DNA of 64,000 bases from Roseovarius carneus. Lineage in GTDB: Bacteria; Pseudomonadota; Alphaproteobacteria; Rhodobacterales; Rhodobacteraceae. The stretch spans positions 2,896,374-2,960,373 of the forward strand of contig NZ_JAHSPD010000001.1 of assembly GCF_020141465.1 (NCBI RefSeq), given 5' to 3'. Shown piece after piece: positions 1-64,000 of the stretch (within the stretch, counting starts at the first letter, position 1; every line of letters starts with the position of its first letter). The translations under genes and the position numbers were made by a program. The notes below the pieces were generated by a model. The model saw only the letters and a list, made by a program, of their open reading frames with translations. It searched no databases and had not been told where the DNA came from.

Positions 1-1
1 T

Positions 2-157
2 TGCACCGGCTGTTTGCGCTCCATCGACGAGATCACACGCTGGTCCAAGATGAGCAATGCCGAGCGGGCCGAGATCATGGAGGCTTTGCCTGGGCGCGCG
101 GGCCAGTTGCGCAAGCGGCGCGGCGGCCGCGAGGCGCGGTTGAAGCGCGGCGGCTGA
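2..157 (+). CDS. DUF1289 family protein, C-terminal part
   Basis: The reading frame is open from base 2 to a TGA at 155-157, giving 51 residues that begin CTGCLRSIDEITRWSKMS. The Cys-x2-Cys pair followed by R(S/T)xDEIxRW is the signature of DUF1289 proteins, small proteins with a conserved cysteine cluster often annotated as predicted Fe-S proteins. The N-terminus with the first cysteines lies left of the window. The tail is Arg/Gly-rich. The function of the family is not established. Confidence 0.75.
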   Translation, partial: CTGCLRSIDEITRWSKMSNAERAEIMEALPGRAGQLRKRRGGREARLKRGG

Positions 158-175
158 AGCATTTCGCCAGCCGCC

Positions 176-958
176 TCAGGGCGCGGTCATCCACTCGGGC
201 CCAAGCCCTCGGAATTCCGGCCTGAAATAGGCGATCATCCGGCCCTCTTCGGGGGCTGAGGCCGCATCGCCCCACGGCGCCACGCCGTGCAGGGCCAGGC
301 GGTGAACGAGCACGGCCTCGCCTTTGACAGTGGGCAATTCCACGCGCGGGCAGCGCTCAAACACCTCGCGGCGGGTCGCTTGGTAAATCTCGGTCAGATC
401 CACCTCCCCCCACTCCTCGCTTGGCACATCCTTGAGCACGCCATGAAGCGCGGCGCGCATGATCTCGTGGCTGCCCTCCCAGATCACCAGTGGGGCCGCA
501 TCCGCGCTTGCATCATTGAGCGGCAGGCCAAGGATATAGGCGTGCCGTTCCTTCAACATCCGCGTGCGCGCCGCGCCCACGGGCAAAAGGCCATCCACAT
601 GCGCCGCATCGCGGTTCAAACGATAGCGAAAGGCACCCTCGCACTCTCCCTCGCGCGGTTTGGGATAGCCCGGATAGACCACAGAAACCTGCGCCGCATG
701 GAGCGGCAGATCGCCATAATCCGCACAGGCCGCCGAAAAGCCGGGGCCAGAGAGCGGCACGCCCCCCACCGACCCATCGGGCGCATTGGTCAACGTGTCG
801 ACCCCCACGAACCACGTGCCCTGACATTGCAGCCACTCATCCCGATGCGCAGGCTCCGCCATCCGCACGAGTGCTGCCGCGCGGGCCGCGTCCGCCCAGC
901 GCGCAAGCCCCGCATCATAGGCAAACTGTATCCAGCCCTTGGTTTTGAGCCCTACCAT
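176..958 (-). CDS. phytanoyl-CoA dioxygenase (PhyH)-like protein
   Basis: A 260-residue soluble protein. It contains an HVD motif at residues 120-122, a distal histidine at 224 (LALHGVAPW) and Arg240 in GRMIAYFRPEF. This is the H-x-D...H iron-binding triad plus the 2-oxoglutarate-binding arginine of PhyH-type Fe(II)/2OG dioxygenases. The spacing is seen directly; the family assignment is inferred from it, and no substrate can be proposed. Its start overlaps the end of the TauE/SafE permease gene by 7 bases, so the two are probably co-transcribed. It belongs to the chromosomal flank. Confidence 0.55.
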   Translation of the reverse strand: MVGLKTKGWIQFAYDAGLARWADAARAAALVRMAEPAHRDEWLQCQGTWFVGVDTLTNAPDGSVGGVPLSGPGFSAACADYGDLPLHAAQVSVVYPGYPKPREGECEGAFRYRLNRDAAHVDGLLPVGAARTRMLKERHAYILGLPLNDASADAAPLVIWEGSHEIMRAALHGVLKDVPSEEWGEVDLTEIYQATRREVFERCPRVELPTVKGEAVLVHRLALHGVAPWGDAASAPEEGRMIAYFRPEFRGLGPEWMTAP

Positions 959-1776
959 CCCAGAGCCTTTCGCAGCATGTTGAGCGCGATCAGTGTGAGG
1001 AATACCGCAAACACACGCTTGAGCGGTTTAGGGTCCATCGCATGGGCCAGCCGCGCACCGATAGGGGCGGTGATCAACGTCATGGCAATGACAATCCCAA
1101 AGGCCACGAGGTTCACCGCGCCGATTGTAAAGGGCGGGCGGCTGTCCTCGGCAATATCCAAGAGCAAAAAGCCCGCCACCGATGGCACCGCAATGAGCAT
1201 CCCAAAGCCCGCAGCCGTGGCCACCGCCCGGTGGATCGTGACACCATGAAGCGCCATAACGGGCACGCCAAAGCTGCCTCCGCCAATCCCCATGAGAACC
1301 GACATGAACCCCAAGACCGGGCTCATCACAGCGCGGCGCACGCCCTTGGGCATGGCGTCCGCCAGCCGCCATTCGCTACGGCTGAGGCCCATATAGAGGC
1401 CCACACAAACGCCAAGGATGCCAAAAATCGCCTGAAGCGCGCCCGAGCGCAGGTTCGCCGCGACAGCCACGCCTATCAGTGCCCCGAGCGCGATCCCCGG
1501 CGCCCATGTACGCAGGATTTCCCAATCGACTGCACCCTTCTTGTTATGACTGAGGACCGAGCGCAGAGAGGTCACGACAATCGTGGCAAGCGATGTGGCA
1601 AGACACACCTGCATAAGCTGCGCACCGCCAAAGCCCAGAGTCTGAAACGCGTAGAAAAACGCAGGCACAAGGATGATGCCGCCGCCCACACCTAAAAGGC
1701 CCGCAAGCACGCCTGCAAACGCGCCAATGGCCAGCAACATGGCCCCAAGGCTCAGCAATAGTACCGGGTCATCCAT
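952..1776 (-). CDS. TSUP family (TauE/SafE) membrane permease
   Basis: An integral membrane protein of about 274 residues with roughly eight hydrophobic segments. The N-terminal segment has the GVLAGLLGVGGGIILVP signature, and a second GIGGGSFGVP repeat follows in the C-terminal half. This two-fold pattern is typical of the TauE/SafE (TSUP) family, which exports sulfite or organosulfonates; the substrate here is unknown. The open frame extends to 1821, but the ATG at 1776 fits the family start and places the first hydrophobic segment directly after it. Confidence 0.85.
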   Translation of the reverse strand: MDDPVLLLSLGAMLLAIGAFAGVLAGLLGVGGGIILVPAFFYAFQTLGFGGAQLMQVCLATSLATIVVTSLRSVLSHNKKGAVDWEILRTWAPGIALGALIGVAVAANLRSGALQAIFGILGVCVGLYMGLSRSEWRLADAMPKGVRRAVMSPVLGFMSVLMGIGGGSFGVPVMALHGVTIHRAVATAAGFGMLIAVPSVAGFLLLDIAEDSRPPFTIGAVNLVAFGIVIAMTLITAPIGARLAHAMDPKPLKRVFAVFLTLIALNMLRKALGW

Positions 1777-1827
1777 ATCCCACGCCCTTCGATATACCGT
1801 GCAGGTTAGAGCGGTTTTCACCCCTCA

Positions 1828-2853
1828 TCACAACGCCAAATCCGCGTCCGCCCCCTCGCGCATTACGGACCGCAGCGCGGCCTCGACAAGCTCCGGCTCA
1901 GCGCCGGGCAGATGAGCACCCTCCGACAGGGTGCGCCGCCAGCCGCGCGCACCGGGCCGCCCGGCAAACAGGCCCAGCATATGGCGCGTTACTTGGCCCA
2001 GCCGCCCACCCGCGCTCAGATGCGCCTCGATATAGGGCAGCATCGCGCGCGCCGCGTCCTCGCCCGTGCGGTCGGGGGTGCTTGCACCAAAAATCCGGCG
2101 GTCGGCAGCGCCCAGAATATCCACGGGCCGGTGATAGGCCGCGCGCCCGATCATCACACCGTCAAGGCCCGCGTCCAGAAAGGCCTCCACCTCGTCCAGC
2201 GTCTCCACCCCCCCATTCACCGAGAGATGCATATGCGGGAAGAGCCCGCGCATCTGCTGCACCAGCGCATAGTTCAGCGGCGGAATATCGCGGTTTTCCT
2301 TGGGGCTCAGCCCCTGAAGCCACGCCATGCGCGCGTGAATGGCAAAGCGGGTGACCCCTGCCCCCGCCACGCGGGCCAGAAACTCGGGCAGCACCTCTTC
2401 GGGGATCTGGTCATCCACGCCAATCCGGCATTTCACGGTCACGGGGATATCCACCGCCGCGATCATCGCAGCACAGCATTCCGCCACAAGGCGCGGGCTG
2501 CGCATGAGCACGGCACCGAATGTGCCCGATTGCACCCGATCCGACGGGCAGCCCACGTTGAGATTGATCTCCGAATAACCCGCCGCCGCCCCCAACCGCG
2601 CCGCCGCCGCCAGCTCGGCAGGGTCTGAACCGCCAAGCTGAAGGGCTAGAGGCTGCTCCACGGGCGCGAAGTCCAGCAGATGCAGGGCCCCACCCCGCAC
2701 CAACGCAGGTGAGGTGACCATTTCGGTGTAAAGAAGAGCATTCTGGCTCAGCTGCCGATGAAGATACCGGCAATGGCGGTCGGTCCAGTCCATCATCGGA
2801 GCCACGGATAATCTGCTACTTACGCCAATCTGCGATTTTACCGCCTTTTCCAA
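1828..2853 (-). CDS. dusA: tRNA-dihydrouridine synthase A
   Basis: 341 residues, a full-length DusA. This flavin enzyme reduces uridines in the tRNA D-loop. The N-terminal SVAPMMDWTDRHCR block, the catalytic cysteine C102 in NVGCPSDRVQSG, the FAIHAR motif and the SVNGGV/VMIGRA FMN phosphate-binding motifs are all present. Residues 1-15 are encoded by AT-rich sequence (2806-2853), unlike the very GC-rich body. The ICE integrase lies 111 bp upstream on the other strand. The 5' end of dusA is a known integration site for tyrosine-recombinase elements, so the start codon and promoter are probably supplied by the element. Confidence 0.95.
   Translation of the reverse strand: MEKAVKSQIGVSSRLSVAPMMDWTDRHCRYLHRQLSQNALLYTEMVTSPALVRGGALHLLDFAPVEQPLALQLGGSDPAELAAAARLGAAAGYSEINLNVGCPSDRVQSGTFGAVLMRSPRLVAECCAAMIAAVDIPVTVKCRIGVDDQIPEEVLPEFLARVAGAGVTRFAIHARMAWLQGLSPKENRDIPPLNYALVQQMRGLFPHMHLSVNGGVETLDEVEAFLDAGLDGVMIGRAAYHRPVDILGAADRRIFGASTPDRTGEDAARAMLPYIEAHLSAGGRLGQVTRHMLGLFAGRPGARGWRRTLSEGAHLPGAEPELVEAALRSVMREGADADLAL
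2764..2853. other. candidate attachment site (dusA-side junction)
   Basis: The stretch 2764-2805 encodes the invariant DusA segment APMMDWTDRHCRYL, where dusA-specific integrases are known to recombine. Immediately outside it, 2806-2853 changes to AT-rich sequence encoding a non-conserved N-terminus. The core therefore probably lies within 2764-2805 and everything to its right is element DNA. The exact core cannot be fixed without the other end of the element. Confidence 0.5.
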
Positions 2854-2921
2854 TACTTAGCTCCGAGTTTCCAAGTTCGTCTATGCTCGATATCTTGCCA
2901 TTTAAGCCCATTACCTGCTAC

Positions 2922-2963
2922 ATTTACAACACGTGTTGTAAAATGAAAGGCCATGTTGTAAAT
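2922..2963. promoter_or_regulatory. three half-site repeat and perfect palindrome upstream of the integrase
   Basis: TTTACAACACGTGTTGTAAA at 2923-2942 is a perfect 20-bp palindrome. Its right half, TGTTGTAAA, recurs at 2954-2962, exactly 20 bp (two helical turns) further on, directly before the integrase ATG at 2965. Half-sites are thus at 2922-2931 (inverted), 2934-2943 and 2954-2963. They could be operator sites for a repressor of the integrase, or arm-type sites for the integrase or excisionase. No Shine-Dalgarno sequence is visible before the ATG. Confidence 0.6.
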
Positions 2964-2964
2964 C

Positions 2965-4125
2965 ATGGGAACCATCATAAAGCGTCGTCGCAAGAATGGC
3001 ACCATAGCTTGGCTCGCTCAAATCTCAGTGATGCGGCAAGGTAAAGTCTTACTTCGCGAAAGTCAGACATTCGAGCGCAGATCAACCGCTGCGGCGTGGA
3101 TCGAAAACCGCGAAGAAAGTCTTGCGCGACCCGGTGCCCTTGATGCGCTCAAATCTCAACCGAAAAGCAAGAAGGCACCGACCTTGGCCGATGCCATCGA
3201 CAAGTATGTCCAAGAAAGTAACAAACAGATCGGTCGGACCAAAACTCAGGTTCTGAAAAGCATCAAGACGTTTGATATCGCGGACAAACACTGTGACGCG
3301 ATAACCAGCGCTGACATCGTCGAATTTGCGCAAGAAAAGCTCAATAGTGGCGTTCAGCCTCAAACAGTCTCCAACTACCTCTCGCATCTCGGCGCGGTGT
3401 TCTCCATCGCCAGACCCGCATGGGGCTTTCCACTAAACGCGCAGGCTATGGAGGACGCCCGGAAAGTGGCGGACAAACTGGGTATCACTGGCAAGAGCCG
3501 CGAACGAGATCGGCGTCCCACGCTCGATGAGCTAGACCAACTGATGCAACACTTCCTCGACCGCTCGCGACGTCGCCCCACGTCAATCCCCATGCACCGG
3601 ATCATCGCCTTTGCCATCTTTTCCACTCGACGGCAGGAAGAAATCGTCCGCATTCGCTGGAAAGATCTCGACGTGGAAGGCAAACGCGTATTGGTCCGGG
3701 ACATGAAGAACCCCGGCGAAAAGATCGGCAACGATGTCTGGTGTGATCTGCAGGAACAGGCTCTGGCGATCATCGAAGCCATGCCATTGATAGAAGACGA
3801 GATATTCCCTTACTCAACGGATGCCATCAGCGCAGCGTTCACGCGCGCCTGCAAACTTCTGGAAATAGAGGGGCTGCACTTTCACGATCTGCGGCATGAC
3901 GGAGTTTCACGGCTGTTCGAGCTCGGCCTCAATATTCCGTACGTTGCCGCCAATTCAGGCCATCGGTCTTGGACGTCACTAAAGCGCTATACGCACCTAC
4001 GTCAAACTGGCGACAAGTACGCTGATTGGACTTGGCTGGCTGAAGTCACGAAGCGTGACAACACGCTCAAGTTGGTTCGAAATGGACAGTTTCCACGGAA
4101 ACGTCGCTCGGACAGAGGCGTTTAG
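2965..4125 (+). CDS. int: tyrosine-type site-specific integrase of the ICE
   Basis: 386 residues. An N-terminal arm-binding region (about 1-70) is followed by a SAM-like core-binding domain (about 71-165) and the catalytic domain (about 180-350). The catalytic set is visible: R223 in STRRQEEIVRIRW, K248 in the beta-hairpin DMKNPG, H307-x2-R310 in HFHDLRH, H333 in SGHRSW and nucleophile Y342 in LKRYTHL. It should recombine the element's att site with the 5' end of dusA beside it. Its excision partner is probably the RdfS-like protein about 24 kb away, since no excisionase gene is next to it. Confidence 0.95.
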   Translation: MGTIIKRRRKNGTIAWLAQISVMRQGKVLLRESQTFERRSTAAAWIENREESLARPGALDALKSQPKSKKAPTLADAIDKYVQESNKQIGRTKTQVLKSIKTFDIADKHCDAITSADIVEFAQEKLNSGVQPQTVSNYLSHLGAVFSIARPAWGFPLNAQAMEDARKVADKLGITGKSRERDRRPTLDELDQLMQHFLDRSRRRPTSIPMHRIIAFAIFSTRRQEEIVRIRWKDLDVEGKRVLVRDMKNPGEKIGNDVWCDLQEQALAIIEAMPLIEDEIFPYSTDAISAAFTRACKLLEIEGLHFHDLRHDGVSRLFELGLNIPYVAANSGHRSWTSLKRYTHLRQTGDKYADWTWLAEVTKRDNTLKLVRNGQFPRKRRSDRGV

Positions 4126-4329
4126 TCGACGTGACGTCGTTCGGCGCAAAACCCAAATTGAGAAGCGCCCCTTTGCGCTTGGGCATGCTTACACGCCACT
4201 ATCTCGAAAAACTGCACCGTTGATGGCCACCGTTCGGCATGAACGGCCCATTCCGGACATTGGTCTTTACGACCGATGCCGCATTGCAGCTTCTGCAAAG
4301 CTGACCTTGGCCTGCAAATCTCGGATGGG

Positions 4330-4896
4330 TCAGTCATTCCAACCAAACTCTTCGACAATGCGAGTTCTGTATGCGGTTGCAATCTGGTTTGGTGCTCTAC
4401 GAACGTACTCTTCGGCCCGACTTGCTGAATTTCCCCCAAGTCCGCCTAGGTGCGAGATGACATCCTCAATTGAAGGATGATCGTTATTCTGATCGGTGAC
4501 TGGTGATTTTGGCGGAAGACCAGTCCATACGACGCCCGCGAAACCAAATTCATTCGCCCAAGCCTCAACTAGCTCCGTACCAAGGTGATCAGAAGCGCCA
4601 GAACTAGTCCAAAATGCTGCATTCTTCTGTGTTGGGAGGCCTTCACGCTTAGCAAGTGCCTCGCGCGCTTCCTCTAACGAAGTAGACGTAAGAGTGTTCC
4701 AAAGTGTTGGACACACAGTACCCTGCTTACACACGACAAGAGTCATGCGGCCATCATTTGATTTCCGGGCGAATTCAAGCGGTAACTTTGGCCCGTCTTC
4801 CCGCCATTCATGCGCAATGGGCAGATCGCCAGGTTCCCAAATCAACGACCCCCAACCAAGGCAAGCAAATCTGGTCAAATTCTCGTTTCTATTCAT
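4330..4896 (-). CDS. gamma-glutamylcyclotransferase-fold-like protein
   Basis: 188 residues. The N-terminus has FACLGWGSLIWEPGDLP (about residues 10-26), resembling the (F/Y)GYGSLxW substrate loop of GGCT/ChaC/AIG2-fold enzymes. A central FARKSNDGRMTLVV strand-loop and a C-terminal IATAYRTRIVEEFGW helix follow. Family membership is inferred from the loop only; activity on gamma-glutamyl compounds is not shown. Its start overlaps the stop of the upstream small gene by 8 bases, so the two form a unit. It lies in the defence-rich left arm next to the integrase, and its codon use is less GC-rich than the backbone genes. Confidence 0.5.
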   Translation of the reverse strand: MNRNENLTRFACLGWGSLIWEPGDLPIAHEWREDGPKLPLEFARKSNDGRMTLVVCKQGTVCPTLWNTLTSTSLEEAREALAKREGLPTQKNAAFWTSSGASDHLGTELVEAWANEFGFAGVVWTGLPPKSPVTDQNNDHPSIEDVISHLGGLGGNSASRAEEYVRRAPNQIATAYRTRIVEEFGWND

Positions 4897-5188
4897 TTTC
4901 GTGCCATTCGCGGATGGTTCTGGTCAGGTTTGACAATGCAAACCCGCGGCTGTTCCGGACATCGAGCATCGCAAAATCCTCCGCGAACTTCACATCATTT
5001 TCGCCGTTCAAGACAAACTCAAATCTCCCACTCGAATAATCATCGTTGTGATTGTAGCCGACAACCCGCCAACATCCGAGAACTTCACCGTCGCGAGTGA
5101 TGACGTCGCCATGCGCCAATTTGGGTTCGTATCCACTGTCCATCCACTCATCGTGGCCAACGAAGTTTATTGGGTAAATCAGTTCCAT
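4889..5188 (-). CDS. uncharacterised small protein paired with the GGCT-like gene
   Basis: About 99 residues from the ATG at 5188 (the frame is open to 5212). I do not recognise the family. The sequence is soluble and mixed alpha/beta with many acidic residues; notable stretches are GDVITRDGEVLGCWRVVGY, which looks like beta-hairpins, and FEFVLNGENDVKFAEDF. It overlaps the GGCT-like gene by 8 bases, suggesting translational coupling and a shared role. Neither possible start has a strong ribosome binding site. Confidence 0.5.
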   Translation of the reverse strand: MELIYPINFVGHDEWMDSGYEPKLAHGDVITRDGEVLGCWRVVGYNHNDDYSSGRFEFVLNGENDVKFAEDFAMLDVRNSRGFALSNLTRTIREWHENE

Positions 5189-5399
5189 GCACCGGAGATG
5201 GGTGCAAATCATCGAAATCGCAAGAACCGCTATGGTTTAGCTACATTCGAGACGACCCAGATCAGCGGCAAACCGACCGCTAAAGGCGCTGGCTCCGCAG
5301 CCCGCATTCGCCAGAACGGCCACTCGTATAACTTGGAAGGCGGCCAGCTGTTTGATACATGCACAAACATCGACATAGATTCAGTGATGGGACCTTATT

Positions 5400-6152
5400 G
5401 TGCATGAACTGCCCACGAACTTTCCGGATCCAGAGGTTGTACTTGCGTTTGAACCTGAAGAGTTGGCGGGTAAATTGCTTTTCTTCCTTCGCGAGAGATG
5501 TGAACGCGGCGATCGCACCTTCAGCATTCACAACTTGATGTTGGAGACAAAGAATTCGGCCGGGCACAATGACCGGACTCCTAGTTATCCAAGAGAATAT
5601 ATAGAGCGAGTTAGCCTGGCTGTTTCAGAAGCTCTGGCATGGCTACAATCTCAGGGCTTTCTTGTGCCGGAACCCGGAAACGAGAGTTGGAAGCTTCTCA
5701 GCAGGCGTGCAAAATCCTTCCAAGCGGAGACAGACTTCGATCAATATGTAACAGCACGTCGGTTGCAACGCGATCTACTTCACCCTGAGATCGCCACAAA
5801 CGTCTGGATCGCGTTTGTTCGGGGCGACTATGCTGAAGCCGTCTTTAAAGCGATGCGGGCGGTCGAAATTGGGGTTCGTAGTGCCGCAGGTTTTCCTGAA
5901 GGAGATCATGGTGTCCCAATGATACGCCGCGCCTTCAATCTCAAGGATGGGCCACTACGTGACCATACGCAACAGGACGCCGAGGCTGAAGCATTGATGC
6001 ACCTATTTGCGGGGGCCATCGGGTCTTACAAGAACCCGCACTCTCACCGAAATGTATCTATGGACGATGCTCAAGAAGCGATTGAGATTGTTTTGCTCGC
6101 TAGCCATCTTTTGCGTATTGTTGATGCACGCCGGACGGTGGACGGCAAATAG
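5400..6152 (+). CDS. TIGR02391 (Ymh-like) family protein
   Basis: 250 residues from a GTG start; the nearby ATG at 5404 is out of frame. The C-terminal half has the TIGR02391 pattern: FVRGDYAEAVFKAMRAVE (about 140-157), GVPMIRRAF and a terminal block with FAGAIGSYKNPHSHR (about 204-218). The N-terminal half (about 1-120) contains a helix-rich region that could read as a winged helix. The molecular function of TIGR02391 proteins is unknown to me, but they are common among defence and mobile-element genes, as here. It stands alone on its strand, convergent with the nuclease pair downstream. Confidence 0.65.
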   Translation: MHELPTNFPDPEVVLAFEPEELAGKLLFFLRERCERGDRTFSIHNLMLETKNSAGHNDRTPSYPREYIERVSLAVSEALAWLQSQGFLVPEPGNESWKLLSRRAKSFQAETDFDQYVTARRLQRDLLHPEIATNVWIAFVRGDYAEAVFKAMRAVEIGVRSAAGFPEGDHGVPMIRRAFNLKDGPLRDHTQQDAEAEALMHLFAGAIGSYKNPHSHRNVSMDDAQEAIEIVLLASHLLRIVDARRTVDGK

Positions 6153-6311
6153 TTCACGAGACATCTGAGGAAATCGGCCCCTAGCTGCAAATCAATTTGT
6201 TTTGGCCACGCCAAGCTGCAACCCTTCGAACCAGAGAATTGCTGTAAGCACGCGCCCTACTTGTGAGAGTATTCTGAGCAATAAAGTTAGGGACCTGGGG
6301 TTCTTTCAAGT

Positions 6312-7868
6312 TTAGCGACCGCCGCGATCGCTTCGCTCTTCGCCAAGCTCATCCCACCACGGCAGGAGCTTTCCAAGCTCATCGGCAAACGGATAGTCTC
6401 GATTTGGATGCGCTGTCCCCGCAACCAGATCGTCGTGTACCCCATCCAATCGCCATCCCCGATACTTTTCCGTGTTGGACGATTTCAATGCCTGCAAAAA
6501 GGTCACTTCCGTTGACTTCGAGAGCATACGCTCAAGTTCCGGCACTGCTACAAAGACGATTGGTTTCCTATCGGTTTCAGAAATACCGGCGTCCTTTTCA
6601 GCCGCCATTTTTTCCGCATCTACCAAGACCTGTTTTCTCAGGGTGTCGGCCAGCACAAGCCAGTTGTCCAAGGTGAGCACAACTCCAACTGCGTCGTCAT
6701 TGGCAATTTTGCCTGTGTAGCCCCGGCGGCAGTGGGAAAAGAACCGCCACAGTTGGAATATTGCCTTTGTTATGTCCTGATAGCCTCTCGCCTCAATCGG
6801 ATTTAATCCAAACATTGCTTCTTGTGACATTCGCGTTGCTTTGCACTCGAATGCGACAGAAATCCGGTCACTCTGCTTGCAAAGCATATCTGGGGTATCA
6901 AGGTTGTTCGGTTTCTTCCGGTAGCTGAATTCTCTTTCCCATTCGAAACCGGGCAACGTTTCAGCAAGGTACCGTGCACAGTAGTCCTCGAACCTTCTTC
7001 CGTAGTCGTCTCGGATCGGCCCGCCGCCGCCCACCACATCATAGAAGACTCCAGATGTGACCCGCTCAAGAATGAGTTCCGGCAAAGGCGCGCGAATACG
7101 TTCGCCGTTTTCGCCGAAGCGCAAGCAAGGAGCTTGCCGAAGAATGCTAGGTTTGTCTGCCGTGTGGATTGTTTTGCGTCGCCTGTCTCTTGCCAGAGCC
7201 GCAGCCTTCGGAAACGGCATTGCTATCAGAGCCAAGACCCTTTCGACCTCCTCCCAATCGACTGCCATCTTCATCCATGACTTGTCGTTTCGCACGATCG
7301 GGAAGTTGGTCAGAGATACGAAGAGCATGAATCCGATTTGCGAAAAGCGGTTCAGCGTGATTCCGTGTGCTTTCTCGAATTGCGCAGCACATGGCCCTTG
7401 ACCGTAAACAAAGGCGTTGCGGAAAAACTGTGGAATGTTCACAAACCCACGCTGCCAGTCAAACTGACGCGCAGCTATACGCCCCATTTCGACGAATATG
7501 TCCTCACGCTTCTTCTGGACGCGATATTCGACGTTTTCCAACTTACGTAGCCAGTTCACGCAATCCCTCGCAGCGCCAAAGTGGTCCCAGCGCAATGTCC
7601 TTGTCGGGCCATTCTTCTTCGGCTTGGCCTTTGGAACTGTCATCAGCTCGTTTGCCAGCGTCTCGATCTCCCACTTATGTATCGAATGCTCGCTTGGCAT
7701 CTTTGCGCTCATTGCGCCGTTAGGAATGGTTTCCGGAAGAAAAAACTTTCGCGCAGGGCCAGGGTTCTCTGTCTGCAGAATATGAGTGGCCCACAAGAGT
7801 TGGATAAACTCTTCATCACCTGCGCACGATAAATGCTTGTTCAGCTTGTTCCGGTAATAGTCACGCAT
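6312..7868 (-). CDS. putative PD-(D/E)xK nuclease of a two-gene system
   Basis: 518 residues. Residues 285-345 carry a helix with E294 (RRFEDYCARYL), then D327 in DTPDML and E341-C-K343 in VAFECKA. This is the E...D...(D/E)xK arrangement of restriction-endonuclease-like folds; the motif is seen, the nuclease role inferred. The N-terminal 280 residues are helix-rich and unfamiliar. A C-terminal stretch (about 370-470) with LTLDNWLVLADTL is typical of the fold's flanking strands. It lies 9 bp downstream of a 176-residue partner gene on the same strand. I cannot assign it to a named defence system. Confidence 0.6.
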   Translation of the reverse strand: MRDYYRNKLNKHLSCAGDEEFIQLLWATHILQTENPGPARKFFLPETIPNGAMSAKMPSEHSIHKWEIETLANELMTVPKAKPKKNGPTRTLRWDHFGAARDCVNWLRKLENVEYRVQKKREDIFVEMGRIAARQFDWQRGFVNIPQFFRNAFVYGQGPCAAQFEKAHGITLNRFSQIGFMLFVSLTNFPIVRNDKSWMKMAVDWEEVERVLALIAMPFPKAAALARDRRRKTIHTADKPSILRQAPCLRFGENGERIRAPLPELILERVTSGVFYDVVGGGGPIRDDYGRRFEDYCARYLAETLPGFEWEREFSYRKKPNNLDTPDMLCKQSDRISVAFECKATRMSQEAMFGLNPIEARGYQDITKAIFQLWRFFSHCRRGYTGKIANDDAVGVVLTLDNWLVLADTLRKQVLVDAEKMAAEKDAGISETDRKPIVFVAVPELERMLSKSTEVTFLQALKSSNTEKYRGWRLDGVHDDLVAGTAHPNRDYPFADELGKLLPWWDELGEERSDRGGR

Positions 7869-7877
7869 TGGCAGAGG

Positions 7878-8408
7878 TCAGCGAACTTGCTTAACGGAAT
7901 CCCGGACCGACTTGGCGAACCAGACGTCTAGGCCAACATCAAGTGCGAGCCGAAAAAACTCTTCGTCTTGATCCTTCAATCCATGTCTTCGGACGATGTC
8001 CCGAGTTCCCTTGGTAATATCGGTGATATCGCCTGACGACACCCATTCCGGGTTTCCAATCACCCTCTCGAATTCGGAGATTGCACCTTCAGGAAGATTT
8101 GCCCCGTAGAGAAAGTACCGAAGATATTTAAGAAAATGTGGATGTGTGTAGATTTCGTCGCCCTGCCGTCCGTTCCTCTCAAACAGTCCTTTGTGCGATG
8201 CCTTTGAGCGCCCGATCTGGTACTCTGGGTCCGACCAATAGCGCAAACGGGCTTCGGGTATAGCGCTTCGTTCAACAAGCGACTTCAACAACCTCAGGAC
8301 CAATAGCCCTTGACGCTTGTATTGCTCATGATCCAGCGCTGGTTGATCGAATTCAATGCCGCTGAGGATTTCTGACTCATCTTCGGTAAGCTCAATTGCA
8401 TAACCCAT
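7878..8408 (-). CDS. uncharacterised partner of the putative PD-(D/E)xK nuclease
   Basis: 176 residues, soluble, acidic and predicted mostly helical. The ATG at 8408 is preceded by a good GAGGTGG site. The middle (about 45-100) has SAIPEARLRYWSDPEY and THPHFLKYLRYFLYGANLP; the end is helical (LALDVGLDVWFAKSVRDSV). No domain is recognised. Being first in the unit and only 9 bp from the nuclease gene, it could be a specificity subunit, activator or immunity protein. The unit is divergent from the Gabija-like operon. Confidence 0.55.
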   Translation of the reverse strand: MGYAIELTEDESEILSGIEFDQPALDHEQYKRQGLLVLRLLKSLVERSAIPEARLRYWSDPEYQIGRSKASHKGLFERNGRQGDEIYTHPHFLKYLRYFLYGANLPEGAISEFERVIGNPEWVSSGDITDITKGTRDIVRRHGLKDQDEEFFRLALDVGLDVWFAKSVRDSVKQVR

Positions 8409-8599
8409 AGCACCACCTCAGATGTTCTTTTTTCGCTCCGACGAGCCTAGGGGGAAGCCGAGAGCTTTTCAATCGAAAGTAGTGCTGCTTGGTAGCCCAA
8501 AGCCGCCCATTAATCCTCCGCATATAAGCGGCCGGTTGGCGCATAGTAATGTCGATAACTCAACCTGTGAGTGCTACGCTGACAAAAGGAGGCAGTATC

Positions 8600-10891
8600 A
8601 TGCGGATCAAATTTATCGAGATCTCGAACTTTCGGAAGCTGAAAAATACACATCTGGATTTCGACCAAAGGACATCAATTTTGGTCGGCGCTAACAATAG
8701 CGGCAAGACTTCTGCGATGGTCGCTCTGCGCATCTTTCTCCTCTCGCCGAACCGCCTTGGGCTGCGCGACGTGACGATCGCCAACTGGACCAAGATCGAC
8801 CTCTTGGGTGAGGAGTGGGAGACGGATGCTGTATCCACGGTCGATTTTGATGCGCTCCTTCCCTCGATGGACGTCTGGCTCGACGTGCCACTCTGCGAGA
8901 TTCAGCACGTCGTACATATATTGCCGACGCTGGATTGGTCCGGCGGATCGCTGGGCGTACGACTAAATTACCATGCCAAAGACCTGGAAAAGCTAAAGGC
9001 AGAGTATCTCGCGCAGCGCAATGCAGCACGAGATGCGTCAACTACCGACCCGAAGGGAAAAGTGACCAAGATAGCGGTGTGGCCTCGCAGCCTCACCGAC
9101 TTCCTCGAACGGCGACTGCGAGCGCATGTCGAACTTTCGGCCTACCCGCTTGATCCGACTGCGGCCACGCCACCAGGCAAGAATGGTCTGGCGATACCTC
9201 AAACCTTACCCGCCAGTGCTCTTGCATTCGAACAGCCGCCTTTCAAAAATCTCATTAAGATCGACGAGATCGCGGCACAGCGTGACTTCGCCGATGCCGG
9301 CGGCAACGACGGTGGAGAAGAAAAGGGCGAGATGACAAACCGCCGTTTCAAGCGCCGTCTATCCGACCAGCTGCGCTCCTATTATGATCGCCATCTCGAC
9401 CCGTCCAAAACTCCATCTGACAAGGACTACGAGGCGCTCGGGGCGATCCAAGCTGCCGAACGCAGCTTTGACGCGCGACTTGAGGCCGGATTCGCAACTG
9501 CCTTTGAAGAACTGGAAGACCTTGGATATCCGGGGATGAGCAATCCGAAACTCAAAATCTCAACACTTCTTCGGGCGACGGATGGGCTGAAACATGGATC
9601 CTCGGTACAGTATCAAGTAGCCGATCCCTCTGGGGACGGCACCAAGACCCTCAAGCTACCCGAAGACTATTCAGGCCTCGGTTATCAGAACCTGATCGCA
9701 ATGGTGTTCATGCTGATGGGTTTTCGTGACGAATGGATGCGCGTCGAAAAGGCGGGGCTCCTCGAAGGAGTGGATGTCTCACACGAGATTCAGCCTCTCC
9801 ACTTGGTGCTTGTCGAGGAGCCGGAAGCCCATTTACATGCGCAGGTGCAGCAGGTCTTCATCAACAAGGCTTACAACCTGCTCAGAAAGCATCCCGATCT
9901 TGGAGCCGCAGACAGCTACGCCACTCAGCTAGTCGTCAGCACCCATTCCAGCCATGTTGCGCATGAGGCCGACTTCGCAAGCTTGCGATATTTTCGGCGC
10001 CGACCAGCCGTGAGTAAAGGGGAAACTCCCACCACAACGGTCGCGAATCTCTCACATATTTTTGGTGACGGCGACGAAACCAAGAGATTTGTGAAGCGTT
10101 ATCTCAAGGCGACGCATTGTGACCTGTTCTTTGCGGACGGGGTCATCTTCGTGGAAGGCCAGGCCGAGCGAATCCTAGTACCACACTTCATTCGTCATCA
10201 CTTTCCGGAGCTTTCACGTCGCTATGTCTCATTGCTCGAACTCGGTGGCAGCCATGTGCACAGTTTCCGTGATCTGATCGATGCACTTGGGATCGCAACC
10301 CTGATTATCGGTGATCTCGATGCGACTGCGGCGGTCAAAATTATCGACAAGAACGAAAATGAAACGACCCGCTGGAAATCGGCGCGCCCCGAAAAAGGAA
10401 AAGGGCAACAGACAGCCAACTCTGTTCTCAAGGAATGGCATCCCAAGAAAAAGCTGATCGACGATTTGGTGTCCCTTCCGCCCGAAGGGCATGTATCGGA
10501 CGGGGATGAGGATTACGAGCTCTATGTTGCCTATCAGAAGCCGGTGAAGATCGCTTCCAGCAGTAAGGACGACGCCATCGCCATTCCTCGAACATTCGAA
10601 GACGCTCTAGTCTTAGAGAACCTCGATGTTGTCGAAAAAATTCAAGGCTCTGTGACATCGGGCAAGATCCGCACGATCGTTGCACAAGGTCTTTCTGGAG
10701 ATGATCTCGAAGACGGGCTCTTCGAGCTATTGAAGACTGCGGAAAAAGCGGCATTCGCACTCGATTGTCTGATGCTTGAAGATCCCAAGATCTTGATGCC
10801 TCCGAGCTATATCGCGGCTGGGCTCGAATGGTTCGAACGGGCCGTCAGCAAAGATATTGCAAGAAGCGAACTCAAGACAGGGGAAAGCTGA
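8600..10891 (+). CDS. GajA-like OLD-family ATPase/TOPRIM nuclease
   Basis: 763 residues from the ATG at 8600, which has a strong AAAGGAGG site; an upstream in-frame ATG at 8549 lacks one. The N-terminal ABC-type ATPase has Walker A GANNSGKT (30-37), a signature-like SGLGYQN, Walker B LVLVEEPEAHLH (about 401-412) and an H-loop STHSSH (about 446). A C-terminal TOPRIM domain has IFVEGQAER (about 515) and IIGDLDA (about 569). With the UvrD-like helicase that follows, this is the class 2 OLD/Gabija layout. It is clearly longer than classical GajA (about 580 residues). In Gabija, GajA cuts phage DNA when nucleotides run low. Confidence 0.8.
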   Translation: MRIKFIEISNFRKLKNTHLDFDQRTSILVGANNSGKTSAMVALRIFLLSPNRLGLRDVTIANWTKIDLLGEEWETDAVSTVDFDALLPSMDVWLDVPLCEIQHVVHILPTLDWSGGSLGVRLNYHAKDLEKLKAEYLAQRNAARDASTTDPKGKVTKIAVWPRSLTDFLERRLRAHVELSAYPLDPTAATPPGKNGLAIPQTLPASALAFEQPPFKNLIKIDEIAAQRDFADAGGNDGGEEKGEMTNRRFKRRLSDQLRSYYDRHLDPSKTPSDKDYEALGAIQAAERSFDARLEAGFATAFEELEDLGYPGMSNPKLKISTLLRATDGLKHGSSVQYQVADPSGDGTKTLKLPEDYSGLGYQNLIAMVFMLMGFRDEWMRVEKAGLLEGVDVSHEIQPLHLVLVEEPEAHLHAQVQQVFINKAYNLLRKHPDLGAADSYATQLVVSTHSSHVAHEADFASLRYFRRRPAVSKGETPTTTVANLSHIFGDGDETKRFVKRYLKATHCDLFFADGVIFVEGQAERILVPHFIRHHFPELSRRYVSLLELGGSHVHSFRDLIDALGIATLIIGDLDATAAVKIIDKNENETTRWKSARPEKGKGQQTANSVLKEWHPKKKLIDDLVSLPPEGHVSDGDEDYELYVAYQKPVKIASSSKDDAIAIPRTFEDALVLENLDVVEKIQGSVTSGKIRTIVAQGLSGDDLEDGLFELLKTAEKAAFALDCLMLEDPKILMPPSYIAAGLEWFERAVSKDIARSELKTGES

Positions 10892-12810
10892 TGACGGACG
10901 TTGAGACTGCGCCGTCGGACTTCGATGATGGCGCCGACGCCCAGATACGAGACTGCTTGAACCCCCTCAATCCACGGAGCTTCTTCCTGTATGCAGGCGC
11001 GGGCTCGGGAAAGACCCGCTCCCTTAAGAACGCGCTGGATACTTTCCGCGAAGAACATGGCGAAGCCTTCAGGCGTAGCGGCAAGAAGATTGCGGTAATC
11101 ACCTATACAAATGCGGCCGCCGACGAGATCGCGGAACGCGTTGGTGAGGATTCCTTGTTTCCGATTTCAACGATTCACAGCTTTTGCTGGAAGCATATTG
11201 GAACCTACCATAGCGATATCCAAGCATGGCTGCTCGCGACACTCCCTGACGACCTAGCCGAACTGCACGAGAAGCAAGCAAAGGGGCGCGCTGGTACGAA
11301 GGCGGCGCTGGACCGCGAACGCGCAATCGCCTCGGTCGTGAGGCGTCTCGAGTGGCTTAGTACTCCTCGGCGGTTTGTTTACAATCCAAACGGAGACATT
11401 TTCGGCCAGGACTCGCTGTCCCATTCCGAGGTGCTCAAGATCACGGCGGCCTTCATCGAAACCAAACGATCAATGCAGGCAGTCCTCGTCAACAAGTATC
11501 CTTTTTTGCTCGTCGACGAGAGTCAGGACACTAACAAGGGCCTACTCGAGGCCTTCTTCGCACTTGCTGCGGCGAACAAGAACAAGTTTGCGGTGGGCTT
11601 GTTCGGGGATATGATGCAGCGGATCTTTCTTGACGGCCATCCAGAACTGGAGCGCCTCGTTCCGGAAGATTGGGCGCGTCCCGTGAAGAGAATGAATCAC
11701 CGATCGCCTCAACGCGTGATCGAGCTTGGCAATGTACTTCGCGCCCCAATTGATCGCCAACGCCAGGTGGCCCGAGACGATAGCGATGTCGGCATCGTTC
11801 GCTTGTTTGTTGCCTCCAGCAACTCGTCCGACAAGCCAGCGTTTGAGCGGCAGGTTCAGGATCGAATGGCTGAATTTTGCAACGATCCTAATTGGCGGGA
11901 TCAAGCTGGAGTTAAGGCGCTCACGCTTGAACACCATATGGCGGCTTCAAGGTACGGGTTCCTAGAGATGTTCCAGGCGCTTAACCGGGACTCGCGCCTA
12001 TCTACCGGGGTTCGGACAGGTGAACTGGCGGGCCTAAGGCTTTTTACTGAACGCGTCGCTCCACTAGTCGCGGCTGCACAGGCGAACAATGCTTTCGCGG
12101 TCATGGCTCACCTACGTGCGACTTCTCCCCTTCTTAAGCGATCAGCAATTGCTGAGAGGTCAATAACCGGCGATCCGTTGCAGACAATACGTGCAGGTGT
12201 GGACGCGGTGCTGGGCCTCGACACTGAAAGCCCAGATGCAACCTTTCTCACCGTTCTCCAATGCGTGGCGCAACACGGGCTGTTCGAGATTCCTGCTGCC
12301 TTGCAGCCGTTTGTAGCTGATGAGCCGAAGGCTGAAATTGCGGAGCCTGAAAAGACAAATGAAGAAGCAGAGTCGAACGAGGAGCAAGCAGTTGCGGAGA
12401 CGTCTCCTGAAAGCCTAGAGGCTTGGCGGGCATTTCTTGAGACTCCGTACAACCAAACGGTCCCTTTCGCCGAATATGTCAGTGATCGTGGTCCGTTCGG
12501 AACCCATCAGGGCGTAAAAGGGCTTGAGTTCGATCGTGTGCTGGTAATTCTTGACGACAGCGACGCGCGAGGCTTCCTATTTTCTTACGATAAGCTATTC
12601 GAAGCCAAGCCGCTGTCGGATACTGACCGCAAGCATCTTGCCGAAGGCACCGAAGGCGGCATTACGCGCACGCGCCGCCTGCTCTACGTCACCTGCACAC
12701 GAGCTAAGAAAAGCTTGGCGCTGGTCGCCTATTCCGAAGATCCCGATACTCTTGCAGCTTCTGCACTTCGTAACGGCTGGTTCGAAGCTCATGAGATCGA
12801 ACGACTTTGA
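10891..12810 (+). CDS. GajB-like UvrD/PcrA-type helicase
   Basis: 639 residues. The ATG overlaps the stop of the nuclease gene by one base (TGATG), indicating translational coupling. SF1A motifs in order: I AGAGSGKT (36-43), Ia ITYTNAAADEIAERV, II LLVDESQDT (about 206), III FGDMMQRIF, IV MNHRSPQRVI, V GVKGLEFDRV and VI RRLLYVTCTRAKKS (about 594-607). An acidic low-complexity insertion rich in Glu lies at about 478-515. Classical GajB is about 500 residues, so this is a longer variant. Its role is inferred from the pairing with the OLD nuclease. Confidence 0.82.
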   Translation: MTDVETAPSDFDDGADAQIRDCLNPLNPRSFFLYAGAGSGKTRSLKNALDTFREEHGEAFRRSGKKIAVITYTNAAADEIAERVGEDSLFPISTIHSFCWKHIGTYHSDIQAWLLATLPDDLAELHEKQAKGRAGTKAALDRERAIASVVRRLEWLSTPRRFVYNPNGDIFGQDSLSHSEVLKITAAFIETKRSMQAVLVNKYPFLLVDESQDTNKGLLEAFFALAAANKNKFAVGLFGDMMQRIFLDGHPELERLVPEDWARPVKRMNHRSPQRVIELGNVLRAPIDRQRQVARDDSDVGIVRLFVASSNSSDKPAFERQVQDRMAEFCNDPNWRDQAGVKALTLEHHMAASRYGFLEMFQALNRDSRLSTGVRTGELAGLRLFTERVAPLVAAAQANNAFAVMAHLRATSPLLKRSAIAERSITGDPLQTIRAGVDAVLGLDTESPDATFLTVLQCVAQHGLFEIPAALQPFVADEPKAEIAEPEKTNEEAESNEEQAVAETSPESLEAWRAFLETPYNQTVPFAEYVSDRGPFGTHQGVKGLEFDRVLVILDDSDARGFLFSYDKLFEAKPLSDTDRKHLAEGTEGGITRTRRLLYVTCTRAKKSLALVAYSEDPDTLAASALRNGWFEAHEIERL

Positions 12811-13081
12811 CCACGGGTTTCGCAGAATTTTGATCGATGATTTGACGATCCATGCAGCACCCCGCGAAAGTACCCTGGGCTCGCGATCGACTGCAAACCG
12901 GCCATTTGCGCTTGCCGCTGCGAATGTCAGCCTCCCTGAAGAACTTTCTAGAAAAATGACCAACCCTGGTTCGTGGGGTCGAACGTCCGCTTTCTCGATC
13001 TCCGCAAATTTTCGCTGTAGAGCAGCGAATGCACACTTTCCGCCCGATTACCTGTTCTCGAGGGCAACACGCTAACGACTG

Positions 13082-14125
13082 TCACCCTAAATTCAGCCTC
13101 TCCTCTAAACCAGCAATCCGCTCGATCACTGCCTCAAAAGCCGGCGCTTCCCCGAAGATCATGCCCGACATCGCGCGGTAGTCGCGGCGCAGGTCATCGA
13201 CCATTTTTCCAACCGGAGTAATCGAAAAAGTCGGCGCAGCTGCGGTGGCGAGATCGAAAGCCGGACGGTTAAAAAACATGCGCGCGTGGGCGACACAGTC
13301 GGCACCAAGCGCTCGATCCGCCAAAGCCCTCTCACCAAGGTCCGATCCGAGAAGCTGATAGGCATCGTAATAATGTCGCGACACGCGCTGACCGCTTCCT
13401 TTGAGTTCTCCGCGTATGTCGAACCAGCGGCGCAGGCCGTGCAGAATGACAATCTTGTCCCAAAAAGTTCGCTCGGCATCGACGATAGTGACGTTACCGA
13501 CAGTCAGATCGATATCCGGCACATCGTCTTGGAGATAGGGGCTGATGCTGCGCACAGAATTGGGATCAAGCGCCGATTTTGCACCGGACTCGATTTTCAC
13601 GGCTTTGGCAATGTAGGCATCAACCGGTGTCGCGGTCGGATACCGCAGATACAACGCCTGGCTGTCTTCTGGATCTGGCTCGACAAAGAACCGGGCGATG
13701 TCGAGGCCGTTTCGTCCGGCATCGTCCGAAACAATCTTGTTCAGCCCGTCAAGGAACTCGCCTTGGATATAGGCTTCACAGGCCGCCTTGATGGCATCCA
13801 ACGCCTTGGCGCGTTTCTTACCACTCAAAGCCTCAAGCTCTTCAATCGTTGCAGCTTCTCCCAGATCGTCCCGGAAAACCGTGACGTCGATATCCTCCGA
13901 AAAGCGCCGGATCAGCCCAAAGCCCTTTGACAAGGACGTCCCGCCCTTGAACAGAAGCCTTGGCCCGTCCGGCAATCCATTGAACAGCGCGTCGAGGGTC
14001 CAACAAACCCAGAAGTCCTTTTCGACATTCTGCGGTGTAGTGCCCAAGCGCTGTGCTGTTGTCGTGAAAAGACCAAGGCGCGTCTCATCATCCGCAGAAA
14101 TAATCTTGTCAAACGCGGGGTTCAC
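13082..14125 (-). CDS. abiEii: AbiEii/AbiGii-type nucleotidyltransferase toxin
   Basis: About 347 residues from a GTG at 14125 that overlaps the antitoxin stop as GTGA; the frame is open to 14176. The four motifs of the AbiEii/DUF1814 family are visible: GGTSLSK (about 61-67), SEDIDV with D78/D80, AERTFWDK (about 214) and RHYYDAYQL. AbiEii toxins are NTP transferases that modify tRNA and arrest growth. The pair gives abortive infection or element stability. Coupled translation behind the antitoxin gene is usual for AbiE. The gene is convergent with the Gabija-like operon. Confidence 0.88.
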   Translation of the reverse strand: MNPAFDKIISADDETRLGLFTTTAQRLGTTPQNVEKDFWVCWTLDALFNGLPDGPRLLFKGGTSLSKGFGLIRRFSEDIDVTVFRDDLGEAATIEELEALSGKKRAKALDAIKAACEAYIQGEFLDGLNKIVSDDAGRNGLDIARFFVEPDPEDSQALYLRYPTATPVDAYIAKAVKIESGAKSALDPNSVRSISPYLQDDVPDIDLTVGNVTIVDAERTFWDKIVILHGLRRWFDIRGELKGSGQRVSRHYYDAYQLLGSDLGERALADRALGADCVAHARMFFNRPAFDLATAAAPTFSITPVGKMVDDLRRDYRAMSGMIFGEAPAFEAVIERIAGLEERLNLG

Positions 14126-14778
14126 GCAGCACCTGCTTGCTCTGCCAGTATCGGGCGCAATAGACTCTGCATCCAACTCGGCAATGTCGTCAGCCCGTCC
14201 TCGAGATCGTCGCGAAGGCGCTTGCCGTTCGCAGGATCATTGAGAAGAGCCGTGAGACGGCGGATCAGCACTTGATCCTCGTCGACTTGCCCCATCGTAT
14301 CCCGCAACCAATGCAGAGCTTGCACAATGCGCATGGCCGGCCGGCCAGCCCAATAGAGCTTGCTGGCAGCTGTTGGTTTGAACACGATGTCGAGCTGGCC
14401 GAGCGAAATCGATTTCAACCGGGCATCCGTATGCACCAGGATCTTGGCCGGAACAGCATTGGTGAGCCCCAGATCGTTGGCTGCCGTCATCCCATCGACA
14501 AGGACGCGTATCTGATCTCGGCGTGCGATGGCATCAATCACTTCGCGGGGATCTGCCGGGCTGTCTTTCTGGGTCAGGCGGTTGGTCGACGGTTGATCGT
14601 AGAGGCCACGATCCACCCGGCGCAGAGCCCCTGCCCGCGTCAATCGCTGCAGCACCTTGTCCACGGCATCACGTTCGCCAAGATCCAGAAAATCCCTCGG
14701 CGTCCACACGCCGCGCGGCGTGCCATTCGCGATCCGTGTCAAGATATCGCTCTTTAGATCTGTTGATGCATGGTTCAT
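14122..14778 (-). CDS. abiEi: AbiEi-family antitoxin/autorepressor
   Basis: 218 residues from the ATG at 14778; in-frame ATGs at 14796, 14808 and 14841 fall within the operator repeats, which favours the downstream start. The N-terminal winged-helix-like part (about 10-75) contains WTPRDFLDLGERDAVDKVL and RRVDRGLYDQP; the rest matches DUF6088/AbiEi-type antitoxins. These proteins neutralise the AbiEii nucleotidyltransferase and repress their own promoter by binding inverted repeats. It is directly followed by the toxin gene with a 4-base overlap. Confidence 0.82.
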   Translation of the reverse strand: MNHASTDLKSDILTRIANGTPRGVWTPRDFLDLGERDAVDKVLQRLTRAGALRRVDRGLYDQPSTNRLTQKDSPADPREVIDAIARRDQIRVLVDGMTAANDLGLTNAVPAKILVHTDARLKSISLGQLDIVFKPTAASKLYWAGRPAMRIVQALHWLRDTMGQVDEDQVLIRRLTALLNDPANGKRLRDDLEDGLTTLPSWMQSLLRPILAEQAGAA

Positions 14779-14851
14779 GTCCGAAATATGTAGCATGATT
14801 TCGGACATGGTGGAAGTGATTTGTCCGAAATATGTATACAAACATCGGACG
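14778..14851. promoter_or_regulatory. double-dyad operator of the AbiE operon
   Basis: Two 30-bp dyads lie side by side. The first has arms TGTCCGAAAT at 14778-14787 and ATTTCGGACA at 14798-14807, perfectly inverted. The second has TGTCCGAAAT at 14822-14831 and a weaker inverted arm ACATCGGACG at 14842-14851. Left-arm to right-arm spacing is 20 bp in both, and the dyads repeat with a 44-bp period. The 15-bp stretch TGTCCGAAATATGTA is identical in the two copies. AbiEi antitoxins are known to bind paired inverted repeats cooperatively. Confidence 0.75.
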
Positions 14852-14929
14852 ACCGCCCAAGCAACAGAGCCCCATTAAGAAGCGTTTGATCCGGAAAACC
14901 ATCGGAGTGGGAGAGCGGAGGCTGTTCCC

Positions 14930-14979
14930 GTGACGGGTTTGGAGGTCGAGAGAGAGGCTCCTGACCGCCCGTCGCGGAG
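14930..14979 (+). promoter_or_regulatory. structured leader, family 1, copy A (upstream of DUF932 gene)
   Basis: GTGACGGG (14930-14937) pairs over 8 positions with CCCGTCGC (14968-14975), including one G-U. Inside, GGTC (14944-14947) can pair with GACC (14963-14966). The Shine-Dalgarno GGAGG begins directly after the outer stem. A near-identical structure precedes the next gene, parB (16248-16293). An inner GGAG could instead pair with CTCC at 14958-14961. Confidence 0.6.
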
Positions 14980-14987
14980 GTTTTCTC

Positions 14988-16181
14988 ATGAATACCCAAA
15001 TTATCGATGCCGGGCGTGACGCCAGCGGCGGTTACAAGATTGATGTGTCACGCGGTGAAAACGTGGATCGCGTGTCATCGGAGTGGTTCTCGCGCCCCGA
15101 TGATGAGCGATACCTGTCACTCGACGACCTCTTTGCGTCGGTGAAAACCCGCGCTGAGCAGAGCCGAACACGCACTGTGGAGAGTGCCGCGATCCGGGTC
15201 GAGGCGCATCGCGATGACCCCGAGAAACTGGGGCTGGTCCTACCCGGGACCGACGAGCCCATCGCGCCGACGCATTGGAGTTTTGGGCAGCTGTCCAGCA
15301 TTGTCGGCGCGCCTGCCGCCTACTTGCGCCAGCTACCCGCACCGCTGGCAGGCATCAACCTGCAATACGGGCTGACCAACCACCGGGCAGAGCAGATCAA
15401 GACCATGGAGTTCGCGAACGGGCGCACGGAACTGCGTGCCGTCACCGGTCCGGACTATGGCCGCATCTACGACCACGAACTGGTCTCCGCCGTGCAGCGC
15501 ATCGCGGGCAATGGCACCGGTGATACACGCTGGAAGGTGCCAGGCGTCCTCGACTGGTCGACCGGCATCTACAATCCGCGTGTGGACGTGACCAAGGAAA
15601 CAACAACGCTCTATGCATCGGATCGTGATGTGTTCCTGTTCCTCGTCGATGACCTTAACCCAATCGAGGCGGGGATCCTGCCCGATGGTTCGCCCGACCT
15701 CTATTTCCGCGGCTTCTATTGCTGGAATTCAGAGGTCGGTGCCAAAACGCTGGGCATCGCCAGCTTCTACCTCCGTGCCGTCTGCCAGAACCGCAACCTC
15801 TGGGGCGTCGAGGATTTCCAGGAGATCAAGATCCGCCATTCGAAATATGCCGCGTCCCGCTTTGCACATGAGGCGGCCCCGGCCCTCAAGAATTTCGCCA
15901 ACTCATCGCCCGCGCCCTTCATCGACGGCATCCGCGCCGCGCGGGAGAAGATCGTCGCGCGCAACGACGAGGACCGGTCGGACTTTCTGCGCAAGCGCGG
16001 GTTCTCCAAGGCTGCCGCGACCACTATCATCGACACCGTGCTGACCGAAGAAGGCCGCCCGCCCGAAAGCGTCTTCGATTTCGTACAGGGCATCACGGCG
16101 GTCGCGCGCAACAAACCCCAGCAAGACGCGCGGCTGGAGATGGAAACCCGCGCCAAGACACTTTTGGAAAGTGCCGCCTGA
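14988..16181 (+). CDS. DUF932 domain-containing protein
   Basis: 397 residues, soluble. It matches the phage/plasmid DUF932 family: an N-terminal region with HWSFGQLSSIVGAPAAYLRQ, a central ELRAVTGPDYGRIYDHELV and a C-terminal core with FRGFYCWNSEVGAKTLG and RAVCQNRNLWG. The molecular role is not established; the family is common on plasmids and ICEs next to ParB-like genes, as here. Shine-Dalgarno GGAGG lies 8 bases before the ATG, at the foot of a stem-loop leader. It heads the maintenance module. Confidence 0.85.
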   Translation: MNTQIIDAGRDASGGYKIDVSRGENVDRVSSEWFSRPDDERYLSLDDLFASVKTRAEQSRTRTVESAAIRVEAHRDDPEKLGLVLPGTDEPIAPTHWSFGQLSSIVGAPAAYLRQLPAPLAGINLQYGLTNHRAEQIKTMEFANGRTELRAVTGPDYGRIYDHELVSAVQRIAGNGTGDTRWKVPGVLDWSTGIYNPRVDVTKETTTLYASDRDVFLFLVDDLNPIEAGILPDGSPDLYFRGFYCWNSEVGAKTLGIASFYLRAVCQNRNLWGVEDFQEIKIRHSKYAASRFAHEAAPALKNFANSSPAPFIDGIRAAREKIVARNDEDRSDFLRKRGFSKAAATTIIDTVLTEEGRPPESVFDFVQGITAVARNKPQQDARLEMETRAKTLLESAA

Positions 16182-16202
16182 AACTCGTCGCACCCAAATC
16201 GC

Positions 16203-16246
16203 CCCGGTCCGCGTCTTCCCCAGAGGAAGAGGTGGGCCGGGTTTTT
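16203..16246 (+). terminator. terminator-like hairpin between DUF932 gene and parB
   Basis: CCCGGTCC (16203-16210) pairs with GGGCCGGG (16234-16241), one G-U, with an inner TCTTCC/GGAAGA stem, followed by five T residues. Leader copy B starts two bases later, leaving no room for a promoter, so parB must be reached by read-through or the hairpin acts as an attenuator. Confidence 0.7.
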
Positions 16247-16247
16247 C

Positions 16248-16297
16248 GTGACGGGTTTGAAAGGTCGAGAGAGGTTCCCGACCGGCCCGTCGCGGAG
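16248..16297 (+). promoter_or_regulatory. structured leader, family 1, copy B (upstream of parB)
   Basis: GTGACGGG (16248-16255) pairs with CCCGTCGC (16286-16293), and GGTCG (16263-16267) with CGACC (16279-16283). The loop keeps the GAGAGAGG element of copy A. The Shine-Dalgarno GGAG (16294-16297) abuts the outer stem, so folding could limit ribosome access to the parB start at 16305. Confidence 0.6.
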
Positions 16298-16304
16298 AAC
16301 TCCG

Positions 16305-18377
16305 ATGACCAAGCAACAGAAAATCACCCTCAGCGCTTCGCGCGATATCCCCTTCAACAAGCTCCTGCTCAGCCAGTCCAACGTCCGGCACATCAAGGCG
16401 GGTGTGTCGATTGAGGAGCTGGCCGAGGATATCGCCCGGCGTACCCTTCTGGCGAGCCTGACGGTCCGGCCCGTGTTGGACGAGAGCGGTGCCGAGACCG
16501 GCATGTTCGAAATCCCCGCAGGCGGGCGCCGCTACCGGGCGCTGGAACTCCTCGTCAAGCAAAAGCGCCTCAATTGCACAGCCCCCGTGCCCTGTATCAT
16601 CCGCACGGATGGTCTCGCCGAGGAAGACAGCCTGGCCGAAAACATCCAGCGCGCGCCGCTCCATCCGCTGGATCAGTTTCGCGCCTTTCAGGCGATGCGC
16701 GAGAAGGGCAAGAGCGAGGAAGAGATCGCGGCGGCCTTCTTCGTCTCCGCCAGCATCGTCAAACAGCGGCTCAAGCTCGCCGCCGTCGCTCCGTCCCTGC
16801 TCGATGCCTATGCGGAAGAGGAAATGACCCTCGACCAGCTCATGGCGTTTACAGTCAATCCCGATCACGAACGGCAGGAGCAGGTCTGGGAGGCGCTGCG
16901 GCGGCATTACTCCAAGCAGCCCTATGAAATCCGCCGCATGCTCACAGAAGGCGCGGTGCGCGCCTCCGACCGTCGCGCCCAATATGTCGGGCTGGACGCC
17001 TATGTGGACGCAGGTGGCGCGATCCTGCGCGACCTGTTCCAGACCGATGATGGTGGTTGGCTGCAGGATGCCGGACTCCTCGACCTGATGGTCACCGAGA
17101 AACTGCGTGAAGATGCCGAGACGATTCAGGCCGAAGGCTGGCACTGGGTCGAGGTGGATACCGACTTTCCCTATGGCCATACATACGGCATGCGGCGCAT
17201 CCCAGGCGAATCCGAGCCGATGAATGAAGAGGAAGCGGCGACCTACGATGCGCTTAAGGCGGAGTTCGACCAGCTTGAGGCAGATCATGCCGATGCCGAC
17301 GACTTGCCAGAGGAGGTCGATGCACGGCTGGGCGAGATCGAAACGGCGATGGAGACGTTGCAGGATCGTCCCGTCCGCTTCGAGGAGTACGAACTGGCAA
17401 TCGCCGGGGCCTTCGTCAGTATCGACAGTTCGGGGCGGCTGCGCGTCGAACGCGGCTATGTGCGTCCGGAAGACGAACCTGCGTTGCCCTCTGAAGATCA
17501 ACCAGACGCGGATACAGCCGATGCGGATGTCGATGACACCGACATTGATCCTGACGCCGGAGCACCACATGACGAGGAGGACGAAGACGACGGCATCAAA
17601 CCGCTCTCTGACCGCCTCGTCACGGAACTGACGGCACATCGGACGCTGGCCCTGCGCGACGCACTTGCGGGCGATACACATATCGCCTTCGTCGCAGCCC
17701 TGCATGTGCTGACGCTCAAGCTGTTCTACCGCTATGGGCTGAACAGCTGCATCGAGATCGATCCCCGCAGCGCCGCCTTCTCGGCTCAGGCCTCCGGTCT
17801 GGCCGACACGGCGTCGGCCCAAGCCATCGAAACGCGGTCCGAGAACTGGGCCAAGCACCTGCCCAAGGCACCGGAAGACCTCTGGGACGTGCTGATCGAC
17901 TTCGACAGCGACAGCCGTCAGGCCCTCTTCGCCCATTGCGTGTCGTTGACGCTCAACGCGGTGCATGAGGCCTATAACCGTCGTCCCGGCGCACTTGCCC
18001 ATGCCGACATTCTGGCCACTGCGCTGAGGCTAAACATGGCCGCAGAGGGCTGGACACCGACGGCGGAGGTCTACCTGTCGCGCGTGACCAAGGCGCAGAT
18101 TCTCGAAGCGGTGCGGGAGGCCAAAGGTGACGATGCCGCTGACCGGATCGCTGGGCTGAAGAAGCCCGAAATGGTCACGACTGCCGAAGAATTGCTCGAG
18201 GGCTCCGGTTGGTTGCCGGAACCGCTCCGCACGCAAGGGCAGGAAACTTCGGTCATCGAAGCCGAGGCAACCGACGCAGGCGAGTTTGCCCCAGACGGCA
18301 ACCTGGACGCTGCGAATGCGCCCGACGCGGAAGATGAAGCACCGATCGAAACGGTTGGAACCGTCGCCGCCGAGTAG
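16305..18377 (+). CDS. ParB/RepB/Spo0J-like partition protein
   Basis: 690 residues from the ATG at 16305 (SD GGAG). The N-terminal ParB/sulfiredoxin domain (about 10-130) has AGGRRYRAL and SLAENIQRAPLHPLDQFRAF; a helix-turn-helix follows (KSEEEIAAAFFVSASIVKQR, about 141-160). A long C-terminal part includes a very acidic Asp/Glu-rich linker (about 400-435) and a helical domain not found in chromosomal ParB. ParB family members are CTP-dependent DNA clamps; this large plasmid/ICE type lacks a ParA partner here. It probably helps keep the excised element or acts as a DNA-binding accessory protein. Confidence 0.85.
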   Translation: MTKQQKITLSASRDIPFNKLLLSQSNVRHIKAGVSIEELAEDIARRTLLASLTVRPVLDESGAETGMFEIPAGGRRYRALELLVKQKRLNCTAPVPCIIRTDGLAEEDSLAENIQRAPLHPLDQFRAFQAMREKGKSEEEIAAAFFVSASIVKQRLKLAAVAPSLLDAYAEEEMTLDQLMAFTVNPDHERQEQVWEALRRHYSKQPYEIRRMLTEGAVRASDRRAQYVGLDAYVDAGGAILRDLFQTDDGGWLQDAGLLDLMVTEKLREDAETIQAEGWHWVEVDTDFPYGHTYGMRRIPGESEPMNEEEAATYDALKAEFDQLEADHADADDLPEEVDARLGEIETAMETLQDRPVRFEEYELAIAGAFVSIDSSGRLRVERGYVRPEDEPALPSEDQPDADTADADVDDTDIDPDAGAPHDEEDEDDGIKPLSDRLVTELTAHRTLALRDALAGDTHIAFVAALHVLTLKLFYRYGLNSCIEIDPRSAAFSAQASGLADTASAQAIETRSENWAKHLPKAPEDLWDVLIDFDSDSRQALFAHCVSLTLNAVHEAYNRRPGALAHADILATALRLNMAAEGWTPTAEVYLSRVTKAQILEAVREAKGDDAADRIAGLKKPEMVTTAEELLEGSGWLPEPLRTQGQETSVIEAEATDAGEFAPDGNLDAANAPDAEDEAPIETVGTVAAE

Positions 18378-18402
18378 CGCAGGCTTCCTTCCAAACGCAC
18401 CC

Positions 18403-18429
18403 GGACCCGGCCTCGCGCCGGGTCCTTCC
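18403..18429 (+). terminator. hairpin downstream of parB
   Basis: GGACCCGGC (18403-18411) and GCCGGGTCC (18417-18425) form a perfect 9-bp stem with a 5-base loop, followed by the pyrimidine stretch TTCCTCTTT. The next gene begins 27 bases later with its own AGGAG site. Confidence 0.65.
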
Positions 18430-18452
18430 TCTTTCAGCACAGGAGAATTCCG

Positions 18453-18929
18453 ATGACAGAACCAAACACAACACCTGCCCCATCCTTCGACGTCGCCGCC
18501 TGGGAGGTCGAACGCCGCGCGCATGAAGAGGCCCAGGCAGCCATCAGACCGGCGAACAAGACCGCCCTCTTCAGCGTGCTGTCCGCCGCCAGCATCACCA
18601 GCGTTGATGTAACCTTCGACGGGTATGGCGACAGCGGGCAGCTCGAAAGCATCGATGCGAAAGCGGACGAGACGGACGTGCCTTTGCCAGAGGCAACCGT
18701 GTCCCTCAGCATCATTGGCTGGCGAGACACCGATCCGACGGAACGCACAATGTCCATCCGCGACGCCATTGAGCATTTCGCCTATGACTGCCTCGCCCAG
18801 ACCCATGGCGGCTGGGAAAACAATGAGGGTGCATACGGCACCTTCGTATTCGACGTCGCGGACCAGTCGATCACACTCGACTACAACCAGCGATTCGAGG
18901 ACGTCGAGTCTTTCGAACACGCGTTCTGA
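18453..18929 (+). CDS. DUF6878 family protein
   Basis: 158 residues, acidic and soluble, with a clear AGGAG site before the ATG. Visible features: the N-terminal helix NKTALFSVLSAASI, the block VTFDGYGDSGQLESI and the C-terminal GGWENNEGAYGTFVFDV. These match DUF6878 proteins of alphaproteobacterial ICEs and plasmids as I know them. Function unknown. It sits 11 bases before the DUF6915 gene and is probably co-translated with it. Confidence 0.7.
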   Translation: MTEPNTTPAPSFDVAAWEVERRAHEEAQAAIRPANKTALFSVLSAASITSVDVTFDGYGDSGQLESIDAKADETDVPLPEATVSLSIIGWRDTDPTERTMSIRDAIEHFAYDCLAQTHGGWENNEGAYGTFVFDVADQSITLDYNQRFEDVESFEHAF

Positions 18930-18940
18930 GGGCGGCTGAT

Positions 18941-19420
18941 ATGGCAAATCCCTGGCATCACGCCCTCTCCTCCGCACGGCGCTTTGGCGGCGTGGCGGAC
19001 GACTATTTGGCCCTGCACAGCTGGTTCGACGAAAGCAAGCTCATCACAGCGGACTTTCGGCACCGGGCGCTTAGGCACCACGCTGAGGGCATCTTCATGG
19101 CCGAGCGCTTCTTTGGTACGACAATCACCGTCTCGACGGGTCGCAAGGTTCCGGTCCGCTTGATCGGCGAGCAGCATGTCATCGAGGATCTGGGTTTCAT
19201 CCCGAGCTTCGCGGATTGGGTGCGCTGCATCCGCCCCGAACCGTGGATGGGCCGCGCGCAACCGCTCCACAGAACCGTCGAACCCGTTCCTGACGTGCCG
19301 GTGGCAATCCCCATCGCGGCCGAGCGTAGAAACGACGGCAAAACGGCCATGGAACGGCAAGATGGTTCGGGTGATCCTGACGACACGAGGCAGGACAGGC
19401 AGTGCACCGCTGCGGAATGA
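18941..19420 (+). CDS. DUF6915 family protein
   Basis: 159 residues. The first 110 residues carry the conserved features of the family: WHHALSSARRFGG, DYLALHSWFDESK, HRALRHHAEGIFMAERFFG and a PVRLIGEQHVIEDLG strand region. The tail from about 120 is low-complexity and charged. The His-rich core (HRALRHH) could bind metal, but no function is known. It is regularly found between the ParB-like and primase genes in this ICE type. Confidence 0.7.
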   Translation: MANPWHHALSSARRFGGVADDYLALHSWFDESKLITADFRHRALRHHAEGIFMAERFFGTTITVSTGRKVPVRLIGEQHVIEDLGFIPSFADWVRCIRPEPWMGRAQPLHRTVEPVPDVPVAIPIAAERRNDGKTAMERQDGSGDPDDTRQDRQCTAAE

Positions 19421-19437
19421 CGACTTCACTCCCCACT

Positions 19438-19466
19438 GGGTCCGCTGCAAGGCGGGCCCTTTTTTT
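19438..19466 (+). terminator. intrinsic terminator directly before the primase gene
   Basis: GGGTCCGC (19438-19445) and GCGGGCCC (19452-19459), with one G-U pair, form an 8-bp stem followed by seven T residues. It resembles a strong factor-independent terminator, yet the primase Shine-Dalgarno sequence starts at 19470, only four bases later. No promoter fits between them. Confidence 0.8.
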
Positions 19467-19481
19467 ATTGGAGGCATCCTC

Positions 19482-20564
19482 ATGTCAGGGTCCATTGCCG
19501 ATCTGACCGAAGCGCTCGCCAGCGATGCTGAAGCTGTTTGTCGGCACTACCTATCGAACGGGCATCGCGAAGGCAGCTACTGGATGGTTGGCGATGCCCG
19601 CAACACGCCCGGACGCTCCCTGTTCGTGCGCTTAAAAGGGCCAATTTCGGGGAAAGGTGCAATCGGAAAATGGACCGATGCGGCCACCGGAGAGCATGGC
19701 GATCTGCTCGACATAATTCGCGAGACCTGCGGTTTCGTCGATTTTGCCGATATAGCACAAGAGGCCCGGCGGTTTCTCAGCCTGCCGCTACCAGAGCGCT
19801 CAGGCGACACCGCCTCCCGATCTGACCCCGCACCGACCGGATCGCCAAAAGCAGCCAGACGGCTATTTGCCATGTCGCAAGGGATTACAGGGACGCTGGC
19901 CGAAGCCTATCTGCGCAATCGTGGGCTGGCGGCGTTGTCCAAAACAGCGAGCCTGCGATTTCATCCACGCTGCTACTACCGGCCAGATCGGCATTCGGAG
20001 ACCGAAGCCTGGCCTGCCCTCATTGCGTCGGTCACCGATCTTGATGGGACGATCACCGGCGCGCATCGCACTTGGCTTGATCCGATCGGCTTTTCGGAAA
20101 CGAACTTGGGCAAGGCCCCAATCGACACGCCCCGCCGTGCGATGGGCAACCTGCTTGGCCACGCTGTCCGTTTTGGCACCGCACGCGATGTAATGGCGGC
20201 AGGCGAAGGCATCGAGACCATGCTATCGCTGAGAATGACCCTGCCCAATCTACCTATGGCCGCAGCGCTGTCCGCAGGCCATCTTGCCGCCATCCGGTTC
20301 CCGCCATCCCTCAGACGCCTCTATATCGCCCGTGACAACGATCCAGCCGGTGACGGCGCATCGGCCCGTCTGATGCAACGTGCTAGGGATGCGGGCATCG
20401 AGGCGATCACCCTGTCGCCGCAACTGGGCGATTTCAACGATGATCTCCGCCTGCTTGGCGCTGATGCCCTCCGAGACGCGCTCCGAGTCCAGATCGCACC
20501 GGAAGACGTCGCCCGCTTCATGGATGCTGCAGCTTTGAACGCGCATGAGACCGCGCCCGGCTAG
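19482..20564 (+). CDS. TOPRIM-domain primase-like protein (DUF7146 type)
   Basis: 360 residues from the ATG at 19482 (SD GGAGG); the longer open frame to 19176 only overlaps the previous gene. The N-terminal part (about 1-110) has a CRHYLSNGHREGSYWMVGDA region as in DUF7146; the C-terminal TOPRIM domain has AAGEGIETML (about 239) and YIARDNDPAGDGA (about 282-294), with the D-x-D metal site. Such proteins are single-stranded-DNA primase relatives of plasmids and ICEs and would prime second-strand synthesis after transfer. Enzymatic activity is inferred. Confidence 0.82.
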   Translation: MSGSIADLTEALASDAEAVCRHYLSNGHREGSYWMVGDARNTPGRSLFVRLKGPISGKGAIGKWTDAATGEHGDLLDIIRETCGFVDFADIAQEARRFLSLPLPERSGDTASRSDPAPTGSPKAARRLFAMSQGITGTLAEAYLRNRGLAALSKTASLRFHPRCYYRPDRHSETEAWPALIASVTDLDGTITGAHRTWLDPIGFSETNLGKAPIDTPRRAMGNLLGHAVRFGTARDVMAAGEGIETMLSLRMTLPNLPMAAALSAGHLAAIRFPPSLRRLYIARDNDPAGDGASARLMQRARDAGIEAITLSPQLGDFNDDLRLLGADALRDALRVQIAPEDVARFMDAAALNAHETAPG

Positions 20565-20679
20565 TGCACCCTGCCTGTGACCGGCAAGGGATGTGCCCCT
20601 GGCTCGAAGAGACGCGCGACCCCGGCCTTATTGGGAGGGCGACCGGACGGCAAACGGGACAGCCCCGCAATGCCTGCGC

Positions 20680-20752
20680 CCGGTTCTTTTCCACCGCGCC
20701 CAAACGGGCGCTTTGCATCGCGAGACAAAAGAACCGGCCTCCGCCCTCCTCC
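20680..20752 (+). ncRNA. structured leader candidate, family 2, copy A (upstream of DUF2493 gene)
   Basis: A perfect 11-bp stem, CCGGTTCTTTT (20680-20690) with AAAAGAACCGG (20727-20737), encloses a perfect 6-bp hairpin GCGCCC-AAAC-GGGCGC (20696-20711) and an unpaired TCGCGAGAC just before the 3' arm. TCCTCC, complementary to a Shine-Dalgarno, follows at 20747-20752. A second copy with different stem bases lies at 24972-25040, so pairing is kept while sequence differs. Confidence 0.6.
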
Positions 20753-20853
20753 GCTGCGCTGCGGCCCTTCCGGGTGCAGGTCCGTCCCGCCTGCCCTCTT
20801 TCGGCGCCATGAAGGCCGCGGCGGTCGCGGTCAAACCGACGAAGGAGCACACC

Positions 20854-21795
20854 ATGTATGCCGATCCCCACCAAAGCGATGCCGAGCCGCACCACGACGC
20901 GTCCGCCACCCACGCCATCTGCAGCGATCTGGAACTCTTTGGCTACCGCCATTCCGAAAACGACCCCGACCCCCGCGACGTACCCGAGGATCGCCTGATC
21001 GCAGGTGCCGTCAGCGACATCTTCGACGCCCTCGTCGCCACGATGGCCGACACCAGCCTCGATGCCGATCTCGACGAGATGCTCTGGTCGGCGGTCAACA
21101 TGTTCCACCGCGCGACCGATCGGATCGAACGCAAACTGGACGACAACGAGCAGGCGCAAAAACGCCGCCAGCGCGAACAGGACGGATCCGAGGTCAAATC
21201 AGTTCAGCTCGAACATCTGATTGCAACCGGACAATCCCTGCTCGACCGACGTGATTGCATGGAGGTCTTCCGAGACCATGCCGCCGATCACTATCTGCGC
21301 TTGACGGGCTCGCCTTGGTCGACCCGCTCCGGGTCACGGGTCAATCACCGCAATCTCACTGCGGCCATGATCGACAGTCGGGACTTCCTTGCAGCGAAGA
21401 CCCGCGCCGATACTGAAGTCTATCTGCCAGCGGGAACCAAAATTGCCTTCACCGGCGGCCTCGAGTTCAACGATCACCGATTGATCTGGGACACCCTCGA
21501 CAAGGTTCACGCCAAGCACACCGACATGGTGCTGCTGCATGGCGGATCGCCGCGCGGTGCCGAACTGATCGCCGCCAAATGGGCCGAGACCCGCAAAGTT
21601 GTGCAAGTTGCCTTCAAACCCGACTGGACGCGCCACGCCAAAGCCGCCCCCTTCAAGCGCAACGATCAGATCCTCGACGTCCTGCCCATCGGCGTCATCA
21701 TCTTCCCCGGCACCGGCATTCAGGACAATTTCGCAGATAAGGCCCGCAAGCTCGGCATCAAGGCCTGCGATTTCCGCAAAGGGTGCAGCGCGTGA
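20854..21795 (+). CDS. DUF2493 (SLOG superfamily) protein
   Basis: 313 residues from the ATG at 20854 (SD GAAGGAG); the open frame to 20593 crosses the structured leader and lacks a start signal. The N-terminal half (1-180) is acidic and helical. The C-terminal DUF2493/YspA-like domain has GTKIAFTGGLEFNDHRLIWD, LLHGGSPRGAELIAAKWAE and a final PIGVIIFPGTGIQDNF. The GG-x2-RGA motif is the nucleotide-binding loop of the SLOG fold. The ligand is unknown. It belongs to the conserved ICE maintenance module. Confidence 0.82.
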   Translation: MYADPHQSDAEPHHDASATHAICSDLELFGYRHSENDPDPRDVPEDRLIAGAVSDIFDALVATMADTSLDADLDEMLWSAVNMFHRATDRIERKLDDNEQAQKRRQREQDGSEVKSVQLEHLIATGQSLLDRRDCMEVFRDHAADHYLRLTGSPWSTRSGSRVNHRNLTAAMIDSRDFLAAKTRADTEVYLPAGTKIAFTGGLEFNDHRLIWDTLDKVHAKHTDMVLLHGGSPRGAELIAAKWAETRKVVQVAFKPDWTRHAKAAPFKRNDQILDVLPIGVIIFPGTGIQDNFADKARKLGIKACDFRKGCSA

Positions 21796-21942
21796 GCGCT
21801 GCATTTGCCGAGCAATTTCAATATAGGAAGGACTCGAGATGCGGACGCTGAGTCAGGGTTTCAACGGGGTCTGCACAGTGGCCTTCCACAGAACTTCTCT
21901 CAATGTCTGTTTCGCTATCCAGATTGCAGCCTTAAAGACGCA

Positions 21943-23769
21943 CTAGCTCTCGATCCCAAATGCAGCATTTATCTTCTTGAACAAGCGTTCTGCATTGGCA
22001 GCAGTGCCTTTTGGCAGGTCACTGATTTTCATCCAGCTGTCGAAGTCTTTTAACATCTCTGTCAGCACATCTTTCTTCTTAAGCTCACGCCCATGGCGTT
22101 GCTTCAAGGCAATCTCGACACGCTTGGCAATGAGGGTCGAACCGTCTTCTGGAAGATCTTCCAATTTGAGCGCCAGCCCGTAGGCGCGGTTTACACAGTC
22201 AAGAAACCACTCGTCTGGAAACAGGTCTTCGATCGCGACGTCCGTTTTCTTTACTCCGGCTGCTTCTCCAAGCATCAATACCCGGAAATCATGGCCAGTC
22301 TCCTCGGCGTACGCTTTGAGGTTCATATCCTTGATCTTCTCGTGCGCCTGATGGCCAGCCTCATCGGTATCGAGCAAAACCCCAGCATTCCACCTTTGGC
22401 CGATCGCAAACGCCGCATACATCGGTGCTTTGGTTGAGGTCTGCGCGGGCCACTTATATATCTGATCAGACAGCCCAACTTTGTCGCCCTTGGTCAACAG
22501 ACCTGACAGCTTGCTCAATATCAGAGCGTCAGTGCCACCTTCCACAATCAGAACTTTGCGGTTGCCAAGCATGCCGGAGAGGTCGGGCGTGAGGCCAAGC
22601 GCACTCTCAATGACTGCCATTGGAGCAGACTGGCTACTCACCACGCCATGCGTAACCCGCAAATGGTGGTCAGTGTCAGTTTCGATAATGCGAACCCGCT
22701 CAGGGTTTGCTTGATCGACCATCGAAGACAGATGGCTGGTGTACACGACCGTGTTCGTTTTCGACAGGTCTTCAAACACTCCGAGCAGGTCACGTTGGCC
22801 ACTGTAGTGGAGGTGAATGCCCGGTTCCTCCAATAGAAGCGTGCAATTCTCGAAGTCACCCTCAGATGCGTGCGTAAATTTCCATGCGAAAGAGACGTAC
22901 CATCGGAAACCAGTTGAGCGCCGATTCAGGCGCACCGGAAATCCGATCGCCGTGTCCTTTGCAAAGATGTTGAGTGTCTGGCCGTCGACGCGAATATCGA
23001 ATTCGACAAGCTTTTGCTTCCACAATTTCTGAAATTGCTTGGTGAGGTAGGTCGAAGCGGCGACGCTATCAAACTGGCGCAGTGTCCGGCCGTCAGCGCT
23101 TGCGCCCTTCTCAACAATGTCATCGAGATCAATCTCGGCAAGATCGAGTACGATCAGGATTGTTTGATCGTCGGTGGAAAGCTCATGGCGCTTGCTGCCC
23201 GCCGCATCCAAGCGGCTCTTAAGCTCGTTTAGCTCAACCTGCGCCCCGGAAAATTCATAATCTTGAATAAGAACAAAGCGCGGGACGTGCTCGCTGGCCC
23301 ATTCCGATACTTTTTCCCTGGAAATGCCCAAATCTGTCGCCGCAATGGATTTGCCCTCCTGATCGCTTAGGCTGAACCCGGTAAGGTGCCCATAGCTGCG
23401 GCGAGCAAAGAGACGAAGCCCATCCGGAGGAATTGCGATCGCGGTTTCAAGCTCATTTCCCTCGTCGTCAGTTGATATATCCGTCGCAAATTCAAACAGG
23501 GCTTCAGCTTCACCTTCATCAAAATCAAAGTAGGCCTGAGCCACTGGTTTTCCTTCGGCATTCTTTTTGCCTTTCCAGTCGTCGACTGGCCAGTCCTCAT
23601 CGGGGTTGAACCGCGTCTCGACGTAGGAGTGCAGACAATACAGCGCCTCAAAAAGATTACTCTTACCCGCTTCGTTTTGTCCGACGATTGCCGTTACATT
23701 GGTCACTTTGATCCATCCGGAGTCGATGATGTTCCGATAATTCGTGATGCAAAATTCTGATAACCGCAT
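21943..23769 (-). CDS. solitary OLD-family ATPase/TOPRIM nuclease
   Basis: 608 residues from the ATG at 23769, where the ATPase domain begins; the frame is open to 23844. The ABC ATPase has Walker A GQNEAGKSN (about 29-37), a LLLEEPGIHLHYSGQ Walker B and a YTSHLSSM H-loop. The C-terminal TOPRIM domain has VLIVEGGTDALIL and GVLLDTDEAG. This is a class 1-like OLD protein with no helicase partner, unlike the one at 8.6 kb. OLD proteins act in phage exclusion. It is the only minus-strand gene between the AbiE operon and the copper cargo, is less GC-rich than its neighbours and splits the maintenance module, so it is inserted cargo. Confidence 0.85.
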   Translation of the reverse strand: MRLSEFCITNYRNIIDSGWIKVTNVTAIVGQNEAGKSNLFEALYCLHSYVETRFNPDEDWPVDDWKGKKNAEGKPVAQAYFDFDEGEAEALFEFATDISTDDEGNELETAIAIPPDGLRLFARRSYGHLTGFSLSDQEGKSIAATDLGISREKVSEWASEHVPRFVLIQDYEFSGAQVELNELKSRLDAAGSKRHELSTDDQTILIVLDLAEIDLDDIVEKGASADGRTLRQFDSVAASTYLTKQFQKLWKQKLVEFDIRVDGQTLNIFAKDTAIGFPVRLNRRSTGFRWYVSFAWKFTHASEGDFENCTLLLEEPGIHLHYSGQRDLLGVFEDLSKTNTVVYTSHLSSMVDQANPERVRIIETDTDHHLRVTHGVVSSQSAPMAVIESALGLTPDLSGMLGNRKVLIVEGGTDALILSKLSGLLTKGDKVGLSDQIYKWPAQTSTKAPMYAAFAIGQRWNAGVLLDTDEAGHQAHEKIKDMNLKAYAEETGHDFRVLMLGEAAGVKKTDVAIEDLFPDEWFLDCVNRAYGLALKLEDLPEDGSTLIAKRVEIALKQRHGRELKKKDVLTEMLKDFDSWMKISDLPKGTAANAERLFKKINAAFGIES

Positions 23770-24119
23770 AATCTGCCCCAAATTCGATTGTTTGGCACAA
23801 TATATTCCTAGGAAGATCGTTGTGCGAGTCGTTAATCTCCGCAAGTCGCCTTTCGAACTTCACGCAGCATTGCTTGCGATGCAGCCTTTCCCGAACTTAG
23901 GTGCGACCCGGACTTAGCTCCCATACACGCGCCAGCGTCGCGCCGACGCCGCGCAGTCATCAGCCTTGATGGCTGGCGATAGCTTGCAACTTCTCGCCGA
24001 TCAGCCTCGGTGTAAGCACGCAAAACTACCTAAAACCTGCTTTCTGACCTACAATCCGCTAGCGTTGAGGTGGTGGTGGCAGGCGCGACCGATCACCTTT
24101 TTGCACGGAGGCATTCACC
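23770..24119. other. intergenic region between the OLD nuclease and the membrane protein gene
   Basis: 350 bp of mixed composition. The left part should hold the OLD gene promoter on the minus strand. The right part ends in ACGGAGG (SD) for the gene at 24120. No convincing gene, repeat or insertion scar is visible. Confidence 0.4.
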
Positions 24120-24560
24120 ATGCTTGTCCTCAATATCGTCCTATTGCTCGTCACCATCGGGTTTCTCTGTTGGCTCGTATTCACCCTTGCCGTCTTTGCG
24201 TTGCCACTGTTGGTGGGCGTCACCGCCGGACTGTGGGCCTATGAGACAGGAACAGGGCCTGTCGGAGGTTTCCTTGTGGGAACAGCCGCCGCTTGGGCGG
24301 TAGCGATTGTCGGCCAGCTTCTGTTCGCCTTTGCGCGTCCGCTCTGGGTCCGGGTCATCGTTGCAGGTTTGTTTGCCGGTCCCGCTGCCGTTGCCGGGTA
24401 TGCCGCCACCCTTGGCATTGCCAGGCTCGCGATCCCCTCCGAGACGTGGCAGATGGCGGTCGCCTTTATCGGTGCCTTGGCAGTCGGCATCACCGCATTG
24501 TTTCGGATGGCGGGTGTAACCCCACCCGATCCACGCACGGAAATGGCCAGCGAAGCTTAG
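24120..24560 (+). CDS. small ICE membrane protein, unknown function
   Basis: 146 residues with an ACGGAGG site before the ATG. Four hydrophobic segments are visible (about 3-40 as one or two, 46-70, 74-100 and 107-130), including LVFTLAVFALPLLVGVTAGLWAYETGTG and VRVIVAGLFAGPAAVAGY. The short C-terminal tail is hydrophilic. I know it only as a conserved hypothetical near DUF736 in this ICE family. It is separated from the rest of the maintenance operon by the inserted OLD gene. Confidence 0.6.
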   Translation: MLVLNIVLLLVTIGFLCWLVFTLAVFALPLLVGVTAGLWAYETGTGPVGGFLVGTAAAWAVAIVGQLLFAFARPLWVRVIVAGLFAGPAAVAGYAATLGIARLAIPSETWQMAVAFIGALAVGITALFRMAGVTPPDPRTEMASEA

Positions 24561-25148
24561 TCGCACAGTGGTGGCCGGAAAGAAGGATCATTGCTGGTCT
24601 GTCACCTTATCTTCGGCGTTCTCGATGGGCGACTGAGCTGAGACTGCTTGGACGAGCAGCTTGAGCCATGACGTAGGAGGAGCACCTCAATTGTCTTCAA
24701 GGCAGTTCCGATCCACGCAGCACGTCACAATCTGCGGCTGCAACGGTTTCGCGCAGGCTGTTTCGAACAATGAAGTTGCGAGGCATTTGACCTGAAACGC
24801 GTAACGATTTTCGGACATTCGGTCGTACCTGACCCCGTGAGTGGGTTTGGTCGCCAAATTCTCCACTGATCATCTCTGTCTTGGTCGACCGCTCCATATG
24901 GCCTCGTCAATGGACTGATCTGACCGAAGGACGGCTGCGCCTCGACCGCCTAAGGCTCAACGGGGTTGGTCGACTTTCTTCCCCTGTCGGCTGCGCCGCC
25001 ATTCCTCGCGCGACAAGAAAGTCTCTCGTCCCCGTCCTCCACTCACGTTCCGGCACCATGGGTGAGCCGTCGGTCGCCTCCGGCCTGTCGATCTCCATCG
25101 AGGCCGCAATGGTGCGGGCTCGAAAACATCTGATCAAGGAGACCTACA
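24561..25148. other. 588-bp non-coding region with a structured leader
   Basis: No plausible gene in either strand: open frames here have no start signals and overlap each other. The right half contains the family 2 structured leader (24972-25040) and the DUF736 gene's AAGGAGA site. Nothing specific is seen in 24561-24960. Confidence 0.5.
24972..25040 (+). ncRNA. structured leader candidate, family 2, copy B (upstream of DUF736 gene)
   Basis: GACTTTCTT (24972-24980) pairs perfectly with AAGAAAGTC (25015-25023). Inside, CGGC-TGC-GCCG (24988-24998) forms a small hairpin and TCGCGCGAC precedes the 3' arm. TCCTCC follows at 25035-25040. The order of elements and the TCGCG(A/C)GAC and TCCTCC motifs match copy A at 20680, while the stem sequences differ. 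Confidence 0.58.
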
Positions 25149-25472
25149 ATGGCAACCATCGGCACCTTCAAGAAGTCCGGCACCGAATACACCGGTGAAA
25201 TCGTCACCCTCAACGTTCAGGCCAAGAACGTCCGCATCGTTCCCGAAACCAGCCAGACCAGCGAGAACGCCCCGAGCCACCGCGTCCTCGTGGGCCGCGC
25301 CGAAATCGGTGCCGCCTGGTCGAAGACCTCCAACGAGGGCCGCACCTATCTGGGCCTCAAGCTGGACGATCCGAGCTTCACCGCTCCGATCTACGCCAAC
25401 CTCTTCGACGAGGAAGACGGCGACGCCTACAGCCTGATCTGGTCCCGCCCGGTCCGCCGCAACGGCGATTGA
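25149..25472 (+). CDS. DUF736 family protein (first copy)
   Basis: 107 residues, AAGGAGA site 7 bases upstream. Typical DUF736 features: start MATIGTFKK, TLNVQAKNVRIVP, NAPSHRVLVGRAEIGAAW, YLGLKLDDPSF and the end ANLF...YSLIWSRP. These are small beta-rich proteins widespread on alphaproteobacterial plasmids and ICEs; a role in single-strand DNA handling or transfer has been guessed but not shown. A second, more divergent copy lies at 29839. A GC hairpin follows the stop. Confidence 0.9.
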   Translation: MATIGTFKKSGTEYTGEIVTLNVQAKNVRIVPETSQTSENAPSHRVLVGRAEIGAAWSKTSNEGRTYLGLKLDDPSFTAPIYANLFDEEDGDAYSLIWSRPVRRNGD

Positions 25473-25488
25473 GCCACCGCTTTACCTT

Positions 25489-25512
25489 CCCCGCCCAGCA
25501 CTTCGGGCGGGG
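25489..25512 (+). terminator. hairpin downstream of the first DUF736 gene
   Basis: CCCCGCCC (25489-25496) and GGGCGGGG (25505-25512) form a perfect 8-bp stem with an 8-base loop. There is no T-run, so it may stabilise the mRNA end or be a weak terminator. Confidence 0.55.
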
Positions 25513-25604
25513 ACACACGCACCCAATCCCACCCGAATCAGATTGCGCGATTTCCGCCAAACACCTGCCCAAGAACAGATAATCTCTCGCCATCAGTACA
25601 AAGA

Positions 25605-25621
25605 ACGACTATTATAGTCGT
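25605..25621. promoter_or_regulatory. perfect dyad upstream of the HTH regulator gene
   Basis: ACGACTATTATAGTCGT is an 8-1-8 perfect dyad 42 bp before the regulator ATG. Its centre TATTAT could be a -10 box, so a bound regulator would compete with RNA polymerase. It is the best operator candidate for the QseC-like protein. Confidence 0.6.
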
Positions 25622-25662
25622 ATTTCTGGCGTGCGCAGATGTGTCCGTGGAGGTGATCATGC

Positions 25663-25917
25663 ATGATCACCGCCCGACAAACACGGGCCGCGCGCGCGTT
25701 ACTTGGTTGGACGCAGGAAACGCTCGCTGAACGGGCCCTGGTCTCATTGACCGCGTTGAAACGCCTCGAGTCGCGCCACGGCAAGCGGGTCTACGAGTCG
25801 ACCGATGATCAAGTGCGCCGGGCGCTTGAAGCCGCCGGCATCGTATTTCTGACGACCGCTCAAGGCGAAGGTGTGTTGATTAACGAGTCCGATGAGGTTG
25901 GCAAAGGAACCCGTTAG
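25663..25917 (+). CDS. QseC-like helix-turn-helix regulator
   Basis: 84 residues. An XRE-type HTH occupies about 3-55: RQTRAARALLGWTQETLAE and SLTALKRLESRHG. Residues 56-75 (IVFLTTAQGEGVLI) form a short C-terminal strand region. Size, fold and position before a DUF2285 mini-protein and the FseA-like pair match QseC of ICEMlSym(R7A), which controls the antiactivator QseM; this is inferred from synteny, not from sequence comparison. GGAGG lies upstream, and a perfect dyad overlaps the probable promoter. Confidence 0.65.
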   Translation: MITARQTRAARALLGWTQETLAERALVSLTALKRLESRHGKRVYESTDDQVRRALEAAGIVFLTTAQGEGVLINESDEVGKGTR

Positions 25918-25963
25918 AGCAGATTGCTGCACCAGTTGTCTGCGTCATTGCATGGAATTGGGG

Positions 25964-25979
25964 CCTTGGGCACCCAAGG
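25964..25979. promoter_or_regulatory. perfect dyad upstream of the QseM-like gene
   Basis: CCTTGGG-CA-CCCAAGG is a perfect 7-2-7 dyad midway between the HTH gene and the QseM-like gene. It differs from the dyad at 25605. It could be an operator for the QseM-like gene or a hairpin ending the HTH transcript. Confidence 0.45.
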
Positions 25980-26037
25980 GATGGAAATGGTTAACAGATG
26001 CTTCAATCGGCAGTAACGTGCCAATAAAGGGGGCACT

Positions 26038-26301
26038 TTGAAGAACACAGACTTCCTTGACGCACCGCCCGAAAGTGCGGTCCTGACCGATTACGACCGG
26101 ACGCATGTCACACTCTACATGCGCCTGCTGGACGCCTATGCCGACAATGCAGATTGGCAAGAAGTCGTCTCCGTCCTGTTTGCGTTCGACCCTACGAATG
26201 ATCCCGAACGTGCGCGGCACATCCACGACAGCCATCTGGCGCGTGCCAAATGGATGACGGAGCACGGCTATCGGCAACTTTTAGGCGGCGACACGCCCTG
26301 A
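26038..26301 (+). CDS. QseM-like DUF2285 mini-protein
   Basis: 87 residues from a TTG start (preceded by AAGGGGG). Nearly the whole protein is a DUF2285 domain: LTDYDRTHVTLYMRLLDAY, ADWQEVVSVLFAFDP and the diagnostic HLARAKWMTEHGYRQLL. In ICEMlSym(R7A) the small DUF2285 protein QseM binds and blocks the activators TraR and FseA. Here the FseA-like gene follows at once, so the same antiactivator role is likely. No TraR or TraI homologue lies in the window. Confidence 0.65.
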   Translation: MKNTDFLDAPPESAVLTDYDRTHVTLYMRLLDAYADNADWQEVVSVLFAFDPTNDPERARHIHDSHLARAKWMTEHGYRQLLGGDTP

Positions 26302-26415
26302 CCCCGGCAGGATACTGCCATTGCCCTATTTTTGAGCACGCTCTCAGCTTGTCTCGACTCACCTTTTGATTGAAAATCTATCCCTTAAACCAATGTGCAT
26401 GTCCGGAGGATCTCT

Positions 26416-26664
26416 ATGCCCCGTCGACCATCGCGTTGGCGCTCGGCATCAGACTACGACTATGTCGAATCCCTGACTGCACCGGACCTCGCCTGGGAAT
26501 GGTTGCGTCGAAACGTCGACTATCAAAAAGCCTATGCCCGCGCCGTTGAGAGGAAAGAGGACCCCCGTGATCTGATGCACATGATGCGTCGGTCGTGGGG
26601 GTTACGATTTCCCAATCGATCCACAGCGGACTGCCTTGCAGGCGGTTGTCTATTGGCAGCCTGA
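26416..26664 (+). CDS. FseA-like N-terminal half (DUF6499), zero frame
   Basis: 83 codons from the ATG at 26416 (SD GGAGG), ending at TGA 26662. Residues 1-66, up to RRSWGLRFP, match the DUF6499 'transcriptional regulator domain' (WRSASDYDYVESL, DLAWEWLRRNVDYQKAYA). The last 16 residues are Cys/Gly/Ala-rich and do not match the family. The conserved sequence continues instead in the +1 frame from 26615. In ICEMlSym(R7A) the equivalent pair msi172-msi171 is joined by programmed +1 frameshifting to make FseA, the excision activator. Confidence 0.75.
   Translation: MPRRPSRWRSASDYDYVESLTAPDLAWEWLRRNVDYQKAYARAVERKEDPRDLMHMMRRSWGLRFPNRSTADCLAGGCLLAA
26608..26614 (+). other. probable +1 programmed ribosomal frameshift site
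   Basis: The zero frame reads CGA-TTT-CCC-AAT; sliding one base on CCC-A gives ATC-GAT-CCA and continues into the DUF2285 half as IDPQRTALQAVVYW. Proline CCC-A is a known slip-prone context because tRNA-Pro can re-pair with CCA. Allowed limits are 26585-26661, between the last +1-frame stop (26582) and the zero-frame stop (26662). The fused product would have 256 residues. Confidence 0.65.
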
Positions 26665-27187
26665 GATAGATCCGGGCACGGTCATTCTTTCAACCAGATC
26701 GCCAATCGCAGGTCTTCAACCCGTCGATTTCCCATCGGTCGAACCGGACACTACCGTGCATGACCCGGATGGAACGAGTTTGACTTTGTCCGATGACCTT
26801 GGGGCGCTGCGCGTTCTCTTCATTGATGACGCAGGGCCCGACACGCCCCTCGTGGCGGTTATACCGCTCGATGAAACCGGTCTGGATCGCATCGAAGCGG
26901 CCTTGCGCCTCTGGCGCATGCTGCAGGGCCGTCCATCAGCATCGAATGGACGACTGACCGCTCAGCGTCGTCAAAGGTTGCGCCGGATGCTGCAAGCAAT
27001 TGACGGACATATCGACGGTGCGAGCTACCGCGATATTGCGAAAGCCCTCTATGGAAAATCCCGCATCGCTGCCGAAGCCTGGAAGACTTCGGCGCTGCGG
27101 GACAGCACGATCAGCCTCGTCCGGGACGGTCGCGCCATGATTGATGGCGGATATCGCACGCTTTTGCGTCAGCGCCGCCGGAAGTAG
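26636..27187 (+). CDS. FseA-like C-terminal half (DUF2285), +1 frame
   Basis: The frame is open from 26585; the family match starts near 26615 and a possible independent TTG start is at 26636. The region from about codon 105 is a DUF2285 domain: RRQRLRRMLQAIDGHIDG, SYRDIAKALYGKSRIAAEAW and a C-terminal RDGRAMIDGGYRTLLRQ. No ribosome binding site precedes the TTG, supporting synthesis as a frameshift fusion with the upstream DUF6499 half. The fusion would be a DNA-binding activator whose target is expected to be the RdfS-like gene promoter downstream. Confidence 0.75.
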   Translation: MQAVVYWQPEIDPGTVILSTRSPIAGLQPVDFPSVEPDTTVHDPDGTSLTLSDDLGALRVLFIDDAGPDTPLVAVIPLDETGLDRIEAALRLWRMLQGRPSASNGRLTAQRRQRLRRMLQAIDGHIDGASYRDIAKALYGKSRIAAEAWKTSALRDSTISLVRDGRAMIDGGYRTLLRQRRRK

Positions 27188-27372
27188 ACCGCTACCATTC
27201 CAACGGTCCTTCCGTCTCGATGATCATCGCCGTTGCTGCTGCGACTGGGCAAAGGGGTGCGATTCAAGCACCCGTTTCTTCCCCATCCCCCTTCCCGGTT
27301 CTTCTTCGCCAACGTGGCCGCAATCCGCCGCCCCTCTCTGGTGGCCGCATTGGAACCAACGGAGGCCCGATC

Positions 27373-27654
27373 ATGCCCGCAAATACAACCGACTTGCCGC
27401 CACGCTACCTGCGCACCCCTGAAGCAGCGCGCTTTCTGAGCCTGTCGGGCCGCACACTGGAAAAACACCGCACCTATGGCACCGGTCCCGCCTACCACAA
27501 GTTGGGTGGTCGGGTCGTCTATTCCATCGAAGACCTGCAAGCTTGGGCCAATCGCGGTGCCGTCACGTCGACGTCCGACCCCCGCGGATCAGTCTTGCCC
27601 GCAAAGCATCATGACCCTGTCGCGCTGACCCGCTCCGGCGGTCGGTCGCGCTGA
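27373..27654 (+). CDS. RdfS-like excisionase / recombination directionality factor
   Basis: 93 residues, SD GGAGG seven bases before the ATG at 27373. A winged-helix MerR/AlpA-like DNA-binding domain occupies about 8-55: YLRTPEAARFLSLSGRTLEK, GTGPAYHKLGGRVVYSIEDL and QAWANRG. The basic tail ends RSGGRSR. Size and its place after the FseA-like pair and before DUF2840/TraF correspond to RdfS, which drives ICE excision with the integrase. The assignment rests on fold and synteny. Confidence 0.7.
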   Translation: MPANTTDLPPRYLRTPEAARFLSLSGRTLEKHRTYGTGPAYHKLGGRVVYSIEDLQAWANRGAVTSTSDPRGSVLPAKHHDPVALTRSGGRSR

Positions 27655-27675
27655 TCCGGTAAGCGGTCTTCTGTG

Positions 27676-28740
27676 ATGATCAAGCGAACCCCCATCCCAT
27701 CTGAACGCGGTCAGCTGGAGCTTTTTCGGGCGCACAGCACTGCGCTTGCCCCGCGCGATGCGCAGGATCTGATGGCGTATCCGTTCTTCAGCCTCGCCAA
27801 ATCGCGGCGTATCCAGCCCATCGACTACGCGGTAGCCGGGGTTATGATCCGCGTCGAGGCTGTCGCCGAGCACGGTATGGCGACAATCTGGGACGCCGAT
27901 ATCCTGATCTGGGCCGCAAGCCAGATCGTCGAGGCGCGCGACGCAGGCCTGCGCACTTCCCGCCTGATGGCCGCGACCCCTTACGATATCCTCACCTTCA
28001 TCGGACGGGGTGTGAGTGCGCGTGACTATCAGCGCCTGAAGGCGGCCTTGGACCGCCTGCAATCCACGACAATCGCAACGACCATCCGCCAGCCCAGCGA
28101 AGGTCGGCGGCATCGCTTTTCCTGGATCAACGAATGGATTGAGAGGGTCGATCCCCATGGCCGACCAGCCGGTATTGAGTTGATCGTACCAGACTGGTTC
28201 TACAATGCCGTCCTTGACGACGCGCTGGTCCTGACCATCGACCCTGACTATTTTTCTCTTACCGGCGGATATGACCGGTGGCTTTACCGCATCGTGCGCA
28301 AGCACGGAGGTCGCCAACGCAACGGCTGGCGGTTCGAATTCCGTCATCTCTATCTGAAATCCGGCAGCCTCTCGCCATTCAAGCGCTTTGCCTTCGAGTT
28401 GCGCGGCATTGTCCATCGCCAGCCCCTACCCGGATACCGTTTGTGGATTGAGAATGGACCCCGCCGACAAACGCTCCTCGCATTTGCGCCGGTCGGCTGT
28501 GGACAACCTGTGGACGGCCTCGTGCTATCGGGAACCCGCCATATCGTGCCATCAGGAACCGCTGGCTCGTGCTATCGGGAACCGAAAACCGACCCAAACC
28601 CTTACACACAAGCAGAAAATCCGGCTCTTAACTTAGAATCTAACAGAGATTCTAACTTTGGTAGTAGCGCCCGTTGCGTTGGGGACAAAGACGAACAGAC
28701 GCGCGACTCCAGCATGGCGGAGACCCGCGATGAGCAGTGA
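27676..28740 (+). CDS. repA: RepA-type replication initiator (PF10134 family)
   Basis: About 354 residues; a GTG lies one codon earlier. The conserved core (about 25-280) has FSLAKSRRIQPIDY, ATIWDADILIWAASQI, SRLMAATPYDIL and GGYDRWLYRIVRKHGG, typical of 'replication initiator protein A'. The 3' end of the gene holds three iteron-like repeats, and the encoded tail (from about 285) is not conserved. An ICE carrying repA can replicate as a circle after excision. Its stop overlaps the DUF2840 start by 11 bases. Confidence 0.85.
   Translation: MIKRTPIPSERGQLELFRAHSTALAPRDAQDLMAYPFFSLAKSRRIQPIDYAVAGVMIRVEAVAEHGMATIWDADILIWAASQIVEARDAGLRTSRLMAATPYDILTFIGRGVSARDYQRLKAALDRLQSTTIATTIRQPSEGRRHRFSWINEWIERVDPHGRPAGIELIVPDWFYNAVLDDALVLTIDPDYFSLTGGYDRWLYRIVRKHGGRQRNGWRFEFRHLYLKSGSLSPFKRFAFELRGIVHRQPLPGYRLWIENGPRRQTLLAFAPVGCGQPVDGLVLSGTRHIVPSGTAGSCYREPKTDPNPYTQAENPALNLESNRDSNFGSSARCVGDKDEQTRDSSMAETRDEQ
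28520..28583 (+). repeat. three iteron-like direct repeats inside repA
   Basis: TCGTGCTATCGGGAACC occurs at 28520-28536 and, identically, at 28567-28583. A copy with two changes (TCGTGCCATCAGGAACC) lies at 28544-28560. Spacing is 24 and 23 bp, about two helical turns, and not a multiple of the codon frame, so the repeats are DNA signals rather than protein repeats. They are probably RepA binding sites of the element's replication origin. Confidence 0.75.
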
Positions 28741-29251
28741 GCGCCTTTACACCCAAGCCGTCTCCGGGACAGGCAATGATCTGAAAACTCATGCGCTTAC
28801 GCATGTCGAGTTGATCTGGGTCGAAGGCAGAATCGAATACTGGATCCGCTTCGGTCGCGTTGCGAAAGAGCAGATCCTGGATCGTCATCGCCGCATTGTC
28901 AGCTTTGCACAGGACAGTGTTTTCGCCTTGGTCCGCTGGCGATCGAACGACTATGGAATGATCCTGTCGCGCATCGACGTCCTGCGCGCCGTTCATCCCA
29001 GTGAACCGCATCAAACCTTACCGTGCGTCCGGCCAGGAGCTGAAAGTCTTCTGCACCTGACCGGCTGGCCAAATGTCCAGCAGGTGCTGCAAGCAACTGA
29101 CGCCATCGACGCGCTCGGCATCGGTCCCGCGGACGTCGCACAGGACTATTGGCGTCATGTCCACAACCGGATCGCAGCGGGTCAAACGCCCCGCCTCTAC
29201 ACGATTGAACGGCATGCTGCTTGGATCAAGCGCCAGAGGGCGGGTCAATGA
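28730..29251 (+). CDS. DUF2840 family protein
   Basis: 173 residues from the ATG at 28730, inside the end of repA; the open frame to 28658 is overlap. Conserved DUF2840 features: LTHVELIWVEGRIEYWIRFG, KEQILDRHRRIVSF, VFALVRWRSNDYG and LTGWPNVQQVLQATDAIDAL. Function unknown; it is a regular member of this ICE type between repA and traF. Its stop overlaps the traF start (ATGA). Confidence 0.82.
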   Translation: MSSERLYTQAVSGTGNDLKTHALTHVELIWVEGRIEYWIRFGRVAKEQILDRHRRIVSFAQDSVFALVRWRSNDYGMILSRIDVLRAVHPSEPHQTLPCVRPGAESLLHLTGWPNVQQVLQATDAIDALGIGPADVAQDYWRHVHNRIAAGQTPRLYTIERHAAWIKRQRAGQ

Positions 29252-29826
29252 CGCGCCGTATCTGGGCAGGCATCGCGTTCATCACAGTCAGTGCGACTGC
29301 TCTTTCGACTGCCGTCGACTTGCCGTCAGTGCTCCTCTGGAACGCCAGTTCTTCGGTCTCAATGGGCCTCTATCGCTTGCAGTCGGTCGACCATCTTGGC
29401 CCGCGCGATCTTGTTGCCGTTGCCGCGCCCGACCAGATCGCCGCGTTCATAGCCGAACGGGGCTATCTGCCACCAGATATCCCACTCCTCAAACATGTGG
29501 CCGGGCTGCCGGGACAGATCGTCTGCCGACTTGGTCGCAGCATCTCTGTCGACGGGGTCAGTCTGGGACAGGCGCAGCATACCGACAGTCGCGCTCGTCC
29601 AATGCCCGTCTGGCAAGGCTGCCACAGGATAACATCCGACGAAGTCTTTCTGATGAACCCGGAGGCCGAGAACAGTCTCGACGGTCGTTATTTTGGACCG
29701 ATCTCCCGCAACGCCCTCCTCGCCGAAGCGATCCCAATTTGGACTGCGGATGCGCATGCTAAGCAGCAACCATCGGCGTCCGATGTGATCGGCAACGCCC
29801 TAATCTCAATCACCAGCACCCCCTGA
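29248..29826 (+). CDS. traF: TraF-type S26 signal peptidase
   Basis: 192 residues from the ATG at 29248, which overlaps the DUF2840 stop as ATGA. An N-terminal membrane segment (about 5-25) is followed by the catalytic serine S38 in SVSMGLYRL and lysine K82 in LLKHVAGLPGQ, the Ser/Lys dyad of S26 peptidases; the GRYFGP motif lies near the end. TraF of conjugation systems matures and circularises the TrbC pilin, which is encoded here at 57.5 kb. It acts at the outer face of the inner membrane. Confidence 0.88.
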   Translation: MTRRIWAGIAFITVSATALSTAVDLPSVLLWNASSSVSMGLYRLQSVDHLGPRDLVAVAAPDQIAAFIAERGYLPPDIPLLKHVAGLPGQIVCRLGRSISVDGVSLGQAQHTDSRARPMPVWQGCHRITSDEVFLMNPEAENSLDGRYFGPISRNALLAEAIPIWTADAHAKQQPSASDVIGNALISITSTP

Positions 29827-29838
29827 AAGGAGATACCT

Positions 29839-30177
29839 ATGGCACATATCGGACAATTCACACGCACCAAAGACGGCTATCACGGTCGGCTCAAAACGCT
29901 CACCCTCGATATCGAACTGACGCTCGTTCCGGCCGACCACAACGACACCGAGAATGCGCCCGACTACCGCGTGCATATCGGTACCGACGATCAGAGCCTA
30001 GAAATCGGCGCAGGCTGGAAACGCACCGGCGAGAAGGCTGGGGCTTACGTCTCGGTGCTGATTGACGACCCAGCATTGCCGCATCCAATCAACGCCAATC
30101 TGTTCCACTCAGTGCAGGACAATGACCTCTATTTGCTGACCTGGAACCGGCCCTCAAAGCGCCGCGACCGGTCCTGA
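29839..30177 (+). CDS. DUF736 family protein (second copy)
   Basis: 112 residues with an ideal AAAGGAGA site 6 bases before the ATG. Features: MAHIGQFTRTKDGYHGRL, NAPDYRVHIG, IGAGWKRTGEKAGAYVSV and INANLF...YLLTWNRP. It is clearly related to, but diverged from, the copy at 25149. It sits in the traF-transglycosylase operon and may have a transfer role, but the family function is unproven. Confidence 0.87.
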   Translation: MAHIGQFTRTKDGYHGRLKTLTLDIELTLVPADHNDTENAPDYRVHIGTDDQSLEIGAGWKRTGEKAGAYVSVLIDDPALPHPINANLFHSVQDNDLYLLTWNRPSKRRDRS

Positions 30178-30181
30178 TCAG

Positions 30182-30925
30182 ATGGACAATGCGCACCATA
30201 ACCGAACCAGCATGTGGCAAACAACCACCCGAATTGCGTCCCTTTTCTTACTTTCCGGACTGCTTGTGAATGCCGCCCCACCGATACCTGTACATGCTCA
30301 GAACTTTGCGGCAGAGCGTTCATCCGCGCATCCTCATGCCGACCATATTGCCGAAGCTTCGCAGCGGTTCGGCATTCCGGAGCACTGGATCAGGGCGGTG
30401 ATGGAGGTGGAAAGTGCGGGTCGGGTGACCGCCGTCTCGTCCGCCGGAGCATTGGGTCTGATGCAGATCATGCCCGGCACCTGGACGGAACTGCGCCTTC
30501 GCCACTGTCTTGGTAACGACCCGTTTGAGCCCCGCGACAACATCCTCGGCGGCACAGCCTATCTACGCGAAATGTACGACCTCTTTGGCGCACCGGGCTT
30601 TCTCGCTGCCTATAATGCGGGTCCTGCTCGGTATGCTGACTATCTCTCTACGGGACGTGTACTACCGCGCGAAACCCGTGTTTACGTCGCGATGCTTGCG
30701 CCGATGATCGGATCAGATTTCCCACCGGACAACCGTCATACTGCGGTACGACCGACGGATTGGCGTGACGCCGCGCTTTTTGTAGCGCCTGCAGATGGCG
30801 CACCGACCACAGTTCGACAGCAGCTTCACCGTCAACCTGACGCCGATCCGAGAGCCTTGGGTCCGCATGCCCTTGCCCCGTCAGCGGATCGTCCGGACGG
30901 GATATTCGTCACACCATCTCGCTAG
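30182..30925 (+). CDS. lytic transglycosylase (VirB1/TrbN-like)
   Basis: 247 residues. A signal peptide or anchor (about 11-40, ending VHAQ) precedes a lysozyme-like SLT domain: RAVMEVESAG with the catalytic glutamate E77, SSAGALGLMQIMPGTW, DNILGGTAYLREMYD and LAAYNAGPARY. Such enzymes open the peptidoglycan for the conjugation channel. The C-terminal 70 residues are Pro/Ala-rich and probably disordered. It lies 4 bases after DUF736, just upstream of the relaxase region. Confidence 0.88.
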   Translation: MDNAHHNRTSMWQTTTRIASLFLLSGLLVNAAPPIPVHAQNFAAERSSAHPHADHIAEASQRFGIPEHWIRAVMEVESAGRVTAVSSAGALGLMQIMPGTWTELRLRHCLGNDPFEPRDNILGGTAYLREMYDLFGAPGFLAAYNAGPARYADYLSTGRVLPRETRVYVAMLAPMIGSDFPPDNRHTAVRPTDWRDAALFVAPADGAPTTVRQQLHRQPDADPRALGPHALAPSADRPDGIFVTPSR

Positions 30926-31184
30926 GATCCTTCAAAATGATGGGCATGAGGCGAAATCGCACCCTAGAGGTCTACCGCGCAGTCTGGCGTATCAACAGGT
31001 GTACAACAGACGACAGAGGAAGGGGATGGCGAGATAAAAGGGCGCGATGTGCGCCTCGGTTGTGGGGAGTGATTTCAGGGACTTACAGAGCTATTTTGCG
31101 AGGTGTCCAACCTGGGCACAGCCTGCAACCTATCCTGTTCTGCAATCGTTTCAGAGCGTTAACGCGATGTGCAGGGGTGGCGCG
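30926..31184. other. intergenic region before the relaxase, possible oriT
   Basis: 259 bp on the 5' side of the relaxase gene, a usual place for an origin of transfer. It contains a perfect hairpin GGCGC-GATGT-GCGCC (31041-31055) and several short direct repeats, and is less GC-rich than its flanks. A nick site cannot be named from sequence alone. A small open frame (30937-31188) here is judged non-coding. Confidence 0.4.
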
Positions 31185-32924
31185 ATGAACGATGACGACA
31201 CCTTCCACATCCGCCCTGGCCGCATTCGCTCATCATCCAGCCAACGTGCGCGGCCCTTCATTTCGCAAGCTCTTGCGGCGACACAGCGCGCGGGGGGCAA
31301 GGTCTCGCGTTCAGGCAAGATCACGTCCGGCAGTCGATCCCATTTTGGTCGCGGCAAGAGCGCCAGCGTGCAGGCCATTCGTTGGCTCAGCCCACGGTCC
31401 CGTGTCGCTGTCATCAAGACGCGGGTTGTCCGGCACAGCAGTCGCAGTACCCCACTTGCCACCCACCTTTCGTACCTCCAACGCGATGGCGTCACGCGCG
31501 ACGGGGAGAAGGCACAGTTGTTCGGACCTGAGGCAGACGAGACCGACGCAAAGGAGTTTGCCAAACGATGCGAGGGCGACCGACATCATTTCCGCTTCAT
31601 CGTCTCCCCGGAAAACGCCGTCGAGATGACGGACCTCAAATCCTTCACCCGCGACCTGATGCATCAGGCTGAAACGGATCTGGGCACGAAGCTGGACTGG
31701 GTCGGTGTCGATCACTGGAACACGGAACATCCGCATATCCATGTGATCGCCAGAGGTCAGGCCGATGACGGCGGTGACCTCGTGATCGCGCGCGACTACA
31801 TCAGTGACGGGATGCGCGCCCGAGCGCAGGATCTGATCACGCAGGAACTTGGGCTTAGAACTGATCGCGACATTCACAACACGCTGGAGCGTCAAATCGA
31901 CAGTGACCGCTGGACCAGCCTTGATCGCCAGCTTGCCAAAGAGGGTGGCCGAAACGGCATCATCGATCTCGCGCCGCGGTCGGGAAGCCAGCCAGACAAC
32001 CATCACGCGCTGAAAGTCGGGCGCCTACGCAAACTGGAATCCCTCGGCCTCGCCGAACAGATCGGGCCGGGCCAGTGGGTGATGGACGAGAGTGCCGAGA
32101 CCACCTTGCGTGAGCTTGGCGCGCGCGGCGACATCATTAAACGCATCCATCGTGGCCTGTCGGACAGCGCCATTGAACGCAGCGCAGCCAGTTACGTCTT
32201 GGCGGGAGAAAGCCTCGACGATCCCATTCTCGGCAGGCTCGTTGATCGCGGCCTTGATGATGAGTTGAAGGGCACCGCCTATGCAGTGGTCGATGGCGTG
32301 GATGGCCGAACGCACCACATCCGCTTGCCCCATATCGACGCCGCCGGTGACAGCCCACCGGGGTCGATTGTCGAGCTGCGGAAATTCGATGATGCGAAAG
32401 GCCGCCGCCGCGTTGCCCTCGCCGTCAGGTCGGACTTCCCAATCGAACGGCAGGTCACGGCGACGGGCGCGACCTGGCTCGACCGGCACGCCATTGCCCG
32501 TGAGCCAATGTCCCTCGGTGAAGGCGGGTACGGTACAGATGTCCGCGGCGCGCTGGAAAAACGCGCAGATCACCTGATCGCGGAAGGGTTAGCGAAACGT
32601 CATGGACAGCGCGTGATCTTCAACCGCGACCTTCTGAATACGTTGCGCAACCGCGAACTCAAAGCTGTCGGTGAGAAAATCGCCACGGAGATCGGTCGTC
32701 CTCACACGCCCTCAAAGACAGGGGACTATGTCACCGGCACGTATCAGCGCCGCATCGCGCTCTCGTCAGGGCGTTTTGCCATGATCAATGACGGGCTCGG
32801 CTTCCAACTCGTGCCGTGGACTCCGTCCATCGAGAAACACCTCGGCAAACACATCAGCGGCGTCGCCCGCGGCAATGGCGGCGTGGATTGGGATTTTGGG
32901 CGAAACCGGGGGATCGGGTTTTAG
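31185..32924 (+). CDS. relaxase of the RlxS/DUF3363 type
   Basis: 579 residues from the ATG at 31185 (the open frame to 31047 runs through the intergenic region). The relaxase domain has HHFRFIVSPE (about 132) and the metal-binding three-histidine motif HWNTEHPHIHVIARG (about 177-191). The N-terminal 90 residues are basic. The C-terminal half (about 260-575) is the DUF3363 region. It nicks oriT, stays covalently linked to the strand and is passed to TraG. The upstream transglycosylase and downstream traG complete the transfer core. Confidence 0.88.
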   Translation: MNDDDTFHIRPGRIRSSSSQRARPFISQALAATQRAGGKVSRSGKITSGSRSHFGRGKSASVQAIRWLSPRSRVAVIKTRVVRHSSRSTPLATHLSYLQRDGVTRDGEKAQLFGPEADETDAKEFAKRCEGDRHHFRFIVSPENAVEMTDLKSFTRDLMHQAETDLGTKLDWVGVDHWNTEHPHIHVIARGQADDGGDLVIARDYISDGMRARAQDLITQELGLRTDRDIHNTLERQIDSDRWTSLDRQLAKEGGRNGIIDLAPRSGSQPDNHHALKVGRLRKLESLGLAEQIGPGQWVMDESAETTLRELGARGDIIKRIHRGLSDSAIERSAASYVLAGESLDDPILGRLVDRGLDDELKGTAYAVVDGVDGRTHHIRLPHIDAAGDSPPGSIVELRKFDDAKGRRRVALAVRSDFPIERQVTATGATWLDRHAIAREPMSLGEGGYGTDVRGALEKRADHLIAEGLAKRHGQRVIFNRDLLNTLRNRELKAVGEKIATEIGRPHTPSKTGDYVTGTYQRRIALSSGRFAMINDGLGFQLVPWTPSIEKHLGKHISGVARGNGGVDWDFGRNRGIGF

Positions 32925-32954
32925 CCTCAACCATCGCCAGGAAAGGAAAGGATC

Positions 32955-34943
32955 ATGTCAGCAACGAAAATCCTCTGGGGCCAGATCCTCATCGTGTCCC
33001 TGATCGTGCTCACCACGACCTGGACCGCGACACAATGGACGGCTCTGCGGCTCGGCTTCCAGCCGCAGTTGGGACAGCCGTGGTTTGAACTGTTCGGAGT
33101 GCCCGTCTACTACCCACCCGCCTTCTTCTGGTGGTGGTATGCCTATGACGCCTATGCGCCGCCGATCTTTATCGAAGGTGCCCTGATCGCGGCGTCGGGC
33201 GGATTTTTGTCCGTTGGGGTTGCGATCTTCATGTCGGTCTTGCGGGCACGCGAGGCGCAAGACGTCGACACCTATGGTTCCGCCCGTTGGGCAGAGGAGC
33301 GCGACATCAGAGAAGCGGGACTGTTCGATCCGGATGGCGTGATCCTCGGAAAGCGAGACCAAGCCTATCTGCGACACGACGGGCCGGAGCACGTGTTGTG
33401 CTTTGCACCCACGCGATCCGGCAAAGGGGTTGGGCTGGTCATCCCGTCGCTCCTGACCTGGCCCGGATCAGCCATCGTGCATGACATCAAGGGCGAGAAC
33501 TGGCAGCTCACGTCTGGCTTCCGCGCGAAGCACGGTCACGTTCTGCTGTTCGATCCGACCAACTCAAACTCTTCAGCCTACAATCCGCTGCTGGAAGTGC
33601 GGCGCGGCGAATGGGAAGTGCGCGACGTCCAGAACATTGCTGACATTCTTGTCGATCCAGAAGGCTCGCTCGAAAAACGCAATCATTGGGAAAAGACCAG
33701 CCACGCGCTGTTAGTTGGCACAATCCTGCATGTCCTCTACGCCGAGGCCGACAAGACACTCGCTGGCGTGGCAAAGTTCCTGTCCGACCCACAGCACCCT
33801 ATCGAAACCACGCTTGAGACAATGAAGACAACCGCGCATCTCGGGAACACCGGACCGCATCCCGTCGTTGCAGGTGCCGCGCGTGAGCTGTTGAACAAGT
33901 CGCCCAACGAACGCTCCGGCGTCTTGTCTACGGCAATGTCGTTTCTAAGCCTCTATCGCGATCCTGTTGTGGCCAAGGTCACCCGACGTTGCGACTGGCG
34001 GATTGGAGATCTTGTTCAGGGCACTGACCCGGTCACACTTTACCTCGTCGTACCACCGTCCGACATCAACCGCACCAAACCGCTGATCCGCCTGATCCTG
34101 AACCAGCTTGGCCGCCGATTGACCGAAGATCTTGCGTCTAAGGATCGGAAGCATCGTCTCCTCCTCATGCTGGACGAGTTCCCAGCGCTGGGTCGGCTGG
34201 ACTTCTTCGAAAGCGCGCTGGCGTTCATGGCGGGCTATGGCATCAAGAGCTTCCTGATCGCGCAGTCCTTGAACCAGATCGAGAAGGCTTACGGGCCCAA
34301 CAACTCGATCCTCGACAATTGTCATGTGCGCGTGAGCTTCGCGACCAATGATGAGCGGACGGCAAAGCGCGTGTCCGACGCGCTCGGCACCGCTACCGAA
34401 ATGCGCGCGATGAAAAACTACGCGGGTCATCGCCTTTCCCCTTGGCTCGGCCATCTTATGGTCAGCCGACAGGAGACGCCACGCCCCCTTCTTACCCCCG
34501 GCGAGGTGATGCAGCTTGCACCCACAGACGGAATTGTCATGGTGGCGGGAACGCCGCCGATCAGGGCGCAGAAGGCGAAATACTTCACAGATGCTCAATT
34601 GCACGCCCGCATTCTACCGCCAGCGACGCCAAACAAGACTGATGCACCAGCCAACGACGTCTGGAGCCGGATCGTTCCACTCAAGCCACCGGAGATCGCT
34701 AATCCCAAGATACAGACGGCAGACGAAAGCGCAGCGACCGACGACCCGAACGAACAGCGGCGTCAACCAGAACTGGACCGAAGCCAAGAAATAGCGAATG
34801 CAAAGCCCATCGAGAACGAGTTTGAACCCGACCTCAAGAAGCCACCGAAAGACCAGGCCGTTCAATTGAGGCAGCTTGATCAGCGGGCCCGCCAGCTTGC
34901 CCGCCAAGCCTCGATGGATCCAAACGACGGCATCGAAATGTGA
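32955..34943 (+). CDS. traG: TraG/VirD4-type coupling protein
   Basis: 662 residues with a GGAAAGGA site. Two N-terminal membrane segments (about 7-27 and 70-98) anchor it. The ATPase has Walker A PTRSGKGVG (about 152-160) and Walker B LLLMLDEFPALG (about 401-412). The C-terminal 80 residues are charged and low in complexity. As T4SS coupling protein, it brings the relaxosome to the Trb channel. It is followed by a CopG-like gene; in related ICEs trbB comes next, but here a 21-kb cargo intervenes. Confidence 0.93.
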   Translation: MSATKILWGQILIVSLIVLTTTWTATQWTALRLGFQPQLGQPWFELFGVPVYYPPAFFWWWYAYDAYAPPIFIEGALIAASGGFLSVGVAIFMSVLRAREAQDVDTYGSARWAEERDIREAGLFDPDGVILGKRDQAYLRHDGPEHVLCFAPTRSGKGVGLVIPSLLTWPGSAIVHDIKGENWQLTSGFRAKHGHVLLFDPTNSNSSAYNPLLEVRRGEWEVRDVQNIADILVDPEGSLEKRNHWEKTSHALLVGTILHVLYAEADKTLAGVAKFLSDPQHPIETTLETMKTTAHLGNTGPHPVVAGAARELLNKSPNERSGVLSTAMSFLSLYRDPVVAKVTRRCDWRIGDLVQGTDPVTLYLVVPPSDINRTKPLIRLILNQLGRRLTEDLASKDRKHRLLLMLDEFPALGRLDFFESALAFMAGYGIKSFLIAQSLNQIEKAYGPNNSILDNCHVRVSFATNDERTAKRVSDALGTATEMRAMKNYAGHRLSPWLGHLMVSRQETPRPLLTPGEVMQLAPTDGIVMVAGTPPIRAQKAKYFTDAQLHARILPPATPNKTDAPANDVWSRIVPLKPPEIANPKIQTADESAATDDPNEQRRQPELDRSQEIANAKPIENEFEPDLKKPPKDQAVQLRQLDQRARQLARQASMDPNDGIEM

Positions 34944-34953
34944 GGGCCTGAAA

Positions 34954-35385
34954 ATGAAACAACCCAAGAAACATCGCCTATCTGTCTATTTAGACCCAGA
35001 CATCATGGCTTCGCTTGCCGATTACGCCGCCCGGCGCGACCACTCGCGCTCTCTCGTGGCCGAAGCCGCCATTGCATCATTTCTGTCGCCCGACGGCGCA
35101 GAGCGGCAAGAAGCAGCTACCACGAAACGCCTCGACCAGATCGATCGCCGCATGATCCGTTTTGAGCGCGACGTCAGTATTTCGGTCGAGACCCTCGCGC
35201 TATTTGTCCGGTTTTGGCTCACCACCAACCCGCCTCTGCCAGAGCCCGCCAGAGCGGCGGCTCAGGCACAAGCAGGCGAACGGTATGATGCCTTTATCGC
35301 AGCGCTCGGTCGGCGGCTAGCCAAAGGGCCAGCTTTGCGTCAGGAAATCTCTGAAGATGTAAGCGGTGACGCAAAACAATTGTAA
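34954..35385 (+). CDS. CopG/ribbon-helix-helix family protein
   Basis: 143 residues from the ATG at 34954, 10 bases after traG. An N-terminal ribbon-helix-helix (about 5-50) has KHRLSVYLDPDIMASLADYAARRDHSRSLVAEAAI; residues 60-110 include a helical stretch ETLALFVRFWLTTNPPLP that may be amphipathic or membrane-associated. RHH proteins bind DNA as dimers, often regulating transfer genes. It is the last transfer gene before the metal-resistance cargo. Confidence 0.8.
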   Translation: MKQPKKHRLSVYLDPDIMASLADYAARRDHSRSLVAEAAIASFLSPDGAERQEAATTKRLDQIDRRMIRFERDVSISVETLALFVRFWLTTNPPLPEPARAAAQAQAGERYDAFIAALGRRLAKGPALRQEISEDVSGDAKQL

Positions 35386-35657
35386 CGAATACGGTCAATG
35401 GGGTTGTTCACTAGCCAACATGCAGGTTTCCGCAGTGCGGGCGAAGCGTAAATTCGCTGCGCATGCGTGTACGGCTGCTTAAGCGCGCGTTGCGGCCTTT
35501 CAAGATGAATTGCTGACCTTCATTGGTAATGGTCTTGATCCGGTAAGAGAGTCTGCTAATCGTTCCGACTTCGAGCCATAATCCAAACTTCTGTCCCATA
35601 GCTGACCGCCACGCCATGTGAAGTGGCGATCAAAGCAAGTGACTTAGGTGGTTAGAC
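35386..35657. other. left junction of the metal-resistance cargo
   Basis: 272 bp without a convincing gene. The composition is less GC-rich than traG. The minus-strand frame 35411-35617 ends ...RPHCGNLHVG, a string I associate with dispersed non-coding repeats of Rhodobacterales. No transposase or terminal repeats are visible. Confidence 0.4.
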
Positions 35658-36107
35658 CTACGAATGGCGCTCAAACACAATGGTCTCTCCACCATGCAAT
35701 ACAAGTAGCGTTTCGAAAGCATCGCGCTGGTCCCCCATCTCCATGCCGGGCGAGCCGATCGGCATTTCGGGAACGGTCAGGCCAACGGCATCTGGACGCT
35801 CAGCCAACAGGCGTTGGATGTCAGCCGCCGGGACATGGCCCTCGATGACGTACCCTTCTATGAACCCTGTGTGACAGGAGCTAAGCTCGGGTGTTATCCC
35901 TGCATTGTCCTTGGCGGCCCACAAGGCATCTTGCGTGATGTCTTGCGCATCGACGTCAATCCCGGCGGATTCAACGTGGGCGATCCATGCCGAGCAGCAT
36001 CCGCAAGTCGGGGATTTGAGCACTTTCATGCTTGGCGTTGCGGCAAAGACCGGACCAGCGGCAAGTGCTGAGCCAGCGGCGATCATTAGGAAGTTTCTAC
36101 GGTTCAT
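35658..36107 (-). CDS. DUF411 copper-associated periplasmic protein
   Basis: 149 residues. A signal peptide (about 1-22, MNRRNFLMIAAGSALAAG, a possible Tat type) precedes the DUF411 domain: VLKSPTCGCCSAWIAH with a C-x-C-C site, SCHTGFIEGYVIEGHVP and GLTVPEMPIGSPGME. DUF411 proteins are periplasmic and often encoded with copper-resistance genes; metal binding at the cysteines is likely. It is the last gene of the copper operon, 40 bp after the multicopper oxidase. Confidence 0.88.
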   Translation of the reverse strand: MNRRNFLMIAAGSALAAGPVFAATPSMKVLKSPTCGCCSAWIAHVESAGIDVDAQDITQDALWAAKDNAGITPELSSCHTGFIEGYVIEGHVPAADIQRLLAERPDAVGLTVPEMPIGSPGMEMGDQRDAFETLLVLHGGETIVFERHS

Positions 36108-36147
36108 TGGATTTCTCCTTTAGTGTTTTATTCTGGCGCTAATCGGT

Positions 36148-37539
36148 TCAAGCCACGCGCAGCCATGTCATCATTCCGCCTGCAGAATGCTCCAGCATGT
36201 GGCAATGCAAAAGCCAATCTCCGGGATTGTCGGCAACAAAGGCGATCTGCGCGGTCTCGCCTCGGTCTATAAGAAGCGTGTCACGCAGGGGACCTGCCGT
36301 CCCATTCGTGGCGATCTGGCGGAAGTGATGACCATGAAGATGCATCGCGTGGGGCCAGGCCGTATCGTTGGTGATGTCGATCCAAACGGTTTTGCCCCGA
36401 TCAGCCGCAACCAAAGGCTCATCCGGCATGTCGGCCATGCCGTTGAAGGCCCAGACTTTACCGGCGCCGGCCATCTCGCGCATGCCCATCATCTGTCCGC
36501 CCATCATGGCACCACCCATACGTCCCATGGCCCCGCCTTCCATCAGAAGGGCTGCCCTTCTGGCAGTCTCCAAAGGGCCAAGCTGCGGCACCGGGTTGGG
36601 TGGCAGGGGTGACGGAGCGTCCAGACGTTCGGATCGGGCAACCGCTGTGACGTCAAATGTCGCGATTGCATAACCGCCGTCACGCTCAAAGCTGATAAGG
36701 AAAGCTTCCTCGCCAACGCTCGCCGTCACGTCAACAATGATATCCGCCCGTTGCGCCGGCGCCAGTGTCAGGCGATCCAACGGTTGTGGCGCATCAAGCG
36801 GCATGCCGTCCAGAGCAACAATCCATCCGGCAAGGCCTTGAGCCTCAAGCGAGAAAATCCGCGCATTTGCGGTGTTCACAAGGCGCAAACGATGACGATT
36901 GTGCTGCTGAACAGGTTTCCGCCAGGCACCCAATCCGTTCACAGTGATCCAGTTCCCAATCCGACCGGCATGCGCCCAATCGTGCATATCACCGAAACCG
37001 CCCGCGATCTGGGCATCCTCCGACAGACGCCAGTCATCAATTAAAAGTACCTCATCGTTGTCGACTTCGGGGCCTCCCTCGGCTTCTTCGACGACCAGCG
37101 CCCCGGAAAGCCCCCGCGCCATCTGCTCATAAGACCGATTGTGGGGATGATACCAATAAGTTCCGGCATCGGGCACAACGAAGTCATAGAGAAATGTCGC
37201 TCCAGGTTCGACGACGTCTTGTGTCAGACCGGGGACGCCATCCATCGCGTTGTCGATGCGGATCCCATGCCAGTGGATGGTGCTTGGCTGCGGGAGTTCA
37301 TTTAGAAATCGGCGCGTCATTCGGGCGCCTTGCGGCAGCCTGAGCGTAGGACCTGGAACCGCTCCGTTATAGCCCCACACCTGCGTTTCAGGGTAGTTCG
37401 CGGGTGCGAGTTGAAGCGCGCCTTCGCGCGCAATCAGGTCTGGCGGCGTTTCAGCCTGTAAAGTTGTCGGACGAAAGCCAGTTGCCGCCAATGCCGCAAC
37501 CATCCCACCTCCAAACCTCCGACGTGTGATCGTTTTCAT
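36148..37539 (-). CDS. periplasmic multicopper oxidase (CueO/CopA type)
   Basis: 463 residues. A twin-arginine signal (TRRRFGGG, ending near 29) is followed by cupredoxin domains. Copper ligands: HWHG (89-91), WYHPHN (131-133), HAMHLHGHHF (about 397-405) and HCHMLEHSAGGMM (445-457), so T1, T2 and T3 sites look complete. A Met-rich insertion near residues 330-350 (MGRMGGAMMGGQMMGM) resembles the Cu(I)-binding segment of CueO. It oxidises Cu(I) to Cu(II) in the periplasm. Its start overlaps the copD stop by 4 bases. Confidence 0.92.
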   Translation of the reverse strand: MKTITRRRFGGGMVAALAATGFRPTTLQAETPPDLIAREGALQLAPANYPETQVWGYNGAVPGPTLRLPQGARMTRRFLNELPQPSTIHWHGIRIDNAMDGVPGLTQDVVEPGATFLYDFVVPDAGTYWYHPHNRSYEQMARGLSGALVVEEAEGGPEVDNDEVLLIDDWRLSEDAQIAGGFGDMHDWAHAGRIGNWITVNGLGAWRKPVQQHNRHRLRLVNTANARIFSLEAQGLAGWIVALDGMPLDAPQPLDRLTLAPAQRADIIVDVTASVGEEAFLISFERDGGYAIATFDVTAVARSERLDAPSPLPPNPVPQLGPLETARRAALLMEGGAMGRMGGAMMGGQMMGMREMAGAGKVWAFNGMADMPDEPLVAADRGKTVWIDITNDTAWPHAMHLHGHHFRQIATNGTAGPLRDTLLIDRGETAQIAFVADNPGDWLLHCHMLEHSAGGMMTWLRVA

Positions 37540-38486
37540 AAGAAACCCCCTCTGTTCGTTTCTGTGGTCTGACCGCTGGCGGCCGCACTACCGATTTGGT
37601 TTGTCGCTTCGGGCGCGCTGATCGTGGTCAAGATTGCTGTTGTCATAAGGATCAATGCCACAAGCACCGATTCCATTTGAATGCTCCGACGCAGATGCGC
37701 GCTGGCACCCGGCTCTTGCCGAAGCGAGGCAGGCGTCAGGCGCAACTTGTTCCATGCGGCAAAGCCAATGATGCCGAGAAAAACGCCCAGCTTCATTGCA
37801 AAAAACTGCCCGTAGGAGGTAAAAAACGCATCTAGTACGTTGCCAGTTAGCAGCCATAGGGTAACTCCCCCCGCCAAGGTCAACGCACCAACGACCCAGA
37901 TGGCAATCCGGCCAAAATCGTGGCTGACCTGCCCGGCGACACTGGCCGTGTCCGCCCCCGAAAGGCGGTAGAGCGGCGTGAAGGCCCCAATCCAGAACGC
38001 CAAGCCCAGGATATGGAGCGAGATGAGTGCGGCAAGCAAAAAGCGTGGTTCTTCCAGCGCATGGCCGCGAAATACGAAAGATGCCGCCACGACAAGGACA
38101 CCGAAGACCGCGAGCGGTCGCCCGAGACGTGCGGGCAGCAGGATCGCACAAATCAAGGCCAGTCCGACAAGCCGCAAAGCGATGCTGGAGCCCAGGGGGC
38201 TTTCCGAAACCATCGTCAGCATCATCAGATCAGTTGCGCCCTGCCATGTGCCGCCCATCAGGAAACTCGCACGCAGCGGAAGTCGCAACAGAGACAAAAG
38301 GGCTGCCCCAATGGCGCAGAAGACCGACAACCGGCGCAGCGCTTGCACCTCGGGTGCGGGAAGACGGCGGAGTATCAAAATACTCAATATGCTGCCCATT
38401 GCGATCAAGGCCGTCGCGTAGACAAGCGCCTTTACGCAAATGGACAGCCAAGTGACCAAGTCAGCTGAAGCGAGCGCGCTCAGCAT
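37536..38486 (-). CDS. copD: CopD-family copper membrane protein
   Basis: 316 residues with about eight membrane segments. Conserved CopD/PcoD features: the N-terminal LVTWLSICVKALVYA, FRGHALEEPRFLLAALISLHILGLAFWIGAF and HDFGRIAIWVVGALTLAGG. The histidines in LHILGLAFWIGA are the usual metal or heme candidates. CopD works with CopC in handling copper across the inner membrane. It follows copC by 6 bases and overlaps the oxidase gene. Confidence 0.85.
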   Translation of the reverse strand: MLSALASADLVTWLSICVKALVYATALIAMGSILSILILRRLPAPEVQALRRLSVFCAIGAALLSLLRLPLRASFLMGGTWQGATDLMMLTMVSESPLGSSIALRLVGLALICAILLPARLGRPLAVFGVLVVAASFVFRGHALEEPRFLLAALISLHILGLAFWIGAFTPLYRLSGADTASVAGQVSHDFGRIAIWVVGALTLAGGVTLWLLTGNVLDAFFTSYGQFFAMKLGVFLGIIGFAAWNKLRLTPASLRQEPGASAHLRRSIQMESVLVALILMTTAILTTISAPEATNQIGSAAASGQTTETNRGGFL

Positions 38487-38492
38487 CGGCTC

Positions 38493-38852
38493 TCAATTCG
38501 AGATTTCAAAACTGAACGTCCCTTGCATTGGATGACCATCGGCTGCCAGTCCCCGCCACTCGACCTTGTACTGACCTGCTGGCAACGCTGGCGGCGCGGC
38601 ACTGAATTCACTGACAGGCTGCATATTGTCGCTGCGCGTCACATCATGCGAAGCTCCATCCTGATCGGTGAGAGAGATCAGAGTGACGCGCATTGGCATG
38701 TCAAAGCGCATTGAAATTGTCGGCGGAGACGTCTCCAGAACGGCCCCATCCGCTGGCTCCGTTGCCTCTTTCTTGGAATGCGCATCTGCGCTTGGAGATG
38801 CGAACGCCAGCGAAAGTGCCGCGATCGCGGCAAAGTAAACGGCAGGTTTCAT
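38493..38852 (-). CDS. copC: CopC periplasmic copper-binding protein
   Basis: 119 residues from the ATG at 38852, preceded by AGGAGC (the frame is open to 38897). A signal peptide is cleaved after ...SADA, leaving a mature N-terminal histidine (HSKKEATEPADG), the Cu(II) ligand of CopC. Further features: PPTISMRFDMPM, LPAGQYKVEWRGLAADGHPMQG and FSFEI. It is the periplasmic copper carrier partner of CopD, which follows directly. Confidence 0.9.
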   Translation of the reverse strand: MKPAVYFAAIAALSLAFASPSADAHSKKEATEPADGAVLETSPPTISMRFDMPMRVTLISLTDQDGASHDVTRSDNMQPVSEFSAAPPALPAGQYKVEWRGLAADGHPMQGTFSFEISN

Positions 38853-38921
38853 ATTTTGCTCCTGAGCCTGGATTTGAAAAACGCTGACCGGAAACAAGGT
38901 CTCCGGCCAGCCGTCGCCGCC

Positions 38922-39266
38922 TTATTCAGGCATCATCGCGCCAATTGCATACATGCCGTCGTCGCCCTTTATCAGCATCAGCGTGACGGAATCTCCGGCC
39001 GCAATATCGCCCATCATTTCCGCGTCGGGCATCATCGCCAAATCCATCGTCATGGCCGGCCAGCCGATTTCAGGAATGGGTTCGTGACTGACATTGGCAG
39101 TGCCTTCGCCGATGGAATTCACCACGGCCTTGGTATGCACGGCACCTTCCATCATTTCGTCACTCATCGGCATGTTCGAATGGTCCATGTCCGAGTGGTT
39201 CATTTGCGCAAACGCCAGTGGCGCGCTCAGAACGAGAACAGAGAGGGCAAGAGGGAGAGTTTTCAT
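38922..39266 (-). CDS. CusF-like periplasmic Cu/Ag chaperone
   Basis: 114 residues from the ATG at 39266. After a signal peptide (about 1-21) comes a Met/His-rich linker (MNHSDMDHSNMPMSDEM) and one CusF domain (about 40-114) with VSHEPIPEIGWPAMTMDL, in which the His, Trp and two Met copper ligands of CusF are all kept. It would deliver Cu(I) or Ag(I) to the CusBA pump encoded just upstream in the operon (36 bp gap). Confidence 0.85.
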   Translation of the reverse strand: MKTLPLALSVLVLSAPLAFAQMNHSDMDHSNMPMSDEMMEGAVHTKAVVNSIGEGTANVSHEPIPEIGWPAMTMDLAMMPDAEMMGDIAAGDSVTLMLIKGDDGMYAIGAMMPE

Positions 39267-39301
39267 GGGTAGTCCTTTCAGGTTGGGTTGATTGGCAGGC
39301 T

Positions 39302-42300
39302 TCATTCTGCCGGTAAATGTGCTGCGGGTTCTTGAGCTGGTTGCAGCAATTCTCTGTTGACCCGTTTCAGGGCCAGCCTTTTCCAGATCACGAAGATCGA
39401 CGGAATGACAAAGAGCGTCAGAAGGGTCGCGGTCGCCATGCCACCGATCATCGGAGCCGCGATCCGCTGCATGATCTCGGACCCGGTTCCGGTGCCGTAC
39501 ATGATCGGAATGAGGGCTGCGAAGATGGTTGCGACTGTCATGACTTTGGGACGGACGCGTAGGAGCGCGCCTTCAAAAACAACCTCTTCCACATCTAGCG
39601 AGGTCATTTCGCGCCGCTCAGTCGCGGCTTCTTTCTTGCGTTTTTCCCATGCCAGATTGAGATAGAGCAGCATCACGATGGCCGTCTCAACCGCCACGCC
39701 AGCCAGCGCGATAAAGCCCACCAGAACAGCGACCGAAATATCGAAGCTGAGATACCATAGGAACCAGACGCCCCCGGCCAAGGCGACAGGCAACGCAGCA
39801 AGTATAATCCCCACCTCGATTACCCGATTGAAGGCCATGAACAGCATCAGTGTGATAATCAGAAGTGTCGCCGGGGCTACGAGCTTGAGCCGTTCCTGCA
39901 TGCGTTCGATGTATTCGTATTGCCCGGACCACGTGATCGAATAACCCGTTGGCAGTGTGACCTGATCGGCGACGAGCGCACGGGCTTCATTGACATAGCC
40001 ACCCAAATCGCGCCCCGCGATGTCGATGAATACAAATCCGGTGCGTCGCGCATTTTCGGACCGGATCATGGCAGGTCCATCGACGACTTTTATTTCCGCC
40101 AGACTGCCGAGCGGAATGTGCGCACCCGAGGGCGTCACTACCGGCAGATCCCGCAGCCTTTCGGGGCTGTTGCGCCATTCCTGCGGGTAGCGCAGGTTAA
40201 TCGGGAAGCGTTCCAGCCCCTCGACGGATTCCGACACCTGCATGCCGCCGATGGCGGTCTGCACAACATCCTGAATGTCACGCACAGACATCATGTAGCG
40301 GGCAGCGGCATCGCGATCGACATTGATCTCAACAAAACGCCCGCCAATGGGGCGTTCAGCGTAGGCCGATGCCGTACCATCAATATCGGCCACCACGCGC
40401 TCCACCTCGATCCCGATCTGTTCGATCACACTGAGGTCTGCGCCGGATATCTTGACGCCCACGGGTGTCTTGATGCCGGTCGCCAGCATGTCGATCCGGT
40501 TCTTGATCGGTTGAATCCAGACATTGGTAACGCCGGGGATCTGTACCACGCGATCAAGCTCGTTGCGGATCATCTCCATCGTCATGCCGGGCCGCCAATC
40601 TTCCTCGGGCTTCAACTGAATGGTGGTCTCGATCATCGTCAACGGCGCAGGATCGGTGGCGGTGTCCGCCCGGCCTAGCTTGCCATGCACGGTCAGGACC
40701 TCGGGCACCGTCGCAATCAGGCGGTCGGTCTGTTGCAAGACCTCGCGCGCCTTGCCGATAGACACACCGGGATAGAGCGATGGCATATAGAGAAAATCGC
40801 CCTCGTTGAGTTCGGGCATGAATTCGGTTCCGATGCGCTGAAGCGGCCACATCATCGAGGCGACAAGTACGCCCGCCAGCACCGTCGTGGCCCATGGCCA
40901 CGCCACGGCGGCGTCCAAAAACGGGCGGTAAATCCAGATCACGATCCGGTTCAGTGGGTTCTTTCGTTCAGGCAGAATGCGCCCGCGCACAAAGTAACCC
41001 ATAAGCACCGGCACCAGCGTGATGGACAGGATCGCGGCGGCGGCCATCGCATAGGTCTTGGTGAAGGCAAGCGGTTTGAAAAGCCGCCCTTCTTGGCTTT
41101 CCAGCACGAACACCGGCAGGAAGCTGACCGTGATGATCGCAAGCGAATAGAATAGTGCGGGCCCGACCTCTGAGGCGCATTCACTGACGATGCGCCAACG
41201 ATTTTCGTTGGTCAGTTTCTCCTTTTCGATCCGCCGGTGCATCGCTTCGATCATGACGATCGCGGCGTCCACCATGGCGCCGATGGCAATGGCGATGCCG
41301 CCCAGCGACATGATATTGGCGTTCACCCCTTGCAACTTCATGATGATAAAGGCCGCAAAAATGCCAAGCGGGAGCGACAGCAGGATCACCAGCGACGACC
41401 GGATGTGCAAAAGGAAAGCCGCACAAACCAGAATGACGACGATGAATTCTTCGGTCAGTTTCTTTTGCAGGTTCTCGATCGCACGCTCGATCACGCCCGC
41501 GCGGTTGTAAGTGGTGACGATCTCGACACCTTCGGGCAGGCTGGATCGTAGCTCTTCGATGCGGGTTTCCACGGCCTTGATCGTGGCCAGCGCATTGCCG
41601 CCCCAGCGCAGGATCACCACGCCGCCGACGGCGTCACCCTCTCCGTTGAACTCGCCCACACCCCGTCGCATCTCGGGGCCAAGGCGAATGTCGGCGACAT
41701 CGGCCAAAGTGATTGCCGCACCGCGCGCATTCACCATCAACGGCGCTTTGGCCAGATCGGCCAGTTCGTCGACATAACCCGTAGAGCGGACCATGAACTC
41801 GGCCTCGCCCATCTCGATCACGCTACCGCCTGTCTCGCGGTTTGCGCCCTGGATAGCGTTGCGGATCTGGGCAAGCGTTACATCATAGGCGCGCAGTTTG
41901 TTGGGATCGACGACGACTTGGTATTGCTTGACCATGCCACCAATGGTTGCCACTTCAGATACCCCATCGACGGTCTGCAGCTCGTACTTCAGGAACCAGT
42001 CCTGAAGCGTGCGCAACTCGGCCAGATCATGGCCGCCGGTGCGGTCAATGAGCGCATATTGGTAGATCCAACCCACGCCGGTCGCGTCTGGTCCAAGCTG
42101 GGGTGAGACACCTTCAGGCAGATCGGCAGCGATCTGGCCAAGGTATTCCAGCACCCGCGTGCGCGCCCAGTAAAGATCGGTGCCATCCTCGAAAACAACA
42201 TAGACATAGCTGTCACCGAAGAACGAAAACCCGCGCACGTCGCTGGCCCCCGGCACGGCAAGCATGGCGGTTGCAATGGGATAGGTGATCTGGTCTTCGA

Positions 42301-42481
42301 CCACCTGCGGCGCTTGCCCCGGATAGGGCGTTTTGACGATCACCTGTACATCCGACAGGTCCGGAATCGCGTCTACGGGGGTTTCCCGAATTGCCCAGAT
42401 ACCCGCAACGGCCATCATCACCGCGAGAGCCAGAATGATCACGCGGTTCGCGATGGAAGCGCGAATGATGGCCGGGATCAT
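39302..42481 (-). CDS. cusA: CusA-type heavy-metal RND efflux pump
   Basis: 1059 residues, full RND length with about 12 membrane segments and two large periplasmic loops. Features: PVDAIPDLSDVQVIVKTPYPGQAPQ at the N-terminus, IAIGAMVDAAIVMIE in the TM4 region with the proton-relay acid residues, and LPVGVKISG-like loop sequence. The HME-RND subfamily exports Cu(I)/Ag(I). Its start overlaps the cusB stop by 4 bases. No CusC-type outer membrane factor is encoded in the operon. Confidence 0.93.
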   Translation of the reverse strand: MIPAIIRASIANRVIILALAVMMAVAGIWAIRETPVDAIPDLSDVQVIVKTPYPGQAPQVVEDQITYPIATAMLAVPGASDVRGFSFFGDSYVYVVFEDGTDLYWARTRVLEYLGQIAADLPEGVSPQLGPDATGVGWIYQYALIDRTGGHDLAELRTLQDWFLKYELQTVDGVSEVATIGGMVKQYQVVVDPNKLRAYDVTLAQIRNAIQGANRETGGSVIEMGEAEFMVRSTGYVDELADLAKAPLMVNARGAAITLADVADIRLGPEMRRGVGEFNGEGDAVGGVVILRWGGNALATIKAVETRIEELRSSLPEGVEIVTTYNRAGVIERAIENLQKKLTEEFIVVILVCAAFLLHIRSSLVILLSLPLGIFAAFIIMKLQGVNANIMSLGGIAIAIGAMVDAAIVMIEAMHRRIEKEKLTNENRWRIVSECASEVGPALFYSLAIITVSFLPVFVLESQEGRLFKPLAFTKTYAMAAAAILSITLVPVLMGYFVRGRILPERKNPLNRIVIWIYRPFLDAAVAWPWATTVLAGVLVASMMWPLQRIGTEFMPELNEGDFLYMPSLYPGVSIGKAREVLQQTDRLIATVPEVLTVHGKLGRADTATDPAPLTMIETTIQLKPEEDWRPGMTMEMIRNELDRVVQIPGVTNVWIQPIKNRIDMLATGIKTPVGVKISGADLSVIEQIGIEVERVVADIDGTASAYAERPIGGRFVEINVDRDAAARYMMSVRDIQDVVQTAIGGMQVSESVEGLERFPINLRYPQEWRNSPERLRDLPVVTPSGAHIPLGSLAEIKVVDGPAMIRSENARRTGFVFIDIAGRDLGGYVNEARALVADQVTLPTGYSITWSGQYEYIERMQERLKLVAPATLLIITLMLFMAFNRVIEVGIILAALPVALAGGVWFLWYLSFDISVAVLVGFIALAGVAVETAIVMLLYLNLAWEKRKKEAATERREMTSLDVEEVVFEGALLRVRPKVMTVATIFAALIPIMYGTGTGSEIMQRIAAPMIGGMATATLLTLFVIPSIFVIWKRLALKRVNRELLQPAQEPAAHLPAE

Positions 42482-44688
42482 TGGATCACCTCTGGAGCCG
42501 CAGCCACGCCAACTAGCGTCAATGAGAAGTCCGCGTTGCGCTTGAGCAGAAGCGTGACCTCGTCTCCCTCCGGCAAGCGCGACACATCAACTGACGGATC
42601 AATGACGAAATCCATCGTCATCCCCGGCATTCCGATCTCCATCATCGGGCCGTGGGTGATGTTTGCCATACCCGCCGCGGCATTGATGGCATTGATGGTG
42701 CCTGACACTTCCATCGGCGGAGTAATAGGTTCGGCGGACGCAAGGATCATCGTCATACCATCCGGGCGGGCGAAGGTCAGGGTCATCTCCTGCCCGGTGA
42801 TCAAAGCGGCAGGATCAAGCGCCGCGTCCAAGGCGAAGCCCATGGTCATGCCGGGCATCCCGATCTCGACAATTGGTCCGTGCGCGATCGTGGCCACGCC
42901 GGTCTCTTGATCAACACTCTCGATCGTTCCAGACACCACAATCGGCGAGGCCGCAGCATTGTCTGTTGCCGCTTCCATCGGCTCAGACATGTTCATCTCG
43001 TTGTCGCTCATCATTCCGTCGCCTCTCACGGCGACGATTGTGAAGAGCCCGTTCTCCCCTTTGGACAAATCAAACTCGACGGGCTGATCGAGCGGCACCT
43101 CTGCCACGTCGAACCCTGCGACTGGCATGTCCATCTGCATTGAAGGCCACCCCAATTCCGGGATCGGATCATGAGATAGTGTCAGTTTGCCATCCGCCGT
43201 AACGGCCATGACAGTTCCTGTGCCTGTTGCGGCAATTCCATCGTCGCTGCCAAGCTCGATCAGGCTGAACAACCCGTCCGCGCCGCGTGCCGCGCGGAAT
43301 GCCACCTGCAGACCCGGTTCCAACCGGCCCAGCGGAATATCGGCGCGCAACGGAAAACGCGATGTCATCGCAGGCCAATCCAGCGCGTCCAGTGCCGCAT
43401 GTCTGATCGTGGCGCTGCGGTTTTCGATGTCGAGCGCAATCAACTCGCCAGTGCCTCGCGCTGGGGCCTCATCTGTCGGCGCCATGCGCATCAGACCAGC
43501 GCTCAAAGCGCTCTCGCTGTCGATCAGAAACTGAGCAGACGCCACGACTTCTTCACCAGGCGCCAGTCCCTGCACGACTTCCGTTCGGCCACCTCCGCCA
43601 AAGTTGTCACGGAGACCTGTTGTGATCAGGCGTGGCTTGAATGTGCCTTCTCCGGTTTTCAGAATGACGCGTTCGGCAGCGCCCGTGCGAATGATCGCCT
43701 CGGTCGGGACCGTCAGCGCCATGCGTGTCTCGTTGGGGATGAGGCTGACATTTCCGAACATGTTGGGCCTGAGCAGCCCCTCCGAATTATCAAATCGCAA
43801 GCGCACGGGCAGCGTGCGCGTCTCAGCATCAAGTTCGGGATAGATGTAATCGACCACGCCCTCGAAGGTGCGTCCGTGCAAATGCTCAAACCGAGCGACC
43901 GCGCGCATATCATCCGTCATGCGCGCGATGTCACGCTCAAAGACATCCACGATCAGCCAGACGGCACTGAGGTCGGTCAAAGAGACGGCGCGAACACCAG
44001 GTTGCAGGAACATCCCATCTGCTGCCTCGAGGGAGATGACCACCCCGTCCTGCGGGGCCAAAACCTCAATGTTACGCGCAAGCACACCTTCGGCTTCGAT
44101 CCGGGCGATCTGGTCGTCCGACATGCCGAGGCTCCGCAAACTGCTGCGTGCGGCTTCGAGGATGCGGGGGTCGCCATCTTCAACCGCGCGCACCAGATCG
44201 CTGCTGGCAGAGCCGATCTGGGGCGAGAACATTTCGAATAGGACGTCGCCCTTGCGCACCGGATCACCGACGGCGCGGACGTTCAACGCCTCGATCCAGC
44301 CCTCCACACGGGTGTGCACATGGCTTGTCAGGTGTTCGTCATAGCCCACAAAACCCACCGTCTCGATCCGCTGCGAAATCTCGGCGGTCTGCGCAATCGC
44401 GGTGCGGACACCGATCGCATTGATCTCGGCCGCTGACAGCGTCACCTCGGATGGATCACCCGAAGGTTCCTGACCCGCAAAGACCGGCACCAAATCCATT
44501 CCCATCGGGGATTTGCCGGGACCCGATTGCCGAAAATTGGCATCCATCGGAGCAACCCAATAGAGGATTTCTGGCCCTGTCGATCCGGCCATGTCCGATG
44601 GATTGAAATACAGTCTTTCCAGATAGATGCCACCAGCAACCCCGGCGGCAAGCGCCAGAATGCTCAGGGCTGAATATCGTCCACGCAT
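42478..44688 (-). CDS. cusB: CusB-type adaptor with four C-terminal CusF-like repeats
   Basis: 736 residues from the ATG at 44688 (open to 44778). A membrane anchor (about 7-22) is followed by a heavy-metal-binding segment (41-69, ILYWVAPMD...PGKSPMGMDLVP, without cysteines), then the membrane-fusion adaptor core (about 90-400). The rest is four tandem CusF-like domains near 408-490, 489-565, 583-655 and 660-736. Ligand sets differ: repeat 1 H/W/M with the last Met lost, repeat 2 H/W/M/M complete, repeats 3 and 4 H/M/M/M with Met in place of Trp. Standard CusB has no such array. Confidence 0.9.
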   Translation of the reverse strand: MRGRYSALSILALAAGVAGGIYLERLYFNPSDMAGSTGPEILYWVAPMDANFRQSGPGKSPMGMDLVPVFAGQEPSGDPSEVTLSAAEINAIGVRTAIAQTAEISQRIETVGFVGYDEHLTSHVHTRVEGWIEALNVRAVGDPVRKGDVLFEMFSPQIGSASSDLVRAVEDGDPRILEAARSSLRSLGMSDDQIARIEAEGVLARNIEVLAPQDGVVISLEAADGMFLQPGVRAVSLTDLSAVWLIVDVFERDIARMTDDMRAVARFEHLHGRTFEGVVDYIYPELDAETRTLPVRLRFDNSEGLLRPNMFGNVSLIPNETRMALTVPTEAIIRTGAAERVILKTGEGTFKPRLITTGLRDNFGGGGRTEVVQGLAPGEEVVASAQFLIDSESALSAGLMRMAPTDEAPARGTGELIALDIENRSATIRHAALDALDWPAMTSRFPLRADIPLGRLEPGLQVAFRAARGADGLFSLIELGSDDGIAATGTGTVMAVTADGKLTLSHDPIPELGWPSMQMDMPVAGFDVAEVPLDQPVEFDLSKGENGLFTIVAVRGDGMMSDNEMNMSEPMEAATDNAAASPIVVSGTIESVDQETGVATIAHGPIVEIGMPGMTMGFALDAALDPAALITGQEMTLTFARPDGMTMILASAEPITPPMEVSGTINAINAAAGMANITHGPMMEIGMPGMTMDFVIDPSVDVSRLPEGDEVTLLLKRNADFSLTLVGVAAAPEVIQ

Positions 44689-44778
44689 TGTTGCCTCGAC
44701 CCCAGTTCCGACAACGGAACTGTTTCTAATAAATTGCAGTCGCGCAGTCGCAGGATGCGGCCACGGTTCGGAAATCAA

Positions 44779-45186
44779 TCAGAGGTTTCTTGGGGGTCGA
44801 TCTTTTGAGGAGCTGACGCCGGAAGTCATAAGCCTGCCGCGATCCAGCAATGTGGCATCGGGCAAAAGCATGCCCGCCGCGAGGATTTCCGATGACGGGA
44901 ACGTCATGTGAAAGCAGCATGTTGAAAGCACGCAGTGCGCGCACTTCTCCTGTGACACACCATTTTCTTGGGCGGTTTCGGCAGTGTTCGCCATCTTTGC
45001 CAGGTGCATCGGACAGTCACTCTCTGCACCCGACATGACTTGGTGGTGCGCCTGACTATCGAACATAGAGGCAGCGGCATGTGCAGAAGGCGATATGAGC
45101 TGAAAAACGAATGCCAGTATCAGGAGCAAAAGCCCCATCGGTCGCAAAACCGACCCGATCCCGAATCTTTCATTCAGCCATGTCAT
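44779..45186 (-). CDS. Cys/His-rich exported protein (DUF2946-like)
   Basis: 135 residues. A hydrophobic segment (about 17-37, ending SAHA) looks like a signal peptide or anchor. The rest is rich in His, Met and Cys: HHQVMSGAESDCPMHLAKM and CAHCVLSTCCFHM. This pattern fits the small DUF2946-type proteins that accompany copper genes; metal binding is inferred. It is the first gene of the copper operon, 90 bp before cusB. Confidence 0.6.
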   Translation of the reverse strand: MTWLNERFGIGSVLRPMGLLLLILAFVFQLISPSAHAAASMFDSQAHHQVMSGAESDCPMHLAKMANTAETAQENGVSQEKCAHCVLSTCCFHMTFPSSEILAAGMLLPDATLLDRGRLMTSGVSSSKDRPPRNL

Positions 45187-45418
45187 GCAGCGTTCTTCCA
45201 GTGTTCACGACCGAAATGCAAGTCAGATCAGCGTGAACGGGCTGATCAGCGAAGATCTGCGAACGCCAAGGCCTTGCAAATAAAAGCTGATTGATCGTTC
45301 ACACGAAACGCTTTCAAGGTCTGCCGTATCCAACTTATCATCGTTTTCCTTTTTTGTTTGGAACCTTCCACCGTAGGAATGTTGTTTGTTTTCAAAGGCT
45401 GCAATTTGGAGAATGACA

Positions 45419-45895
45419 ATGAGTTACTCGCGATTTCTAACAATGATCGTCACATCGACGGTCGTAATGTTCGGGTTAATGTATCTGAATACATATGCGT
45501 TGGGACACATCCAGTTCAGCGAAACACGGACGTATATGGCGCTTTACATGGGCGCCGTAATGGCTGTCATAATGCTTCTCTTTATGTGGGGCATGTACAA
45601 AAAACAGGCATTCAACTATGCCATAATAGCATCAAGCGTCGCTATCTTTGCCGTATCGCTCTACCTGCTGCGATCACAAACAACCGTTCAAGATGTGTCT
45701 TGGATGCGGGCGATGATTCCGCACCACTCCATTGCGATCTTGACCAGTGAGCGCGCGGAAATCTCTGACCCACGGGTGCAGCGACTTGCCCAAGACATCA
45801 TTGAAGCGCAACGCCTCGAGATTGCGGAAATGAATGCCTTGATCGCTGACCTTCAGGGAGGTCCACCCGCGACGCCGGAAATAGATGGGCGATGA
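45419..45895 (+). CDS. DUF305 family membrane protein
   Basis: 158 residues from the ATG at 45419, with GGAG seven bases upstream. Three membrane segments (about 5-22, 35-55 and 62-80) are followed by a cytoplasmic or periplasmic DUF305 part: WMRAMIPHHSIAILTSERAEI and AQDIIEAQRLEIAEM. The MIPHHS motif is the family hallmark and a probable metal site. It is often linked to copper genes. It is divergent from the copper operon and upstream of the P-type ATPase. Confidence 0.85.
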   Translation: MSYSRFLTMIVTSTVVMFGLMYLNTYALGHIQFSETRTYMALYMGAVMAVIMLLFMWGMYKKQAFNYAIIASSVAIFAVSLYLLRSQTTVQDVSWMRAMIPHHSIAILTSERAEISDPRVQRLAQDIIEAQRLEIAEMNALIADLQGGPPATPEIDGR

Positions 45896-45902
45896 GGCGG
45901 CC

Positions 45903-45933
45903 TTGACCTTCCAGTCACTGGAAGGACTATGTT
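45903..45933 (+). promoter_or_regulatory. MerR-type promoter of the P-type ATPase gene
   Basis: A -35 box TTGACC (45903-45908) and a -10 box TATGTT (45928-45933) are separated by 19 bp, the overlong spacing used by MerR regulators. The spacer holds the perfect 9-1-9 dyad CCTTCCAGTCACTGGAAGG (45907-45925). Transcription would start near 45940. Confidence 0.8.
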
Positions 45934-45954
45934 GCGCCCATGGAGGACCTGAGA

Positions 45955-48402
45955 ATGTCGGAGACAGCACTCGCAGAGAAAATCATCACGCGCGATCCCG
46001 TGTGCGGAATGACAGTCGATCCCGACGCGGGCAAACCGCGATTGGAGCATGATGGGCATGTCTATCATTTTTGCCACGACGGATGCAGGGACAAGTTCGT
46101 AAAAGATCCCGAGGCGTATATCGAGGCGACCGATCCCGTTTGTGGGATGACCGTCACGCGGGCGACAGCACAGTTTCTGTCAAAACATGAAGGTGAACGT
46201 TTCTACTTCTGCTCGGGACGCTGCCAGCACAAATTTGATGAAGCTCCCAACGACTATCTGGGGGATCGTGCTGAGAGTGAACCGATGCCGGAAGGCACCA
46301 TGTACACCTGCCCGATGGACCCTCAGATAGTTCAGGAAGGCCCGGGTGACTGTCCGATATGCGGCATGGCACTCGAGCCGATGATGCCCACAGCTGATGC
46401 AGGACCAAACCCCGAATTGGTCGACTTTCGACGCAGGCTCTGGATCGGAGGACCATTGGCGCTGGCCGTCCTGGCGCTTGAAATGGGCGGGATGATCGGC
46501 ATTCCGTGGGCTGGGTGGTTCGGCGCTGAAACCGTCCGCTGGCTTCAGTTCCTGCTCGCTTCACCGGTTGTCCTCTGGATCGCGCTCCCATTCTTCAAGC
46601 GTGGCTGGTCGTCGATCGTGACCGGCAATCTCAACATGTGGACGCTGATCGCGATTGGCACGGGTGCCGCCTATGCCTTCAGCCTCGTTTCTCTCCTCGC
46701 ACCGGGTATTTTCCCTGCCAATCTATTGGGCGATCACGGTCCGCCACTCTACTTCGAGGCTGCGGCCGTGATCCTTATCCTTGTCTTGGTCGGGCAGGTG
46801 ATGGAGCTGACGGCCAGAGAACGGACCGGTGACGCGATCCGCGCACTCATGGATTTGGCTCCCAAGACGGCGCGACGCGTAACGGATGCTGGCGACGAAG
46901 ATGTAGCACTTGATGACGTGGTCACAGGCGACAAGCTACGGGTGCGGCCCGGTGAAGCTGTGCCCGTGGATGGAATTGTATACGAAGGCCGATCATCAGT
47001 AGATGAAAGCATGCTCACCGGGGAACCTGTCCCGGTCGAGAAGGCTGCGGGAGACGCGGTCACGGGCGGCACTCTCAACAAGACCGGTTCGTTCGTGATG
47101 ACAGCGGAGGCCGTGGGCAGCGATACGGTACTTTCAAGGATCGTTGCAATGGTTGCGAGTGCTCAGCGTTCGCGCGCGCCAATCCAGGCGATGGCAGACC
47201 GGGTGGCAGGCTACTTCGTGCCGATCGTCATCGGTATTGCAGTGCTGGCTTTCGTTGTCTGGATGGTCTTCGGCCCAACACCAGCACTCGGCTATGCGGT
47301 TGTGGCTGCCGTCAGCGTTCTGATCATCGCTTGCCCCTGTGCCCTCGGGCTAGCCACACCGATGTCGATTATGGTGGCAACTGGACGGGGCGCTCAGGCA
47401 GGTGTCCTGATCCGAGACGCAGAGGCGCTGGAACGATTTGCAAAGGTGGATGTTCTCGTGCTCGACAAGACAGGCACGTTGACGGAAGGAAGGCCGACTC
47501 TGACGGATGTTGTCGCCTTGGGCGATAAGACAGAGGAAGAGGTTTTGGGGTATGCGGCAGCTCTTGAACGCGGCTCAGAGCACCCTCTTGCCGAGGCTAT
47601 CCTGAAAGGTGCCGGGGAGCGCGGGGCCGGGAAGCTGGACCTAGCGGATTTCAGTGCGGTCACTGGCAAAGGTGTCCGCGGCAGAATTGACGAAACCGAA
47701 GTCGCCCTTGGCAACACGGCACTGATGCAAGGCCTCGGCGTCGACATTTCTGCTGTCAAAGATCAACTGGCCGCGTTCCAGAACAGCGGAAAAACCGCCA
47801 TGCTCTTGGCTGCAGACGATAAACTTGCCGGGATTGTCGCAGTTGCCGACCGGATCAAAGACACGACACCTGCGGCCATTCGTGATCTGCATGCAGCCGG
47901 TCTCAAGATCATCATGGCGACAGGAGACAGTCAAGGCACCGCAGACGCCGTCGCCCGAGACCTCTCGATCGATGAAGTGCATGCCGAGGTCTCGCCCGAA
48001 GACAAGGCGGATCTGATCGCGGAACTGAAAGCGAAGGGATATTCGGTCGCTATGGCTGGCGACGGCGTGAACGACGCGCCCGCCCTTGCGGCGGCGGATG
48101 TCGGCATCGCAATGGGCACAGGCGCGGATGTTGCGGTGGAGAGCGCTGGCGTCACCCTGCTGAAGGGCAACCTCGGCGGCATCGTGCGTGCGCGGGTTCT
48201 GGCGCAAGCCACGATGCGCAATATCCGCCAGAACCTGTTTTTCGCTTTCATCTACAACACGGCGGGCGTCCCGATTGCAGCGGGCATCCTGTTCCCAGTT
48301 TTTGGCGTGCTTCTGTCACCCATGATTGCTGCGGCGGCAATGAGCCTGTCGTCGGTATCCGTGATTGGCAACTCGCTGAGACTGCGGGGTATCAAGTTAT
48401 GA
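45955..48402 (+). CDS. copper-type P1B ATPase with tandem YHS domains
   Basis: 815 residues. The ATG at 45955 has GGAGG upstream; the ATG at 45940 falls at the predicted transcription start. The N-terminus has two YHS domains (about 14-57 and 60-102, each DPVCGMTV plus a Cys pair) and a heavy-metal-binding motif (117-142, YTCPMDP...[11 protein letters not shown]), and no HMA domain. The core has [12 protein letters not shown] in ACPCALGLA (about 460), the phosphorylated DKTGTLTEG (about 503) and [10 protein letters not shown]. It pumps Cu(I)/Ag(I) out of the cytoplasm. The cytochrome gene overlaps its end by 4 bases. Confidence 0.93.
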
Positions 48403-48863
48403 AGCTGGTCGTCTCAATCGGAATCACGACTGCACTGGTGGGTATGGTTGCATTCTTTTTCTTTGACGCAGGTCCGAAGACCTCTGTCATCGGTGAAGAC
48501 TATCTGCCGAACCTTGCGCGCGGTGAAGCGGTCTATGCGGAGGCATGTGCTTCATGTCATGGCGCAAATCTAGAAGGGCAACCGAATTGGAAATCCCCGG
48601 GACCAGATGGACGTCTACCCGCACCGCCGCATGACGAAACCGGCCACACATGGCACCATCCAGATCGATTGCTGCTTCAAATCACCGCTTTGGGCACTGC
48701 AGCCGTGGTCGGAAATGGATATGAAAGCAACATGCCTGGTTTTGGCGAAATGTACTCAGAAGATGAGCTTCGAGACGTGCTGGCATGGATCAGTACCCAA
48801 TGGCCCGATCGCGAGCGCGATCACCAAGCGCAAGTCACCGCGCAGGACAGCCAAAGCAATTGA
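48399..48863 (+). CDS. membrane-anchored c-type cytochrome
   Basis: 154 residues. One N-terminal membrane segment (about 3-22) anchors a single cytochrome c domain: heme-binding CASCH (50-54), [17 protein letters not shown] and the likely axial methionine in [15 protein letters not shown]. The ATG overlaps the ATPase stop by 4 bases, so it is co-expressed with the pump. Cytochromes of this type are often found after copper ATPase genes; an electron-transfer role in periplasmic copper oxidation is a guess. Confidence 0.88.
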
Positions 48864-48903
48864 CGTGCGTTGACCGCCACGATCGTATTGCAAGACTAAG
48901 CTG

Positions 48904-49521
48904 CTATGAGACGAGGCGCACACGCCCGCGTGCCGGCCTGATCACCCTCCCTTGTTTCTCAAGTTTGGCGATTGCCCTGTAAAGTGCGGGTGCAGTCACA
49001 TCCAGATCCTGCGCCAATGAAAGAAGCGGAACGTCTTCCGGCAAATCATCGTTCTCATCCACCACCTCGATGAGCCTCGCGATAATGCCCTCGGTCAAAG
49101 GCTTGGTTGCCCTCAGTTCGAGCAAGCGTCGGGACTGCATCAGCGACCTAGACAGATACATAGCAAAACGCTGTGCGAGGTCAGGGGATGTCGCCAAGGC
49201 ATCCAGAACCGCCTTCCGTGGCAATATATCGATCGCGGCAGGTGTAGATGCCACAGCGTCGCAATGGCAGGATTCAGCAAAAAGGGATGCTTCAGCGAAG
49301 GTTTCGCCCTGCCCTGCCGCGTGAATGCGTATCGAACGCCCCGTCTCGGAGCACCTGACCAGATCAATCCGTCCTTCATGCACCTTCATGAAACCGGGGG
49401 GCGTTTCTCCTTGGCGAAACAGGACTTCACCGCCGTTCAGAATGACCCGCCTCACCTTGGCCGGCGCGCAATTGTAGTTCAGCTCAGCAAAGAAATCGAG
49501 AAACGGCATGACCATGATCAT
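48904..49521 (-). CDS. Crp/Fnr-family transcription regulator
   Basis: 205 residues. A cyclic-nucleotide-binding-like beta barrel (about 25-120) has EVLFRQGETPPGFMKVHEGRIDLVR and GETFAEASLF; a C-terminal winged helix (about 145-200) has PLLSLAQDLDVTAPALYRAIAKLEKQGRV. No N-terminal Fe-S cysteine cluster of Fnr is seen, so it probably senses another ligand. It is convergent with the cytochrome gene and divergent from the gene at 49576. Confidence 0.82.
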   Translation of the reverse strand: MIMVMPFLDFFAELNYNCAPAKVRRVILNGGEVLFRQGETPPGFMKVHEGRIDLVRCSETGRSIRIHAAGQGETFAEASLFAESCHCDAVASTPAAIDILPRKAVLDALATSPDLAQRFAMYLSRSLMQSRRLLELRATKPLTEGIIARLIEVVDENDDLPEDVPLLSLAQDLDVTAPALYRAIAKLEKQGRVIRPARGRVRLVS

Positions 49522-49575
49522 ATTCGCATAGAGCGCTCGATGCTACCTATCATACCAGCCAAAAAGGAAACTCCT

Positions 49576-50136
49576 GTGAAAGTTCTTTATCTCCCTTGCC
49601 TTATCCTGACTTGGACGCTTGCGACGGCGAGTACGACGTCAGCTCAGCACAGTGATCATCAAAATCATGGCAGCATGAATTCGATCACGACCATGCCAAT
49701 TGAACCCGGTGACGCCTCTTTTGCCGCAATTGCCGAGATCGTGAAAATTTTGGCGCAAGACCCGGACACCGATTGGGAGCGAGTTGATATCGACGCCTTG
49801 CGCGTTCACTTGGTCGACATGACCCAGCTAATTCTGGGCGCGAGCGTTGAAACGGAAGAGATACAGAATGGCCTTCGAATGACAATATCGCAGTCGGGCC
49901 GTCCGGGGGAAGCCGCATCCCGCATGGTCCCCGCGCATGGTCCCGTGCTTGCTAGTGAAACCGGTTGGTCATCGACTGTCGTTTCCAACGAAGGATTGAT
50001 CACTTGGACCGTGATCGACCCTGAAGACGGCGATGTCTTTCAAATTAGGTCACTTGGTTTTTTTGGTCTGATGGCGACTGGGGATCATCACAGAGAACAC
50101 CATATCGCTATCGCAAAGGGTGTTTCGACTCATTAG
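49576..50136 (+). CDS. exported protein of unknown function in the metal cargo
   Basis: 186 residues from a GTG at 49576 with AAAAAGGAAA upstream; the longer open frame starts inside the Crp gene. A signal peptide (about 1-21, ending STTSAQ) precedes a short His-rich stretch (HSDHQNHGSMN) and an acidic domain with ISQSGRPGEAASRMVPAHGP and SLGFFGLMATGDHHREHHIA. The histidines at both ends suggest periplasmic metal binding; no family is recognised. Confidence 0.6.
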   Translation: MKVLYLPCLILTWTLATASTTSAQHSDHQNHGSMNSITTMPIEPGDASFAAIAEIVKILAQDPDTDWERVDIDALRVHLVDMTQLILGASVETEEIQNGLRMTISQSGRPGEAASRMVPAHGPVLASETGWSSTVVSNEGLITWTVIDPEDGDVFQIRSLGFFGLMATGDHHREHHIAIAKGVSTH

Positions 50137-50200
50137 CGAGTGACCGCTTCGACCACACCACTAAAGCTGATCCATATCTCTATCAAAGGCTACGGTGTGC

Positions 50201-51520
50201 TTATCGTATGCTCGGCCAATGCTGATGATAATCATCAATAACAATTGGGTGGCTGTGTGATCGGCCACCGCGAACATGCGGGTGATCTTCTGGAAGATCA
50301 TCATGAACATGTTCGAAAGTTCCAGTATCGTCACGCGCCCAAAGTAAGACCCCACAAATTATCCCAATGGCTGCGAGCAATGCCAAGAATGCAAAGGCCG
50401 TTGTGGGTCCCGTGATGGTAAGCAGCCAGCCTGCGAGCGGGTATGTCACCAGCCAGCAGGCGTGTGATAAAGCAAACTGAGCAGCGTAGACGGCGGGTCT
50501 GTCTTCAGCGTGCGCGGATCGTTTGAGTAGCCGCCCTGATGGGGTCAGCACGACAGAATAGCCGATCCCTATAACGAACCATCCCGCAAGCAGTGGGAGC
50601 CACTGCGTGTCGTAGATCAGTGAGATCAGCGACAGACTGAGCAGCGAGATAACCAGCACTGCCGCACCGCCGATCATCACCGGGCGGTCGGGGAAGTTGT
50701 CCAGAAGTCGGGGAAGCAAAAGGGCGGCCAGCATTGACCCGCCACCGAATGCACCAAGGGCAATGGCGACTTGCGCATCCCCAAGCCCCAGATTGGCGCG
50801 GACCAGCACCACCGTGTTCACCAACACCATAGCACCCGCTGCTGCCGCTGCGAGGTTGAGCGACAACAGCCCGCGCAGGCGCGGTGTGGCGAGGTATATC
50901 CGCATCCCGCGCGTGGTGCGATCATAGATGCCCCGATGTGCGGTTGGTTGCGGGCTGGGCAGCGGAACCGACACGACCAGAAAAGCCGAGCCAACGAATC
51001 CGATCACGGTGCCGAAGAACAACGCATGATAGCTTACGAAGGTCAGCAGGATTGCGGCTAACATCGGGCTGATGATGTTCTCAAGGTCGTAGGCCAGCCG
51101 TGAGAGCGACAGAGCCCGAGTATACCGGTCTTCCTCTGGTAGGATGTCGGGGATGGTCGCCTGAAACGTCGGCGTGAACGCGGCAGATGCGGATTGCAGC
51201 ACGAAGATCAGGATGTAGGCCTGCCAAACCTCGGTTACGAATGGCAGGCACAGCGCCACAGCGGCGCGCACCAAGTCGAGGCTGACCAGCATCGTGCGGC
51301 GCGGCCACCGATTGGCGAAGGCCCCAGCGATGGGCGCAATTCCGACATACGCCACCATTTTTATGGTGAAGATCGTGCCCAGCACCAGCCCGGCACGTTC
51401 GCCTGACAGATCATAGGCCAAAAGCCCCAGAGCGATTGTTGCAAGACCTGTCCCAAGCAGGGCCACGATCTGTGCAAGGAAGAGATGCCGGTAAGTGCGA
51501 TCAGCCAGGACAGAGAGCAT
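50201..51520 (-). CDS. MFS transporter with histidine-rich tail
   Basis: 439 residues with about 12 membrane segments; IAPIAGAFANRWPRRTML is the loop 2-3 motif typical of the major facilitator superfamily. The last 40 residues are rich in His and acid residues (FEHVHDDLPEDHPH and RSHSHPIVIDDYHQH), a probable cytoplasmic Ni/Co/Zn-binding tail. It lies 9 bp downstream of the CsoR/RcnR-type regulator gene, so metal-induced efflux is likely. The substrate metal is not proved. Confidence 0.85.
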   Translation of the reverse strand: MLSVLADRTYRHLFLAQIVALLGTGLATIALGLLAYDLSGERAGLVLGTIFTIKMVAYVGIAPIAGAFANRWPRRTMLVSLDLVRAAVALCLPFVTEVWQAYILIFVLQSASAAFTPTFQATIPDILPEEDRYTRALSLSRLAYDLENIISPMLAAILLTFVSYHALFFGTVIGFVGSAFLVVSVPLPSPQPTAHRGIYDRTTRGMRIYLATPRLRGLLSLNLAAAAAGAMVLVNTVVLVRANLGLGDAQVAIALGAFGGGSMLAALLLPRLLDNFPDRPVMIGGAAVLVISLLSLSLISLIYDTQWLPLLAGWFVIGIGYSVVLTPSGRLLKRSAHAEDRPAVYAAQFALSHACWLVTYPLAGWLLTITGPTTAFAFLALLAAIGIICGVLLWARDDTGTFEHVHDDLPEDHPHVRGGRSHSHPIVIDDYHQHWPSIR

Positions 51521-51529
51521 GGGCCTTCC

Positions 51530-51808
51530 TCATAGGTACTTGGTGATCACCTTGAACTCCGCGGTTGCAGGCGCTCCATCGCTGCCCGCACCGGCCATGG
51601 CAGCATCAAGGCAATGGTCGATATGATCTTGAATCAGGGTGCGTTTGGCCTGCGTGATGGCCTTTTCGACAGCATGGAGTTGCTGCGCGATTTCGGTGCA
51701 CGGGCGCTCCGCCTCGATCATCTCGATCACGCTGAGAAGATGGCCGTTGGCACGTTTCAGCCGCTTGATGATATCGGGGTGGGTTGCATGGGGCGTGTGT
51801 TTTGTCAT
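51530..51808 (-). CDS. CsoR/RcnR-type metal-sensing repressor
   Basis: 92 residues from the ATG at 51808 (open to 51871). All-helical DUF156 fold: IIKRLKRANGHLLSVIEMIE, CTEIAQQLHAVEKAITQAK and DHIDHCLDAA. C37, H62 and C66 have the C-x24-H-x3-C spacing of the CsoR Cu(I) site; the N-terminal H4, H7 and H10 are more like RcnR/DmeR Ni/Co sensors. The genes it would control point to Ni or Co, the ligands to Cu. It heads an operon with the MFS pump and faces a C-tract/G-tract palindrome. Confidence 0.88.
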   Translation of the reverse strand: MTKHTPHATHPDIIKRLKRANGHLLSVIEMIEAERPCTEIAQQLHAVEKAITQAKRTLIQDHIDHCLDAAMAGAGSDGAPATAEFKVITKYL

Positions 51809-51818
51809 AAACAGACGG

Positions 51819-51837
51819 TATCCCCCCTGGGGGGATA
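51819..51837. promoter_or_regulatory. C-tract/G-tract operator palindrome
   Basis: TATCCCCCCTGGGGGGATA is a perfect 9-1-9 palindrome just upstream of the regulator ATG (51808) and 35 bp before the divergent gene at 51872. Runs of G/C flanked by A/T-rich ends are typical operators of RcnR, DmeR and CsoR repressors. One site can control both directions. Confidence 0.85.
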
Positions 51838-51871
51838 GAGCAAGCGGGCCAAGACCTGCAGAAACGGGCAC

Positions 51872-52231
51872 ATGAAACGACAGGTGAACTCAGTCCTGCG
51901 CTATGCAATGATCATCGCTTTGGCGGTCGGGATCATGCTGTCGCCTTATGCGCAGAGCGAGCTGCATGAATTTGCCGAGATCGCAGAACTCCTGGCCGAG
52001 CATCAGGCCGAGATCGAAGACCATGGCCATTCCCATGATGATATCGTGGATATTCTGCATATTTTCCAAGGCCATGCACACGAAATGGCTGACCACGACC
52101 ACAACACCGCCTATCTATCCCCCAAACGCGGCTTGGGCTTCATTGCAGCTTCTAGCGCCAACTGGTCGCTGACAGAAACCGCAGCGTCCGACCGCAGTGC
52201 CTACGATCTGGATCGACCGCCACGAGTGTGA
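51872..52231 (+). CDS. small histidine-rich exported protein
   Basis: 119 residues. A hydrophobic segment (about 10-28, ending SPYAQS) acts as signal or anchor. Then follow acidic helices and a His-rich stretch: DHGHSHDDIVDILHIFQGHAHEMADHDHN. It probably binds Ni, Co or Zn in the periplasm. It is divergent from the CsoR/RcnR-type regulator and shares its operator; the HupE/UreJ-type permease follows after 54 bp. No named family is recognised. Confidence 0.65.
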   Translation: MKRQVNSVLRYAMIIALAVGIMLSPYAQSELHEFAEIAELLAEHQAEIEDHGHSHDDIVDILHIFQGHAHEMADHDHNTAYLSPKRGLGFIAASSANWSLTETAASDRSAYDLDRPPRV

Positions 52232-52285
52232 AGTCGCGCCTTTCTGGCGCTGTCTTCCATCACACTCAATAAACGGAAAATCAAA

Positions 52286-53023
52286 ATGATACTCAACCGA
52301 TCTTATCGGTCAGGGCACCCGTCGCATATTTTGCGGCAGTCCCTGATCGTCTTCACAACCAGCCTCTTGGTGCTGATCGCATTCGCGACCTCGGCTTACG
52401 CCCATGCCGTGACCCCCGGTGACGCGGGCTACATTCAGGAGATTTTCGGGGTTCATATCATCTCGTTCATCTATCTGGGCGCAAAGCACATGATTACGGG
52501 ATATGACCATATCCTGTTCCTGCTCGGCGTCGTCTTCTTCCTATACCACATGAAAGACGTGGCGATTTATGTCAGCATTTTTGCGGTCGGCCACTCCGTC
52601 ACCATGATTGCGGGCGTCTGGTTTGGCTGGGGCATCAACGCGTATATCATCGATGCCATCATCGGCCTGTCGGTCGTCTACAAGGCCCTCGACAACCTTG
52701 GCCTCTATCAGAAATGGCTCGGGTTTCAGCCAAACACCAAGGCCGCAACCCTGATCTTCGGTCTGTTCCATGGCACCGGCCTTGCGTCAAAAATCCTGGA
52801 TTATCAATTGTCCGAAGACGGGCTGCTCGCGAACCTTCTGGCCTTCAACGTGGGCGTCGAGGTGGGTCAGCTTCTGGCGCTTTTCGTGATCCTCATCGTA
52901 ATGGGGTATTGGCGTCGCACCCCCAACTTCATGCGTCAGGCTTCTGTCGCGAACATCATCGTGGTCGGCCTTGGCCTTCTGCTCACCTACCAGCAGATCG
53001 CAGGCTATATCGCCAGCACATAG
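52286..53023 (+). CDS. HupE/UreJ-type membrane protein
   Basis: 245 residues with six or seven membrane segments. Family features: HIISFIYLGAKHMITGYDHILFLLGVVFFL, with the H-x5-GxDHxLFLL motif, AVGHSVTMIAGVWFG and GLFHGTGLASKI. HupE/UreJ_2 proteins are linked to nickel or cobalt transport. In this metal-regulated unit, export or exchange of Ni/Co is a reasonable guess. The longer frame start and a leader peptide region (about 17-40, ending AYAHA) suggest a cleavable signal. Confidence 0.85.
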   Translation: MILNRSYRSGHPSHILRQSLIVFTTSLLVLIAFATSAYAHAVTPGDAGYIQEIFGVHIISFIYLGAKHMITGYDHILFLLGVVFFLYHMKDVAIYVSIFAVGHSVTMIAGVWFGWGINAYIIDAIIGLSVVYKALDNLGLYQKWLGFQPNTKAATLIFGLFHGTGLASKILDYQLSEDGLLANLLAFNVGVEVGQLLALFVILIVMGYWRRTPNFMRQASVANIIVVGLGLLLTYQQIAGYIAST

Positions 53024-53038
53024 AGATTGGAAAGAACA

Positions 53039-53653
53039 ATGAACAACGCACCGAAACCTAACATCGAAGACCTGCCGACCCCCACCCAACTGCGCCGGTC
53101 CACGATCATTGCCAGCCTGATGGCAGTTGCCATAGGCGTTATGGTTTACCTGCCCGCCGAATACGGCACCGACCCCACAGGCGTAGGGAGCATCCTTGGC
53201 CTGACGGAAATGGGCGAAATCAAGCAGCAGCTTGCCGCCGAAGCGGCGGCGGACGAAGCGCTTCATGGCAACGATGACAGCTCATCTCTGATGAATGATA
53301 TCTTCGGCCTATTCGTCGGGGCAGCACACGCACAAGAGGCCTGGCAGGACGAGATCACATTTACCCTCGCGCCCGGCGCATCCACCGAAATCAAGGCCAC
53401 GATGGAGGAAGGTGCCACTATGAACTACGCGTGGGTCGCTAGAGGCGGGCGGATCAACTTCGATCTTCACGCTCATGCAGATGGTGAGGAAGTGACCTAC
53501 GACAGAGGTCGCGGCCAAACATCTGGTGACGGCAGTTTTCAGACCCCCTTCGCGGGGGATCACGGCTGGTTCTGGCGAAACCGTGATGATGCTGACATCA
53601 CAGTGATCCTGCAATTGCGTGGCGACTACAGCGAGATCGTTCGTAGCGAGTGA
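53039..53653 (+). CDS. single-pass membrane anchor protein
   Basis: 204 residues from the ATG at 53039, 15 bp after the HupE-like gene. One membrane segment (about 24-43) and a periplasmic domain with TFTLAPGASTEIKATMEEG, RGGRINFDLHAHADGEEV and GDHGWFWRNRDD. It resembles the proteins annotated as 'transmembrane anchor protein' next to HupE/UreJ permeases. It could assist the permease; the function is unproven. A GC hairpin follows the stop. Confidence 0.7.
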   Translation: MNNAPKPNIEDLPTPTQLRRSTIIASLMAVAIGVMVYLPAEYGTDPTGVGSILGLTEMGEIKQQLAAEAAADEALHGNDDSSSLMNDIFGLFVGAAHAQEAWQDEITFTLAPGASTEIKATMEEGATMNYAWVARGGRINFDLHAHADGEEVTYDRGRGQTSGDGSFQTPFAGDHGWFWRNRDDADITVILQLRGDYSEIVRSE

Positions 53654-53666
53654 TGCAAGAAACCGG

Positions 53667-53692
53667 CCACCCGCTCAGGGATGTGCGGGTGG
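53667..53692. terminator. hairpin between convergent genes
   Basis: CCACCCGC (53667-53674) and GCGGGTGG (53685-53692) form a perfect 8-bp stem with a 10-base loop between the anchor protein gene and the convergent MerR gene. It could end transcription from both sides; there is no long T-run. Confidence 0.6.
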
Positions 53693-53777
53693 GCTGTTCG
53701 CTACACCGGACTTTAAATGGAAAGGCGCAGGACGACGCCGCCGTTGCCGTTGCGATTTGGAATGTCTCCTATCGCTG

Positions 53778-54194
53778 TCAGTGCTCCCTGCTACAAAGCT
53801 CATGATCGGCCAAAGCTGCGAGCACATAACAATCTTCGGATATGCCATGCCCATCGCAACCCTTGGAGATTCGGGTCAGTTCCTTTTCCAATAGCTTGAG
53901 CCGTTTGATTTTCTGACGCACGTCCGCAAGCTGCGAAACAGCAATGTCTGTCGCCGCAACGCACGATCGGTCTGGATGCTCCTGTAGTTCAATAAGCGAT
54001 GAAATGGCTTCAATCGAAAACCCCAGATCGCGCGCATGGCGGATGAAACTCAGCCGTTCCAATCCGGTTTTGTCATAGCGTCTTTGGTTACCACTTGTAC
54101 GCTCGGCCTCCGCTAAAAGGCCCATTTCCTCGTAGTACCGGATGGTAGGGACCTTGACCTTGGTGCGCTTTGAAAGCTCGCCGATAGAAAACAT
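53778..54194 (-). CDS. MerR-family regulator of the Zn/Cd/Pb type
   Basis: 138 residues from the ATG at 54194. N-terminal winged helix (1-70): FSIGELSKRTKVKVPTIRYYEE and FIRHARDLGFSIEAIS; then a coiled-coil dimer helix (about 80-112). Cysteines C78, C113 and C122 have the spacing (35 and 9) of the metal site in ZntR, CadR and PbrR, not that of CueR. It is divergent from the transglutaminase-CDF-methyltransferase unit and faces a 19-bp-spacer promoter. A similar operator precedes the P-type ATPase 8 kb away. Confidence 0.9.
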   Translation of the reverse strand: MFSIGELSKRTKVKVPTIRYYEEMGLLAEAERTSGNQRRYDKTGLERLSFIRHARDLGFSIEAISSLIELQEHPDRSCVAATDIAVSQLADVRQKIKRLKLLEKELTRISKGCDGHGISEDCYVLAALADHELCSREH

Positions 54195-54205
54195 GAAGAA
54201 ACCTC

Positions 54206-54236
54206 TTGAACCTCTAGTCACTAGAGAGTGTAGATA
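54206..54236 (+). promoter_or_regulatory. MerR-type promoter of the transglutaminase-CDF unit
   Basis: A -35 box TTGAAC (54206-54211) and a -10 box TAGATA (54231-54236) are 19 bp apart, with the perfect dyad CTCTAGTCACTAGAG (54212-54226) in the spacer. This is the geometry expected for activation by the divergently encoded MerR protein. The dyad shares its centre AGTCACT with the ATPase promoter operator. Confidence 0.85.
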
Positions 54237-54264
54237 GGGTGGGACACAGACTCAAGAGGCCACC

Positions 54265-55035
54265 ATGACCGACCAATACCTGTCCCCGACACCCTTTCTG
54301 GACTTCGACGCGACACCCATTCAGCGCCTAATTGCTGACCGTGACTGGCTGTCCCTTTCACAAACCGACCGGATTGGCGCTCCGTATGACTTTGTCCGCA
54401 ACGAAATTCTGTTCGGCTACAATTCTGATGATGCGTTGCCAGCCTCCAAGGTGCTGGCTGACGGCTATGGGCAGTGCAATACGAAGGGGACGCTGCTCAT
54501 GGCGCTCCTGCGCGCCCTTGGTGTACCGTGCCGCTTCCATGGTTTCACCATCGACAAGCGATTGCAGCGTGGGGTCGTGCCAGAGCTTGTCTATCCGCTT
54601 GCTCCTCGTAACATCATCCATTCATGGGTCGAAATCTATCATGGCGGGCAGTGGTTGAACCTCGAGGGCTTCATTCTGGATGCAGCCGTCCTCGCCGCCT
54701 TGCAAGATGCTTTCCCGCAGCGTCAATCCTTGTGCGCCTATGGTGCGGGCACGGATTGCCTGCAAAATCCGCAAGTCGAATGGCGCGGGGCCAGCACTTA
54801 CATTCAGAAGACTGGTATCAACCACGACTTTGGCACGTTCGACGATCCCGATACATTTTATGCATCCCACCGTCAGTTGACCGGCATCAAGGGTCTTCTC
54901 TATCGCCTCATAGTTCGCCACTGGATGAACCACCGCGTCAAGAAGTTGCGGAGAGGTCATGTGCCGAGCATTCCCGGTGGCGAGGCAAGCCTCGTGCCAA
55001 CTCAATCGGATTTCAAAACGAAGGAGGCAATCTAA
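54265..55035 (+). CDS. transglutaminase-like protein in a metal-resistance unit
   Basis: 256 residues, soluble, no signal peptide. The transglutaminase-like core has the nucleophile C71 in GYGQCNTKGTLL and H119 in NIIHSWVEIY, with an acid partner near E133 (LNLEGF). Such domains act as cysteine peptidases or amide-forming enzymes; the role beside a metal transporter is unknown. It is the first gene after the MerR-type promoter and overlaps the CDF gene start by one base (TAATG). Confidence 0.75.
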   Translation: MTDQYLSPTPFLDFDATPIQRLIADRDWLSLSQTDRIGAPYDFVRNEILFGYNSDDALPASKVLADGYGQCNTKGTLLMALLRALGVPCRFHGFTIDKRLQRGVVPELVYPLAPRNIIHSWVEIYHGGQWLNLEGFILDAAVLAALQDAFPQRQSLCAYGAGTDCLQNPQVEWRGASTYIQKTGINHDFGTFDDPDTFYASHRQLTGIKGLLYRLIVRHWMNHRVKKLRRGHVPSIPGGEASLVPTQSDFKTKEAI

Positions 55036-55670
55036 TGGCCGGTTGCTGCGGACACGACGCCAAGTTTGACGGCGTATCAGATGACTACAAACGACGTCTC
55101 TGGATCGTCATTGCCCTCAATGCGACAATGTTCGCGGTGGAAATGACGGCCGGTCACATTGCCAAATCGCAAGCGTTGCAAGCCGATGCTCTCGACTTCG
55201 CGGGTGACGCAATGACCTACGGTATCTCTCTGGCCGTCATCGGGGCGTCACTTCGCGCCCGCACCAATGCCGCGCTGTTCAAGGGTTTCAGCCTCATGTT
55301 GATGGGGCTTTGGGTCTTCGGATCGACTGTCTACCGCGTGTTTTATGTCGGGGTTCCCACAGCCGAGATTATGGGTGTTGTTGGCTTTCTGGCTTTGCTC
55401 ACCAACCTTGCCAGCGTTTTCTTACTGGTGCGTTATAAGGACGGGGATGCCAACGTGCGGTCCGTCTGGCTCTGTTCGCGCAATGACGCCATCGGCAACG
55501 TCGCCGTCATTTTCGCAGCCTTGGGCGTCTGGGGTACAGCAACAGGCTGGCCTGACCTGATCGTTGCAACAATCATGGCTGGGCTGTTCCTGTCGTCCGC
55601 TTTCCAGATCGTGCGGCAAGCCCTCGCAGAGCGGCGGGAAATAGTCGACCGCAAACACGCAGAGGCATGA
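55035..55670 (+). CDS. CDF-family cation transporter (CzcD-like)
   Basis: 211 residues from the ATG at 55035, SD AAGGAGG. After a Cys/His-containing N-terminus (MAGCCGHDAKF) come about six membrane segments. ALQADALDFAGDAMTYG in TM2 and SVWLCSRNDAIGNVAV in TM5 carry the CDF metal-site aspartates (D-x3-D and N-D). The usual C-terminal cytoplasmic domain is missing, so it is shorter than typical CDF proteins (about 300). It exports divalent cations such as Zn or Cd. The next gene overlaps by 4 bases. Confidence 0.85.
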   Translation: MAGCCGHDAKFDGVSDDYKRRLWIVIALNATMFAVEMTAGHIAKSQALQADALDFAGDAMTYGISLAVIGASLRARTNAALFKGFSLMLMGLWVFGSTVYRVFYVGVPTAEIMGVVGFLALLTNLASVFLLVRYKDGDANVRSVWLCSRNDAIGNVAVIFAALGVWGTATGWPDLIVATIMAGLFLSSAFQIVRQALAERREIVDRKHAEA

Positions 55671-56218
55671 TGCAGGGTTTTCTAGTTACTTTGGGTCTGG
55701 TGGTTGCCGCTATGACCCTTGCAGCAATCCTCTGGTCGATTGCCTTTCCTGATCGGCGCATATGGCCGCCAAAACGCTACACTAGGCTTACGCCTTTCCT
55801 TGTTTGGGTACCAACATTCACGCTGTTCGGGGTTCTCATCCTGCTTGGTGTCTGGGGCTGGGCTGATCTGGCCATACCGAGTTGGTTGCGGTTTGGCGTC
55901 GGCCTGCCACTCATCCTGATCGGCAACGTCGTCGTATGGATGGAAGTCTCACATTTTGGAGTGCCGCAGACGGGTGGAGCCAAGGGCACCCTGCGCACCG
56001 AGGGCATGTATCGCTACTCGCGGAACCCGCAGTTTATAGCTGATATTTGCATCGTCATTGGTTGGATGATCCTGTCAGCAGCGCCTTGGGCCATGGTTGT
56101 CGGACTGGCTGGAATAGTTGTGCTTATTGCCGCCCCATTTTCTGAGGAGCCTTGGCTCAAAGACCAATACGGCACCGCATTCGAAGACTACTCAAAGCGA
56201 GTGCGGCGTTTCCTCTGA
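55667..56218 (+). CDS. isoprenylcysteine methyltransferase-like membrane protein
   Basis: 183 residues with four or five membrane segments. The C-terminal region matches the ICMT/PEMT family: GTLRTEGMYRYSRNPQFIADI (about 103-123) and the end SEEPWLKDQYGTAFEDYSKRVRRF, the SAM-binding signature. In bacteria the substrate is unknown. The ATG overlaps the CDF gene stop (ATGA), so it is the third member of the MerR-controlled unit. It is the last cargo gene before trbB. Confidence 0.82.
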   Translation: MMQGFLVTLGLVVAAMTLAAILWSIAFPDRRIWPPKRYTRLTPFLVWVPTFTLFGVLILLGVWGWADLAIPSWLRFGVGLPLILIGNVVVWMEVSHFGVPQTGGAKGTLRTEGMYRYSRNPQFIADICIVIGWMILSAAPWAMVVGLAGIVVLIAAPFSEEPWLKDQYGTAFEDYSKRVRRFL

Positions 56219-56502
56219 GGTGGGGCCAAAACCTGCAAAGCGGACACTCGTGTATCGTGCAGCATTGGTGCTTCTGGGCTCAAATCGGTCATTCGCCGCA
56301 AGGATCGCAAACGACTGCCCACTAAAAACCTGTCCCTCAACAAAGAAACGGTGCGTTAGTTTCTCTTGAGCGACCTCGCCGCGTCCCTGTCTTTCTACGC
56401 TAGCGTACTTCTACTCCCTTGACGCTATTGCCGGGCGATCATTTCAGGTTTCTCTAATTGTCCCCAATCTAGGGCCGTCCACCGACGTCCCATCGCGCGG
56501 GG
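56219..56502. other. right junction of the metal-resistance cargo
   Basis: 284 bp without a convincing gene. It includes AAGCGGACACTCG-like sequence that I associate with dispersed non-coding repeats of Rhodobacterales. The trbB promoter should lie in its right half. No terminal repeats matching the left junction (35386-35657) were noticed. Confidence 0.4.
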
Positions 56503-57489
56503 ATGCACATGACGGCACAACATCGATACTCCCAAGCAGTTTCACGCGGTTCTCGCATGTTGCGCACCGCGCTTGGCTCGGCCATCGCCGGATATCTAGA
56601 CGATGCGCAAGTCGTCGAAGTCATGCTCAATCCTGATGGACGGCTCTGGATTGACCGTCTGTCCGAAGGTCTTTGCCCGACCGATCACTGCGTTTCCCAT
56701 GCGGATGGCGAGCGCATCATCCGCTTGGTCGCCCATCATGTCAGCATCGAAGTCCATGCGGGCGCGCCGCGCGTCTCCGCAGAGCTACCCGAAACCGGAG
56801 AACGGTTCGAAGGGCTACTTCCACCAGTAGTTGCCGCACCCACATTCGCAATTCGCAAGCCTGCCGTGGCAGTCTTCACGCTTGGAGATTATGTGGCAGC
56901 CCACATAATGACTAAAGCACAGTCAGAAACGCTCCGCGTTGCAGTCGCCGACCGTTGCAACATCCTCGTCGCCGGCGGCACCTCCACCGGCAAGACCACA
57001 CTCACAAACGCTCTTTTGGCGGAAGTTGCCAAAACCGAAGACCGTGTCGTTCTGATCGAGGACACACGGGAGTTGCAGTGTGCGGCCCCGAACCTGGTGG
57101 CCCTGCGCACCAAGGACAATGTCGCCTCGCTCTCTGATCTAGTCCGCTCTTCATTGCGTCTGCGGCCTGACCGCATTCCCATCGGTGAAGTGCGCGGTCC
57201 AGAGGCGCTCGATCTCCTAAAAGCCTGGGGCACAGGTCATCCCGGCGGCATCGGCACAATCCATGCCGGGACCGCTCTTGGTGCCCTGTGTCGAATGGAG
57301 CAGCTCATTCAAGAAGCCGTCGTCACTGTCCCGCGCGCCTTAATCGCCGAGACTATCGACCTCGTCGCCGTCTTGTCGCGACGCGGTCTCGCACGCCGTC
57401 TCTCTGAACTGGCGCACGTCGAAGGCCTCGATGCGACCGGCGATTACCGTCTTTCCCCCGCAACCGACACCAACAAAGGATCCTCTTGA
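56503..57489 (+). CDS. trbB: TrbB conjugation ATPase (VirB11-like)
   Basis: 328 residues; a second ATG two codons on is possible. Secretion ATPase motifs: Walker [10 protein letters not shown] (about 158-166), an Asp-box LIEDTREL, Walker [17 protein letters not shown] (about 224) and His-box GGIGTIHAG (about 248). A hexameric ATPase at the cytoplasmic base of the mating channel that powers pilus assembly. First gene of the trb operon; its stop overlaps the trbC start. Confidence 0.95.
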
Positions 57490-57821
57490 TGTTCGTCCAT
57501 GGAAAACCCATCTTCCGGGCGGTCAATGCACTCTGCATTTCTGCCTTCGTCTCACTGACATTAGCCTCCCCTGCGCGGGCAGCAGGCTCCTCGATGCCTT
57601 GGGAAGCACCGCTGCAGGCAATTCTGGAATCCATCGAAGGCCCGGTCGCCAAGATCATCGCCGTAATGATTATCATCATTACCGGCCTGACCCTGGCCTT
57701 TGGCGACAGTTCCGGGGGCGCGCGACGGCTGATCCAGATCGTCTTCGGCATCTCGATTGCCTTTGCGGCATCGAGCTTCTTTCTTTCGTTCTTCTCCTTT
57801 GGTGGCGGGGCGGTGATCTGA
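57489..57821 (+). CDS. trbC: TrbC conjugative pilin precursor (VirB2-like)
   Basis: 110 residues; the ATG overlaps the trbB stop by one base. A long signal peptide (about 1-33, ending SPARAA) precedes two hydrophobic helices (about 54-70 and 83-108). VirB2/TrbC pilins are cleaved and, in the TrbC type, cyclised by TraF, which this element encodes at 29.2 kb. The stop overlaps the trbD start by one base. Confidence 0.9.
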   Translation: MFVHGKPIFRAVNALCISAFVSLTLASPARAAGSSMPWEAPLQAILESIEGPVAKIIAVMIIIITGLTLAFGDSSGGARRLIQIVFGISIAFAASSFFLSFFSFGGGAVI

Positions 57822-58090
57822 TGCATCATCCAGATATGATCCCCGGCTTCGTCATCCCGGTCCATCTGGCGCTGACCGAACCGATCCTGCTTGCAGGCGC
57901 CCCACGCTCCATTGCCATTCTCAATGGCACGTTTGCCGCCGCCATCGGGCTTGGCTTGCAGCTTTGGCTGGTAGGGTTGCTGATCTGGATCGCTGGTCAT
58001 CTTGCGGCTGTCTGGGCGGCGAAACGTGATCCACTTTTTGTCGATGTGGTGCGCCGTCATCTGCGCATCCCCGGCCACCTTGGGGTATGA
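57821..58090 (+). CDS. trbD: TrbD inner-membrane protein (VirB3-like)
   Basis: 89 residues. GFVIPVHLALTEPILLAGAPR at the N-terminus and a double hydrophobic segment (about 30-62) are typical of VirB3/TrbD. It works together with the TrbE ATPase in pilus assembly. Located between trbC and trbE with near-zero spacing. Confidence 0.9.
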   Translation: MHHPDMIPGFVIPVHLALTEPILLAGAPRSIAILNGTFAAAIGLGLQLWLVGLLIWIAGHLAAVWAAKRDPLFVDVVRRHLRIPGHLGV

Positions 58091-58093
58091 TGG

Positions 58094-60616
58094 ATGATGA
58101 ACCTCGCCGAATACCGACGCAAATCCTCGCATTTGGCCGATTTCCTACCCTGGGTGGCGCTTGTCGGCGCGGGCGTTGCCCTCAACAAGGACGGCTCTTT
58201 CCAGCGCACTGCACAGTTTCGTGGTCCCGATCTCGACAGTGCAGTGCCCGCCGAACTGGTCGCGGTCGCGGGCCGGATCAACAACGCACTGCGGCGGCTC
58301 GGCTCTGGCTGGGCAGTCTTCGTCGAGGCGCAGCGCGTCCCGGCCCTCTCCTATCCCGACAGCCAATTCCTCGATGCAGCGTCGGCTTTGGTGGATGCAG
58401 AGCGCAAGGCGCAGTTCGAGGAGGAAGGCGCGCATTTCGAGTCGCAGTATTTCCTGACGTTGCTGTATCTGCCACCCGCCGAAGAGGCCGCGCGGGCAGA
58501 ACGGTTTTTATACGAAGGACGCGATCGTGAGAGCGGGGCCAACGCCCGCGAGACGCTGGCGGGCTTTGTCGATCGCACTGACCGCATTTTGCAACTTCTT
58601 GAGGGGTTCATGCCCGAGTGTGTCTGGCTCGATGACGCCGAGACCCTCACCTACCTGCATGCAACGATCTCGACCAAAGTGCAGCGCGTCCGCGTGCCGG
58701 AAGTGCCGATGCATCTGGATGCGCTGCTCGCCGATCAGCCGCTTACTGCGGGATTGGAGCCGATGCTGGGGAACGCCCATCTGCGCATTCTGACGATCAC
58801 CGGTTTCCCGAGTGCGACGATGCCAGGAATCCTCGATGATCTCAACCGGCTGGCCTTCCCGTATCGCTGGTCGACCCGCGCGATCATGCTCGACAAGACC
58901 GACGCCGCGCGGCTCCTCGCCAAGATCCGGCGACAATGGTTCGCCAAGCGCAAATCCATCGCTGCCATCCTCAAGGAGATCATGACCAACGAGACTTCGG
59001 CCCTTCTCGATACTGATGCCCACAACAAGGCGATGGATGCCGATGCCGCCCTGCAGGAACTCGGCTCCGATCTGATTGGCGAAGCCTATGTCACCGCGAC
59101 AGTCACGGTCTGGGACGCGGACCCGCGGCTTGCCGACGAAAAGCTGCGCCTCGTCGAAAAGGTCATCCAGGGTCGCGATTTTACCTGCATTGCTGAGACG
59201 ACCAATGCGGTCGAAGCCTGGCTCGGCTCCCTGCCCGGCCATGTCTACGCCAATGTCCGCCAGCCGCCAGTCTCGACGCTCAACCTCGCCCACATGATCC
59301 CGCTCTCGGCTGTCTGGGCGGGTCCCGCACAGGATGATCACTTCGCGGCCCCGGCGTTACTCTTTGGGCAGACCGAAGGCTCGACCCCGTTCCGGCTCTC
59401 CCTGCATGTCGGCGATGTCGGGCACACACTGGTCGTCGGACCGACCGGCGCAGGCAAATCCGTACTGCTGGCTCTCATGGCGCTGCAGTTCAGGCGCTAC
59501 GCGGGGGCCCAAGTCTTCGCCTTCGATTTCGGCGGATCGATCCGTGCCGCGGCCCTGGCCATGGGCGGTGACTGGCATGATCTCGGCGGTGCGTTGTCCG
59601 ACGGTGTGTCCGACCCCGTCGCCTTGCAGCCGCTGGCCCGCATTCATGAACCAGCGACCCGCAACTGGGCTGCCGACTGGATCGCCAGCACCCTGGCGCG
59701 TGAAGGCGTGACGGTGACACCAGATGTAAAAGAACACCTTTGGTCTGCACTTTCATCTCTGACCTCAGCACCGGTGGGCGAGCGCACTCTGACGGGCCTT
59801 TCCGTCTTGCTGCAATCCCAGGACATCAAGCGCGCCTTGCAGCCCTATTGCATCGGCGGCCCTTTCGGCCATCTGCTTGATGCCGAAGAGGAACGGCTCG
59901 GCACCGCCACCGTCCAGGCCTTCGAGACTGAAGGGCTCATCGGCACTGGCGCGGCCCCTGCCGTGTTGGCCTATCTGTTCCACCGCATCGAAGCCCGCCT
60001 CGACGGCTCGCCAACTCTGCTCATCATCGACGAGGGCTGGCTGGCACTGGATGACACAGGTTTCGCCGGGCAGCTGCGCGAATGGTTGAAAACCCTGCGC
60101 AAGAAGAATGCGAGCGTCGTCTTCGCGACCCAGTCACTTGCGGATATCGACGGCTCGGCCATCGCGCCCGCGATCATCGAAAGCTGCCCGACCCGGCTGT
60201 TCCTGCCGAACGAACGTGCCTTGGAGCCACAGATTGCCGAAATCTATCGCCGCTTTGGCTTGAACGACCGCCAAATCGACATTCTCGCCCGAGCCACACC
60301 AAAACGCGATTACTACTGCCAATCGCGGCGCGGCAACCGGCTCTTCGACCTCGGTCTGGGCGAGATTGCTCTCGCCTTCACCGCCACATCTTCCAAATCG
60401 GATCAGACAGCGATCACCCGCATTCTCGCCGAACACGGGCGCGATGGTTTCGTCTCGGCCTGGTTGAGCGAACGCGGTGTCGATTGGGCCGTCGGTCTAC
60501 TTCCCAACCTGACCAATCTCGCCCCCGCGCCACCAGTTTCCGACATCGAAGAACAATACGGAAAAGACCCAGCAGCGGGTCCCGCACCCCTCACGCAAAA
60601 GGAGACTTCCCCATGA
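58094..60616 (+). CDS. trbE: TrbE conjugation ATPase (VirB4-like)
   Basis: 840 residues; an alternative ATG is the second codon. The C-terminal ATPase has Walker A GPTGAGKSV (about 449-457) and Walker B LLIIDEGWLAL (about 642-652), then RKKNASVVFATQSLADI. The N-terminal domain (about 1-380) is the VirB4 scaffold. It is the largest T4SS ATPase and is needed for pilus biogenesis and DNA transfer. Its stop overlaps trbJ (ATGA). Confidence 0.95.
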   Translation: MMNLAEYRRKSSHLADFLPWVALVGAGVALNKDGSFQRTAQFRGPDLDSAVPAELVAVAGRINNALRRLGSGWAVFVEAQRVPALSYPDSQFLDAASALVDAERKAQFEEEGAHFESQYFLTLLYLPPAEEAARAERFLYEGRDRESGANARETLAGFVDRTDRILQLLEGFMPECVWLDDAETLTYLHATISTKVQRVRVPEVPMHLDALLADQPLTAGLEPMLGNAHLRILTITGFPSATMPGILDDLNRLAFPYRWSTRAIMLDKTDAARLLAKIRRQWFAKRKSIAAILKEIMTNETSALLDTDAHNKAMDADAALQELGSDLIGEAYVTATVTVWDADPRLADEKLRLVEKVIQGRDFTCIAETTNAVEAWLGSLPGHVYANVRQPPVSTLNLAHMIPLSAVWAGPAQDDHFAAPALLFGQTEGSTPFRLSLHVGDVGHTLVVGPTGAGKSVLLALMALQFRRYAGAQVFAFDFGGSIRAAALAMGGDWHDLGGALSDGVSDPVALQPLARIHEPATRNWAADWIASTLAREGVTVTPDVKEHLWSALSSLTSAPVGERTLTGLSVLLQSQDIKRALQPYCIGGPFGHLLDAEEERLGTATVQAFETEGLIGTGAAPAVLAYLFHRIEARLDGSPTLLIIDEGWLALDDTGFAGQLREWLKTLRKKNASVVFATQSLADIDGSAIAPAIIESCPTRLFLPNERALEPQIAEIYRRFGLNDRQIDILARATPKRDYYCQSRRGNRLFDLGLGEIALAFTATSSKSDQTAITRILAEHGRDGFVSAWLSERGVDWAVGLLPNLTNLAPAPPVSDIEEQYGKDPAAGPAPLTQKETSP

Positions 60617-61380
60617 CCACTAAACACCTCACCCTCCGCCTTGCGACGGCGCTTTTCCTTGCCGTTCCCGTGACAGCAACACTCACCGCCACACCTGCCC
60701 TCGCGTTTTTCGGCGGCTTCGGGCGCATCGTCTACGACCCGCAAAACCACGCCGAGAATATTGTCTCCGCCGCCCGCGCACTCGAACAGATCAACAACCA
60801 GATCACCTCGTTGCAGAACGAGGCGCAGATGCTGATCAATCAAGCGCGCAACCTGACCAGCCTGCCCTATTCGGCCCTGCAGGACCTGCAGCAATCGGTG
60901 CAACGAACGCAGCAGCTTCTGGGCGAGGCACAGCGGATTGCCTATGATGTCCAGGCAATCGATCAGGCCTTCCAGACAGATTATGGCCCGGCGTCGCTGA
61001 CGGCCACCGATCAAGCACTCGTCGACGGGGCCCGCGAGCGGTGGCAAACCACTGTTGGTGGATTGCAAGACGCAATGCGGATGCAGGCCGGAGTGGTCGG
61101 CAATCTCGAGACCAACCGCGCACAGATGTCAGCTTTGATTGGCGAAAGCCAGGGCGCGACGGGGGCCTTGCAGGCGACACAGGCCGGCAATCAGCTTCTC
61201 GCCCTGCAATCGCAGCAGATCTCGGACCTGACAGCGTTGATGGCCGCGCAAGGACGCGCCCAGAACCTGGAAGCGGCGCAAATGGCCGCCGCCCAAGAGC
61301 AAGCCCGCGAGCAGCGGCGGCGGTTTCTGGAGCCTGGCACCGGCTATCAGCCGGGCAATGCGCAGATGTTCCAGAACTGA
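60613..61380 (+). CDS. trbJ: TrbJ mating-pair protein (VirB5-like)
   Basis: 255 residues from the ATG at 60613. A signal peptide (about 1-34, ending TPALA) is followed by a mostly helical, Gln-rich protein with coiled-coil segments (ALEQINNQITSLQNEAQML, LQQSVQRTQQLLGEAQ). This is the usual TrbJ/VirB5 form, a minor pilus-tip component. It overlaps the trbE stop by 4 bases. Confidence 0.92.
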   Translation: MTTKHLTLRLATALFLAVPVTATLTATPALAFFGGFGRIVYDPQNHAENIVSAARALEQINNQITSLQNEAQMLINQARNLTSLPYSALQDLQQSVQRTQQLLGEAQRIAYDVQAIDQAFQTDYGPASLTATDQALVDGARERWQTTVGGLQDAMRMQAGVVGNLETNRAQMSALIGESQGATGALQATQAGNQLLALQSQQISDLTALMAAQGRAQNLEAAQMAAAQEQAREQRRRFLEPGTGYQPGNAQMFQN

Positions 61381-61388
61381 GGTTTGAG

Positions 61389-61658
61389 ATGAAAGGCGCG
61401 CTCCTCCTTCGGCTTGGCATGGGTGTTCTCGCCTTCATGGCTGTCCTCGGCGCATTGCTGGAGATCGCCCGTGAGGATGACATTGACACCCTATCCATCC
61501 CCGAACGGCCCGAGGTGAATGATCCGCTGCGCGCAGAGCTGCAGCGCTGCCGGGACCTTGGAGACGCCGCTTTGGACGATCAAGACTGCGGCGCCACCTG
61601 GACTGAAACTCGCCGCCGGTTCCTGACCCCGGCTCCATCCTCAGACCCGGAGGAGTGA
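61389..61658 (+). CDS. trbK: TrbK-like entry-exclusion protein (alternative type)
   Basis: 89 residues from the ATG at 61389. One membrane segment (about 5-25) is followed by a short periplasmic part with two cysteines (LQRCRDLGDAALDDQDCGATW). This matches the 'TrbK-alt' proteins that take the place of TrbK between trbJ and trbL in alphaproteobacterial ICEs. Entry exclusion is the assumed role. Confidence 0.82.
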   Translation: MKGALLLRLGMGVLAFMAVLGALLEIAREDDIDTLSIPERPEVNDPLRAELQRCRDLGDAALDDQDCGATWTETRRRFLTPAPSSDPEE

Positions 61659-61662
61659 CCCA

Positions 61663-62976
61663 ATGGGTGGTACCGGCGTCATCGACCGCTTCCTCGAGGT
61701 CTTCACCAGCTACATCGACAGCGGCTTCGGCCTGTTGGGTGGCGAAGTTGCCTTCCTTGCCACGACACTGATTGTCATCGATGTCACGTTGGCGGCTCTC
61801 TTCTGGGCCTGGGGCGCGGATGACGACATCCTCGCGCGTCTGATCAAGAAAACCCTCTTTGTGGGCGTCTTCGCCTACATCATTTCGAACTGGAACGCGC
61901 TCGCACGCATTGTTTTTGAGAGCTTCGCCGGGCTTGGTCTGCAGGCGAGCGGCACCGGGTTCAGCGCCACAGATCTGATGCGTCCCGGGCGCGTGGCCCA
62001 GGTTGGGCTCGACGCTGGACGGCCAATCCTTGCGTCGATCTCCGACCTGATGGGCTATGTCAGCTTCTTCGAAAATTTCATCCAGATCATCGTGCTGATG
62101 TTCGCCTGGATCATGGTGCTGCTCGCCTTCTTCATCCTCGCGGTGCAGCTCTTCATCACCCTGATCGAGTTCAAGCTGACAACGCTCGCTGGGTTCGTGC
62201 TGATCCCATTCGGCCTTTTCGGCAAGACCGCGTTTCTCGCCGAACGGGTGCTCGGCAACGTCGTCTCTTCTGGCGTCAAGGTGCTGGTGCTCGCCGTGAT
62301 CATCGGCATCGGGTCGAGCCTTTTCGGTGAGTTCACGTCCGGGTTTGGGGGAGATCAGCCCAATATCGAAGAGGCCATGGCCATCGTGCTGGCCGCCCTT
62401 TCCCTTCTTGGCCTCGGCATCTTCGGTCCCGGCATCGCCAACGGGCTGATCTCCGGCGGACCGCAACTCAGCATGGGCGCAGCCGTGGGCACCGGGCTCG
62501 TCTCCGGAGGTGTCACCGCCGTCGGCATGGCCGGAACGGGTATGGCCGCAGGCGCTGCGGGACGCGGCGTGCTCGCCGGTGCCCGCGGCGGGGCCGCAAC
62601 CGTCGGTGGGGCTTCCGCAACGTACAGTCTCGGATCGGCCGGACGAACCGGAGCCGCAGGGGTCGCCTCTGGGGTCGGTGGTATCGCGCGGGCTGGTGCC
62701 GGTGTCGCCAGCAGTCCCTTGCGTCGCGCCGCGTCAGCCTTGAGCGACAGCGCCCAGGGTGGCGCACGAGCGGCTGTTGCGACCAGCGGCGGGGCAATCA
62801 CCGGCGGCAGTAATCCTGATGCCTCAACATCTTCGTCCAGCCCGCCCGCGTGGGCCGCGCGCATGGGTCGCGCGCAAACGCTTCACCACGGCGCGACCGC
62901 CGCCACCCATGCCCTGCGCTCAGGCGACAGCTCCGGCGGCGGCACCTCTGTCAGCCTTTCGGAAAGGGATCCCTAA
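61663..62976 (+). CDS. trbL: TrbL inner-membrane channel protein (VirB6-like)
   Basis: 437 residues, GAGGAG site. About six or seven membrane segments lie in residues 20-290. The last 140 residues are Gly/Ala/Ser-rich and low in complexity, a common feature of TrbL. VirB6/TrbL forms part of the inner-membrane channel. The stop overlaps the trbF start (TAATG). Confidence 0.93.
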   Translation: MGGTGVIDRFLEVFTSYIDSGFGLLGGEVAFLATTLIVIDVTLAALFWAWGADDDILARLIKKTLFVGVFAYIISNWNALARIVFESFAGLGLQASGTGFSATDLMRPGRVAQVGLDAGRPILASISDLMGYVSFFENFIQIIVLMFAWIMVLLAFFILAVQLFITLIEFKLTTLAGFVLIPFGLFGKTAFLAERVLGNVVSSGVKVLVLAVIIGIGSSLFGEFTSGFGGDQPNIEEAMAIVLAALSLLGLGIFGPGIANGLISGGPQLSMGAAVGTGLVSGGVTAVGMAGTGMAAGAAGRGVLAGARGGAATVGGASATYSLGSAGRTGAAGVASGVGGIARAGAGVASSPLRRAASALSDSAQGGARAAVATSGGAITGGSNPDASTSSSSPPAWAARMGRAQTLHHGATAATHALRSGDSSGGGTSVSLSERDP

Positions 62977-63659
62977 TGTTCAAACGCCCCTCGCTCACCT
63001 ACGGCAAGACACCGGAACCCGAGACCCCCTATCAGAAGGCGGCACAGGTCTGGGACGACCGCATCGGATCGGCCCGCGTGCAAGCCAAGAACTGGCGTCT
63101 GATGGCTATCGGATCGCTGTTTCTGTCAACAGCACTGGCCTTCGGTCTCGTCTGGCAATCCACGCAAGGCACCGTCGTGCCTTGGGTCGTCGAGGTGGAT
63201 CGGCTGGGCGAGGCCCGCAGCGTCGCCCCCGCCAGTGCCGACTTCGAGGTGACCGACCCGCAGATCGCCTATCACCTCGCGCAATTCATCGAACGGGTCC
63301 GCGCGATCCCGGCCGACCCCATTGTCGTGCGCCAGAACTGGCTGCGCGCATATGAGTTCACCACTGATCGCGGTGCGATGGCGCTGAATGATCATGCCAG
63401 GTCCAACGATCCTTTCGCTCAGATCGGTGAGGTTCAAATCTCGGTCGATGTCTCCAGCGTCATCCGCGCCTCACCCGACAGTTTCCGCATCGCCTGGACC
63501 GAACGGCGCTATCAGGACGGCAGCCTTGCCGCGACCGAGCGCTGGACAGCGATCCTGACCATTTCGGTCCAGCCACCGCGCAGCGCCGAACGGCTCCGTC
63601 AAAACCCGCTCGGCATCTACGTCCACGCCATCAACTGGTCACGGGAGCTTCAGCAATGA
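62976..63659 (+). CDS. trbF: TrbF channel protein (VirB8-like)
   Basis: 227 residues from the ATG at 62976. A cytoplasmic N-terminus with TPYQKAAQVWDDRIGSARVQAKNW, one membrane segment (about 44-62) and a periplasmic VirB8-like domain with VVPWVVEVDRLGEA and WRAYEF-like sequence. It links the inner-membrane channel to the core complex. It overlaps trbG by 4 bases (ATGA). Confidence 0.93.
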   Translation: MFKRPSLTYGKTPEPETPYQKAAQVWDDRIGSARVQAKNWRLMAIGSLFLSTALAFGLVWQSTQGTVVPWVVEVDRLGEARSVAPASADFEVTDPQIAYHLAQFIERVRAIPADPIVVRQNWLRAYEFTTDRGAMALNDHARSNDPFAQIGEVQISVDVSSVIRASPDSFRIAWTERRYQDGSLAATERWTAILTISVQPPRSAERLRQNPLGIYVHAINWSRELQQ

Positions 63660-64000
63660 TACGTTTGCACACGACTATCCCCATCACACTGACCGCGTGT
63701 CTACTGCTGAGCGCCTGTGCAACCTACACCCCACCCGAAATCGACTATGACAGTGATGTTCCCGCCTTGCCCGCGCCTCCGCCGCCCGTGGTAGAAGAAC
63801 CGCTGCGAGCGGTCCACACGCCGCCGCCCTGGACCCCGTCGCGGGGCGGCGACGCGGATGCGGCCACCGCGGAGGCCCGCGTCATCAATGCCAATACGGC
63901 CGCCCGCGTCGAACCCCGCCGCGAGGGCTACTACAATGCGATCCAGGTCTTCCCCTACAGCGAAGGTGCGCTCTACCAGATCTATGCCGCTCCAGGTCAG
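63656..64000 (+). CDS. trbG: TrbG core-complex protein (VirB9-like), truncated by window edge
   Basis: 115 residues are visible from the ATG at 63656; the gene continues beyond 64000. A lipoprotein-type signal has LLLSAC (cysteine at about 21), then a Pro-rich stretch (PALPAPPPPVVEEP) and the start of the VirB9 domain (YYNAIQVFPYSEGALYQIYAAPG). TrbG forms the outer part of the channel. trbI should follow. Confidence 0.9.
   Translation, partial: MIRLHTTIPITLTACLLLSACATYTPPEIDYDSDVPALPAPPPPVVEEPLRAVHTPPPWTPSRGGDADAATAEARVINANTAARVEPRREGYYNAIQVFPYSEGALYQIYAAPGQ

Follow-up and report, generated by a model that had tools for sequence, protein, structure and literature searches.

The window analysed here, 64,000 nucleotides of Roseovarius carneus (contig NZ_JAHSPD010000001.1, positions 2,896,374 to 2,960,373), looks from its gene content like an integrative conjugative element. 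It holds a gene of the fseA type, split over two reading frames, with the following features:

26405..26409, plus strand: GGAGG, Shine-Dalgarno sequence of the upstream fseA frame, six bases before the ATG
26416..26664, plus strand: fseA frame 0, the DUF6499 half (PF20109, E=1.3e-22), starting with ATG 26416
26596..26601, plus strand: UGGGGG, Shine-Dalgarno-like element coding for W-G (predicted anti-Shine-Dalgarno pairing, GGG enrichment)
26605..26607, plus strand: CGA (Arg), codon preceding the slip codon (CGA enrichment)
26608..26611, plus strand: UUU-C, putative +1 slip site, tRNA-Phe moving from UUU to UUC (codon conservation)
26609..27187, plus strand: fseA +1 frame, remainder of FseA with DUF2285 (PF10074, RovC_DNA-bd; E=4.9e-37)

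Frame 0 ended at a TGA (26662-26664) behind an unconserved tail. The +1 frame was open after a TGA ending at 26584 and ran up to a TAG (27185-27187), and both frames were simultaneously open from 26585 to 26661 only. Within this overlap stands CGA-TTT-CCC-A, with TTT at 26608-26610 and CCC at 26611-26613. The frame-0 stop with its tail, the extent of the overlap and the CGA-TTT-CCC-A in it had been claimed by a first-pass annotation of the sequence, and direct reading bore them out. No ATG, GTG or TTG was found in the +1 frame from 26585 before the TTG at 26636. Taking UUUC as a single step resulted in a stop-free joined product of 256 residues, with DUF6499 at its N-terminus, DUF2285 at its C-terminus and, at residues 26-33, AWEWLRRN, a form of the AWEFLRRN-like DUF6499 motif of the FseA family. 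At sequence level the two halves stand in a +1 relation at a conserved site, as in that family. By analogy, the gene likely encodes an FseA-type activator that promotes excision of its mobile element.

Homologues were collected by a Pfam-domain search and by peptide patterns not spanning the slip site, and two plasmids were added via the DUF2285 half, giving 201 loci and the window; L001, L002 and L006, being copies of the window region, were removed. Scripted analysis returned 200 DUF6499 hits, of which 189 had a DUF2285 partner and 11, without a partner, were left out. The offset between the halves was +1 in 140 pairs, zero in 47 and the third possible offset in two, some of the loci being near-copies (L091-L094 give identical readings; L008 agrees with L076 at the site). 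The FseA-type architecture with a +1 shift, as first annotated, was thus found in most pairs. From the two pairs at the third offset, L050 was restored as shifted, its slip region being in +1, and L015 was left out. The shifted set comprised 141 loci with L050; 140 carry the W-G anchor and L156 does not. Among the 47 in-frame homologues, 19 were without the anchor and stood outside the codon comparisons, for which the 28 anchored ones were used. Because the loci include near-copies, a non-redundant set was drawn at 70% identity, retaining 91 of the 140 anchored shifted loci.

Comparison of the loci points to the phenylalanine codon. In 134 of the 140 anchored shifted loci the fourth codon after the W of the anchor was TTT, followed by C in 129 and by T in five. 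TTT-C stood one codon later in L035, L197 and L199 and TTT-T one codon later in L193; L086 and L024, both shifted, had TTT at neither place. The non-redundant loci gave TTT in 87 of 91 and TTC in none, with C next in 82 and T in five. Elsewhere in the same genes TTT made up 25.6% of TTT plus TTC; for the non-redundant loci, set against 28% TTT elsewhere, the binomial p was 8e-49 (shared ancestry ignored). Neither A, C nor G preceded TT at the slip codon in any of the 140 anchored loci, which fits a need for tRNA-Phe to read UUU first. The codon after TTT varied over the 134 loci (CCC 68, CGC 47, eight others 19) and tracked the amino acid required in the shifted product (P in 43 and A in 35 of 87 non-redundant loci). 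Conservation of the +1 frame began at the slip, with P at +4 in 78 of 87. The fixed element therefore looks like UUU-Y, with the proline codon as a passenger, and the slip event is likely a shift of tRNA-Phe from UUU to UUC.

The one-step UUUC rule was also applied to 22 named relatives. It yielded a single clean product of 255-257 residues in 15, and translations of six of these aligned with the window product at 42-91% identity; it broke in six at a second in-frame TTTC, and L086 yielded one stop. UUU-C by itself is insufficient because of these second in-frame words and because three of the 28 anchored in-frame homologues (L149, L194, L195) have TTT-C at the site. As a separate observation, in L193, whose TTT lies one codon late, a stop comes next (TTT-TGA), giving a prfB-like arrangement.

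Further candidate signals were found upstream. Predicted anti-Shine-Dalgarno pairing peaked at UGGGGG, where it averaged about -8.6 kcal/mol in 87 non-redundant shifted loci vs -5.7 in 28 in-frame homologues (p=3e-10, loci treated as independent), the latter retaining a weaker Shine-Dalgarno-like site (-5.7 vs -1.2 overall). These energies use the presumed anti-Shine-Dalgarno sequence of the host; a DNA search for the host 16S 3' end gave no match. In the same non-redundant set, the Gly codon of W-G was GGG in 68/86 shifted and 5/28 in-frame loci (15% elsewhere in these genes). Where the Arg codon before TTT was CGN, it was CGA in 46/55 shifted and 0/12 in-frame loci (about 12% in the rest of these genes). 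The Leu codon after W-G was TTA or TTG in 51/78 shifted and 11/26 in-frame loci (13% elsewhere), and is not clearly a shift-specific part of the signal. Enrichment p-values assume independent loci, though the loci share ancestry; an independent-pairs test on the tree had only two pairs on supported branches and no power.

Downstream, no 3' RNA structure was evident 7-67 bases past the slip codon (mean folding z +0.15 vs -0.23 for control), this stretch being slightly less structured than the control stretch (p=0.009; mononucleotide shuffles). The signal does not involve termination, since the frame-0 stop lies 2 to 237 codons past the site (140 loci). Frame 0 overlapped the DUF2285 frame in six of the 140 anchored loci (L031, L045, L061, L062 and two others), where it ran on without a stop for 162 to 237 codons beyond the slip codon; this may be chance in GC-rich DNA.

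The exact 16-base motif TGGGGGTTRCGATTTC was matched four times in 385 genomes of the class, each time in fseA, and its reversed control gave no match. A comparable draw of as many genomes of this class contained 29 DUF6499 places. On these counts the exact motif is specific to fseA but far from universal, most fseA genes having variants; a looser form occurred once in this genome. The motif was also found in 11 stretches of viral contigs; as no DUF6499-like frame preceded it in any of them, these were taken as chance.

We consider it probable, with good confidence, that fseA would be expressed by programmed +1 frameshifting with the slip at UUU-C, this being our best explanation as a whole; L086 and the relatives with a second TTTC word lowered that confidence slightly. 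Four other explanations were weighed.

In Ty3-type shifting, the +1 frame is entered by out-of-frame decoding in the A site. Applied here, CGA would occupy the P site, the first U would be skipped and Phe-tRNA would read UUC directly. Such a route would account for the CGA enrichment, and the three bases from GGGGG to CGA equal the spacing reported for prfB; in L086, CTT-C one codon earlier would likewise offer TTC in the +1 frame. Direct decoding, however, needs only TTC at positions 2-4, yet no base but T stood ahead of TT at this codon in the 140 anchored loci, and we judge this route unlikely.

The first-pass annotation had placed the slip at the proline codon, tRNA-Pro moving from CCC to CCA. 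CCC-A is indeed present in the window, and slips at either codon would give an identical product, which leaves protein data alone unable to tell the two apart. L086, reading CTT-CCT-CCC-C without TTT at the site, may slip at another codon, either this CCC-C or CTT-C one codon earlier. The relatives nevertheless point away from proline: 66 of the 134 TTT-bearing shifted loci have no CCC, and the base after CCC in the other 68 was G in 51, C in eight, A in five and T in four, which leaves CCC-A after TTT in 5/134. The three nearest named relatives have CCC-G. A scan for host tRNAs at 30 of 36 places showed Phe(GAA), Arg(ACG), Pro(UGG) and Pro(GGG), the last of which reads CCC. A proline slip is accordingly very doubtful; the earlier interpretation holds for the programmed +1 FseA architecture and gives way on the slip codon, for which UUU-C is favoured.

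Two separate proteins acting in trans might also be made, the downstream frame starting by itself with UGGGGG as its ribosome-binding site. Homologous halves were treated as separately started and ended genes in a 2022 Azorhizobium study (PMC9601964), and a Shine-Dalgarno-like element does lie ahead of the junction. No start codon was found at a common place, however: the offsets of the first ATG, GTG or TTG varied widely, 17 of 87 loci had none over a span of 60 codons, and conservation of the +1 frame sets in at the slip codon itself. Self-initiation is thus scarcely credible as the source of the downstream half.

A pseudogene or sequencing error, in which a gained or lost base split fseA, would be suggested by the frame break taken alone, and is dismissed as highly improbable because 140 of 189 pairs share the offset and substitutions show a third-position bias in the proper frame on each side of the site. 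Alignment of the window with L073, L074 and L075 showed no internal gap. Before the site, 13/22, 14/26 and 25/46 substitutions, respectively, fell on frame-0 third positions; past it, 39/55, 42/61 and 117/221 fell on third positions of the +1 frame. A missing or extra base, which the first-pass annotation had named as one finding that would overturn it, is contradicted by these relatives, and the case for programmed +1 frameshifting is much stronger than that for decay. The best tree of the DUF2285 halves (139 rows) needs at least 12 changes of frame state; supported branches alone require two, without indicating their direction.

The genes and sites around fseA on which the proposed mechanism draws are:

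1828..2853, minus strand: dihydrouridine synthase gene, beside the integrase (PF01207, E=2.3e-79)
2965..4125, plus strand: tyrosine integrase (PF00589, E=1.9e-18)
25663..25917, plus strand: XRE-type HTH regulator (PF01381, E=4.6e-5; similar frame in L073 and L074)
26038..26301, plus strand: QseM-like lone DUF2285 protein, candidate antiactivator (PF10074, E=3.4e-7)
27251..27277, plus strand: inverted repeat AAAGGGGTGC-N7-GCACCCGTTT, 27 bases, between fseA and the excisionase-like gene
27373..27654, plus strand: excisionase-like HTH_17 protein, candidate FseA target (PF12728, E=4.1e-8)

The QseM-like protein, 87 aa in length, has DUF2285 without DUF6499 and no further family up to E=0.1; a frame resembling its gene sits upstream of fseA in L073-L076. 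The core of the inverted repeat, GGGTGC-N7-GCACCC, was also present in L073 and L074 and absent from the aligned stretch of L075 and L076. By its size the repeat could be an FseA box; alternatively, it could be a terminator.

The integrase frame begins about 110 bases from the dihydrouridine synthase gene (window 1828-4125), and this adjacency suggests a dus-type insertion site for the element. Further genes of the element encode metal transport, a replication initiator, coupling and transfer proteins, and a DUF3363 protein, which we take to occupy the usual relaxase place. The cargo also holds a GajA/GajB-type (Gabija) pair (window 8549-12810; models E=1.8e-274 and 6.7e-235). The window thus appears to contain a conjugative element with metal and defence cargo, as originally described. 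A further gene, for an AAA ATPase on the minus strand (21943-23844; best defence model AriA, E=3.4e-18), could be a defence gene that stands alone or has diverged.

Under the favoured slip at UUU-C, the majority of ribosomes would stay in frame 0 and make an 82-residue DUF6499 protein. A minority would move one base forward at UUU-C (26608-26611). tRNA-Phe would decode UUU and re-pair with UUC, after which CCA-AUC-GAU would be read and the 256-residue activator completed. The slip is probably aided by pairing of the upstream UGGGGG with the anti-Shine-Dalgarno sequence and by a weakly paired CGA codon just before it, and would require no stop codon. By analogy with R7A, the joined FseA would activate the downstream excisionase-like gene (27373). 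FseA would in turn be held in check by the product of the upstream QseM-like gene (26038), through binding to its DUF6499 part. Frameshifting would thereby keep the activator scarce, and the unshifted product, also bearing the QseM-binding part, might be a decoy.

A bolder version, offered tentatively and with clearly less than even confidence, would make fseA a stop-free bacterial +1 class, UGGGGG-UUR-CGA-UUU-C. The Shine-Dalgarno-like duplex would strain the ribosome with CGA (inosine-A wobble) in the P site, tRNA-Phe would be translocated by four bases, and the excess 82-residue DUF6499 protein would be functional, soaking up QseM and setting a threshold for excision.

Provided that the frameshift operates as it does in R7A, it would be one of the factors that set how often the mobile element leaves the chromosome. 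With a codon-level definition of the signal, annotators could join many split fseA genes and the mechanism becomes testable via single-codon changes. It would also place a bacterial +1 frameshift without a stop codon alongside the much studied prfB.

The first-pass annotation had suggested that frameshift control of excision extends well beyond symbiosis islands. This was already in print: Jowsey et al. (2023, PMC10359603) report that about 61% of 4709 FseA homologues need a +1 shift, describe FseA-like genes bearing a conserved +1 site from all over the gamma-, beta- and alphaproteobacteria, and mention a UGGGGG adjacent to that site. A frameshifted fseA in this element is expected from that survey, and the phenomenon is published biology. 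Neither a slip at UUU-C nor CGA enrichment was found stated in the texts searched here; the slip codon may well be given in the two Ramsay papers of 2015.

The closest known system is FseA (msi172-msi171) of ICEMlSym(R7A) in Mesorhizobium. According to the same paper (PMC10359603), DUF6499 and DUF2285 are there likewise joined by a +1 frameshift, UGGGGG lies next to the site, and the element, like that of the window, has a lone-DUF2285 protein of the QseM type and an excisionase gene. The R7A fseA is in an operon with traI2 (PMC5882170), whereas the window fseA has the QseM-like gene upstream. A profile of seven joined FseA-type proteins matched RovC of Yersinia (PDB 6xz5, E=7.5e-10), which, unlike FseA, is described as activating a type VI secretion system (PMC10359603). 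With prfB (release factor 2) the window fseA has two features in common, a slip sequence of pyrimidines and, upstream of it, a Shine-Dalgarno-like GGGGG (PMC12421855, PMC5009743). The slip sequence is CUU-U in prfB and UUU-C in fseA; as a point against a slip at UUU-C, CUU_U is described as the stronger +1 site of the two and UUU_U as the weaker (PMC5009743). A stop directly follows the slip codon in prfB, whereas CCC follows TTT in the window and none of the 140 anchored loci has a stop as the codon after the site TTT. Finally, and again to the disadvantage of the favoured slip, the Shine-Dalgarno-like element of prfB stands three bases before the slip sequence (PMC12421855), whereas GGGGG in the window (26597-26601) ends six bases before the TTT at 26608.
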